Shown: one piece after another, positions 1 to 41,299 of the stretch
Position numbering within the stretch: position 1 is the stretch's first letter
Layout: the number at the start of each line of letters is the position of its first letter
NCBI GenBank assembly: GCA_005792145.1
Contig: SXSS01000113.1
Location: 1-41,299 of the forward strand
Reading direction: 5' to 3'
From: Planctomycetia bacterium
GTDB taxonomy: Bacteria; Planctomycetota; Phycisphaerae; Phycisphaerales; SM1A02
Length of the DNA stretch: 41,299 nt
Made by a program: the position numbers and the translations under genes
The notes under the pieces: model-generated
Seen by the model: only the letters and a program-made list of their open reading frames with translations
What the model was told of the DNA's origin: nothing
Database searches by the model: none

Positions 1-1
1 C

Positions 2-70
2 ATCCCGGCCCCTGGCGCAATCGCGCTCCTCGGTCTCGCTGGTCTCGCGACACGACGTCGACGAGCCTGA
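2..70 (+). CDS. C-terminal end of a secreted protein with PEP-CTERM-like sorting tail (partial)
   Basis: Only the last 22 codons lie in the window. They read I-P-A-P-G-A, a leucine/alanine-rich membrane-spanning stretch, then T-R-R-R-R-A and a TGA stop. The complete genes at 428 and 32201 end in nearly the same tail: PAPGA, about 10 hydrophobic residues, then an arginine cluster. This is the tripartite layout of PEP-CTERM-type exosortase signals, with PAPGA in place of the classical PEP. The gene was probably a further member of the secreted-protein group that follows. A strong terminator lies 35 bases after the stop. Its function cannot be told from the tail. Confidence 0.8.
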   Translation: MPAPGAIALLGLAGLATRRRRA

Positions 71-104
71 TGAGATAGTCTAGTTTTTTACGGTTTGAAT
101 ACTT

Positions 105-140
105 CATCGGCGGTCCCGTGACCGCCGATGTTTTATTTTT
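105..140 (+). terminator. Rho-independent terminator after the partial sorted protein
   Basis: A perfect 11-bp stem (105-115 with 120-130) closes a 4-base loop and is followed by TTTTATTTTT. It ends the transcript of the partial gene at 2-70. Confidence 0.9.
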
Positions 141-427
141 GCCAGATGGCATTTTTGCAAAACTGCCTTTTTTTGCAAAAAAAAAGGACGGTCCACCGAC
201 CAATTCGCGGGTGAACCAAAAAAATTCAAAGTTTGCTAAAGAAATCCGCACTTTTATTTGCCAAGCCAAAAATCGGGAGTATGTGTTCTTATGTAGGTTG
301 AAAAGGGATTCGCCTGGAGGGGCGAAGTTTGCTTCTTGTATAAAGTAATTTATCTTTTTCTATCTAATGTGATTGGGAGAAAAGCCTTGTTTTTATAGTA
401 AAAACAAGAGAATGGGAAAGGGAAAAA
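141..427. other. Intergenic leader region before the 428 gene
   Basis: No convincing gene is visible here. The stretch is AT-rich with runs of A and T, as expected for a promoter region, but I cannot choose one -35/-10 pair with confidence. Its 3' end holds the hairpin at 386-408 and a purine-rich ribosome binding stretch just before the ATG at 428. Confidence 0.5.
386..408 (+). promoter_or_regulatory. Leader hairpin just upstream of the 428 start codon
   Basis: A perfect 10-bp inverted repeat (386-395 with 399-408) with a TAG loop ends 19 bases before the ATG at 428. It is AT-rich and has no T-tract after it, so it is not an intrinsic terminator. It may stabilise the mRNA 5' end or affect ribosome access to the purine-rich binding site at 409-425. 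The role is inferred. Confidence 0.45.
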
Positions 428-1051
428 ATGAAAAATTCAATCAACCAAGATCGTCTCAATTCGCACTTTGCTCTCTGCGCTGCCGCATTGGCAACGGGAA
501 CTGCGATTGGAACTGCCAACGCAACCGTGATTTACAGCGGACCAATAAATTTGATCGTTCCAGCAACGATTGATGGCATTTATATGAATGTTCAAACTGG
601 CGCTTGGTCTTCGACAACGACCACCCCCGCGGGCTGGGATGTCAATCCATACGGCACTTCGACCACCGCCATTTCACTCTTCGCAGCGACTGGAACGGGT
701 TATATGCGCAATCCAGGAACAACTGCGACAGCTGCAACCCGACTTGATCTTGGAACTGTTGTTGGATCTTCTGCCTTCTTTTATGGATCTTCATCTGCGG
801 CCATTGGATCCGGAATAGGACAATGGGCGGCGAACTCATCTGGATACTTCGGCTTCAAGTTCATCGCCGCAGACGGAATTACCCACTACGGATGGATGCA
901 ACTTTCAATAGGCGCCAACGCAGGAACAAGGTCGATTGTTCAATATGCCTGGGAAGACACCGCGAACACATCGATCGTTGTTACCCCCGCCCCCGGCGCA
1001 ATGGCTCTGTTGGGTCTCGCTGGATTCGCGAAACGCCGCCGAAGGGCATAA
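428..1051 (+). CDS. Secreted protein with PEP-CTERM-like sorting tail
   Basis: A 207-residue exported protein of unknown function. The N-terminus has a signal peptide (hydrophobic stretch about residues 14-32, cut near ANA). The body (about 33-185) is rich in Gly, Ser and Thr, as in beta-sandwich surface proteins. The C-terminus reads PAPGAMALLGLAGFAKRRRR: a short motif, a hydrophobic helix and a basic cluster, the layout of exosortase/PEP-CTERM sorting signals. The body matches the N-terminal domain of the next gene in a series of blocks (YSG.IN, IDG.Y.NV.TG, GWD.NPY, MR.PG, HYGWM). Start chosen at the ATG preceded by GGGAAAGGG. The tail suggests it is cleaved and displayed at the cell surface; the exosortase is not in this window. 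Confidence 0.85.
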   Translation: MKNSINQDRLNSHFALCAAALATGTAIGTANATVIYSGPINLIVPATIDGIYMNVQTGAWSSTTTTPAGWDVNPYGTSTTAISLFAATGTGYMRNPGTTATAATRLDLGTVVGSSAFFYGSSSAAIGSGIGQWAANSSGYFGFKFIAADGITHYGWMQLSIGANAGTRSIVQYAWEDTANTSIVVTPAPGAMALLGLAGFAKRRRRA

Positions 1052-1351
1052 TAAATCCTTCTGCGAGTTGGGAAAACACGGCATAAACCAATTGTCGGCG
1101 GTCGCAAGACCGCCGATTTTCATTGGGAAAAATTGCACCCAAATCTGAGGGAAATGCGGAAGCTTTTTTGCATTTGACAAAATTCGGGGTAATTTTGTTT
1201 GTTGACCGAATTGGAACATTCGCCCATTGGGGGATGTTTGTGTCTCGTGACAGATTTGTTCAATTCTGCCCACAGGAACTCGTCAGGGGAATCAAATTCA
1301 AATGCTTGGCAACCTCCAAGCAGAAAACTTGCAAGTAAAAAAGGAAACAAG
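1052..1351. other. Intergenic region between two paralogous secreted-protein genes
   Basis: This 300-base gap holds the terminator of the upstream gene (1095-1120) and the leader of the downstream gene. A TTGACA hexamer at 1174-1179 could be a -35 element, but no good -10 follows at the right distance. An open frame enters 1352-2938 from upstream at 1199, but the purine-rich AAAGGAAACAAG directly before the ATG at 1352 and the signal peptide after it fix the start there. Confidence 0.5.
1095..1120 (+). terminator. Rho-independent terminator with GCAA tetraloop
   Basis: A 9-bp perfect stem (1095-1103 with 1108-1116) capped by a GCAA tetraloop and followed by TTTT. It terminates the 428-1051 transcript. 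Confidence 0.85.
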
Positions 1352-2938
1352 ATGAAAACAAATCGACTTCAAAAGCATCTCGCACTCGCAACTGTCGCAA
1401 CAGCGGCTGTCGTGGCAACATCAAACGCCGATGTGGTCTATAGCGGTGTTATCAATTTCGTCTGCAATCAAGATATAGATGGTTGCTATATCAATGTTGA
1501 GACTGGTCAAATGAGTAACGGCCCAGCATCCGGCGTTCCGGGTTGGGATCTCAATCCCTATATGACCGCTGGCGGTATGAATTTCTTCAACTCCACTGGC
1601 GGCGGTCAGATGCGGCGACCTGGTATCACAACTGGCACCGCTGGCAACCTCGTAGTTGCAACGCAGATTAGTAGTACTGGTTCGTACAACATTTCTACTG
1701 GCAACGTCTACGGAACCACTGCCGCGACCGGTTTGAACGGCGGCTGGGTGTACAGCGCGCAAAACATCATCGGTTTCAAGTGCGTCTTCGCAGACTCCTC
1801 CGTTCACTACGGATGGATGCGCTTCGCAATGGGCGTTGCTAATCCTACTTTGGGCCCTACCCGCACAATTGTTGATTATGCATATGAGAGCATTGCCAAC
1901 ACGCCAATCTCGGCCGGAGTAGGAAGTGGTCCTCCGCCAGCATACGACCCATGTGCGCCATTCAATCCAGCCGCTTCGGTTGGCAACAATAATTTGTCGA
2001 TGAACTCAACAACAGCGGCAGACCTTGTGACTTCGTGTGGCACGGCCTACAAGGCGAACTACTTCAAATTCACAGCACCAGTCGATGGGGCATACGGATT
2101 CAATGCTTGTGCGACCAACGGCGCAATACTTTCCATCTTGAATGGTTGCGCTGCAGGTTCGAGCGTGTTGTCTTGCGGTTCTCCATGCCAAGCGGGGCTC
2201 AGCCTGACTGCAGGGCAGATAGTTTATTGCGTTGTCGGTGGAGATACGGCAGCCACTGTTCTTCCATCCCCAATCAATGTGGTCGTCTCTGCACCACCAC
2301 TTCCAGCTTGCGTGAATGCGACTGTTGCTGTGTTCGGAACTAATGTCTTCGACGACACTGCCTCGACGACCCCGCAAGTGGTTCAGAACAATGCCGCCGG
2401 AACAACAACTGCGACAATCCAGAAAACTGTTTGGTATTCCTTCACCCCTGGCGCAACTGGTGCTTACAGCTTCAGGTTGTGTGGCTCTACGGGTGACACC
2501 ATGATGGCCATCGGCGCTGTTTGTCCTTCATTCGGAAGCACCTTCCAGACACTTGCGTATAACGACGATGCTCCACTCTGTTCTAGCGGCGGGACTGGAA
2601 ACCTTGCAAGCATCATCGATGCCACCAATGGTGGCGCGACAGGAACCTTCGCAGGATTCCCGTTGACGCAGGATTTGGTCATTGGGACGACCTATTACAT
2701 CGTGGCTGGCTCGTATTCTGCAACGACCAGCGTCACGAGCAATTTGGTGATCGACGGACCACCACAGGGTCTGCCATGCGCGGGTGATTACAACGCCGAC
2801 GGAATCCGAGATGGATCCGATTTGGCCACACTCCTTTCTGGATGGGGTACGGCTGGTAGCGACATCGATGGCGATGGAACAACCGGTGGTAGCGATCTCA
2901 CAGTTCTGCTCAGTGGTTGGGGAACTTGCCCTCAGTGA
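1352..2938 (+). CDS. Secreted multidomain protein with C-terminal dockerin-like anchor
   Basis: A 528-residue exported protein. In order: signal peptide (about 1-27, cut near SNA); a domain homologous to the body of the 428-1051 protein (about 28-190); a proline linker; two Cys-containing domains (about 205-310 and 313-465) that look like bacterial pre-peptidase C-terminal (PPC) beta-sandwich repeats, with motifs such as YFKFTAPVDGAYGF and VWYSFTPGATGAYSF; and a C-terminal dockerin-like module (about 476-528). The last has two loops, DYNADGIRDGSDLATLLSGW and DIDGDGTTGGSDL, and ends GWGTCPQ. These are EF-hand-like calcium loops bounded by cysteines, common at the C-termini of Phycisphaerae exported proteins. 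Start chosen at the ATG after AAAGGAAACAAG. Molecular function is unknown. Confidence 0.85.
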   Translation: MKTNRLQKHLALATVATAAVVATSNADVVYSGVINFVCNQDIDGCYINVETGQMSNGPASGVPGWDLNPYMTAGGMNFFNSTGGGQMRRPGITTGTAGNLVVATQISSTGSYNISTGNVYGTTAATGLNGGWVYSAQNIIGFKCVFADSSVHYGWMRFAMGVANPTLGPTRTIVDYAYESIANTPISAGVGSGPPPAYDPCAPFNPAASVGNNNLSMNSTTAADLVTSCGTAYKANYFKFTAPVDGAYGFNACATNGAILSILNGCAAGSSVLSCGSPCQAGLSLTAGQIVYCVVGGDTAATVLPSPINVVVSAPPLPACVNATVAVFGTNVFDDTASTTPQVVQNNAAGTTTATIQKTVWYSFTPGATGAYSFRLCGSTGDTMMAIGAVCPSFGSTFQTLAYNDDAPLCSSGGTGNLASIIDATNGGATGTFAGFPLTQDLVIGTTYYIVAGSYSATTSVTSNLVIDGPPQGLPCAGDYNADGIRDGSDLATLLSGWGTAGSDIDGDGTTGGSDLTVLLSGWGTCPQ

Positions 2939-2993
2939 GTTTGCATTTCTTGTCTCGATCGATTCTGGATTGAATCGATTTGAAAGCTGAATC

Positions 2994-3030
2994 AAAAGCC
3001 CCTCGTTCATAGGACCGAGGGGCTTTTCTT
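2994..3030 (+). terminator. Rho-independent terminator after the dockerin protein
   Basis: A perfect 12-bp stem (2994-3005 with 3016-3027), 10-base loop, stem ending in TTTT and followed by CTTTG. It separates the secreted-protein group from the phosphodiesterase gene. Confidence 0.92.
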
Positions 3031-3057
3031 TGAATCAAGTCGATAGGATTCGTGTCA

Positions 3058-5151
3058 ATGTCGACTCGCACAGCCAAGAAATTACTGATCATTGGCTGGG
3101 ACGCTGCGGATTGGATCATCATTGACCGACTCTTTGCGCACGGGAAAATGCCCCATTTGCGAAAACTCGTCGACGGCGGAGTGCGCGCCGACCTTTCAAC
3201 TCTTGACCCCAAACTTTCGCCGCTGCTCTGGTCGTCGATCGCTACTGGCAAGACAGCGGACAAGCACGGCATCTTGAACTTTGTCGAGCCCAACCCCGCC
3301 GGCGATGGACTTCGCATCAGCGCGAGCACCACGCGTCGAACGAAGGCGCTCTGGAACATCATCACACAGTCACAAATGAAAGTCAATGTTGTTTCGTGGT
3401 ACGCATCGCATCCTGCGGAAGCGATCGCCGGTGTGTGTGTGACAAATCTTTTCCAAGAAGGCGAACCCACCCAAATTGGCGCGCCGTGGCCGATGCAAAG
3501 TGGCACAGTCCATCCGCAGTCGTGGGAAGAAAATTTGGCTACGCAAAGGACCGCGGCGAAAGACATCACGAAGGCGCAACTCCTGTCGATGATTCCTCTC
3601 CTGCATGAAATCAAACCAAAGGATGATCGTCCAAGAACGCTCGCCAAGCAACTTGCTCGAATGTCTTCTGTGCATCACGCCGCGTCATCCATCTTGAAAG
3701 AGTCGCAGCAGTGGGATTGCACGATGGTCTTTTATGAAACCATCGACACCATTGGACATCACTTTATGCAGTTTCTGCCGCCGAAAATGCGGCATATTTC
3801 CAAAGATGATCTTCGGCTGTACGGCGATGTGATGTTGAAGGTCTATGAGCATCACGATCGTACGCTTGGAGAATTGTTACAGCACGCTGGGCCAGACACA
3901 ACGGTGATCTTGCTCTCGGATCATGGTTTTCACTCTGGAGATCAGCGACCCGTGATCACCCAGATAAATCCCGATGATCGTGCGGCAGTCGAAGCGAGTT
4001 GGCACCGACCATACGGTGTGCTTGTGATGTCGGGCGCTGGCATCAAGCGCGGCGAAAGAATTTCTGCGGCAAGTTTGTTGGATATCACACCGACTGCGCT
4101 TGCGTTGTTGGGATTGCCTGTCGGCGAAGATATGGATGGACGCGTGCTTGCGGAGGCGTTCGCGCAGCCATACGCATTGAAGACGATCGAGAGTTGGGAT
4201 GCAAAGTCTGGCGAAGCAGGAATGCATCCAGATGATCTGCGTAATAACCCATTCGAGTCGCAGGATGCGCTCAATCAACTGATCGACTTGGGATATATGC
4301 CAGCGCTTGGTGATGACATCAAAGCGCGGCTCGATCTTGTTCGCCGCGAAAGCGATTTCAATCTTGCCGTTGTGTATATGTCGACAGGACGCGCGCAATT
4401 AGCGGAGCCTTTGTTTGCCCAACTTTTACAGCAGAATCCAGAGGAAAGCCGCTTCGCGACAAATCTCGCGAACTGCCAATTCACTGCGCGCAATTTTGCT
4501 GGATGCGCGCAGACTGCGTCGGAATATCTTCGGAAGCATCCAACGAATGCGGAGGCGGGACTTCTGCTGACTGCTTCATTTGCCAATCTTGGAAAGATCG
4601 ACGAAGCAAAGCAGTTGTTGAAACGACTTGAACGCGACTTCGCTGACCGCCAGGATCTTGTGCTGTCGCTTGGCGATATGAACGGAATTCTTGGTCAGTG
4701 GGATGATGCCGCTCGACTCTATCGCCGCAGCGAAAAAGATGATCCACAGAATGTAAGAGTGCAACTCGCACTCGCTCGAATGTCGCTTGCGACTGCGAAG
4801 TGGGACGATGCGGTCGAGTTTTGTTTGAACGCATGCGAGATTCGACAGATCACACCTGAAGCGCATTTTGCCCTTGGAATTGCGCTTGCGTGGCTTGGCG
4901 ATTTTCCTCACGCAATACAATCTTTCGACAATGCATTGCACTTACAGCCTGGCTTGATCGAAGCGCACCGATTTATGGTGATCTTGAGCGAACTTGCCGC
5001 CAACAAATTGAAGGCGCAGAAGCATCGAGATGAGGTCAAGCGATTGCTTGGAACTTTGAAAACGATTGATGGAGTGATTGAACAGCCGCCACCAGAATCT
5101 TGGGGACCGCACGCGTGGGCGAAAAGTATCGGGCGCACGATTGCGGAGTGA
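3058..5151 (+). CDS. Alkaline-phosphatase-superfamily phosphodiesterase fused to TPR repeats
   Basis: A 697-residue two-part protein. The N-terminal part (about 8-375) is a type I phosphodiesterase/nucleotide pyrophosphatase domain. It has the metal aspartate in IIGWDAADW, the nucleophile region SPLLWSSIATG followed by KHGILNF, a second metal-ligand block ETIDTIGHHF and the late block LSDHGFHSGD. The C-terminal part (about 420-680) is a run of tetratricopeptide repeats, probably for protein contacts. The substrate is unknown; family members hydrolyse phosphodiesters or move phospho-groups on lipids and glycans. No signal peptide is visible, so it is probably cytoplasmic. I chose ATG 3058 over GTG 3052 because AGGA at 3045-3048 is 9 bases from it. 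It is convergent with the sulfotransferase, 29 bases apart. Confidence 0.88.
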   Translation: MSTRTAKKLLIIGWDAADWIIIDRLFAHGKMPHLRKLVDGGVRADLSTLDPKLSPLLWSSIATGKTADKHGILNFVEPNPAGDGLRISASTTRRTKALWNIITQSQMKVNVVSWYASHPAEAIAGVCVTNLFQEGEPTQIGAPWPMQSGTVHPQSWEENLATQRTAAKDITKAQLLSMIPLLHEIKPKDDRPRTLAKQLARMSSVHHAASSILKESQQWDCTMVFYETIDTIGHHFMQFLPPKMRHISKDDLRLYGDVMLKVYEHHDRTLGELLQHAGPDTTVILLSDHGFHSGDQRPVITQINPDDRAAVEASWHRPYGVLVMSGAGIKRGERISAASLLDITPTALALLGLPVGEDMDGRVLAEAFAQPYALKTIESWDAKSGEAGMHPDDLRNNPFESQDALNQLIDLGYMPALGDDIKARLDLVRRESDFNLAVVYMSTGRAQLAEPLFAQLLQQNPEESRFATNLANCQFTARNFAGCAQTASEYLRKHPTNAEAGLLLTASFANLGKIDEAKQLLKRLERDFADRQDLVLSLGDMNGILGQWDDAARLYRRSEKDDPQNVRVQLALARMSLATAKWDDAVEFCLNACEIRQITPEAHFALGIALAWLGDFPHAIQSFDNALHLQPGLIEAHRFMVILSELAANKLKAQKHRDEVKRLLGTLKTIDGVIEQPPPESWGPHAWAKSIGRTIAE

Positions 5152-5180
5152 GTTGCGTCAAATTCTCTGTCAACTGCAAA

Positions 5181-5756
5181 TTATGACTTGTTTCGGTGCA
5201 GCGAGGGATCGACTGCTTTGACCATCGCCGATTCATCAAGCGTGCCGCCAAGAAATGCGTTGATCGATTTCGCTTGTTGAGCGGCGTTGGCGATGAAGTC
5301 CGCGTGATCCAATTGCAAGACTTGAAAGTTGGAACGCGCAGCGAGCCAAGATTCGATTGCCTTCAGTTGGCCTTCAAACAATGCGATCATCCGTTCTTGC
5401 GGTATCGCAGCACCCTTGCGACCACTTCGCTCGAGCATCACTGCCTGCGATCGGACAACCTCACTCAAATTTCGGCGCATAAAAATGACGCGATATTCGC
5501 GGTCGGTCGGCAATTCCATCAAGAGCAGATGGATGATCTTCACTGCTTTTCCTGTGGCGTCATCCAACCACGACTTGTCTGTTTTCAGTTGTTTGACTCG
5601 CTCGAATTCCAGATATCCGTGTGGATTATCCGCGTCGGCGGTGCGGATTGCGTCAGTCATCACGGACATTCCACCGGCGTGCAACATTTGCATCGCCATA
5701 CTTGTTCCCGAGCGCGGGAGACCAGAGACGATGACGATTGGTGGGCGTGTGGTCAT
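5181..5756 (-). CDS. Sulfotransferase family protein
   Basis: A 191-residue protein with the PAPS 5'-phosphosulfate loop VSGLPRSGTS at residues 10-19 and the 3'-phosphate-binding region FMRRNLSEVVRSQ (about 92-104). This identifies a PAPS-dependent sulfotransferase-like fold. It is shorter than typical sulfotransferases (250-300 residues) and ends at an Asp/His-rich tail, but no frameshift is visible. The acceptor is unknown. It has no Shine-Dalgarno site; a TAGACT hexamer lies 10 bases before the ATG. Its neighbour on the opposite strand is the phosphodiesterase/TPR protein. Confidence 0.85.
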   Translation of the reverse strand: MTTRPPIVIVSGLPRSGTSMAMQMLHAGGMSVMTDAIRTADADNPHGYLEFERVKQLKTDKSWLDDATGKAVKIIHLLLMELPTDREYRVIFMRRNLSEVVRSQAVMLERSGRKGAAIPQERMIALFEGQLKAIESWLAARSNFQVLQLDHADFIANAAQQAKSINAFLGGTLDESAMVKAVDPSLHRNKS

Positions 5757-5838
5757 TGGTTTGTGAAGTCTAACGGTTGGCGATTCGTGGGCACTTGCAA
5801 CGCGACTGAAATGCGGAGTCTGGCACGAACAAATTCAG

Positions 5839-5922
5839 AATGATTTATGCGAGCGCCGCGGGACGCATGTATGTGCTCGCACGAAGACGGAATGATTTGT
5901 GCGAGCGCCGCGGGACGAATGT
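5839..5922. repeat. 32-base direct repeat, two copies
   Basis: Two copies at 5839-5870 and 5891-5922 (start to start 52 bases) agree at 30 of 32 positions. Both contain the core GCGAGCGCCGCGGGACG. The second copy can fold with GGCGCTC just downstream into a nested hairpin. No open frame uses it convincingly. Confidence 0.85.
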
Positions 5923-6207
5923 CCTGGCGCTCAAACATGCTGCGCCTCGCCTACGCGGACTCCGGCTCGGCTTGCAAACTCGCGCAGGACATGCCTCCCG
6001 ACGGCGCACACGCGAAACGATGTTCGTTTTCGCAGCTGTGTGTTTGGCTCGAATCTGTTTGCGTCTCCAGCCGTTGGAAAGTTCTCTCGGGCGAGTTCCG
6101 CAGGCGGCCGACGGCGCTTGTGAATAAATTTCGCAAATTGGATCGTGTCGGTCGCCGAGGACTGTTTGAGCCCCGAGAGGACTTTTCACGGCTGATCACT
6201 TATGCGT

Positions 6208-6264
6208 TTCCGTGGCTGATTCCGTGGCTGATTCCGTGGCTGTTTCCGTGGCTGATTCCGTGGC
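6208..6264. repeat. 12-base tandem repeat abutting the arnT stop codon
   Basis: Almost five head-to-tail copies of TTCCGTGGCTGA with one substitution in the third copy. The array ends two bases before the arnT stop codon (6267-6269), so it lies directly in the 3' untranslated end of the arn operon transcript. Confidence 0.9.
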
Positions 6265-6266
6265 GC

Positions 6267-7952
6267 TCACTTCGCTTGTTTCTCTCCCCACGACACAATC
6301 GCCATATCGCCCCGAACATCATTCGTCGTTGGCGCCGGAATTCCAGGCGTTGCAACCAATGCTGCCGCATCATGCGCAGAGGTCACGACTGCAATACTCC
6401 CCGCTGTCGAAGATCGAATCCGCGCGATCATTTCATCGCGCGTCACAAGCCTCGCATCATCTTGAGGCAAATCCAACTCGTTATCAAATTCGCTTGCATA
6501 ACCAAAGATCAGCGTGTCGCGTCGACCAGTCACCCATGTGACGCAGTGACCCAACTGCGCGGTGGAATAAAGCAGCGAACATTCACGCAGAACCTTCTTG
6601 TTTGCTTCCAGCGCACGCATCGGAATCTGAGTCTGCAAAACATATCCATCAGGAAACAGAAAGGGAATCGCGGCAAGAAGTGCGACCGGCGCAGTCGCGG
6701 TACGCATCAACCAAGTGGTTGCGTCCGCCGCGCGCCAACTCCAGCGATCCAATTCAGCCCAAAGCAGAAGGACCAAGGCAATCACAATCCAGTGCAGAGT
6801 TGGACTTGTCGTCCAGATCACAGGTACGCCCAGCCATTCAGTTCCCGTAAAAATTGCGGCAATCGCGCCAAGTGCCAGCACACGCAATATCCAGCGACCG
6901 ATGCGACGAACGATGATCGGTTCCATGATCAGTTGTTCGTGTGCGGTGACCAAACCAAGCGTCACCAACACAGCAATTGGCACAAAGAGTGGCGCAATAT
7001 ACGAAGGAACCTTGCCTGCGCTTGTTGAAAGCAAAATCAGAGGCGCAATGATCCACGCGATGGCGAAGCGCGCGCCACTGCGCATGTTGGCTCCCTTCGC
7101 CAGAGACAACCCACGAATCGCGCGCGACCATGTCAACGTCCACATCACCCCACCAACTGGCAGCAACACGATCAAGAACCACCAAGGCTCGCCGTGTTGG
7201 TTTGAATCTGGATTCGCAAATCGTCGGAAGTGTTCGACGACAATAAAATATTCCCAGAAGCCAGGTTCAGATCGGTGCAGCAATACTGCGATTGGCGCGA
7301 TAATCACCGATGCAGCGGCAAGCGCAATCCACGGCAAACGCAGAATATCCAACCAACGGCGTTCCCAAGCAAGAAATGCCACCGCTGCAACGGCGGGAAT
7401 TGCAAATCCAAGAAGTCCCTTCGTCAAAAATGCGAATCCCGATGCTGCGCCAGCAAGTGCAAGCCAACCAATTCGCGCGCGCCCAATCGTTGTGCAGGCG
7501 GCATAAAAAGAAATCATGCAAAGTGCGATCCACGCGCTGAACATCGAATCAAGATTCGCCACCGAACCCATAATCAATGGCCCAATCGTCGTCAATTGAA
7601 CGATGAACGCGAGTGGCCCCAGCGCGCGGCGGCCCGTGATGCGCACCGCGATCAACCATGCGGCGAGCGCGGAAAGTCCCGCAGCGATTGCACTGGGCAG
7701 CCGAATTGCGAATGCGTTTTCGCCGAAGAGTTGAATGCTTGCGGCGATCATCCAATATCCCATCGGCGGTTTTTCGTAATAATGAAATCCCGCCATACGC
7801 AGCGCAAACCATTCCCCGCTCTCGACCATTTCTGCTGCGATGATTCCATAACGAGGCTCGTCGGGTTGGATGATTGGTCGTACGCCAAGCACAAGGACGC
7901 TGACGATCAGATAGACCACGACAGACCAGATCGCTTGGCGTTTCAGTGACAT
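6267..7952 (-). CDS. arnT: ArnT-like lipid A aminoarabinose transferase
   Basis: A 561-residue integral membrane glycosyltransferase of the GT-C/PMT class, close to the usual ArnT length of about 550. The first periplasmic loop carries PDEPRYGIIAAEM, with the catalytic D31-E32 pair, and further on FHYYEKPPMGYW, both typical of ArnT. About a dozen hydrophobic helices follow, then a soluble C-terminal domain. In the known pathway ArnT moves 4-amino-4-deoxy-L-arabinose from undecaprenyl phosphate to lipid A phosphates on the outer face of the inner membrane, lowering negative charge and binding of cationic peptides. It is the last gene of the operon, 12 bases after arnD. Context makes ArnT more likely than a generic GT39 family enzyme. 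Confidence 0.9.
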   Translation of the reverse strand: MSLKRQAIWSVVVYLIVSVLVLGVRPIIQPDEPRYGIIAAEMVESGEWFALRMAGFHYYEKPPMGYWMIAASIQLFGENAFAIRLPSAIAAGLSALAAWLIAVRITGRRALGPLAFIVQLTTIGPLIMGSVANLDSMFSAWIALCMISFYAACTTIGRARIGWLALAGAASGFAFLTKGLLGFAIPAVAAVAFLAWERRWLDILRLPWIALAAASVIIAPIAVLLHRSEPGFWEYFIVVEHFRRFANPDSNQHGEPWWFLIVLLPVGGVMWTLTWSRAIRGLSLAKGANMRSGARFAIAWIIAPLILLSTSAGKVPSYIAPLFVPIAVLVTLGLVTAHEQLIMEPIIVRRIGRWILRVLALGAIAAIFTGTEWLGVPVIWTTSPTLHWIVIALVLLLWAELDRWSWRAADATTWLMRTATAPVALLAAIPFLFPDGYVLQTQIPMRALEANKKVLRECSLLYSTAQLGHCVTWVTGRRDTLIFGYASEFDNELDLPQDDARLVTRDEMIARIRSSTAGSIAVVTSAHDAAALVATPGIPAPTTNDVRGDMAIVSWGEKQAK

Positions 7953-7964
7953 CGGGTATTGATC

Positions 7965-8873
7965 CTAACGGCGAAGTGAATCGCTCACGCACAACCATCC
8001 ATCGCGGCCTGCGACTCGTCCTTTGCTGATTGTCGCGGGTGCGGCGGCAGGTTGTCGGTCGAGCCAATCACAGAGTGGTTCAAACGTATGCCCCTTGGCA
8101 ATCGCTTGGTCGAGAAAACGCTCGAAGAGTTGCGACTTCGATCCACCTTCGCTCTCGGCGTGAATCGTCAACACGTGCGGTTGACCATCATCGATCCGCC
8201 GCAGCAGTTCCTGATTCCACGCTTCATCTGCGCCACTGCCGCGACCAACGCCTTCGTCATATGTTGGCAAGTCAACTGGAACTTGAGGCTGATTGATCGG
8301 TACGCCTGCGATGCGTGGCAAAAATGGCGCGGCAACTCCGCGACAATCACTGCGATATCGAAATGACTTTGATGATGGCAGTGACAAGACTCGATCGGTG
8401 CAACGCCAACCCGGACACGCCGCAGTTGTTGGCGTTCGTCCGATGATCGTTGCAAGCGCGTCAGTCGCGCGCGCGATCTGCGCGTCAAGTTCTGCATCGC
8501 CGAGCGAATCGATTCCCATTTGCCAAAGGTGATGATCCCACGCATGCACTCCCATTTCATGCCCTTCACGATCGGGCATTCGCAGCGTGTCCGCAAGTCG
8601 CTCACTAATGATTGGCCCTGGCCAAATCGTCCCTCGCAGAACAATGTCCCAACCATAAAGATTCGGCGCACCGGATCGAAGCATCTTGATCGCAAAACTC
8701 GGCCGCAGCAAACGCAGAATATGACGGCCCATGTTGTCGGGACCAAGCGTGACATACCACGTCGCACGAATGCCGCGCCGCTTCAGAATGCCAAGCAATC
8801 GTGGCACTCCATCGCGCGTGCCGCGAAATGTGTCCACATCAATACGCAGTCCAATGCTCACCGGTGCAAGCAT
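7965..8873 (-). CDS. arnD: ArnD-like undecaprenyl-phosphate-formamidoarabinose deformylase
   Basis: A 302-residue polysaccharide deacetylase (NodB fold) matching ArnD in length (about 296). The metal and catalytic acid motif is RIDVDTFRGT (D12, D14) and the metal histidines lie in MGVHAWDHHLW (H110, H114). The block ACPGWRCTDRVLSLPSSKSF is characteristic of ArnD. The enzyme removes the formyl group from undecaprenyl-phosphate-linked 4-formamido-arabinose before ArnT acts. The ATG at 8873 overlaps the arnA stop by one base (TGATG), implying translational coupling. An in-frame upstream extension is possible but lies inside arnA. Confidence 0.92.
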   Translation of the reverse strand: MLAPVSIGLRIDVDTFRGTRDGVPRLLGILKRRGIRATWYVTLGPDNMGRHILRLLRPSFAIKMLRSGAPNLYGWDIVLRGTIWPGPIISERLADTLRMPDREGHEMGVHAWDHHLWQMGIDSLGDAELDAQIARATDALATIIGRTPTTAACPGWRCTDRVLSLPSSKSFRYRSDCRGVAAPFLPRIAGVPINQPQVPVDLPTYDEGVGRGSGADEAWNQELLRRIDDGQPHVLTIHAESEGGSKSQLFERFLDQAIAKGHTFEPLCDWLDRQPAAAPATISKGRVAGRDGWLCVSDSLRR

Positions 8874-10906
8874 CAAGCGCGAACAGTCTTGGCAGCCTTC
8901 ATGGGTCGCGTCGAAGCGACTGCGGAAGGTGGCGTCAAACCATTTTCGCGTGCGTGTTGTTGCAAGAACCAATCAAGCGTTCGTTCAACGCTTGTCGCAG
9001 TGGCGATCTTGGGCGTCCAACCGATGATCGTCTGCGCATTGCGAATGCTCGGACGACGATGTTGGACATCTTCATAACCCGCGCCGTAATAGGCGGAACT
9101 TTCGATCTGTTGAAAGCCCGCGAATGGTGGATAGCAAGAACGAAGCGGATGGCGCTCGAACGATTCCACAAGCGACTCTGCGAGTTCTTTGATGCTTGCT
9201 TCGTTGTCTGGGTTTCCAATATTGAAGATGCGACCATCGCAGACCGCATTCTTGTTTTCGATGATTCGGAAAAGTCCTTCGATTCCTTCGTCAACATCGG
9301 TGAAGCAACGACGCTGCGTCCCGCCATCGACCAAAAGAATCGGCGTGCCTTCGACCAAATTCAATATCAGTTGCGTGATCGCACGCGAACTTCCGATGCG
9401 CGCGGAGTCAAGCGAGTCCAAACGCGGGCCGATCCAATTGAATGGTCTGAAGAGGCTGAACCGAAGACCGCGCTGCATTCCATATGCCCAAATGACGCGG
9501 TCCAGCAGTTGTTTGCTGGCGGAATAGATCCATCGTTGTCGATGGATTGGGCCGGTGACCAACGGGCTTGTCTCTTCGTCGAAGAGTTCGTCCGTGCACA
9601 TTCCATAGACCTCGGAAGTGCTTGGGAAGACCAGTCGCTTTCCATATCGAACGCAATCACGAATGACACGGAGATTTTCTTCGAAGTCCAATTCGAAGAC
9701 GCGCAGTGGATTGCGAACATATTCAATCGGAGTGGCGATGGCAACAAGTGGCAGAATCACATCGCACTTGCGAACGTGATATTCGACCCAGTCGCGATTG
9801 ATCGAAATATCCCCTTCGACAAAGTGGAATCGCGGATGCTGCATCAGGTCGCCGAGGTTCTCAGAATTGAGATCCATTCCATACACATCAAAGCCTTCGT
9901 CTTTCAAAATTCGCTCTGAAAGTTGACTGCCGATAAAACCATTCACGCCAAGAATGAGCACTGAAGTCCGCTTGCGCTTGCTTGCAGTTGCGCGAACGCC
10001 CAAGCGCATGCGTGGAAGGAGATTCATATCTTGCGCCAACTGCACGCCGGAACTCCACACGCCGTCGGGTCCCTGCCCTTCCTGAATTTCAAGCGCGCCT
10101 TGGCCACTTGCAATAACCAGCGGTGATGACGAAAGAATTTCGCCAGGCTGTCCACTTCCTTCGACAACACGCGATCGCCACACCATAATCTTGCGTGTTC
10201 CTGCGAATGTGAATGCGCCAGGCCAAGGATGTGTGACGGCTCTCACAAGATTGCGCAGTTCTTTCGCTGGCTTTGACCAATTCAATTGACCATCAGCCGG
10301 CGTTCGCTTGCCCATCACCGTTGCCTTCGTTTCATCTTGCGGGGTTCGTGGAGCTTTTCCAGACTTGATCAGCGGAATCACTTCCGCCAATATCGCCGCG
10401 GATTCCTTTGCCATTCGCGCAGTCAACGAACGCGCGTCATCATCCGCGCCGATGGCGACCTTGCGCTGAGCGATGATGTCGCCAGCATCGGACTTGTCCA
10501 CCATGTGATGAACCGTGACTCCTGTTTCACTTTCGCCATTGACCAAGACCCAGTTGATCGGAGCGCGTCCGCGATACTTTGGCAGAAGCGCCGAATGCAG
10601 ATTGATACAGCCTGCGGGAAAGAGCGCGCGAATCTTGGCACCCACCATATTGCGATAGTGAAATGACATCAACAATTCAGGCTTCATCGCACGAATGCGT
10701 TCGAGCCAAATCGGATGATCGATCTTGTCTGGTGCGTGAACCGGAATTCCATGTTCCGCGGCGATGCGCGCAACATTGGCATACCAGCCTCCTTCGGCGG
10801 GATCATCACGATGGGTGAAGACAGCGACAACATTCAAACCGCTGCGGATCGCCTCCTGCAAAGATGCGGCGCCAATTTCGTGGTAAGCAAGAACAACAGT
10901 TCGCAT
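8873..10906 (-). CDS. arnA: Bifunctional UDP-aminoarabinose formyltransferase / UDP-glucuronate decarboxylase
   Basis: A 677-residue protein with the two-domain layout of ArnA (660 residues in E. coli). The N-terminal formyltransferase (1-305) has the 10-formyl-THF site [13 protein letters not shown] with N102 and H104, and D140 in KSDAGD, at the same positions as in E. coli. The C-terminal SDR domain (about 314-655) has the NAD motif [14 protein letters not shown] (S431, E432), the YSASK pair Y461/K465, and [11 protein letters not shown] with the active-site arginine. The decarboxylase oxidises UDP-glucuronate to the 4-keto-pentose; the formyltransferase formylates the ArnB product. Start chosen at the ATG 7 bases after AGGAG. 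It begins 16 bases after arnC. Confidence 0.96.
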
Positions 10907-10922
10907 TGAAAACTCCTTTATG

Positions 10923-11933
10923 TCAACTCTCGCGCGCAACTCGCGCCATTGCAATTTTGGTCGAATGATATTCGCCAAGCGTTTCGCCAATAACCCGATC
11001 AACGATATATCTCGGACGCTCGCGCACATCGGCATGAATTCGCCCGATGTATTCACCCATCAATCCCAGCGCGATAAATTGTGCGCCGATGAAGAAGAAG
11101 GCAACAGCGAAAAGTGTGAAGACTCCATTTTCTGCCCATTGGGTTCCATAGACCAAACGCAAGACCAAGAGCAGTGCGCCGAATCCGATGGAAAGCACGG
11201 AGATTCCTGCGCCGATCCATGAGAGAATTCGAAGCGGCGCAGTTGTCATGCATGTCAAGAGATCGAACTGCAAATTGATCAGGTTCAAGACCGAATATTT
11301 ACTTGTGCCACGCGCGCGCTCCGCATGACCAACAGGAATCTCAGTGACGCGTTTGGCGAAGAGATTCGCAAGGACAGGAATGAACGTGTGCCGTTCGCGG
11401 CAACTCAACATCGCATCAACGACGCGGCGGCGATAGGCGCGAAGCATACATCCATAGTCGCGCAATTTCACGCCGGTTGATTTTCGCACCATCATATTGA
11501 TGATGCCACTGAATACTTTTCGAAAGAGCGCGTCTTGGCGATCTTGTCGAATCGAACCAACAACATCGAAGCCTTCGTCAATCTTCGCAACTAGATTTCC
11601 GATTTCTTCTGGAGGATTCTGCAAGTCTGCATCGAGGGTGATCAAGATGTCGCCCTGCGCCGCGCCGAAGCCACAGAGGATCGCGTTGTGCTGACCATAA
11701 TTTCGATTCAGCAAGAGCGCTTTGATTTCACCAGGATTATCTCGCGCAGCTTCCGCAAGCATTTCAGATGAACCGTCACGACTTCCATCATCGACCAGAA
11801 TGAGTTCCCACGAACGACCCGCACGACCAAGCGCGCGACAGGCTTTCAAGGTTCGCTCGAGCAATTCAGGAATGTTGTCCTTCTCGTTGTAGACCGGAAT
11901 CACGACTGTGACTGATGTTTTCTCCGCGCTCAT
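10923..11933 (-). CDS. arnC: Undecaprenyl-phosphate 4-deoxy-4-formamido-L-arabinose transferase
   Basis: A 336-residue family 2 glycosyltransferase with a C-terminal membrane anchor. The GT-A core has VVIPVYNE (10-17), the nucleotide-binding VDDGSRD (47-53) and the DAD metal motif at 101-103 followed by LQNPPEE. Two transmembrane helices lie at about 234-262 and 271-297. ArnC transfers the formylated sugar from UDP to undecaprenyl phosphate at the inner leaflet. DPM-like or GtrB-like bactoprenol glucosyltransferases share this layout, but position between arnB and arnA supports ArnC. Its ATG overlaps the arnB stop (ATGA). Confidence 0.93.
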
Positions 11934-13111
11934 CGAATGCCTCCACTGACGGTCGCGCGCGCGCCTGCGAGTGTCTCTTTGATTGCGTCAATCACATCAT
12001 TCGCATCTTTGTCGGTCATATCTGGGAAACATGGAATTGTGCAAATACGAGCGGAATTCCACTCGGTATTAGGAAGTTTCCCCATCCATTCTGGCCGATT
12101 TTCGCGATACCACTTTTGACCATGCGACGCCAAGAAGTGAATCCCTGTGCCGATATTGCGCGCCTTGAGTCCTTCCATAAAAACATTGCGATCCATACCG
12201 CAAATTTTTTCGTCGACGCGCACAACAAAGAGGTGACGCGCGTGTCGATGCGACCATGTTGGATCTGTCATCGGCAAGATGCCATCAACTTCAGCGAGAC
12301 GACTTCGATAGAGTTGTGTGATTGCTTCGCGTCGTTCGATGAACGAATCCAACCGTGGCATCTGACGAACTGCAAGCACCGCGTTCATATCCGCCATGTT
12401 CTGTTTATAGCCCGGCTCTTGCACTTCAGCTTGCGGCGAACGACCTTGTTGACGGCGATCGTTCGCATCGACGGCCAAACCGTGAAAGCGAAGACGCCGC
12501 ACTCGATTGGCGAGTTCTGTGTCATTTGTCGTCAGCACGCCACCTTCACCAGATGTGATGTTCTTGATTGGATGCAGGGAAAAAATCGCGGGATCGCCGC
12601 CGCCAATTTCGCGGCCCTTGTATTGAGTTCCAATTGCGTGCGCGGCATCTTCCAAGATTGGCACGCCACGCTTTGCGCAGAGTGCGCGAATCGCATCGAT
12701 ATCCACTGGAGCGCCGGCGTAATGCACGGGTATGACCAATCGCGTTCGAGGGGTGATTGCGGCTTCGATCGCATCCGCGGATGCGAGCAAAGTATTGCGG
12801 TCGACATCGACGAAAATATTTCGCGCGCCGCGCATTTCGATCATGTTTGGAGTCGAGACCCAAGTCATGGATGGGCCGATGACTTCATCGCCTGGTCCGA
12901 TTCCCATCGCTTGCAGGGTGAGGTGCATCAGAGCTGTGCCGGATGTTGCGGCAATGGCTTCTTTGGCGCCGGTGCGCTCGGCGATCATTTGTTCAAGTTC
13001 GGTGACGCGCGGGCCGGTTGTGATCCATCCGCTGCGCAGGACATCGCCAATTGCGGCGATGTCTTCTTCTGAAATTGAGGGGCGGCAAAATGGCAGAAAG
13101 GTGGATCGCAT
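11930..13111 (-). CDS. arnB: UDP-4-amino-4-deoxy-L-arabinose aminotransferase
   Basis: A 393-residue PLP enzyme of the DegT/DnrJ/EryC1 family. It shows [10 protein letters not shown] (25-34), the cofactor aspartate in [10 protein letters not shown] (D155) and the Schiff-base lysine in [14 protein letters not shown] (K183). ArnB transaminates the 4-keto sugar nucleotide made by the ArnA decarboxylase, using glutamate. It is the first gene of the operon. No Shine-Dalgarno site precedes the ATG; a TATAGT box at 13121-13126 ends 9 bases before it, so the transcript may be nearly leaderless. On sequence alone another sugar aminotransferase is possible; the operon decides. Confidence 0.95.
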
Positions 13112-13120
13112 CAGATGGAC

Positions 13121-13126
13121 ACTATA
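13121..13126 (-). promoter_or_regulatory. Probable -10 box of the arn operon
   Basis: TATAGT read on the minus strand, 9 bases before the arnB ATG. The -35 region is poor (TTAGAA at 17 bases). If used, transcription starts within a few bases of the start codon. No regulator-binding repeat is obvious around it. Confidence 0.4.
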
Positions 13127-13139
13127 GACGGAAATGGCT

Positions 13140-13549
13140 GAAATTCTAAACGCGGGCGAGTCGGAGCGGGCGAGTCACGAGTTCGACGGGCGCACTCGGT
13201 GCGCACGGCGAACGCGGGCGAGCCGGAGCGGGCGGCGCAAGCTTGCTTGCAGCCGAACGCGATCGGCGAGAACGCAGGCGAGCGGCTGCGGGCGAGAACG
13301 CGATCGGCGAGAACGCGGGCGAGAACGCGGGATTTGATGACTCAGCGCGCAGCGCTGAGGCACCATAGCACGCGCGGGCGAGCCGCTGCGGGCGAGTCAC
13401 GAGTTCGACGGGCGCACTCGGTGCGCACCGGAGAACGAGTGGCGAGAACGCAGGCGAGAACGCAACACGTCGGCGAAGCCGACGTGAGTAGACCGACCCC
13501 GTAGCGCCGAATCGGAAGGCGCTCGGGCCTTCCGATTCGAAGCGAGGAG
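13140..13549. repeat. GC-rich mosaic of direct and inverted repeats between arnB and tRNA-Pro
   Basis: This segment is much richer in GC than the genes around it and is built from recurring GCGGGCGAG and GAACGC words. It holds a 41-base exact direct repeat (13166-13206 and 13388-13428), a 21-base direct repeat (13255-13275 and 13296-13316), and several perfect hairpins: CTCAGCGC/GCGCTGAG at 13341-13359, CACGTCGGC/GCCGACGTG at 13466-13486, and one at 13508-13539. No open frame here looks like a protein. It resembles intergenic mosaic elements. Confidence 0.8.
13508..13539 (-). terminator. Strong hairpin downstream of tRNA-Pro
   Basis: A perfect 13-bp stem (13508-13520 with 13527-13539) with a 6-base loop, starting 10 bases beyond the 3' end of tRNA-Pro. 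No T-tract follows on the minus strand, so it may be a processing or Rho-assisted end rather than a classical intrinsic terminator. Confidence 0.55.
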
Positions 13550-13624
13550 TCGGGCTAGCGGGATTTGAACCCACGACCTTTTGACCCCCAGTCAAACGCT
13601 CTAGCCAAGCTGAGCTATAGCCCG
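13550..13624 (-). tRNA. tRNA-Pro(GGG)
   Basis: A 75-base cloverleaf on the minus strand. The acceptor stem CGGGCTA/TAGCCCG has 7 bp and the discriminator is A. The D-arm is AGCTCAGCTTGGCTAGAGCG. The anticodon arm is TTTGA-CTGGGGG-TCAAA, with anticodon GGG at 13587-13589. The T-arm contains GGTTCAAATCC. CCA is not encoded. Confidence 0.95.
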
Positions 13625-13649
13625 TTGAATCAAAGGATTCACTACATCT

Positions 13650-13688
13650 GTCGTGCGCGACGAACTTATTTCGCTCGACGCGCACGAC
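13650..13688 (-). terminator. Hairpin between tRNA-Ser and tRNA-Pro
   Basis: A perfect 10-bp stem (13650-13659 with 13679-13688) encloses a smaller CGAA/TTCG pairing. It lies 17 bases beyond the tRNA-Ser 3' end, so it may process or partly terminate the tRNA-Ser transcript. No T-run follows. Confidence 0.45.
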
Positions 13689-13704
13689 ACGCGAATCACC
13701 TGAA

Positions 13705-13791
13705 CGGACAGGGGGAGATTCGAACTCCCGATACGGTTGCCCGTATACAGCATTTCCAATGCTGCTCCTTCAACCGCTCGGACACCTGTCC
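13705..13791 (-). tRNA. tRNA-Ser(GGA)
   Basis: An 87-base class II tRNA on the minus strand. The acceptor stem GGACAGG/CCTGTCC has 7 bp with discriminator G. The D-arm contains TCCGAGCGGTTGAAGGA. The anticodon arm is CAGCA-TTGGAAA-TGCTG, with anticodon GGA at 13755-13757. A long variable arm ATACGGGCAACCGTAT and a GTTCGAATC T-loop complete it. CCA is not encoded. Confidence 0.96.
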
Positions 13792-13801
13792 AGGGACGGC
13801 T

Positions 13802-13829
13802 AGTCTAGCGTGATGAGCATTCCCGACAA
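13802..13829 (-). promoter_or_regulatory. Promoter of tRNA-Ser, overlapping the truB start
   Basis: Read on the minus strand: TTGTCG (13824-13829), a 16-base spacer, then TAGACT (13802-13807), 10 bases before the tRNA 5' end. It overlaps the first codons of truB on the other strand, so the two divergent promoters share DNA. Confidence 0.6.
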
Positions 13830-14559
13830 CACCGAGCCAATTCTCGAGGGCATTCTCCTCATCGACAAGCCGGAAGGTCCCACAAGTATGCGAGCGGTCG
13901 AGCGGGTTCGTCGCGCCGCAGGCGGGGTTCGTTGTGGTCACGCTGGAACGCTCGATCCACTTGCAACAGGCCTTTTAGTAATCGCTTTGGGACGTTTCAC
14001 TCGCACGCTCGCAGAACTTATGGGCGGTGATAAAAAATATGAGACGGTGATCGACCTCTCCGCATTCACGGCAACCGACGATCGCGAAGGCGCGATGATC
14101 AACGTTCCAATCGATCGTCCTCCAACAGAATCCGAAATTGAAAGCGCGTTGACCGCATTCCGCGGATCCATCATGCAAACTCCTCCCGCGTTCAGCGCCG
14201 TCAAAATCGCGGGTCGTCGCTCATACGACATCGCGCGTCGTGCGATGAAACAATCTTCTGCGAACATCGAATCAGAGTCATCACCTGAACCCCCTGCGAG
14301 TCCCGTCTCACGTCCCGCTCAAGTGCACGCGCTTGCGATGCGAGATTTTGCGTGGCCACTCGTCACGCTGGACATTCACTGTGCCAAAGGTTTTTATGTT
14401 CGCAGTCTCGCTCGCGATCTTGGCCGAGCGCTCGGCACTGGCGGACATTGTCTTTCGATTCGGCGCACATGGAGCGCACCATTTTCCATCGACAACGCGA
14501 TTGCGCTGGACTCACTCCCCAATCGTTTGGGGTTGAGTGACCTCACCCGCGTTCCTTGA
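13813..14559 (+). CDS. truB: tRNA pseudouridine(55) synthase
   Basis: A 248-residue TruB. The catalytic aspartate is D48 in CGHAGTLDPLATGLL, followed by KKYETVIDL and TPPAFSAVKIAGRRSYDIAR, all TruB signatures. FYVRSLARDLGRAL is the conserved C-terminal motif. It converts U55 to pseudouridine in the T-loop of tRNAs, which fits its place beside two tRNA genes. It is shorter than E. coli TruB (314) because the C-terminal PUA region is largely missing. GTG 13810 is an alternative start; ATG 13813 has TAGTCT exactly 6 bases before it and no Shine-Dalgarno, suggesting a leaderless mRNA. Its 3' end overlaps lspA by 48 bases tail to tail. Confidence 0.95.
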   Translation: MSIPDNTEPILEGILLIDKPEGPTSMRAVERVRRAAGGVRCGHAGTLDPLATGLLVIALGRFTRTLAELMGGDKKYETVIDLSAFTATDDREGAMINVPIDRPPTESEIESALTAFRGSIMQTPPAFSAVKIAGRRSYDIARRAMKQSSANIESESSPEPPASPVSRPAQVHALAMRDFAWPLVTLDIHCAKGFYVRSLARDLGRALGTGGHCLSIRRTWSAPFSIDNAIALDSLPNRLGLSDLTRVP

Positions 14560-15225
14560 TTTCTTGGCAAGCGCTTCACGCCGACGGTCTTCACGGCGTG
14601 AGTGCAACAACAAGAGAGCCATCCCCATCAAGAGCAACATATCTGCCACATTGAAAACCCACGGAAAAATTTCTGCGCTTCCACCTGGCCAGCGCAAGTT
14701 GAACGGCAAATTTCTGCGCGGAAACATATAAAGAAAATCGCGAACCGCACCGAAATTTATGCGGTCATACAGATTGCCAATCCCTCCCGCAAGAATCAAA
14801 CCAATCGCGATGTGCGCCCATGTTGCTCTTGCTCGAGTCCACCAACCGAAAATAAAAACCCCCGCCGCAACTGCGATCAAAGTGAATCCAATAAAAACTC
14901 CACGCGCATTTTGACCGATACCAAAAACAGCGCCGTGATTGATGACCAGATGAAAATCCAATAAGTCCGGCGAAATCGCACGCACTCCACTGTGCCACGG
15001 AATTCGATACGAAGGATCCGAGACAGCGTCACGAGGTTCGAGCACCACGGGAAATCCTGCCACTTTCGCAAAGGCTTCTGACTTAGTCCAGAGATCAACG
15101 CCGAGCGCAACGATCAATACCAATAAAAGCGTGATCCAAGCTTTCGTCGATCGCCAAGCTGGAACTGACGCGAGATCAGACGCGAGATCAGAAGAACCTT
15201 CCGATGCGAGCCCTTCTCGATTCAC
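14512..15225 (-). CDS. lspA: Signal peptidase II (prolipoprotein signal peptidase)
   Basis: A 237-residue four-helix membrane protease that removes the signal peptide of diacylglyceryl-prolipoproteins. Catalytic aspartates are D154 in GGIGNLYDRI and D195 in FNVADMLLL; the conserved INHGAVFGIG block is at about 95-104. It is longer than E. coli LspA (164) because of a polar N-terminal tail (1-28) containing a duplicated SDLA encoded by a 12-base tandem repeat at 15167-15190, and a longer periplasmic loop (about 55-88). The start is GTG, overlapping the stop of the upstream dksA-like gene as GTGA. Confidence 0.94.
   Translation of the reverse strand: MNREGLASEGSSDLASDLASVPAWRSTKAWITLLLVLIVALGVDLWTKSEAFAKVAGFPVVLEPRDAVSDPSYRIPWHSGVRAISPDLLDFHLVINHGAVFGIGQNARGVFIGFTLIAVAAGVFIFGWWTRARATWAHIAIGLILAGGIGNLYDRINFGAVRDFLYMFPRRNLPFNLRWPGGSAEIFPWVFNVADMLLLMGMALLLLHSRREDRRREALAKKSRNAGEVTQPQTIGE
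15167..15190. repeat. 12-base tandem duplication in lspA
   Basis: Two exact copies of GACGCGAGATCA, in frame, giving a doubled SDLA in the N-terminal tail of LspA. Confidence 0.85.
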
Positions 15226-16187
15226 ACGCGACCCCGAGATCGTTCAGCAATTCGTTCGGACTCGACCGTGTACCGCGCCCAAGGCTTTGCATCCAAGCGA
15301 CCCTTTGGAATTGCTTGTCCACTCATCAAACACAACCCATATGTGCGATCCTTGATTCGTGCGAGGGCATCATCAACTTCGTGCACGGAATTGCGATCCA
15401 ACTGTGCGAATTCCAAGGCAAAATCCTGCTCAAATGTATCGGTTCCGATGTCGGCCATATGCAACGGCATGGTCGAAAGATTTCCGTCGTTGCTCTTGAG
15501 TGCTTCTTTTTCCGTCAGTTCGACGCGACCAACCAATTCCATACGCACCTTCAACAACATTGCGTGATATCTCTCAAGATCTCGGTCAGACAATTTCGTC
15601 CGCCCCAATTTCAAAACGCTCTTCGCCGCTTCTGCCTGAGCAGCAGCAGCCTTCGCAGCCTTTGCAACGCCCTTCTTCTTGGGAACCTTGATCCCCTTCA
15701 TAGAAATGACGCGCACTCGGCGACCATTGATGATCACGAATCCCGTCTGCGTCTTCTGGGCAGAAGCAACTTCTGCCGCAGCGGCACCAACAGTGATCGC
15801 GTTTGCGAAATCGATTTTCTTTTTCGGCTCCTTCGAACGATCATTCGGTCGTGCGGGCTTCGCCTTCATTCTTGGCTTTGCGATGACTGGAGGTGGCGCA
15901 CCCTTCGAACGCTTTGGTGGTGGCGGCGGTTCTCCGACGATGCTCTTGGGCATCACATAAACCAATTTTGGCGGCGGCAACTTCGTCAACTGCGGAGCAG
16001 TCGGCGGTGGTTGTTTCTTGCCAACAACAATTGGCATTGGCTTTACTGCGGACTTCGCGTTTGCTTTTGAAGTCGACTTGGATCCAGACTTGATTCCAGA
16101 CTTGGATCCAGACTTTTTGGAAGCCCCCTTCTTTGGGTCACTTTTCTTTTTCTTCTCGTCCGAAGAAGATTTCTTTTTTGACGACAT
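15222..16187 (-). CDS. DksA/TraR-like protein with long basic extension and degenerate zinc finger
   Basis: A 321-residue protein. Residues 1-50 are Lys/Ser-rich with SGSK repeats; 50-190 are Pro/Ala/Lys-rich and low complexity; 195-321 form a DksA/TraR-type domain: a coiled-coil part (LSDRDLERYHAMLLKVRMEL), a central acidic segment (DIGTDTFEQDFALEF) and the finger YGLCLMSGQAIPKGRLDAKP. DksA binds RNA polymerase and modulates transcription with ppGpp. Here only C286 of the four zinc cysteines remains; S289, T307 and S310 occupy the others, so zinc binding is unlikely. The basic N-terminus may bind nucleic acid (inference). AAGGA lies 5 bases before the ATG. It is coupled to lspA. Confidence 0.82.
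   Translation of the reverse strand: MSSKKKSSSDEKKKKSDPKKGASKKSGSKSGIKSGSKSTSKANAKSAVKPMPIVVGKKQPPPTAPQLTKLPPPKLVYVMPKSIVGEPPPPPKRSKGAPPPVIAKPRMKAKPARPNDRSKEPKKKIDFANAITVGAAAAEVASAQKTQTGFVIINGRRVRVISMKGIKVPKKKGVAKAAKAAAAQAEAAKSVLKLGRTKLSDRDLERYHAMLLKVRMELVGRVELTEKEALKSNDGNLSTMPLHMADIGTDTFEQDFALEFAQLDRNSVHEVDDALARIKDRTYGLCLMSGQAIPKGRLDAKPWARYTVESERIAERSRGRV
16079..16114. repeat. 12-base tandem repeat (three copies) in the dksA-like gene
   Basis: Three copies of TGGATCCAGACT, the middle one with two changes. They are in frame and encode SGSK/SGIK/SGSK in the basic N-terminal extension. Confidence 0.85.
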
Positions 16188-16289
16188 AAGGTTCCTTCAG
16201 TGTTGGGGTCGAATAAGAATCTGCGAAAAATCTGAATCTCCGCTCCTGATAGATTTCAACTTGGTCAAAGCACAGGGCAGAAATATCGT

Positions 16290-16317
16290 ATTTTATCGTA
16301 ATTTTAGCAAAAGTCAA
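16290..16317 (-). promoter_or_regulatory. Promoter of the dksA-like gene and lspA
   Basis: On the minus strand: TTGACT (16312-16317), a 16-base spacer, then TAAAAT (16290-16295). It lies about 100 bases before the ATG at 16187 in the only AT-rich part of the 185-base gap, so the mRNA would have a long leader. Confidence 0.6.
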
Positions 16318-16372
16318 ACTGAATGATCAATGACGATCTGTCGAAGTCCGCTTCAGTCCACCTGCAGCCAAT

Positions 16373-17353
16373 TTATGTCTTCGAGCGTGCAGAGCCAATC
16401 CTGCGGAATTTCTCGTATCGCCGACGCACAAGCGTTTCGCTGTCAAGACGAGCCAATTCGCCAAGTTGCTCGACGATCCATCCCTGAACGGCCGCAGCTG
16501 TCGCTTTGGGATTTCGGTGCGCACCGCCGACCGGTTCGCGAATCACATGATCAATCAGTCCATTTGCAAGATTATCTTTGGCCGTCAACGCCAACGCCTT
16601 TGCGGCAAGCGGATTTGTGCGTTCGTTCGCTTCTTTCCACAATATCGCAGCGCATCCTTCTGGAGAAATGACCGAATACCAGGCATTCTCCAGCATCGCA
16701 ACTCGATCAGCGATGGCGATACCCAGCGCGCCGCCCGACCCGCCTTCGCCGATCACAACTGTCACCACCGGCGTTCGAAGTCGGCTCATTTCTCGCAAAT
16801 TGACGGCGATTGCTTCGGCCTGTCCCCGCTGCTCGCTATCAATTCCTGGATATGCGCCGGGCGTGTCAACCAAAGTCACAATGGGCAACTTAAATTTCTC
16901 TGCAAGTTTCATTTTTAAAAGCGCCTTGCGATAACCCTCGGGATTCGCACATCCAAAGCGGCAAGCGATTCGTTCAGGGGTTGTCCTCCCCTTCTGATGA
17001 CCAACCAACAGCACTTTCCAAGGACCAATTCTCGTGAAGCCCGCAACGATTGCAGGATCATCGGCAAATCGCCGATCGCCGTGCAATTGGCAGAAATCGC
17101 GGCACATCAAATCCACATAATCCAAAGTTTGGGGACGCGCCGGATGGCGTGCGACTCGGACGGTCTGCCACGCAGAAAGATCAGAATAAGTCTTCGTAAG
17201 TATTGTTTCGCGAGTCGTATAAAGCGTTGCCAACTCGTCGGAAACACCCTCGCTTTCCGCTCGTGACTCGAGGGCTGCGATTTGCCGCTCGATCTCAACG
17301 ATTGGCTGTTCGAAATCGAGCGTGGCGACCGCTCCAGAATTGCTTTTAGACAT
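16373..17353 (-). CDS. accA: Acetyl-CoA carboxylase carboxyltransferase subunit alpha
   Basis: A 326-residue AccA, the alpha half of the carboxyltransferase that moves CO2 from biotin to acetyl-CoA in the first step of fatty acid synthesis. The typical N-terminus FEQPIVEIERQIAALE and the blocks ARHPARPQTLDYV, FCQLHGDRRFADD, LVGHQKGR, GCANPEGYRKALLLM-like, PIVTLVDTPGAYPG and GEGGSGGALGI are all present, with length close to E. coli (319). The beta subunit accD is not here. It is divergent from proC across 35 bases. TAAGAT ends 7 bases before the ATG with TTGAAA 15 bases further up; no Shine-Dalgarno is seen. Confidence 0.97.
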   Translation of the reverse strand: MSKSNSGAVATLDFEQPIVEIERQIAALESRAESEGVSDELATLYTTRETILTKTYSDLSAWQTVRVARHPARPQTLDYVDLMCRDFCQLHGDRRFADDPAIVAGFTRIGPWKVLLVGHQKGRTTPERIACRFGCANPEGYRKALLKMKLAEKFKLPIVTLVDTPGAYPGIDSEQRGQAEAIAVNLREMSRLRTPVVTVVIGEGGSGGALGIAIADRVAMLENAWYSVISPEGCAAILWKEANERTNPLAAKALALTAKDNLANGLIDHVIREPVGGAHRNPKATAAAVQGWIVEQLGELARLDSETLVRRRYEKFRRIGSARSKT

Positions 17354-17360
17354 GGTGCGA

Positions 17361-17387
17361 ATCTTACCATTCGTGCTATTGTTTCAA
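17361..17387 (-). promoter_or_regulatory. accA promoter within the 35-base accA-proC gap
   Basis: On the minus strand: TTGAAA (17382-17387), a 15-base spacer, TAAGAT (17361-17366), then 7 bases to the accA ATG. The -35 overlaps the TATTGT (17377-17382) that is the likely -10 of proC on the other strand. Confidence 0.45.
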
Positions 17388-17388
17388 T

Positions 17389-18234
17389 ATGTCCGACTCT
17401 CTCGCTGTTGTTGGCTTTGGCAGTATGGGCTCTGCTCTTGTTGCTGGAGCTCTTCGATCCAATCTTCTTTCTCCAGCATCTATTCTTGTTCTTGATCCAG
17501 ATCCATTGGCTCGAAAACGCGCTGCCGCACTCGGATGCACTGTTACCGACGATCCCTCCACACTTTCCAATGCTTCTTGGATTGCGATCGCCGTCAAGCC
17601 TCAATCATTTCCTGAACTCGCATTGAAAATCGGCACACTGCAACCAAGCACGATGGTGGTTTCGGTCATGGCAGGAGTTTCAATCGCTCGTCTTCAAGAA
17701 GCATTCTGTGATGATCTGCGCTGCGTCCGCTGTATGCCCAATGTCGCGGCGCAAATCGGTTTGGCAGTGACCACATACGCATACTCTCCTCAATGCTCTG
17801 ATGGCGACCGCGATCTTGTCCTTCGATTGCTTGGAACGATGGGAACGACTGTTCATATTGAAGAAAAAATGTTTGATGCCGCAACTGCAACCAGCGGATC
17901 TGGCCCCGCATATCTATTTATGCTCGCTGAATCAATGATTGAAAGCGCCGTGCGACTTGGTTTCGATCGCTCCACCGCTGATCGTCTTGTTCGCCAAGCA
18001 CTACTCGGCGCCGCAACGCTTCTTGCCCGCGGCGAACGAACACCATCGGAGTTGCGTGGGATGGTCACAAGTCAAGGCGGAACGACCAGCGCCGCGATGG
18101 CGATCTTCGAATCTCACGGATTTCAATCGATGATGCATGACGCGCTCCGAGCTGCTCGTGATCGCGGACGCGATCTTTCGTCTGCCGCGGCCAAACAAAT
18201 GCCGCAAACTTCTGGTGCGTCAACGACCAAGTGA
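17389..18234 (+). CDS. proC: Pyrroline-5-carboxylate reductase
   Basis: A 281-residue ProC, which reduces 1-pyrroline-5-carboxylate to proline with NAD(P)H. The N-terminal Rossmann motif is VVGFGSMGSALVAG, with IAVKPQSF next, then CVRCMPNVAAQIG. The C-terminal dimerisation domain carries the signature ATATSGSGPAYLFML and the end motif LRGMVTSQGGTTSAA. Length fits the family (about 270). The start has no Shine-Dalgarno; TATTGT is exactly 6 bases before the ATG. The stop overlaps the next gene (GTGA), so proC leads an operon with an ABC exporter. Confidence 0.96.
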   Translation: MSDSLAVVGFGSMGSALVAGALRSNLLSPASILVLDPDPLARKRAAALGCTVTDDPSTLSNASWIAIAVKPQSFPELALKIGTLQPSTMVVSVMAGVSIARLQEAFCDDLRCVRCMPNVAAQIGLAVTTYAYSPQCSDGDRDLVLRLLGTMGTTVHIEEKMFDAATATSGSGPAYLFMLAESMIESAVRLGFDRSTADRLVRQALLGAATLLARGERTPSELRGMVTSQGGTTSAAMAIFESHGFQSMMHDALRAARDRGRDLSSAAAKQMPQTSGASTTK

Positions 18235-19256
18235 GCGAATTGCGATCCATAATTTCTGCACAGAATGCAATCGTCGACTCTGCTGATGATTTGGCAATCG
18301 ACTTGACCGATGTCCACAAGACATACGGGCGAAAAATTCGCGCGCTGCAAGGCGTGACACTTCAAGTTCGGTCGGGAGAAATTTTCGGACTTCTTGGTCC
18401 CAACGGCGCGGGAAAAAGCACGCTCGTCAAAATAATGATGACAATCGTGAGACCCGACACTGTGCAAGGAACTGTCTTGAATCGTGCCGTCGGCGACCCT
18501 GTCGCACTTGCAAGAATTGGATACTTGCCAGAACACCACCGCTTTCCGACATATCTGACTGGACGACAAGTCGTGGAATTCAGCGGCGCGATGTCGAAGG
18601 TCGATCGACCCACTCGAAAGAAACGCGCAAGCGAATTGCTTGACCGTGTTGGAATGGGTGGATGGAAAGATCGACCTCTTGGTTCTTACTCCAAGGGAAT
18701 GCGACAACGTGTTGGATTGGCCGCAGCGTTGGTGAATGATCCACAACTCGTCGTACTCGACGAACCAACCGATGGAGTCGACCCCGTTGGGCGTCGCGAA
18801 ATTCGCGACCTGCTGATCGGTATTCGCGACGAAGGACGCACGGTGCTCTTGAATTCGCATCTGCTCTCCGAGATCGAAAATGTGTGCAGTCGCGTTGCGA
18901 TTCTGGTGCAAGGACGCTTGGTTGCACAGGGAACAATCGACGAGCTCACTTCATCAAGTCGGCGATACGAAATTGTCATCGAAGGTTCTGCACCAGCGTG
19001 GTGCGCAGAATCTGCCAGTGTCCGCATGATCCCCGCAGGACAGATGCTTTCCGCTGGAATTCAAGGCGAATCGTGCAGACTTGTCTTCCTTGGACTCGAT
19101 GCACTTGGCGCACAGCCGATCTTGGATCGGCTTCGCTCCGAACAGCGCACCGTGGTTGCGGCACAATCCGTACGCGAATCGCTCGAAGATTTATTCATGC
19201 GCGCGGTGACGGATCCGACAACGGGATTGATCTATCGCCCCGGAGCTGCGACATGA
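18231..19256 (+). CDS. ABC transporter ATP-binding protein
   Basis: A 341-residue nucleotide-binding subunit: Walker A GPNGAGKST (56-64), a signature loop in the form SYSKGMRQR (152-160), Walker B LVVLDEPTDGVDP (173-185) and the switch histidine H210. It has a C-terminal extension (about 225-341) typical of CcmA/NatA-type exporters. The signature and D-loop place it in the ABC-2 export group. The substrate is unknown. The GTG start overlaps the proC stop, and its stop overlaps the permease ATG (ATGA), so the pair is translationally coupled. Confidence 0.92.
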   Translation: MSELRSIISAQNAIVDSADDLAIDLTDVHKTYGRKIRALQGVTLQVRSGEIFGLLGPNGAGKSTLVKIMMTIVRPDTVQGTVLNRAVGDPVALARIGYLPEHHRFPTYLTGRQVVEFSGAMSKVDRPTRKKRASELLDRVGMGGWKDRPLGSYSKGMRQRVGLAAALVNDPQLVVLDEPTDGVDPVGRREIRDLLIGIRDEGRTVLLNSHLLSEIENVCSRVAILVQGRLVAQGTIDELTSSSRRYEIVIEGSAPAWCAESASVRMIPAGQMLSAGIQGESCRLVFLGLDALGAQPILDRLRSEQRTVVAAQSVRESLEDLFMRAVTDPTTGLIYRPGAAT

Positions 19257-20320
19257 TGCAAACGATTGCGATCTTCGTTGGGGCATATCGCGAGCTGAGC
19301 GCTCGAAAAATATTCTGGCTCGCGCTTGCGATCAGTTTGCTCGTCGTCGGACTTTTCGCATGCTTGGGCATCAACGAAACTGGAATCAGTTTTCTCGGAT
19401 GGACATTTGAAAGTCCGATGTTCAGCACGAATACGACTTCGCCGGAAACTTTTTATAAATTGCTCTTTGTCAATCTCGGCGTCGATTGGTGGCTCGGTGT
19501 TCTTTCCACGCTGCTGGCATTGGTGACAACCTGCGGAATCATCCCCGATCTTGTCGCGCCAGGATCGATCGATCTACTGCTTGCAAAGCCAATCACTCGC
19601 ACGCGACTTTTTCTGACAAAGTATTGCACAGGTCTGCTCTTCGCGGCGCTGCAAGTTTTCGTCTTTTCGACCGCAAGTTTCTTTGTCATCGGTGTGCGAG
19701 GCGGCGCGTGGGAATGGACTCTCTTCGCCGCAGTTCCCATCGTGACCTTCTTTTACAGCCTTCTTTTCTGTATGTGCGCGTTCATTGGAGTCTTGACTCG
19801 ATCGTCAGTCGCATCGCTGATCTTGACACTCCTTGCGTGGACGATCATTTTCACCATCAACATCTCAGAATCAATCGTCAACAGTGGACGCATCGCAAAT
19901 CAAATGGAAGCGACAAAGATCGAAGCTGAATTAGCGAACACCGATGATCCTGTTGATGAAGACAAGCTTGAAGAACTGACGAGTGACTTGGAGAAGACAC
20001 TTGCAAATCGTCCAACATGGGAGCGAGCTCATTTCTGGTTCTTCGGCGTCAAGACATTCTTGCCAAAGACCACCGATACATTGAAACTTCTTGATCGGTG
20101 GCTCCTCGACTCCGCATCGATGCCAAGTCGAAATGAAGACTCCGAGCGTGGACCTCAACAGGCATTCGGCCCCAAGCGTGTGAAGCGTGGCGAATTCCAA
20201 CGCGCAGTGAAAGCAGACGAACAATCCCACTCGATTTGGTGGGTCTTGGGAACAAGTCTCGTCTTCGAAGGAATCGTTCTCGGTCTTGCAACCGTGATCT
20301 TTGTCCGCCGGGACTATTAG
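19253..20320 (+). CDS. ABC-2 type transporter permease
   Basis: A 355-residue membrane protein with six predicted helices at about 20-39, 76-96, 126-147, 156-180, 184-205 and 329-350. The motif SIDLLLAKPITRTRLFLTK is typical of ABC-2 permeases of the NosY/NatB type. A large soluble insert (about 206-328), rich in charged residues, separates helices 5 and 6. It is the membrane partner of the preceding ATPase. Two ATGs are adjacent; the first overlaps the ATPase stop. The gene ends 4 bases into the convergent mltA. Confidence 0.88.
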   Translation: MMQTIAIFVGAYRELSARKIFWLALAISLLVVGLFACLGINETGISFLGWTFESPMFSTNTTSPETFYKLLFVNLGVDWWLGVLSTLLALVTTCGIIPDLVAPGSIDLLLAKPITRTRLFLTKYCTGLLFAALQVFVFSTASFFVIGVRGGAWEWTLFAAVPIVTFFYSLLFCMCAFIGVLTRSSVASLILTLLAWTIIFTINISESIVNSGRIANQMEATKIEAELANTDDPVDEDKLEELTSDLEKTLANRPTWERAHFWFFGVKTFLPKTTDTLKLLDRWLLDSASMPSRNEDSERGPQQAFGPKRVKRGEFQRAVKADEQSHSIWWVLGTSLVFEGIVLGLATVIFVRRDY

Positions 20321-21597
20321 CCTGTTTTTCCAGCCGGCGGTGCTTTCGCCTTCTTGGCTGGAAGCGGATACTGCGAAACATATTCAGGCTTCAGGAAAAA
20401 ATAGTAAAGCGTGCCTTCGCAGTATTGACCGCCAGCAAGAATTTCCGCAGATGGACCAATTCCCATAAAAATATCCGCGCGACCTGGCGCACGAATCGCT
20501 CCGCCAGTGTCTTGGTCGAGCATAAATCTTTGGAATGGTTGCTTGGATCCGCTATATGTGCTTGCTTGCGTGTCGACAAACATCAATCCACCTGGTGGAT
20601 AGACGCTCTTATCCGTCGCGACAGTCACCTTGTCCGTGACCTTCACCCCAAGACTGCCTGCAGGCCATGTTTTCCCGTCATAATTCTGAAAAAACACGAA
20701 CCGATTATTGAGGTCGATCAACTTCTCCACAGTCGCTGGATCTTTTTCATAGAGCCTGCGAATCGCGGAGAGGTTCAGTTGATTTGCGGGAATCATTCCC
20801 TCTTTCACAAGACTTGCGCCAAGCCCGACATATTCGCCATCCGTTGCGCCGGCGTATCCAATGAACATCACTTTTCCGCCTGGCAATAAAAGTTTCGCGC
20901 TTCCATTGATTTGCACGATGTACGCATCGAGTGCGGTAGGAAACCATGCAAGCTCTAATCCTTTCAACATTCCGCTGGAATTAATTTCCGCGCGACTCGG
21001 CCAAGGCACAACTTCACTTTCGGAAATGCGTCGACCAATTGCTTGTCCAGTGACTGGGTCGGTCTCGAGATCCTTGGGCCGCTTATAAACTGGAAATTCA
21101 AATCCTGGAGCCTTTGTCAAACTCGCCTTGAATTCTGGCGAGAAATATCCAGTGAAGAGCACACCGCCTTTTCCATTCCAACCTTTGGTCTGCCAGCAAT
21201 CAAACATTTGTTTGAATGCACTATCGAATGCAGCTTGATCCGCGTTGTCGTTGAGAATCTGACGGAAGGCGATGATGCTCGACGATGCTTGATCCCAAGT
21301 GCAGACATCAGGAAAGGGAAACATCTGTGGAAAACGAGATCGACTCGATGGACTTTCGTACCACGTTTGATCTTGCGCAAGAGCTTCTTGCAAATATGCG
21401 TCGCGCGATTTCCACGCGCCAGTCAAATCTGGCCACGCTTCGCCTGGTCCAAGTTTTCGCAGCGCGCATTCACCAGGAGCAAGCTGATGGGCATAATCTG
21501 CGTTTGGAGTAGGTTCCGGAGGAGTCTCGCAGCCTTGGAAGGCAAAATTGGCGAGGGCGAGAATAGAAATGCCGATAATGTTTTTGCATCCTTGCAT
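20317..21597 (-). CDS. mltA: MltA-type lytic murein transglycosylase
   Basis: A 426-residue exported enzyme. The N-terminus looks like a lipoprotein signal (hydrophobic 7-20, FQGC at 20-23), though the lipobox is imperfect. The MltA domain follows (about 140-310, with VLFTGYFSPEFKAS and FPVYKRPKDL), then the 3D domain with the catalytic aspartate D363 in DQDTGGAIRAPGRADIFMG. MltA cleaves the glycan bond of peptidoglycan to give 1,6-anhydroMurNAc ends. TATCCT is exactly 6 bases before the ATG and there is no Shine-Dalgarno, suggesting leaderless expression. It is convergent with the ABC permease. Confidence 0.92.
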   Translation of the reverse strand: MQGCKNIIGISILALANFAFQGCETPPEPTPNADYAHQLAPGECALRKLGPGEAWPDLTGAWKSRDAYLQEALAQDQTWYESPSSRSRFPQMFPFPDVCTWDQASSSIIAFRQILNDNADQAAFDSAFKQMFDCWQTKGWNGKGGVLFTGYFSPEFKASLTKAPGFEFPVYKRPKDLETDPVTGQAIGRRISESEVVPWPSRAEINSSGMLKGLELAWFPTALDAYIVQINGSAKLLLPGGKVMFIGYAGATDGEYVGLGASLVKEGMIPANQLNLSAIRRLYEKDPATVEKLIDLNNRFVFFQNYDGKTWPAGSLGVKVTDKVTVATDKSVYPPGGLMFVDTQASTYSGSKQPFQRFMLDQDTGGAIRAPGRADIFMGIGPSAEILAGGQYCEGTLYYFFLKPEYVSQYPLPAKKAKAPPAGKTG

Positions 21598-21688
21598 TCT
21601 TTTAGGATACCAAATCCCAAGGGATTTCAGTGATTGAATCGAACCAATGTGTATGCTTTCGGTAGGAATAAACTTTGGAGCAAAATCT

Positions 21689-22030
21689 ATGACACTTCTT
21701 CACACCGACATTCTCGCACTAACACTGGCTTGGGGCTTTTCTGGTTGGGAACTTGGCATCCTGCTTGTCTTGGGACTTCTCATTTTTGGGCGACGATTGC
21801 CAGATCTTGGTCGTTCAGTGGGCAGGACCATCGTGGAGTTCAAGAAAGGGCTTGCTGGTATCGAGTCCGATGTCAATAGTTCTTCGAACACGCCCACGCC
21901 TGGAAATTCGTCGAATTCGAATGGCAACGCTGCGCTCCCGTCCAACCCGCAGTCGAATGCTGGCAACACGCAGTCTCAGGAAGGATCGAATCCATACGCT
22001 CAAAGTCAAAATCGGCCGCCGCAGTCTTGA
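21689..22030 (+). CDS. tatA: Sec-independent (Tat) translocase subunit TatA/TatE
   Basis: A 113-residue TatA-family protein: N-terminal membrane helix (about 17-34, GWELGILLVLGLLIFG), the hinge RRLPDLGRS, an amphipathic helix (about 40-57), then a disordered Asn/Ser/Pro/Gln-rich tail. TatA oligomers form the pore that lets folded twin-arginine proteins cross the inner membrane. Start chosen at the ATG 8 bases after GGAG; upstream in-frame ATGs lack a binding site and would put a polar stretch before the helix. tatB and tatC are not adjacent. Confidence 0.92.
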   Translation: MTLLHTDILALTLAWGFSGWELGILLVLGLLIFGRRLPDLGRSVGRTIVEFKKGLAGIESDVNSSSNTPTPGNSSNSNGNAALPSNPQSNAGNTQSQEGSNPYAQSQNRPPQS

Positions 22031-22107
22031 GTATTGAGCGCGGACATTTTGATGAACGCTTTGCCAATTTGATGGCCATCCCCTGAACATAGGCGAGGTC
22101 TTCGAAC

Positions 22108-22179
22108 AATTCTGCCAAGAATTCTGCCAAGAATTCTGCCGAGGATTTTGCCAAGAATTTTGCCAAGAATTCTGCCAAG
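22108..22179. repeat. 12-base tandem repeat downstream of tatA
   Basis: Six head-to-tail copies of AATTCTGCCAAG with a few substitutions (CCGAG in copy 3, GATTTT in 4, AATTTT in 5). Several frames stay open through it because the unit is a multiple of three, but none belongs to a recognisable gene. It begins 78 bases after the tatA stop. Confidence 0.92.
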
Positions 22180-22298
22180 AAAAATAGACTCTTTTTTTAA
22201 GTCCTCATCGGCGGGCTCATATTGTGCCTCCCGTGCAGATGAAGCAAGCGGCGTCGCCTGTCTTTTGCATGAAAATCCGCAAGGAAAAGGAGGCTTCT

Positions 22299-23285
22299 AT
22301 GAATCGCAGTGAAAATCGAAATGCTTCTGGTCTTCAGGCTTCTGGTCTTCAAGTTTTTGGCGTGCACGCTTGGCGTCATGCCGTGCTCGCCGTCGCGGCG
22401 TCTTTGGCAATTTTTCAATCCACCGGTGCATCCCCCCGATTGACCGATGATCCGCACAAAGGCCCACCGCCCTGCCCAAACATTGAACGGCTCTGTGACG
22501 ATCCGAATGAAAAACCAGAAGATCCCATTCAGCAACTTTGTCAATGTGGCCCAGGCCAATGGATTCGAGTGAATCGAGCTCCACTTTTAAATCCAACTAC
22601 TCCGTCGCATGGTGCTTGGGCAGGATCTGAAAATTTCGTTGGGTGGAATACCAGTTATCACATTGGTGCTACGGAATCTTCGGCAACTGCTTGCATTTCA
22701 ATGAATGGTACCAGTTACTTCTGGCATGCCGGAAGCCGATCTGGATCAAGAATTGCACAATTCACAGGGGGCTGGAAGGAGTCTTGGAGCGGGCCATTAC
22801 CATCCTGCACACGTTCAGTTATGCTTTCTGCGGTTGGAAGTGGCGGCCTTGGAATCGGTGACAGTTGTGCGGCACGATTGGGATGCAGCGCATCTTCAAT
22901 TGCCACAGCAGCGGGAGTGGCGATGAGCCGTGGGAGAGCCAGGGCATCACTTTCAAATTTGGAAATCCGCGGAACGGTCTCATATGACAATGTCACTCAA
23001 CTCTCCAAGATTGATGGCAACTTCGGCGCCCAAGTTGCACTTGCAGGTTCACACGCCAGCGGCACGATCTCTTCCCAATCAAGTTGGACGGTGAACGGTC
23101 AAGGTGCGGCATCTGGAGCGCTGACTTTCGTTGTCATGCCAGATCGAACGTATTGCGCTCTGACAAATCTGCCAATCACAGCGAATTGGTCTGGAACTGT
23201 GGTCACATCGACTGCCGTTACAGTCGATGAAAATGGATCGGCATCAGGCTCGGCAGAGGCAGCTCTCGCGCTGGCGATTCGTTGA
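22299..23285 (+). CDS. Secreted protein of unknown function
   Basis: A 328-residue exported protein that I do not recognise. A signal peptide lies at about 26-44 (HAVLAVAASLAIFQSTGAS), after a polar N-terminal tail that contains a doubled ASGLQ from a 15-base tandem duplication (22323-22352). A Cys-containing segment follows (CPNIERLC...QLCQCGPGQW, about 59-92). The rest is Gly/Ser/Thr-rich, predicted beta-rich, with scattered Cys. The start is clear: AAGGAGG ends 5 bases before the ATG. No PAPGA tail or dockerin is present. Its TGA overlaps a TTG start of the next gene. Confidence 0.75.
   Translation: MNRSENRNASGLQASGLQVFGVHAWRHAVLAVAASLAIFQSTGASPRLTDDPHKGPPPCPNIERLCDDPNEKPEDPIQQLCQCGPGQWIRVNRAPLLNPTTPSHGAWAGSENFVGWNTSYHIGATESSATACISMNGTSYFWHAGSRSGSRIAQFTGGWKESWSGPLPSCTRSVMLSAVGSGGLGIGDSCAARLGCSASSIATAAGVAMSRGRARASLSNLEIRGTVSYDNVTQLSKIDGNFGAQVALAGSHASGTISSQSSWTVNGQGAASGALTFVVMPDRTYCALTNLPITANWSGTVVTSTAVTVDENGSASGSAEAALALAIR
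22323..22352. repeat. 15-base tandem duplication in the secreted-protein gene
   Basis: Two copies of GCTTCTGGTCTTCAR, in frame, doubling ASGLQ near the N-terminus. Confidence 0.85.
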
Positions 23286-25210
23286 AAGATACACAACTTT
23301 TCAAGCAACTCGGCATTTATGCCGCGTGCGTCGCCTGTGTGGGGCAGGCGGCGGCGGGGCGCGCGTCGGAGCAAGTGGTTTCGACCCAAGTGGTTTCGGG
23401 AGAGGGAGTGCCGGCAGATGCGCGCACTCCCCTCCACGGAGCATTCATAGATGTCATAAAAAATATGCAAGCAAACTTCGCGCAAGAGGATCATGCAATG
23501 TTGGTTGGGCGCAAACTTTCTGTCGATTGGTCTCTTGCGCCAGCTTTGCTCATCAACGACATTATGCGAGGCGAGCCGCCATCGCATTGGATGGCACTTC
23601 TCGACGACGCGTATGGGCGATCGACCGCATTGACACTCGACACGGAGAACACTCCGCAGAAAATTCTTGATGGGTGCGCTCTGATAAAGCGTCAGGACAA
23701 GTCAATTCGTTTTTCCTATCTCGCGCAGAGGCTCTTCGCCGCAGGATCGGAAGTTCCGCCTGCGATTGAATGGGAATGTGATGTCCGTGCATCGGAAACA
23801 AAAATGCTCACCGCGTGGTACGAACCAAATCTCGCGCAGCGCGGAGTGGATTTCCCTATGCCGCCCGACCGAACACTTCTAAGTTGGAACAATGAATTGA
23901 TGCGCCTTCGAGTGGTTCAAGAATCTGCTGACTGGTCAATGAAGTGGCCAGCGCAAGAGCCCATCTTCGACCATGTTGGAGATGCGTACGACTTGTTCGA
24001 CACTCTGCGTGCATGGCATTGGGCACGACGCGATGGGCTCATTCTGCCAGATACAGCAACACTTCATTTCGAATCGACCGAGCGCTCGACTCCGCGCATC
24101 ATTCATTGGTCTAACACGAATGAAAGCGAATGGATTCTCTCCATCACACTTCGCCAAGGCGCTGCGATTCGGCGCGCTGGTTTCATAGTAAAAGCGGATG
24201 GAGTCGATGGAAACACTTTGCCAATTGGGCGACCAATGGTCAACGTGCCAATCGTCGCCGCCGACACAGTCGTGACGATCTCTTTCCAAGCCTCTCAAGA
24301 TCAACGCTTGGGAATACCAACTGGAACTTTTCTTCCCAAGAAAATTGCGCTTGTCATCAACAATCAAGAAGTCGCACACGCGTTGTTGCATTCGTTTGCC
24401 CAAGACTCCACCGATGCGCCATCGAACATTGATTCTCAATCCACGCAGTCATTATGGGTCGACGCGATCACGCGAATTCGTCAAGCACAAGGTTCATCTT
24501 CTTCACCAACACTTTCCCCCATCGACTTCGATGAAAAAGATTTGGCAATTGATTCGACAACCAACTCTGGCAAATCGTTGCTTCGCGCCCGACTCGCGGC
24601 AAATGCTTGGGCCTTCGCAATGCGCGCAGATATAGCAAATCTGATGTCGACCATCTCTCGTGCGCAAGAACTTCGCAGAAACGATTCCCTCGGAAATCAT
24701 GATCTTGCCGCGCTGGAAACCTTCGCGGAATCACTCACTTTGGGTCACGCGCCTGTTTCTGCAGTGGACGCAATCCGATTTCGCCACGCGCTTGCCGCAA
24801 ACGAATTGACCAACGATTCGCTGACGCCTGCATGTTTGGCTGCGACAGGCACTGGTCGATTTTGGGCCGCTTTGGATATTGCCAACGCAGGACTTTCTCG
24901 CGCGGTTGTGGGCTCAGCCGAAGAAGCGATTTGGAAATCTGCCTGCGCACAACTCAAAGTGTGGTGCGAGGATCCACTATCACACACGACCTTTGGTGCC
25001 GACCCTGGAGTGCTCATGCTCTCGCAGCAAATCGCATTTCAACAAAAACCATTGGCGCCCGACACAAACTTGGATGCTTCCTCGATCTCCGAACCTCCAA
25101 GGACCACAATTGATGGAAAATCCTCGGGAGAGGCACATCACAAACTGCGGGAAATTCTTGCGCCACTTTCGCAGAGCTCACCCAACATTTCTGGAGGAAA
25201 TTATTCTTGA
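23282..25210 (+). CDS. Exported protein of unknown function, coupled to the upstream secreted protein
   Basis: A 642-residue protein that I do not recognise. The N-terminus (about 8-28, QLGIYAACVACVGQAAAGRA) is a plausible signal peptide. A short QVVS duplication follows (23372-23398). The middle (about 60-330) is mixed, with WSLAPALLINDIM and ACLIKRQDKS-like segments; the C-terminal half is helix-rich and contains RLAANAWAFAMRADIANLMS. No catalytic motif stands out. The start is taken as TTG 23282 because it overlaps the upstream TGA (TTGA) and directly precedes the signal peptide. Its 3' end overlaps the convergent cytochrome/LRR gene by 10 bases. Confidence 0.7.
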   Translation: MKDTQLFKQLGIYAACVACVGQAAAGRASEQVVSTQVVSGEGVPADARTPLHGAFIDVIKNMQANFAQEDHAMLVGRKLSVDWSLAPALLINDIMRGEPPSHWMALLDDAYGRSTALTLDTENTPQKILDGCALIKRQDKSIRFSYLAQRLFAAGSEVPPAIEWECDVRASETKMLTAWYEPNLAQRGVDFPMPPDRTLLSWNNELMRLRVVQESADWSMKWPAQEPIFDHVGDAYDLFDTLRAWHWARRDGLILPDTATLHFESTERSTPRIIHWSNTNESEWILSITLRQGAAIRRAGFIVKADGVDGNTLPIGRPMVNVPIVAADTVVTISFQASQDQRLGIPTGTFLPKKIALVINNQEVAHALLHSFAQDSTDAPSNIDSQSTQSLWVDAITRIRQAQGSSSSPTLSPIDFDEKDLAIDSTTNSGKSLLRARLAANAWAFAMRADIANLMSTISRAQELRRNDSLGNHDLAALETFAESLTLGHAPVSAVDAIRFRHALAANELTNDSLTPACLAATGTGRFWAALDIANAGLSRAVVGSAEEAIWKSACAQLKVWCEDPLSHTTFGADPGVLMLSQQIAFQQKPLAPDTNLDASSISEPPRTTIDGKSSGEAHHKLREILAPLSQSSPNISGGNYS

Positions 25211-26682
25211 CCGTCGATCAACTGCACATCAGGTCGAGCAAGCCGAAATTGCTTTGATCCCTCTGGGGTTGTTTGGCTCGACCATATATAGAGTCGTCGA
25301 AGCGACTTCAGCTTCGTCAAAGATGCGAGTCCGCTATCTGTCAATTTCGTCGCGACAAAGTTGATCGATTCCAACTTCGGCATTCCCGCAAGTTGTGCCG
25401 CAACTTGATCACCCGCTTGCGTGTGATCGAGTCGAATGACCCGCAGGGATTGAAATTGCACGATGATTGATCCAACCAAATCTGAAATCGCGCTGTTGGC
25501 AAGATTCAGCACAACAAGAAAATCAGCCAGCGAAACCAACTTGTCGACCTGCGCATCACCAATCGGTGGAGCTGCGAGGCTGGCATTGGCCTCATAATTT
25601 GAACTGCCTTGAGCAAGCGGTTGCACCGTCACTCCAAACTTCGCCATCGCCAAAGTCTGCGCCTGAATGCGAGTCAATTCATCGGGAGTCAACGATCGCT
25701 CTGGCAACGTCCAACGATTGTCAGAGACCGCACCAGGCGAAATTCCATTTCCTGCGGATGCGCCTTGAACAATCCATTCGCGAATCAGCGCAACATCCGC
25801 AGGTGAAACCCGATCACCATCCGGTGGCATCGCGGAGTCATCGCTCACTGGCAATTCGATATTCCTCAACAGCAAACTCGCAGCTGGATCGCCGGGCTTC
25901 ACCGCCCACTCGCCCTTTCGCTCCGTCGTCATCCACTTCCAGTCATCAAGGCGAACGCCGCCTTTGCTCTTTCCGTTGCCGTGACATTCATAACAATTCG
26001 CGCTCAAGATTGGCACGATTTGTTTGCCGAAATCAACAGTCGCCTTTCCTCCAGCGCTCAATACGGCTGGCGTGGGCGCCGGCGTGGGCGCCGCTGTTTC
26101 CGAAACGGCAGTTGATGAAACTTCAGTTGCAATTTGTGGCGTCTGGGCAATTCCTAATTGGACTTTCGCGGCATTCGCAGCTGCATCGCGCTGCGACTTT
26201 TCAGTTTGATCAATCGCAGTCCACAACGCATCGGTGATGTACCCATCGCCATAGACCATCGATCCACCAAGATGACCAGTGAATCCCAAAGCCCCGGCGG
26301 TTGCCAGCAACACCATACGCCACGCTCCAGACAAACTGGTCTTGGGTCGAGCGCGAATGATTGAACCGCTGATCGCAAGAGCCATCAAGAGAACTGCGGC
26401 AGCGATCCCAATCCAGCGATGGAGAAAAAGATTCAGCGAGAGACTGCGATTCAGGAACTCCGCATTAAACCATCCGCTCGTCGCAGTCACCACTGCAACA
26501 ATTGCGGCGAACCACACCGCCGTCAACGCGAATGAAGAAGGCCCTGCATCACGACGCACCGCACCCCATAACTCGACAATCGCAGCGACAATCCCAAGTG
26601 CGATTGGAAAGTGAAGAACCGCAGGATGCAATGTTCCGACGAATGTCAACCAGGCGTCAAGAGAAGAAATAGCAAGAATCAT
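25201..26682 (-). CDS. DUF2231 membrane protein fused to planctomycete-type cytochrome c and leucine-rich repeats
   Basis: A 493-residue three-part protein. The N-terminal membrane part (about 15-145) has four helices with HPAVLHFPIALG, typical of DUF2231. A Pro/Ala/Thr linker follows, with a doubled APTP from a 12-base repeat. The middle has a single c-type heme site CYECHG (230-235) with KGGVRLDDW and AMPPDG after it, as in planctomycete-type cytochrome c domains. The C-terminal part (about 375-480) is leucine-rich repeats. It is probably an inner-membrane electron carrier with a periplasmic binding surface (inference). ATG 26682 is chosen over TTG 26700 because TATCCT lies 7 bases before it. 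Confidence 0.85.
   Translation of the reverse strand: MILAISSLDAWLTFVGTLHPAVLHFPIALGIVAAIVELWGAVRRDAGPSSFALTAVWFAAIVAVVTATSGWFNAEFLNRSLSLNLFLHRWIGIAAAVLLMALAISGSIIRARPKTSLSGAWRMVLLATAGALGFTGHLGGSMVYGDGYITDALWTAIDQTEKSQRDAAANAAKVQLGIAQTPQIATEVSSTAVSETAAPTPAPTPAVLSAGGKATVDFGKQIVPILSANCYECHGNGKSKGGVRLDDWKWMTTERKGEWAVKPGDPAASLLLRNIELPVSDDSAMPPDGDRVSPADVALIREWIVQGASAGNGISPGAVSDNRWTLPERSLTPDELTRIQAQTLAMAKFGVTVQPLAQGSSNYEANASLAAPPIGDAQVDKLVSLADFLVVLNLANSAISDLVGSIIVQFQSLRVIRLDHTQAGDQVAAQLAGMPKLESINFVATKLTDSGLASLTKLKSLRRLYIWSSQTTPEGSKQFRLARPDVQLIDGQE
26069..26092. repeat. 12-base tandem duplication in the linker of the cytochrome/LRR gene
   Basis: Two exact copies of GGCGTGGGCGCC, in frame, giving APTPAPTP in the linker. 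Confidence 0.85.
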
Positions 26683-26715
26683 GCGATAGAGGATAGCCAA
26701 GTCAAGCGCATTCGA

Positions 26716-27891
26716 TCACTCATCGATTCGCACAATCGCCGCGGCTCGATTGACTGCCTCCGCACCAAACTTCGCACGGATCGCATCCGCCGCGCCATCA
26801 AGTCGCCGCTGTCGATCCAACTCTGGATCGGGAAAGAGCGCAGCGATATCAGTCTGCGTTTCAAGACCCCCAAGACTGACGCCAATCAAGCGCAGAGGTT
26901 GCGCCTCTTTCGAAGCCCACTGATCAAACAAATAACGCGCGCTCGACCAGAATTCCATTGAAATATCCGTCGCTGCTGAAAGAGTTGTTCGCCGAGTCAC
27001 AGTCTGAAAATCCGCGAATCTCAACTTCAATGTGACGCTGCGCGCGACAAGCCCCTGCCGGCGAAGTCGAATCGCGACACTTTCAATCTGACCAAGCAAC
27101 ACCTGTCGCAGTCGATCGAGATCGAGCGTGTCATTTTCAAATGTTTCCTCTTGGCCGATGCTTTTCGACGCTCGTTCTGGAACGACATCACGCGCGTCAA
27201 TCCCCTGCGCCAATTGCCACGCGTGTCGACCCGCCTCGCCAAGATCTCCAAATACTTGCGCTTCACTCACCCGCTGCAAATCTGCGAAGATTGCATATCC
27301 CTGTCTGCGAAATCGCTCCTCCGCAACTGGTCCAACTCCCCACATTCGCCCGATATCAAGCGGCGCGAGAAATTGCATCAACCTGTCGCTGTCGACGATC
27401 ACCACTCCGCGCGGCTTGTGTAAATCCGACGCGATCTTCGCGACAAATTTTGATGGCGCCAATCCAATCGAGCAATTCAATCCTGTTGCTTCGCGCACGC
27501 GTGCGACGATTTGCACAACAGTGTCAGCAGGTGCGCCAAAGAGCCGTTGGGTTCCGGACAAATCGACGAAGGCTTCATCAAGCGAAAGTGATTCCACCAA
27601 CGGCGAAAAACTTCGCAGCACATCCATAAACACATCAGAAAGTTCCTGGTAACGCCGCATTCGAACTGGTCGAATGATCGCGCTTGGACACCGCCGACGT
27701 GCTTCGCCCATCGGCATCGCAGATCGACATCCGAATGCTCTTGCTTCATAACTCGCCGCGGAGACAACACTGCGCGCACCCTCACCACCGACAAGCACTG
27801 GAAGTCCCGCGCAACTGGGATCATCCATCTGCTCGACGCTGGCATAGAACGCATCAAGATCAACATGTGCGATCGCACGGGAATGTTGCAC
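26716..27891 (-). CDS. dinB: DNA polymerase IV (Y family)
   Basis: A 391-residue Y-family translesion polymerase. Metal ligands lie in HVDLDAFYASVEQ (D11) and SLSLDEAFVD (D105, E106); Y16 is the steric-gate position. The palm and fingers are followed by the helix-hairpin-helix region (LDIGRMWGVGP) and the little-finger domain (about 240-345). The usual C-terminal beta-clamp peptide is not obvious in the last residues. It bypasses DNA lesions with low fidelity. The start is GTG, 9 bases after the murG stop, so it is probably read from the ftsW-murG transcript, an unusual partnership. Confidence 0.94.
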   Translation of the reverse strand: MQHSRAIAHVDLDAFYASVEQMDDPSCAGLPVLVGGEGARSVVSAASYEARAFGCRSAMPMGEARRRCPSAIIRPVRMRRYQELSDVFMDVLRSFSPLVESLSLDEAFVDLSGTQRLFGAPADTVVQIVARVREATGLNCSIGLAPSKFVAKIASDLHKPRGVVIVDSDRLMQFLAPLDIGRMWGVGPVAEERFRRQGYAIFADLQRVSEAQVFGDLGEAGRHAWQLAQGIDARDVVPERASKSIGQEETFENDTLDLDRLRQVLLGQIESVAIRLRRQGLVARSVTLKLRFADFQTVTRRTTLSAATDISMEFWSSARYLFDQWASKEAQPLRLIGVSLGGLETQTDIAALFPDPELDRQRRLDGAADAIRAKFGAEAVNRAAAIVRIDE

Positions 27892-27900
27892 AGGAAGAGA

Positions 27901-29124
27901 TTACGCCGTTGCGACGGAAGACCGAAACGCGCGTTCACGCAAGACAAATTCTGCGATCTGCTCCGCGCTATCTGGCGGCGGCATCAACTGAAGCGCCTTG
28001 CGCATTGCATAGCGTTTCTCAGCGGATCGCATCAAATCCAGCACGCATGCGCCAAGGCCTGGCATGTTCTTCTGCGCATCAATCTGATCCAATTCCATTG
28101 CTGCGGCACCTGCAAGAACCAAAGGCATCGCATTTTCACGCTGATGCAAATCTTGGTGATAAGGATATGGCGCAAAGATTGTGGGAATCTGATTTGCTTG
28201 CGCTTCTGCGACCGAACTTGCTCCAGCGCGACTGAGCGCCAAGTCCGCGGCGCCCCACGCCAAACCGATTCGATGCATAAATGGAATCACTGCCGCGCGC
28301 ACTCCAGATTCTCGCCATGCACGCTCGTATCGAGCGACGCCACCAAGAGGATTCGCGCCGCACAAATGCAATACTTGCCAATCGCGAAAATGACCAGAAT
28401 GTGATCGCGCCAATTGAACTGCAAGTTCATTCAGACTCTGAGCGCCTTGCGATGCGCCAGTGATCAACAACACGCGCACAGCGGGATCGAGTCCCAATTC
28501 CGCGCGACAGAGTTCCGCAGATGCTGGCGCAATTGCGATTCTGCGAATGGGCATCCCGATGATCTCGCTTGCAAAGTTTGGAATGTTCGGCACCGGTACA
28601 GCCGAGACCGTGCGTGTCGCAAATCGCGCGACCATTCGATTCGCTCGTCCAGGTGTTGCGTCCAAGTTGACAAGCAAGACTGGAATTCCAGCTTTGCGTG
28701 CGGCGGCAACAACTGGTGGCGTGACAAATCCGCCAAGAGACACAACCCAATCTGGTCGGCTCTTGCGAATGAGCGCGTCCGCATCTTTGCGCGCAAGGCG
28801 AAGACCCACAAGAAAACGCATCAAGCGGCGCGGGTTCATCGAAAATGGTTCGGCGCGAATAGCCGAAAACTCAGCTCCAGATTCGCTCAACATCGATGCG
28901 TCAATGGACCGAGCAGAACACGCGAAAATCGCTCGCGCACTTGGATCAAGAGCTCGAATCCGTTCGGCGATGGCAAGCCCTGGCGAAATGTGACCGCCTG
29001 TACCACCACCTGCAAGCATAATCACTTTGCCCAGCAAACCCGTTGATGCGTCATCATTCATCTTGGAACTCTTGGGAATCCTAGACCCGCTTCCGTGGGG
29101 AAATGGAAGTGACGCGCTACTCAT
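27901..29124 (-). CDS. murG: UDP-GlcNAc:lipid I N-acetylglucosaminyltransferase
   Basis: A 407-residue GT28-family enzyme that adds GlcNAc to lipid I to make lipid II on the inner face of the membrane. It has the glycine-rich donor loops LAGGGTGGHISPGLAIAE and LLITGASQGAQSLN, and the acceptor/UDP region LALSRAGASSVAEAQANQIP with PYPYHQDLHQRENA. It is longer than E. coli MurG (355), partly because of about 30 residues before GGTGGH. The ATG at 29124 overlaps the ftsW stop (ATGA); an internal ATG at 29061 would give a more usual N-terminus, so the start is not certain. Confidence 0.93.
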   Translation of the reverse strand: MSSASLPFPHGSGSRIPKSSKMNDDASTGLLGKVIMLAGGGTGGHISPGLAIAERIRALDPSARAIFACSARSIDASMLSESGAEFSAIRAEPFSMNPRRLMRFLVGLRLARKDADALIRKSRPDWVVSLGGFVTPPVVAAARKAGIPVLLVNLDATPGRANRMVARFATRTVSAVPVPNIPNFASEIIGMPIRRIAIAPASAELCRAELGLDPAVRVLLITGASQGAQSLNELAVQLARSHSGHFRDWQVLHLCGANPLGGVARYERAWRESGVRAAVIPFMHRIGLAWGAADLALSRAGASSVAEAQANQIPTIFAPYPYHQDLHQRENAMPLVLAGAAAMELDQIDAQKNMPGLGACVLDLMRSAEKRYAMRKALQLMPPPDSAEQIAEFVLRERAFRSSVATA

Positions 29125-30365
29125 TCTGGGACAATTGCTCCTGCATCAACACTGCCCATTACGCTCTCGCCTGCGCCATCCTCCGCTCTCGCTCTTGCAT
29201 CCTCTCGCGCCATCTTTCGATCCATTGACATAATCAATCCCAAAGACAAACACGTCAACATCCATCCAGTTCCACCGCGAGAAATCAGCGGAAGTGCGAT
29301 GCCTTTGGTCGGCGCCAAACCAGTGACAACCAAGATATTGATGAGCGCTTGAAATCCGATCGTTGCCAAGATTCCAAGTCCGACAAGTTGGCAAAATGGC
29401 GAGAGTCGTGATTCTTGCTTCGCACCGCGCAACATCAAACCACCCTCCACCGAACGATCTTTCAATGCGCCGATCACCAACCATCCGCACCACAGCAGAA
29501 ACGCATAGAGCGCAATGACCAGAAATGCACCGATCATTCCACTCTCTTCGCAGATGATCGCATAGATAAAGTCCGTGGTTCCTTCAGGCAAATATCCAAA
29601 TTTCTGCACGCTGTTGCCAAGTCCACGACCAGTCAATCCGCCTCCAGAAATCGCGCCCATCGACTGAATGATGTGATAACCAATCCCTTGCGAATCCGCA
29701 TATGGATCGACATATGCAAGGATGCGGTTGATGCGATACGGACTGACGATGATCAGTCCAATAAATCCCATCAATGCCATCGGCGCCAACATCGCGGCGT
29801 GCCACCATTTGCATCCAGCAGCGACAACAATGATCAACGCGATCAACATAATCAGCGTCGCGGTTCCTAAATCTTCAACTGCGATCCCCATTGCGACCAC
29901 TGCGGTGAAAACAATCGGCGGAAGAAAGCCGCCCCAAAAACTTTTCATTTTCGCCCCTCGGCGAATGCACCACCATGCCAAGACCAATGGCATTCCCCAC
30001 TTTGCGATCTCACTCGGTTGAAATGTCACAGGTCCCAAACTGATCCATCGACTTGCGCCATTTACCTCGCGACCAATTCCTGGCACATGAACAAGAACGA
30101 TGCCCGCAAAGATCGCCAAGATGATCCACCAGATTGGATTGAGCGCACCCCGCGCATTTTGAAGTTTATCAATTGGCAATCTCGATCCGATCAGCAGGCA
30201 CAACGCAGACGCGATCGCAAAGAGTGTCGCTCGGCCACCGAGAATGGCGTCAAGGGTCGTCTTGCTATCGCCGCTGACATCAAGACTGGCGGAATTGACA
30301 AAGACGACGCCCAATACCAACAGGCACATCGAACAGAGAGCGATACCTTGTCCTGCTCTTAGCAT
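29121..30365 (-). CDS. ftsW: Septal lipid II polymerase FtsW (SEDS family)
   Basis: A 414-residue SEDS protein with about ten membrane helices. Signature blocks are GREVNGASRWISLGPVTFQP, PSEIAKWGM, VVAMGIAVEDLGTATL, FGYLPEGTTDFIYAIICEE and the C-terminal LPLISRGGTGW. FtsW polymerises lipid II into glycan strands at the septum; RodA is the close alternative, and the neighbouring murG favours FtsW. Start chosen at the ATG before RAGQGIALCSM; a longer upstream frame lacks family resemblance. It leads the ftsW-murG-dinB operon and is divergent from miaB, 72 bases apart. Confidence 0.93.
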   Translation of the reverse strand: MLRAGQGIALCSMCLLVLGVVFVNSASLDVSGDSKTTLDAILGGRATLFAIASALCLLIGSRLPIDKLQNARGALNPIWWIILAIFAGIVLVHVPGIGREVNGASRWISLGPVTFQPSEIAKWGMPLVLAWWCIRRGAKMKSFWGGFLPPIVFTAVVAMGIAVEDLGTATLIMLIALIIVVAAGCKWWHAAMLAPMALMGFIGLIIVSPYRINRILAYVDPYADSQGIGYHIIQSMGAISGGGLTGRGLGNSVQKFGYLPEGTTDFIYAIICEESGMIGAFLVIALYAFLLWCGWLVIGALKDRSVEGGLMLRGAKQESRLSPFCQLVGLGILATIGFQALINILVVTGLAPTKGIALPLISRGGTGWMLTCLSLGLIMSMDRKMAREDARARAEDGAGESVMGSVDAGAIVPE

Positions 30366-30437
30366 CCTGCATCTATCGGCATCTGACTGCAAATCCCACA
30401 AAGTTTGCCCTGCGATTGAGTATTCTCGTCCCTTCAA

Positions 30438-32063
30438 ATGTTGCCCGTCTATCTCGAAACTTTCGGCTGTCAGATGAACGAACTCGACAGCGAGCTTGTC
30501 CAAGGACAATTGAGCGCGCTGGGATATCGCTTCGTCGCTCGTCCCGAAGATGCGTCGGTCATTCTGTACAACACTTGTTCCGTACGCGAGCAAGCCGAGC
30601 AGAAGGCGTACAGCCGAATCGGCGTAATCAGCGCGCGCAAACGAGCGGGAGAAAACCTCATTTTAGGCGTCATCGGCTGCATGGCCGAACGCGACGGATT
30701 AGATCTTTTCCGTCGGCATCCGCAGGTCGATTTGATGTGTGGTCCTGGAGAACTCGACCGCCTTCCCCAACTGATCGACAATGTTCGAAAATCAAATGCG
30801 GCTCAAGAATTGGATTTTGCGCAACCACTTGCGCTTGCTGATCGAACGGCCCTCGCTGGCAATCGAAGCCGCCGATCCATCACCCTTACCGCGGCCGAAG
30901 ACAACTTGGAAAACCTCGATCTTTCCAGAGCATTTGACCCAGATTCCAGCGGCGGCAAGCGGCACAGCGCCTATGTCCGAATCACCCGTGGATGCAATAA
31001 ATTCTGCACATATTGCGTGGTTCCAAACACTCGAGGTGCGGAAGTTCATCGCCCGCCCGATCACATTGTTGATGAATGCAAACGGCTTGTCGATGCTGGC
31101 GTGATCGAGATCACTTTGCTTGGGCAAACGGTCAATCACTATCGATATCAACACGGAAGCGCGGTGACAATTGATGGTCGCGAAGCGCCACAAGTTGGTC
31201 CAGGGCTTTCGGCATTTCGCGCATCTGCGGCAAGCACTGGCAAACGAACAACGACTTTCGCGGATCTACTGCGACGCATTCACGAAGAAGTGCCAGCTTT
31301 GAAGCGACTTCGTTTCATCACCAGTTATCCTCGCGACTTTGGCGACGACATCTTAAGTGTGATGCGAGATTCTCCTCGTATTTGCCGATATCTGCATGCG
31401 CCTGCGCAAAGTGGATCGGACCGCATTTTGAAATTGATGAACCGCGGATATACGGTCGGCGAATATTTGGATTTCGTACATCGTGCGATGGCGATGTTGC
31501 CAGACCTCTGCCTTGCTGGAGATTTCATTGTTGGATTTCCAACCGAGACTGACGAGGATTTCGAGATGACATGCGCCCTCGTCAATCAACTTCCATTCAA
31601 GAACAATTTCATTTTCAAATATTCTCCTCGGCCTGGAACAACTGCTTTCGACCGATTGAAAGACAATGTTCCCGAAGAAGTCAAGCGATTTCGAAACAAC
31701 CAATTGCTCGCAATTCAGACCGAAGTTTCGCACGCGACTCATAAAAAATGGATCGGACGCCAAGTGGAAGTGCTCTTTGACGAGGTCAGAACATTCGAGA
31801 GAGCAAACAACGCAAAGTCGAATGCGAGCCCGATAACCATAATGGGCAAGGAAATCCCCTCCTCCAGCGGAGCAATTCCCGCCCAGAACAAGTTGTTTCA
31901 GTGTATTGGCAGAACCGCAGGCGACCTCATTTTTGCGCTTGAATGTAATAACGAGCAAGAAGCCTGCTTATTTATCGGAAAAACTGCCCATGTTGAAGTC
32001 TTTGCCGCATCGGCGCTGCTGCTAACTGGTGGGCTTTCCAAAGCTTTGGCAATCGCTGAGTAA
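30438..32063 (+). CDS. miaB: tRNA-2-methylthio-N6-dimethylallyladenosine synthase
   Basis: A 541-residue methylthiotransferase that adds a methylthio group to i6A37 of tRNAs. The N-terminal UPF0004 domain has cysteines C11, C47 and C81 for the auxiliary 4Fe-4S cluster. The radical SAM site is RGCNKFCTYC (C186, C190, C193) followed by VVPNTRG. The C-terminus (about 430-530) is the TRAM region. It is longer than E. coli MiaB (474) because of inserts at about 122-176, about 232-262 and in the TRAM domain. Start: ATG 30438, with no Shine-Dalgarno and TATTCT 11 bases upstream. Confidence 0.94.
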   Translation: MLPVYLETFGCQMNELDSELVQGQLSALGYRFVARPEDASVILYNTCSVREQAEQKAYSRIGVISARKRAGENLILGVIGCMAERDGLDLFRRHPQVDLMCGPGELDRLPQLIDNVRKSNAAQELDFAQPLALADRTALAGNRSRRSITLTAAEDNLENLDLSRAFDPDSSGGKRHSAYVRITRGCNKFCTYCVVPNTRGAEVHRPPDHIVDECKRLVDAGVIEITLLGQTVNHYRYQHGSAVTIDGREAPQVGPGLSAFRASAASTGKRTTTFADLLRRIHEEVPALKRLRFITSYPRDFGDDILSVMRDSPRICRYLHAPAQSGSDRILKLMNRGYTVGEYLDFVHRAMAMLPDLCLAGDFIVGFPTETDEDFEMTCALVNQLPFKNNFIFKYSPRPGTTAFDRLKDNVPEEVKRFRNNQLLAIQTEVSHATHKKWIGRQVEVLFDEVRTFERANNAKSNASPITIMGKEIPSSSGAIPAQNKLFQCIGRTAGDLIFALECNNEQEACLFIGKTAHVEVFAASALLLTGGLSKALAIAE

Positions 32064-32087
32064 ACAAAATAATTCATTAAAATTTTT

Positions 32088-32119
32088 GCCCCAAAATTTG
32101 ACGCACCAATTTTTGGGGC
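32088..32119 (+). terminator. Possible terminator after miaB
   Basis: A 9-bp stem GCCCCAAAA/TTTTGGGGC (32088-32096 with 32111-32119) with a 14-base loop, followed by TACTTTACTT rather than a clean T-run. A moderate candidate. Confidence 0.5.
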
Positions 32120-32200
32120 TACTTTACTTATGGAGAACTTGGAAAAAGGGACGTGTTTCGATCTTGTATCGCTTCCCTATTTTTCGAAAGGTTCCCAAAC

Positions 32201-32947
32201 ATGAAATCTCTTGCTCTTGTTAGCGCAGTTGCGCTCATCTCCTCAACCGCAGGTGCAGCATTTACTGGCTGGACTTCTGAAATGACCACAGTTGGTAGTC
32301 GTAACGTCTATAAGATTTATGCGAATTTTAACAGTGTCGGCGCTGGAGCGAATGCCTCCGCCACGCGCGTCTTGAATGTGTTCGACTTCGCTAAGGCCGA
32401 TTCAACTCCAGAAAACAATCAGCTTGCCGCTGGATCATCTGGCGTTATGAACGCTGTTCATAATGACAATTTCATCGGCGATATCGACAGCGACGGCGAC
32501 GGCTACCCTGATGTTTTTGGCAGCGTTGGAACTTGGGGTGCATCTACTTCTGATATGAGCTCCACGCAATCTTTGACCGATTCCTTTGTCACTATGCAGA
32601 ACATTGGCAACGGTTGGGGAACAGCATTCGATCCATCGTTCGTCACAACATATGGATCACTCGCAGGTGGCATTGCTCCACCAAACGTCAACGCTGGTTG
32701 GTATGACGCAACCCCAGGAACCCAGAACCTCATCGGAACAACTTTAAGAGTTCGCTTGATGCAGATTTCACGAATTGCAGCCGAAGATAACAATCTTTAC
32801 ACCGCAAATATGACCCTTGGCTATGCATACCTCGGATCAACTATTGCCCAGTTCGGCTATGGAAGTTTCACGATCGGTCAACCAGCTCCAGGCGCAATCG
32901 CCTTGCTAGGACTTGCCGGTCTCGTCGGACGCCGTCGTCGCGCCTAA
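32201..32947 (+). CDS. Secreted protein with PEP-CTERM-like sorting tail
   Basis: A 248-residue exported protein. A signal peptide occupies 1-19 (cut near AGA). The body contains an acidic stretch DIDSDGDGYPDVFG (about 105-118), like a calcium-binding loop, and is rich in Gly/Ser/Thr. The tail is PAPGAIALLGLAGLVGRRRR plus A, the same signal as in the genes at 2-70 and 428-1051. It should be membrane-inserted and cut by an exosortase-like enzyme. The start is the ATG 9 bases after GAAAGG; an upstream in-frame ATG at 32153 would bury the signal peptide. Function is unknown. Confidence 0.85.
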   Translation: MKSLALVSAVALISSTAGAAFTGWTSEMTTVGSRNVYKIYANFNSVGAGANASATRVLNVFDFAKADSTPENNQLAAGSSGVMNAVHNDNFIGDIDSDGDGYPDVFGSVGTWGASTSDMSSTQSLTDSFVTMQNIGNGWGTAFDPSFVTTYGSLAGGIAPPNVNAGWYDATPGTQNLIGTTLRVRLMQISRIAAEDNNLYTANMTLGYAYLGSTIAQFGYGSFTIGQPAPGAIALLGLAGLVGRRRRA

Positions 32948-33254
32948 AGCCCGACTCGGTTAGTTTATTGGGAAGCGATTTCAGCCCACCACCTTTTTCT
33001 AGGTGGTGGGCTTCTTCCTTTTTGGGGTGGTTATGCATCTGACCTACCTTGTTCAGGTGTTGGGAAAGTGAAGTTCCTGCCCGTCAACCACAACGCCGCC
33101 CGCCAAGATATGAAATTTGTAAATTTTCAAAGGTTTTGTTGCCGACCATTATTTTTGGGGCTATCCTTGTTTGAGATTACAGATTCAGCACTGTGTTATA
33201 TCTTGTCACCTGTATTGAGACCCAAGAAAAGACTTTATAAACGGAGAAACTACT
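32948..33254. other. Intergenic region with terminator and leader of the 33255 gene
   Basis: This 307-base gap holds the terminator at 32983-33020 and then an AT-rich leader. Two promoter candidates are visible: TTGAGA (33171-33176), 17 bases, TGTTAT (33194-33199); and TTGAGA (33215-33220), 15 bases, TATAAA (33236-33241). The first has better spacing. No gene is seen. Confidence 0.45.
32983..33020 (+). terminator. Rho-independent terminator
   Basis: A perfect 12-bp stem (32983-32994 with 33001-33012), 6-base loop TTTTCT, then a T-rich tail. It ends the 32201-32947 transcript. Confidence 0.9.
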
Positions 33255-34697
33255 GTGAAAACTGGAACTATCATCGGAGCACTTGGACTTGGTGGACTAG
33301 CGGTTTTCATCGGCCAGATGGATGCGACTGCGCTTCCAGGTGGTGGGAATGATGGTGGAGTTGCGGCAGGCCCAGATGTGATAGTCGGCGCCCTTCCAAA
33401 TATCTCCGCATACGGTCAGGGAATTTGGCCCGCGACTGGCGGCACAACCTATGTCGCATATGCCATCGGAACTACTAGTTGCAACATTGGAAATCAACAA
33501 CTGCTTTGGAATCCAAACCCACAGGTGACACATCCAGTCATTCCTCAGAATCTCTACCGAGTTAAAAATGGCGTCATAAAACAAATCGGACAGAGTTGGG
33601 TCAAGCATGGATTCTGCGCGCTTCAAGAGAACCTCTGCGGAACCTGCACTCCAGCCGGAAGTGGTTGCCCAACTGTTTTGGGCATTGGCTGTTCCGATCC
33701 ATACACTTCGAGCCTCAATGGAAGTCAAAGCGATCTCAAGTCCCGCTGGGGAATCAATGCGGCGACAGGCGTTTACTCTGGAACCTATGCGAACCCTGCT
33801 ACTCCAAGTGGATATCCAACAAATATTCGCTGCCGGCTCACGGTTCCAAAGGATGATCTCAATCCAACTCTCAACACTGGCGCCAAGTATGTGGTTGAAG
33901 GAATGTATATCCAGCCCCAAGATGCAGCATCACTAAACTCCGCCAATAACGCGTCATATAGAACAATCACTGTTGGCTCAACTTATTCCACTTCGACTGG
34001 TTACCCCCTGACTCTAACTGGACCTACAGTCCAGACTGTTCCGGCGATCTACTACTGGCAGAATCAACACGCAGATGTTGCGACTCGCGATTATGACGTC
34101 GCCGGCGACGGACGATTCATTGTTGCAAGCCGTGCCTTCTTAAACTCCAACGGCACATACCACTATGCATACGCAGTTATGAACTTCAACAGCGACCGCA
34201 ACGGAAGCTATTTCTCGGTGCCAGTTGATCCGAGCGTGACAGTCTCGAACATCACTTATTCTGCCCCATTCAACCATTCGGGCGACAGTGCTTCGAATGC
34301 AGTATGGACATCTACAAACTCGGGTGGCGAACTCAAATGGTCATGCCCAACAGCGGCAAGTGAATCAGTCGCCCATTCAATCCGCTGGTCAACGATGCAC
34401 ACCTTCGAATTTGATGCAAACACTCCGCCAACAGGTGCTTCCTCAGTTCTTACGCTTGGCATCTATAAGCCCGCAACCAGTACAAGTCCAGCAACATCTG
34501 TACCGGTGCTTGGATTCAAGCCCACGCCATATACCCCTCCTTGTGCACCTGCTGACCTCAACTGTGATGGTTCTATCAATGGTGTTGACTTGGCTTCGCT
34601 TCTCGCCTGCTGGGGTACAACTTGCGGAGATACCAACGGTGACGGATTCACGGATGGTCCCGACCTCGCGGTGCTTCTTGCTGCATGGACGGGTTAA
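33255..34697 (+). CDS. Exported protein with C-terminal dockerin-like module
   Basis: A 480-residue protein. The N-terminus (4-20, GTIIGALGLGGLAVFIG) is a signal peptide. The body (about 30-425) contains paired Cys in the segment HGFCALQENLCGTCTPAGSG and a region YDVAGDGRFIVASRAFLNS that looks beta-rich. I do not recognise its function. The C-terminus is a dockerin-like module: CAPADLNCDGSINGVDLASL, then DTNGDGFTDGPDLAVLLAAW. It ends WTG, without the final WGxC seen in the other two dockerin proteins here. The start is GTG, 8 bases after GGAG. Confidence 0.82.
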   Translation: MKTGTIIGALGLGGLAVFIGQMDATALPGGGNDGGVAAGPDVIVGALPNISAYGQGIWPATGGTTYVAYAIGTTSCNIGNQQLLWNPNPQVTHPVIPQNLYRVKNGVIKQIGQSWVKHGFCALQENLCGTCTPAGSGCPTVLGIGCSDPYTSSLNGSQSDLKSRWGINAATGVYSGTYANPATPSGYPTNIRCRLTVPKDDLNPTLNTGAKYVVEGMYIQPQDAASLNSANNASYRTITVGSTYSTSTGYPLTLTGPTVQTVPAIYYWQNQHADVATRDYDVAGDGRFIVASRAFLNSNGTYHYAYAVMNFNSDRNGSYFSVPVDPSVTVSNITYSAPFNHSGDSASNAVWTSTNSGGELKWSCPTAASESVAHSIRWSTMHTFEFDANTPPTGASSVLTLGIYKPATSTSPATSVPVLGFKPTPYTPPCAPADLNCDGSINGVDLASLLACWGTTCGDTNGDGFTDGPDLAVLLAAWTG

Positions 34698-34724
34698 GTT
34701 TCATCTGATTTCAACTGTTTTTTC

Positions 34725-34757
34725 AAACCGCTCGGCCTGTGCCGAGCGGTTTTCTTT
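34725..34757 (+). terminator. Rho-independent terminator
   Basis: A perfect 12-bp stem (34725-34736 with 34741-34752) with loop CTGT, the right arm ending in TTT and followed by TCTTT. It terminates the 33255-34697 transcript. Confidence 0.92.
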
Positions 34758-34810
34758 CAATTTCTTTGATGTTTTCTAGCACTCGCCAAATCTCGGTCTA
34801 TTATTCAGTT

Positions 34811-37123
34811 ATGAACACCCCACACTTCGGACGCTTTGCGTGCGCCCTGTCTATGTCCTTGGTCGCAATCATCGCCTTGGGCGCTCTGCACGCTGGGGCC
34901 GAAGTTTCAAAGAAAACAACAAAGCCTGGCGCAATCGATGTGACCATTGCGGAACTCTCACAGTTCCAACTCTTCACGCCAGCTCTTCCAACTGATCTAC
35001 CTGCGCACATTGAATTCTCTGTGCCGATCAATGGTGGTGCATCAACAATTATTCTTGACAAGACATCTATTCGTGGCGATCGCTTCAAGGTCTTGGTCGA
35101 TACAGGAAATGGCGTGCTGACCGAAGTTGCGTCGCCTGCAATTCGAACTTACAAAGGAACTCTCGCTGGTCGCCCAGGAACTTCTGTCGTCGGCTCTCTC
35201 TTGCCAACTGGATTCAGTGGAACCATTCAGCTCGAAGACCAAACGACATGGGCCGTTCAGCCACTCAGCGATTTCCGTCCCGAACTTTCTCGAAATGGAC
35301 AGCATGTTTCTTTCGCTGCGGAAGATGCAATTCCAGATGGTCGTGGATGTGCGCTTGGCCAACCTGGCTTCCCACTCGAAAAATATCGCTCACCGCTCTC
35401 GCAAGCGATTGCTGCGGGCAACGCAGGAAATGAAGGTGGCATTGCAGGGACAACCCCTTCCCAAGTAGAGATAGCCTGCGAAACAGACAACGAGTTTTAT
35501 GTCAAGAATGGTTCGAGTGTTGCAAACACTGTCAACGACATCGAGTTGATCGTCAGCAATGTCAATGTCATCTACGATCGCGACGCCAACATCTTCTTCG
35601 AACTTGGAACAGTCGTGATTCGCGCTGATGTGAATGATCCTTATGTATCAACGACCATCGACGGACGCTTAAATGAATTCGGGACGAAGTGGGCTAGCGC
35701 TCCTGAATCTGGAATTTATCGCGATATCTCTCATATGTTTTCGGGCTATAACTTCTCTGGTGGAACCATCGGACTTGCATATCTCGGCGTGGTATGCAAT
35801 GGAATAAATAACGCGCAGTATGGGGTTGTTGAAAGTAGGTACACAACATCACTGACTTTTCGCATTTCTCTTTCTGTTCACGAACTCGGACACAATTGGG
35901 ATGCGACACATTGTGATGCTCAAGGGACAGCCGCATGTCACATCATGTGCTCTTCAAACGGAGGCTGTGGTGGTATCTCTGGATCGAATCTGAAACTTGA
36001 CCCATCTTCGGTTTCGGAAATCACCGCGCATGCGAACTCTGTCGGGTGCGACTTTGTGCGTCCAATTCCCGTGACTCCACCATTCACTGAGACATTTGCG
36101 ACAACAACTCTTGCTACGGCTCGATGGACTTACAACGACGGGGGCAGTGTGAACCCAAACGCTGTGAATGAACCGAGTGCGGTCAATTCGCTCAATCTCA
36201 ATTCCACTGGCGCAGGTCTTTATGACGACGACGAAGTCAGAACGAATTTCATTCTGCTTGGAGGAACTTCCACCGCGACTGCGGTCTATAAGGTTCAGAG
36301 AAGCGGTGTTGAATCTGGCGAAACTCTCATTGTTGAATATCTCAACAATGTGCTCGATTGGACTTTGCTCGATACGCTGATTTCCGACGGGACAAACCAA
36401 ACGGTATTCACCACCTATACCAAATCACTCCCGACTAGCGCTCGTCACAACCAGTTCCGACTGCGCTTTCGCACCGATGGAAATGACACTGGCGACAATT
36501 GGTTCATCGATGATGTGAGCGTCTTTGTGGTTGTTGCACCACCGCCTCCTGCCAATGACGAATGCTTGGGAGCCATCACGATTGGTCTTGGGACAACCGC
36601 ATTCAACAGCACAGATGCGACGAACACAGAAATTACAATCCCTGCTTCCTGCACCGCCAATAGCGACGGAATCATTGCGAAAGATGTCTGGTTCAAATAT
36701 GTCGCATCATGCACTGGGTTGACGACTATTTCGACCTGTGGACTTGCCGCTTTCGACACTCGGATTGTCGCCTATGTTTCCAACACGAATTGCCCATCAA
36801 CTTCATCGGCGGTCGCTGGATGCAATGACAATGGAACAGGATGCGCCAACGGAAATTCTTCTGCAACCTTCAACGCTGTGATTGGGAATTCATATTTCAT
36901 CCGAGTCGGCGGTGCGTCCGCAGGAGGATCTGGATCGATACTCCTTTCGTGCGTTGTCAATTGTCCAGCCGATGTCAATAATGATCAATATGTTGATGCC
37001 GCAGATCTCACAGATGTTCTCGCGAACTGGGGCGGGGCGGGAACTGGCGATATCAATAACAGTGGATCTGTTGATGGGGTCGATTTGTCAATTCTCCTCG
37101 CTGGTTGGGGACTCTGCCCCTGA
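34811..37123 (+). CDS. Secreted zinc metalloprotease (metzincin type) with dockerin-like tail
   Basis: A 770-residue exported protease. A signal peptide lies at about 8-30, then a propeptide-like region (31-215). The catalytic domain (about 216-416) has HELGHNWDATH with zinc ligands H357, H361 and H367 and the catalytic E358. This is an M12-like HExxHxxxxxH motif, with D where the family usually has G. CHIMCSS may be the Met-turn (M379). Then come a beta-sandwich region (about 424-575), a PPC-like domain and the dockerin-like end DVNNDQYVDAADL...DINNSGSVDGVDLSILLAGW, closing LCP. The start has no Shine-Dalgarno; TATTAT is exactly 6 bases before the ATG. Confidence 0.88.
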   Translation: MNTPHFGRFACALSMSLVAIIALGALHAGAEVSKKTTKPGAIDVTIAELSQFQLFTPALPTDLPAHIEFSVPINGGASTIILDKTSIRGDRFKVLVDTGNGVLTEVASPAIRTYKGTLAGRPGTSVVGSLLPTGFSGTIQLEDQTTWAVQPLSDFRPELSRNGQHVSFAAEDAIPDGRGCALGQPGFPLEKYRSPLSQAIAAGNAGNEGGIAGTTPSQVEIACETDNEFYVKNGSSVANTVNDIELIVSNVNVIYDRDANIFFELGTVVIRADVNDPYVSTTIDGRLNEFGTKWASAPESGIYRDISHMFSGYNFSGGTIGLAYLGVVCNGINNAQYGVVESRYTTSLTFRISLSVHELGHNWDATHCDAQGTAACHIMCSSNGGCGGISGSNLKLDPSSVSEITAHANSVGCDFVRPIPVTPPFTETFATTTLATARWTYNDGGSVNPNAVNEPSAVNSLNLNSTGAGLYDDDEVRTNFILLGGTSTATAVYKVQRSGVESGETLIVEYLNNVLDWTLLDTLISDGTNQTVFTTYTKSLPTSARHNQFRLRFRTDGNDTGDNWFIDDVSVFVVVAPPPPANDECLGAITIGLGTTAFNSTDATNTEITIPASCTANSDGIIAKDVWFKYVASCTGLTTISTCGLAAFDTRIVAYVSNTNCPSTSSAVAGCNDNGTGCANGNSSATFNAVIGNSYFIRVGGASAGGSGSILLSCVVNCPADVNNDQYVDAADLTDVLANWGGAGTGDINNSGSVDGVDLSILLAGWGLCP

Positions 37124-37812
37124 GGCAAACTGAACAACCTGAACATCCGCTTGTTCAAAATCCAATTCAGCCGGCTAGTCGGCTGGATCCTGTTGCTCTT
37201 CTTGCCCTCGGACTGACTGTTTTGGCTTGTTGCCCAGCATCTGCAGTCTTCGGTGTTATCGCAGGACTGCTTTCCTATGGCCGCATTCGAGTGTCAAATG
37301 GAAAATTAGTCGGAAGTCGGCTGGCTATGACCTGTGCGATCGCCAGTTTTGTGATCGGCATTCTGTCATGGGGAATCGGAGATCGCTTCCAATCCGCTGG
37401 CCGTGCAGCAATGAATTCGGAAGTTCGACTTGCCATGGACCAATTTCTAACTGGAACAGTTGACCCAAATGTTTGGTGGACAGGGGTCGATCCAAAGGCG
37501 CTTCTTGCCTTCCAACAAACAGTGCGCGAAAGATTTGGACCACTGAAGACTGGCAGCGTGACGCAGACCGAAATTACGTTGTCGATGAAGTCCACCGCGC
37601 AATTCCGGATGGTGCTCGAATCCCCAACCATTCAAACCGTCGCTTCAATGACGACCGATGTAGTCACGGACTCCGCGACATTTCTTCCAACCATCCGGAT
37701 TCGTTCGATCGAGATCACCATACCCCTTGAACAGGATCCGAAGCAAACCGAGCAGCCGATGAAATTCCCTCCAAAGGATGATTCGGCGATGCCTGATACT
37801 CTGCCGAAGTAA
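37105..37812 (+). CDS. Small membrane protein (DUF4190-like), paralogue of the next gene
   Basis: A 235-residue protein of unknown function. Two hydrophobic helices (about 29-52 and 70-90) flank a short loop and are followed by a soluble region (about 95-235). The layout LDPVALLALGLTVLACCPAS...GVIAGLLSYGRIR resembles DUF4190-type membrane domains. The start is uncertain: TTG 37105 overlaps the protease gene by 19 bases, and CTG 37120 would overlap its stop as CTGA. The stop TAA overlaps the next ATG (TAATG). Confidence 0.7.
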   Translation: MGTLPLRQTEQPEHPLVQNPIQPASRLDPVALLALGLTVLACCPASAVFGVIAGLLSYGRIRVSNGKLVGSRLAMTCAIASFVIGILSWGIGDRFQSAGRAAMNSEVRLAMDQFLTGTVDPNVWWTGVDPKALLAFQQTVRERFGPLKTGSVTQTEITLSMKSTAQFRMVLESPTIQTVASMTTDVVTDSATFLPTIRIRSIEITIPLEQDPKQTEQPMKFPPKDDSAMPDTLPK

Positions 37813-38483
37813 TGACATTTGCCAATCCCTCACTATCCGAAGAATTCACCCAGCCTCGCACTGTGAGTCGACTTGCGATCACCTCTTTGATTCTCTCGCT
37901 GATCTTTTGTTGTCCAGTGACAACGATCGCTGGAATCGTGACTGGTGCAATTGCAGTTGTCTTCACCACAACCAATCGCACATTGTCAGGGCGCTGGATT
38001 GCGATATTGGCGATCATCATCAGTATGGCAGGAACCGCGATGCAGATTGGCGTGGCGTATCAGGGATACAACACCGTCTTGATGCCAATCTTCACTGGAC
38101 CTCAGACGGCGCTAAAAGATGGTGATAGTGGCGATGTCTCTGCATTCCAATCGCACTTTGCGCTTTCAGCAGCAGATGGAAACACGCAAGAAGATGCCAA
38201 ATCTTTTCTCGATGAAGTGAAGGATCGATATGGAGCGTTTACTGGTGCGTCACTAGATCAGAGTTCTGCTCCCAACAAGATGCCTTCAGCCATGCAAGCC
38301 TTTGTTGCGGAGTATCAATTGGATTTTGCCAATGGCAGAGTGGGCGCAACTTGTGCGATTGAAATTGCCGATCCAAAGGGCGCCCTCTCCATGAAATTGA
38401 AGAGTTTGCTGATTCATGACGCCAAACTTGGCGATCTTTCTTTTCCAGATTCTGAAACGCCTTCAACGAACCCAAAGCCATAA
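37812..38483 (+). CDS. Small membrane protein (DUF4190-like)
   Basis: A 223-residue protein with the same layout as its upstream neighbour: RTVSRLAITSLILSLIFCCP and AGIVTGAIAVV, a second helix WIAILAIIISMAGTAMQIGV, then a soluble part (about 85-223). The two genes are probably an old tandem duplication. No function can be assigned. The ATG overlaps the upstream TAA by one base. The mlaF-like gene follows 12 bases later and may be cotranscribed. Confidence 0.75.
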   Translation: MTFANPSLSEEFTQPRTVSRLAITSLILSLIFCCPVTTIAGIVTGAIAVVFTTTNRTLSGRWIAILAIIISMAGTAMQIGVAYQGYNTVLMPIFTGPQTALKDGDSGDVSAFQSHFALSAADGNTQEDAKSFLDEVKDRYGAFTGASLDQSSAPNKMPSAMQAFVAEYQLDFANGRVGATCAIEIADPKGALSMKLKSLLIHDAKLGDLSFPDSETPSTNPKP

Positions 38484-38495
38484 AAGGATTTTTTC

Positions 38496-39386
38496 ATGCC
38501 GACCGACGAAATCAGAATCTCCGTTCGCGACCTTGTAAAAAAATTTGGCGCTCAAACCGTTTTGACTGGCGTGAACTTGGACATCAAAGCTGGCGAAACT
38601 GTTGTCATTATGGGTGGTTCTGGATGTGGAAAGACCACATTGTTGCGCTTGTTGATCGGATCGCATCAGCCGACAAGCGGAACAATTTCGCTTCTCGGTC
38701 AAGACATCGCATCGCTCGACAGCGATGGATTCGATGCGCTCAAGAAACAATTCGGAATTCTTTTTCAGTCTGGCGCGCTCTTTCAATCTATGACTGTGGG
38801 AGACAATGTCGCCCTGCCTCTGCAGGAAAACACCGATCTTGCGCCTGAAACAATCGAGATGATTGTCAAGATGAAACTGGAACTTGTCGGGCTGCGTCAA
38901 CATGCCAATAAACTTCCTTCGCAAATTTCTGGCGGAATGATGAAGCGTGCTGGACTTGCTCGTGCAATGGCGATGGATCCGAAAATTCTTTTTTATGACG
39001 AACCAAGCGCAGGGCTCGATCCCGTCACAAGCGCCGAAATCGACCAGCTCATTCTGGAGTTGACGCGCAACTTTGGTGTGACGAGCGTTGTGGTGACCCA
39101 CGAAATGGATTCTGCGTTCACGATCGCAGACCGCATGGTTATGCTTGATGGCGGACGCGTATTGATGATCGACACGCGCGAAGAGTTTGACCGCATTCGA
39201 AAGTTGCCAGAGAGCGAGGCGAAAAATCTGTCTGAAGACCAGCAGATTGTCTATCAATTCTTGCGTGGGGCGGCAGATGGTCCGATCACCCGCCGCAGAA
39301 GCGCGGATGATTACCGAGAAGATCTGCTTGGAATCGACGCGCAGGGCAACGATATTGTCAGTGGAACTCACTCTGCTCGACGGTAA
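38496..39386 (+). CDS. mlaF: MlaF-like lipid transport ATPase
   Basis: A 296-residue ABC ATPase of the MlaF/Ttg2A type. Walker A GGSGCGKTT (40-48), the family-typical LFQSGALFQSMTVGDNVALP (about 89-108), signature ISGGMMKRAGLARAM (144-158) and Walker B ILFYDEPSAGLDP (164-176). MlaF drives the MlaE permease in moving phospholipids between the membranes. No mlaE, mlaD or other Mla gene is adjacent, so the partner is elsewhere. The last 50 residues are a family-variable extension. The start is the ATG 7 bases after AAGGA. It is followed by murD, 6 bases on. Confidence 0.88.
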   Translation: MPTDEIRISVRDLVKKFGAQTVLTGVNLDIKAGETVVIMGGSGCGKTTLLRLLIGSHQPTSGTISLLGQDIASLDSDGFDALKKQFGILFQSGALFQSMTVGDNVALPLQENTDLAPETIEMIVKMKLELVGLRQHANKLPSQISGGMMKRAGLARAMAMDPKILFYDEPSAGLDPVTSAEIDQLILELTRNFGVTSVVVTHEMDSAFTIADRMVMLDGGRVLMIDTREEFDRIRKLPESEAKNLSEDQQIVYQFLRGAADGPITRRRSADDYREDLLGIDAQGNDIVSGTHSARR

Positions 39387-39392
39387 CGATTT

Positions 39393-40802
39393 GTGAATTC
39401 CCCCGTCTTCCAACATCACCCCGACGAATGGTTCGCAGGACGGCGCGTGACCGTGATGGGGCTTGGACAATTTGGTGGAGGACTTGGCGTAGTGCGATGG
39501 TTGCATTCGCTTGGCGCTCGAGTGCTGATTGCGGATCTTTCGAGTGAAGAAAAACTACGCAGTTCGCTTGCGCCGCTTGCTGCAGCGATTGCGGATGGAA
39601 GCATCACTCTTCGACTCGGCGCGCACGAACTTGTCGATTTTCAAAAGACAGATCTCGTCGTTGCCAATGCCGCTGTTCCTCGCCCATGGGAAAATCGTTT
39701 TCTCAACGCTGCGCGTGAAGCTGGAGTTCCTGTCACTGCGGAAATTTGCTTGTCTGTTCAACGGCTTGGCACAAATCGAGTGGTTGCTATCACCGGCAGC
39801 GCGGGAAAATCAACAACGACTGCGATGAGCGTTTGTGCGCTCAAAGCATCGGGGCGAGATGTTCGATTCGGTGGAAACATCGGAGGATCACTCTTGAATC
39901 CTCTGGAAACGCAGGCAATCTCAGATCGCGGATGGACTGTGCTGGAACTTTCAAGCGCTCAACTTTGGTGGCTTTCCAAAGCGAGTGGATCCGCCGGATG
40001 GTCGCCGAAGATTGCCGCCCTGACGAATATCGCTCCAAATCATGTTGATTGGCACGGAAGCGTTGCGCATTACATTGAATCAAAATCGCAGATTCGCCGA
40101 GAACAAACAAGTGAAGATATTTTCATTTCGTCCTTTGGTTGTGAAGGCAATGCAGAAGCGATTCGATGCGCATCAGAATCTTCCGCAGGCACTTGGTGGA
40201 ATGATGGATGGGATGCTGATGCGCCAAGTGCGAATTCGATTTCGCTTTCCATTCCTGGAGAGCATCAGCGAAGAAATGCTCGCATTGCATTGGCAATCAC
40301 CCTTGCCTGCGCGAAGATGGATGGCGAACCTGCGCGCATCGACTTGGCGCGCGCGGCGCTGAGCACATTCCCAGGTCTCGAACATCGTCTGCAATCTGTC
40401 GGCACAATCGAAGGCGTGCGCTGCTTCAACGACTCGAAAGCCACGACGCCGGAGGCAACTCAATTGGCCATCGCATCATTTGAAGACATCTCGCGGATTC
40501 ATCTGATTGTGGGCGGCTATGACAAGAAAATTGATCTCTCGTCCATCCGAGATCTCGCGCCACGATTGGCGGGGCTGTATGCGATCGGTGCGACAGAAGA
40601 AATGTTGGCCCCCGCCCCGCCGGCGTTGCGATGTGGAACGCTTGCAAACGCGATCGAAACCGCATTCTCTCGTGCGAAGAGTGGCGACATCTTGTTGCTC
40701 TCCCCATCGTGCGCGAGCTATGGGCAATACACAAATTTCGAGGAACGCGGCAAACAATTTGTCGAACTTGTCTTGGCTCGCCAAACACTCAACCACTGCT
40801 AG
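39393..40802 (+). CDS. murD: UDP-N-acetylmuramoyl-L-alanine:D-glutamate ligase
   Basis: A 469-residue Mur ligase that adds D-glutamate to UDP-MurNAc-L-Ala. It has the N-terminal Rossmann fold VMGLGQFGGGLGVVRWL, the ATP loop AITGSAGKSTTT (about 133-144), LTNIAPNHVDWHGS with the conserved metal-site histidine, GEHQRRNARIAL and LEHRLQSVGTIEGVRCFND SKATTP (written with a break), then LLLSPSCASYGQYTNFEERG, a MurD hallmark. Length fits (438 in E. coli). The start is GTG; no strong binding site is seen, so it may depend on the upstream mlaF-like gene. Confidence 0.95.
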   Translation: MNSPVFQHHPDEWFAGRRVTVMGLGQFGGGLGVVRWLHSLGARVLIADLSSEEKLRSSLAPLAAAIADGSITLRLGAHELVDFQKTDLVVANAAVPRPWENRFLNAAREAGVPVTAEICLSVQRLGTNRVVAITGSAGKSTTTAMSVCALKASGRDVRFGGNIGGSLLNPLETQAISDRGWTVLELSSAQLWWLSKASGSAGWSPKIAALTNIAPNHVDWHGSVAHYIESKSQIRREQTSEDIFISSFGCEGNAEAIRCASESSAGTWWNDGWDADAPSANSISLSIPGEHQRRNARIALAITLACAKMDGEPARIDLARAALSTFPGLEHRLQSVGTIEGVRCFNDSKATTPEATQLAIASFEDISRIHLIVGGYDKKIDLSSIRDLAPRLAGLYAIGATEEMLAPAPPALRCGTLANAIETAFSRAKSGDILLLSPSCASYGQYTNFEERGKQFVELVLARQTLNHC

Positions 40803-40835
40803 ACTGCCAAACCATACAACCTTATCAAGGCAACT

Positions 40836-41299
40836 ATGAAAATTCGTACCCCAATTTCCAACTGTTTCGCAGCACTGACAATGACTACGGCACTGCTTGC
40901 GGGTTGCTATACAACTGACGGCGGCATCTTGCCCACCACAGGCCGTGGCTATGTATTCATCTCGACGCCAACTCGACCAGTGACGGTGACAATCGTCGAT
41001 ACGCGCACTCAAGAAAAGTTTTTCAAGATGGATATTCCAGCTGGAAAACAGTTGACCTTCAAGTTCATCGAAGGTTCTGGCAGCGGCTCACGAGCTGAAC
41101 CAACCAAGATGCTTTGGGAGATGTGGGAAGCAAAGACTGAATTTGGTTCTCTTGACAATCAACTCATTTGCCCGCCAGCATCTTGTCGGCGAATCGATGT
41201 GACATATCGCCCAGCTCCCGAAGATATGCCCGAAGATCCGACTCTGATGATTCCGCCAGACTTCCAAGATCAGAATACTGGATCAAATTCTCCAAATGG
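40836..41299 (+). CDS. Lipoprotein of unknown function (3' end outside the window)
   Basis: The frame from ATG 40836 runs off the window after 154 codons without a stop. The N-terminus has a signal with lipobox LLAGC (residues 20-24), so the mature protein is probably lipid-anchored at C24 after LspA cleavage. The body has RGYVFISTPTRPVTVTIVDT and TQEKFFKMDIPAGKQLTF (about 38-76), predicted beta-rich, then a Pro-rich region. AAGG lies 5 bases before the ATG. The function is not recognisable. Confidence 0.8.
   Translation, partial: MKIRTPISNCFAALTMTTALLAGCYTTDGGILPTTGRGYVFISTPTRPVTVTIVDTRTQEKFFKMDIPAGKQLTFKFIEGSGSGSRAEPTKMLWEMWEAKTEFGSLDNQLICPPASCRRIDVTYRPAPEDMPEDPTLMIPPDFQDQNTGSNSPN

Follow-up and report, generated by a model that had tools for sequence, protein, structure and literature searches.

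Results

The window, by which we mean the whole stretch of 41,299 nucleotides analysed here, belongs to a planctomycete genome (G000) and contains, according to its list of open reading frames, five adjoining genes in the order arnB-arnC-arnA-arnD-arnT, running on the minus strand from 13111 to 6267. Their predicted products are as follows.

arnB, 11930..13111, minus strand, 393 aa: UDP-L-Ara4O aminotransferase, a PLP enzyme
arnC, 10923..11933, minus strand, 336 aa: undecaprenyl-phosphate L-Ara4FN transferase, GT2
arnA, 8873..10906, minus strand, 677 aa: bifunctional UDP-GlcA oxidative decarboxylase / UDP-L-Ara4N formyltransferase
arnD, 7965..8873, minus strand, 302 aa: 4-deoxy-4-formamido-L-arabinose-phosphoundecaprenol deformylase
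arnT, 6267..7952, minus strand, 561 aa: lipid A L-Ara4N transferase, a GT-C membrane enzyme

All five frames are intact, and ArnB, ArnC, ArnD and ArnT are encoded together with ArnA in one direction. The arnB and arnC genes overlap at ATGA, 16 bases lie between arnC and arnA, arnA and arnD overlap at TGATG, and 12 bases separate arnD from arnT; the coordinates, single strand and four junctions that a sequence-only reading had assigned to this operon were thus reproduced exactly. Two tRNA genes (tRNA-Ser and tRNA-Pro) lie upstream, truB is also a neighbour, and GC-rich repeats flank the operon, whose GC and GC3 are close to those of neighbouring genes.

For each of the five proteins the best NCBIfam model is the matching Arn equivalog. 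The strict cut-offs of these models, which are a naming rule and not a statement of mechanism, are passed by ArnA alone, and we counted the lower scores of the other four against our main reading. ArnA (NF005998, 1036 bits, cut-off 777) has its formyltransferase and decarboxylase Pfam domains within one open reading frame and is 59% identical to the E. coli protein. Its residues N102, H104 and D140, singled out in the sequence-only reading, are present and invariant in an 11-row alignment, as are T430, S431, E432, Y461, K465 and R617, a set which we take to be shifted by -2 relative to E. coli numbering. ArnB (NF008658, 566 bits, cut-off 631) carries the DegT_DnrJ_EryC1 domain, has ArnB structures (8sng, 1mdo) as its best PDB relatives by sequence, shares 56% identity with E. 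coli ArnB and retains K183, presumably the place of the PLP lysine. The closest structures to ArnC (NF007986, 475 bits, cut-off 529; 60% identity to E. coli) are likewise of ArnC (9bhc, 8vxh, 9hwj). ArnD matches a single model (NF011923, 331 bits, cut-off 382), is 47% identical to its E. coli counterpart, and aligns with the ArnD structure 8t0j (E 2e-72) over the RIDVDT and HEMGVHAWDHH stretches. Since five adjoining genes each match their own Arn family in the canonical order, chance can be ruled out.

ArnT also matches one model only (NF009784, 309 bits, cut-off 567), with 27% identity to the E. coli protein and 5ezm as its best PDB relative by sequence. Its AlphaFold2 model (pLDDT 88.6) retrieved two ArnT structures with Foldseek, 5f15 (E 3.8e-22) and 5ezm (E 1.7e-21), the next match being at 3.5e-05. 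Structural alignment gave Z scores of 35.0 (5f15, 527 residues aligned, rmsd 3.3) and 34.3, against 20.8 for the next fold family, in a list from which the absence of another family does not exclude that family. The predicted fold is therefore that of ArnT rather than another GT-C fold, and it is shared with Cupriavidus metallidurans ArnT (5EZM/5F15) at an identity of only 19%. According to one report, Y43, K69, R254 and E493 are needed for the activity of Burkholderia cenocepacia ArnT (PMC5377068); the matching residues of the window protein, Y35, K61, R244 and E488, are invariant in 34 of 34 rows. Among three distant GT-C pieces taken as outgroup, L035 has V at the last of these sites, and the other two are partial and fall short. 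The genome encodes a second ArnT (G000:C40), 49% identical to the first and with all eleven checked residues present; a GT9 heptosyltransferase gene is found about 5 kb away.

The sequence-only reading made its case depend on lipid A genes elsewhere in the genome, which is 90% complete with a contamination of 0.91%, and these were found: lpxD, lpxC/fabZ and lpxA form an adjacent cluster, and lpxK and waaA are also present, WaaA passing the Pfam cut-off and scoring below the NCBI equivalog cut-offs. The search for ugd that it had proposed returned one UDP-glucose-dehydrogenase-type gene, assigned at subfamily level (TIGR03026 passed; 495 bits for the TuaD equivalog, cut-off 700).

In the family to which the window belongs, 60 of 181 genomes, representing 11 of its 45 genera, encode a full ArnA; a sample of 392 genomes from across the phylum yielded 15. 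None was found in the remaining 121 genomes of the family, seven of these containing ArnA fragments, and the trait is therefore a dispensable one. All five genes occur in the order B-C-A-D-T in 29 of 33 related loci, a set that includes four genomes twice; in one of the 29 (L041) a gap of 3.2 kb precedes arnD, and the extra open reading frames there and after arnT match no Pfam family and are almost devoid of hydrophobic segments. No arnT was seen after arnD in three loci of genus g298, and the L182 locus stops after arnA. Active-site residues are kept in relatives whose ArnA diverges by about 20-40%. The neighbours on the lspA side and the two tRNA genes occupy the same position in G400, G402, G409 and G411, four genomes congeneric with that of the window. 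Gain or loss within the genus was considered from the site beside truB in relatives that have no full ArnA: the contigs of G403, G405 and G406 end near truB on the arn side, and truB itself was not found in G401 and G414; the missing arn genes at this site may thus reflect an assembly gap.

Other Phycisphaerales (L053-L058, L061, L062 and the family genomes) have the same operon in the same clade, with ArnA 96% to 61% identical to that of the window. The sequence-only reading described the order as enterobacterial, and indeed E. coli K-12 arnBCADTEF shares both B-C-A-D-T and a fused bifunctional ArnA; the arrangement is, however, not peculiar to enterobacteria, being found also in Desulfobulbaceae, Syntrophus and other 'deltaproteobacterial' MAGs (L101, L103, L104, L106), again with fused ArnA, and in other planctomycetes. 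Unlike E. coli, with arnE and arnF and with ais and pmrD as neighbours, the window has a variant without these two genes beside tRNA-Ser, tRNA-Pro and truB, and the two sets of arn genes fall in separate clades. One ArnE-like gene lies beside or near the operon in L101, L103 and L106, whereas the window has none; the L104 contig ends soon after arnT. A further group of planctomycete clusters (G052, G018, G208, G118, G129, and also G345 and G374) has the same adjoining enzymes, but with separate formyltransferase and decarboxylase genes instead of one fused gene, and no arnB was seen at the G129 locus. The ArnA of G345 has two stops at residues 308-309; we rejected decay as their cause because they fall between the two domains, and from its sequence a split ArnA is more likely.

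Discussion

In proteobacteria, aminoarabinose is a positively charged sugar placed on lipid A, and the modification is best known from pathogens. Planctomycetes are a group in which the outer membrane was long disputed. Our searches, whose coverage leaves out most subscription journals, found no description of Arn genes in planctomycetes, a negative to be taken lightly; PMC6461901 matched only through Per-Arnt-Sim and was discarded as an Arn paper.

The five genes very probably constitute a complete and long-established L-Ara4N pathway that ends at a lipid A phosphate or in the neighbouring inner core. The locus is best read as serving to modify lipid A or inner LPS with L-Ara4N, given the Arn genes, a UDP-glucose-dehydrogenase-type gene, and the presence of lpxA, lpxC/fabZ, lpxD, lpxK and waaA. 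The C-terminal domain of ArnA would act on UDP-glucuronate supplied by the dehydrogenase-type enzyme, oxidising and decarboxylating it; ArnB would transaminate the resulting keto-pentose to UDP-L-Ara4N, which the N-terminal domain of ArnA would formylate. ArnC would load the formylated sugar onto undecaprenyl phosphate, ArnD would deformylate the carrier-linked sugar, and a flippase other than ArnE/ArnF would turn the carrier to the periplasmic face, where ArnT could transfer L-Ara4N to a lipid A phosphate or the adjacent inner core and make the outer leaflet less negatively charged.

The step across the membrane is the one for which the operon offers no gene of its own. The lack of arnE and arnF that had been noticed in the window extends to the Phycisphaerales loci and, for any ArnE/ArnF-type protein, to the whole of this 90%-complete genome, even at E 0.01; at that threshold 11 of 26 arn-positive genomes (among them G000, G295, G364, G510, G517 and G278) have no ArnE/ArnF-like match. 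Other membrane proteins might do the work. In sister genera g5, g296, g297 and g298 a PF03706/TIGR00374 gene stands just upstream of the arn genes, on the arnB side, and this is where 21 of the 25 PF03706 'flippase-like' matches inspected in the family lie; unlike these relatives, G000 has no PF03706 match at E 0.001, so that PF03706 was set aside as the flippase of the window's own genome. What G000 does have is a GtrA/GT-C fusion gene beside a heptosyltransferase gene, with the second ArnT nearby, and two EamA proteins, both larger. A GtrA match occurs in 64 genomes, a set that lacks arn-positive g6 genomes such as G490 (97% complete), and GtrA was accordingly discarded as the flippase for all. 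We tentatively consider it possible that ArnE/ArnF have been replaced by the PF03706/TIGR00374 protein in the four sister genera and perhaps by the GtrA domain of the fusion protein in the genus of the window, with two ArnTs serving lipid A and core. That the pathway is instead cut short, the carrier-linked sugar staying unused and the operon idle or in another role, would agree with the 11 genomes that have no ArnE/ArnF-like match, but it is highly improbable in view of five intact frames, the conservation of active-site residues across diverged relatives, and the presence in the clade of other membrane proteins able in principle to flip the carrier.

The acceptor might also differ. If L-Ara4N were made and attached mainly to the Kdo/heptose core or another envelope glycan, by ArnT together with the second ArnT, the proximity of the latter to a heptosyltransferase gene would suit such a role, and for B. 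cenocepacia a core acceptor has been postulated, not directly shown (PMC5377068). We regard this as unlikely, as the window ArnT retains every tested residue and the operon has the layout seen in bacteria that use lipid A as acceptor, although sequence does not reveal which acceptor an ArnT chooses. That the operon was recently acquired from proteobacteria, or that its contig contaminates the bin, could be suspected from the patchy spread of full ArnA in family and phylum and from the tRNA genes and GC-rich repeats at the flanks, yet it is extremely improbable: the proposed trees of ArnA, ArnT and ArnB+C+D place the genes among Arn proteins, not unrelated sugar-modification operons, and all three put the window within a Phycisphaerales clade, apart from gammaproteobacteria, and are consistent with one another inside that clade. 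The neighbourhood shared with four congeneric genomes, GC and GC3 matching the surroundings, and the low contamination of the bin also speak against it, and neither trees nor GC support a recent transfer from enterobacteria. A tRNA-borne island was considered on account of the two upstream tRNA genes, but the repeat search gave no attachment site, as no direct repeat had copies on both the tRNA flank and the arnT flank (positions 5000-14000, seed 12, length at least 16). As many relatives carry the same genes, the family seems to have had the operon for a long time and not to have acquired it recently. An ancient transfer between gammaproteobacteria and Phycisphaerales, in either direction, may nonetheless have taken place, since the ArnB+C+D tree places their clades (the latter including G355) side by side with an SH-aLRT of 90.

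The reading of a pathway ending on lipid A or the inner core predicts, within Planctomycetota, lipid A or core that is cationic and carries L-Ara4N. The flippase question becomes testable, as 11 genera of the family keep the pathway and sister genera offer a candidate next to arnB. Lipid A bearing aminoarabinose would be expected to protect these cells against cationic peptides. At the level of the genes, a trait best known from pathogens proves to be shared and inherited within an uncultured family of environmental bacteria.

The arn operon and its products

Five ORFs on the minus strand, lying downstream of two tRNA genes, make up the arn operon of the window, and its junctions (ATGA, 16 bases, TGATG, 12 bases) match those described in the sequence-only reading.

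Features of the arn region
13704-13792, tRNA-Ser (GGA), upstream of the five arn ORFs
13549-13624, tRNA-Pro (GGG), upstream of the five arn ORFs
13111-11930, minus, arnB ORF; best NCBIfam model, ArnB equivalog
11933-10923, minus, arnC ORF; best NCBIfam model, ArnC equivalog
10906-8873, minus, arnA ORF; NCBIfam ArnA equivalog passed
8873-7965, minus, arnD ORF; best NCBIfam model, ArnD equivalog
7952-6267, minus, arnT ORF; best NCBIfam model, ArnT equivalog

ArnA is the sole product to exceed its strict NCBI cut-off (1036 bits versus 777), the other four scoring below theirs (309-566 bits versus 382-631 for the NCBIfam equivalogs); when these four were searched against PDB sequences, the top matches were the solved ArnB, ArnC, ArnD and ArnT. 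The ArnA residues N102, H104 and D140, already singled out from the sequence, are present and do not vary across 11 aligned ArnA proteins, and the same holds for T430, S431, E432, Y461, K465 and R617, whose numbers are two off those of the corresponding E. coli sites. ArnT is the weakest of the five cases, with 27% identity to E. coli ArnT. Its residues Y35, K61, R244 and E488 are invariant in 34 of 34 alignment rows and align with Y43, K69, R254 and E493, which the Burkholderia cenocepacia ArnT needs according to PMC5377068. An AlphaFold2 model of ArnT (22-row alignment as input, pLDDT 88.6) matched the ArnT crystal structures 5f15 (Z 35.0, 527 residues) and 5ezm (Z 34.3, 523 residues); the best score of any other fold family was Z 20.8. 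A Foldseek search also put these two structures first.

The GC content of the operon is 0.541 versus 0.521 for the remainder of the window, and its GC3 resembles that of adjacent genes. A sigma-70-like TTTAGA-18-TATAGT (13150-13121, minus) ends 9 bases upstream of the arnB start, at chance level for such motifs (6 found versus 3.8 expected). GC-rich repeats of 24-56 bases occupy 13149-13458, between tRNA-Pro and arnB, and a 12-base tandem repeat (6208-6264) lies immediately beyond the arnT stop; in three relatives, contig ends lie close to truB on its repeat-bearing (arn) side. Downstream of arnT, 5181-5756 (minus) encodes a short sulfotransferase-like protein with PRSGT near its start; a sulfotransferase-like protein also follows arnT in locus L054, and members of its cluster do so in L175, L178 and L179.

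Ancestry and distribution

The sequence-only reading had called the gene order enterobacterial. The order B-C-A-D-T is indeed that of E. coli, but it is not specific, being found also in Syntrophus, Desulfobulbaceae, other 'deltaproteobacterial' MAGs and other planctomycetes; it is therefore the usual order of the arn operon and gives no hint of descent from enterobacteria. Among the best 80 of 583 relatives in a named-genome scan with an ArnA alignment, planctomycete and MAG records came first (96% to 74% identity), followed by the Nau_6 and Arabian9 Phycisphaerales (61-63%), with enterobacteria at 57-60%. The trees against Proteobacteria and Planctomycetota proposed earlier bear on the same point: ArnA (55 rows) falls within a 12-row Phycisphaerales clade (SH-aLRT 99), the gammaproteobacteria, joined by Azonexus and one Desulfovibrio, standing apart as a clade of 13 rows (98). 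The ArnT tree (34 rows; 10-row clade, support 100/99) and a concatenated ArnB+C+D tree (43 rows; 12-row clade, 98) agree, the Phycisphaerales and gammaproteobacterial clades being neighbours in the latter (90); the ArnA and ArnB+C+D trees are quick trees with SH-aLRT support only. Loci L053 (CAMAXY010000001.1) and L054 (CAMBOV010000003.1) are MAG records named Singulisphaera sp. GP187, probably wrongly, since they group with Phycisphaerales in all three trees.

ArnA above cut-off was found in 15/392 genomes sampled across the phylum, including G345 (two stops between domains), and in 60/181 genomes of the window's family, spread over 11/45 genera, with fragments in a further seven.

ArnA-positive genomes per genus of the family
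g1 (the window's), 13/19
g296, 8/8; g298, 6/6; g295, 2/2; g302, 1/1
g6, 13/16; g297, 6/9; g3, 5/14
g5, 2/3; g7, 2/3; g9, 2/3

In other families of the same order, one of 21 sampled genomes was arn-positive (G278, outside the window's clade); five genomes of family f49, one of them matching Candidatus Brocadia sp. WS118, also carry ArnA. The position beside tRNAs and lspA is the same in four other genomes of the window's genus. Unlike the single ArnA ORF of the window, ArnA is split into two neighbouring genes in other planctomycetes. Two loci probably have such a split ArnA: L045 (G345), with two stops at residues 308-309, and L046 (G374), with ArnA in separate pieces. In L032-L035, L038 and L084 (f49 and WS118), arnB-C-A(-D) are present, and the neighbourhood has, instead of ArnT, only distantly related GT-C proteins that share 22-28% identity with it.

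Lipid A and the missing flippase

The draft of the window's own genome (2.52 Mb, 152 contigs, 90% complete, 0.9% contaminated) contains genes that the sequence-only reading had proposed to look for, namely those for LpxK, LpxC, an lpxD-lpxC/fabZ-lpxA cluster and one UDP-glucose dehydrogenase-type protein (Ugd), as well as WaaA. LpxA, LpxC, LpxD and LpxK each exceed an NCBIfam cut-off, WaaA a Pfam cut-off only and Ugd a subfamily cut-off only; with these genes, acceptor and precursor are present. LPS genes in planctomycetes are already known: PMC3422733, whose text lacks the term "arabinose", cites lipid A pathways for this phylum.

The absence of arnE and arnF from the window held: ArnE and ArnF HMMs, run on its ORFs and on loci from L032 upward, gave no match there or in L040, L041, L043, L044, L053-L058, L061 and L062, and matched gammaproteobacterial loci, L127, the 'deltaproteobacterial' MAG loci L092, L101, L103 and L106, and planctomycete L051. 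A search of 26 arn-positive genomes with an ArnE-type alignment matched G129 (6e-46), whose protein is itself a row of that alignment, and, independently of it, G169 (4e-17); no other match was stronger than 6e-9, and in 11 of the 26, including the window's 90% complete genome, nothing was found at E 0.01. The two EamA proteins of that genome are both larger.

Two other proteins are candidates for flipping UndP-L-Ara4N. In an all-against-all comparison of neighbour genes from 33 loci, the cluster present in most loci was a 'flippase-like' membrane protein (PF03706/TIGR00374), which nine loci (two of them, L058 and L180, taken as one genome) encode on the arnB strand, upstream of that gene; eight copies are full (376-436 aa) and one is interrupted by a contig end, and the gene stops 26-74 bases short of the arnB match in the eight loci measured. 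Strong matches (E 2.2e-25 or better) occur in 24/181 family genomes; the arn-positive genera g5, g296, g297 and g298 account for 23, and the remaining one is G460, without ArnA. A partial match in G525 brings the number to 25, of which 21 share a contig with arnA, all on the arnA strand and 1.6-2.4 kb upstream of arnA, the space occupied by arnB and arnC; three lie on another contig and one genome has no ArnA. With weaker matches included, PF03706 reaches 115/181 genomes, ArnA-less ones too, and this family-wide profile search found none in the window's genome. That genome encodes one GtrA protein (723 aa), in which GtrA is fused to a part weakly resembling ArnT (E 4e-7 against the E. coli protein). 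Its gene adjoins that of a GT9 heptosyltransferase, and about 3 kb away a second ArnT is encoded, a 558 aa protein that shares 49% identity with the window's and retains each of the eleven residues checked. The same arrangement is seen in G409; in the stretches examined of G360 and G498, the GT9 and GtrA genes stay paired but the second ArnT is lacking. PMC7389260 treats GtrA proteins as presumed flippases of C55-P-sugars and groups ArnE/ArnF with the SMR transporters. The PF03706 protein in the genera that carry it, and the GtrA fusion, may each serve as the flippase.

Candidate flippase genes and their surroundings
L058, 4548-5798, PF03706/TIGR00374 gene just upstream of arnB, sister genus
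L061, 4537-5772, the same
L171, 4635-5846, the same
L186, 4571-5881, the same
L217 (contig C40 of the window's genome), 4765-6084, GT9 heptosyltransferase
L217, 6088-8259, GtrA/GT-C fusion
L217, 11169-12845, second ArnT

The original observation is factually correct, and its interpretation mostly so. The chemistry of the pathway is already textbook; a search of the literature, as far as its sources were accessible, found no report of Arn genes in planctomycetes, which is weak evidence of novelty. The interest of the operon lies in its planctomycete host and in the missing flippase.
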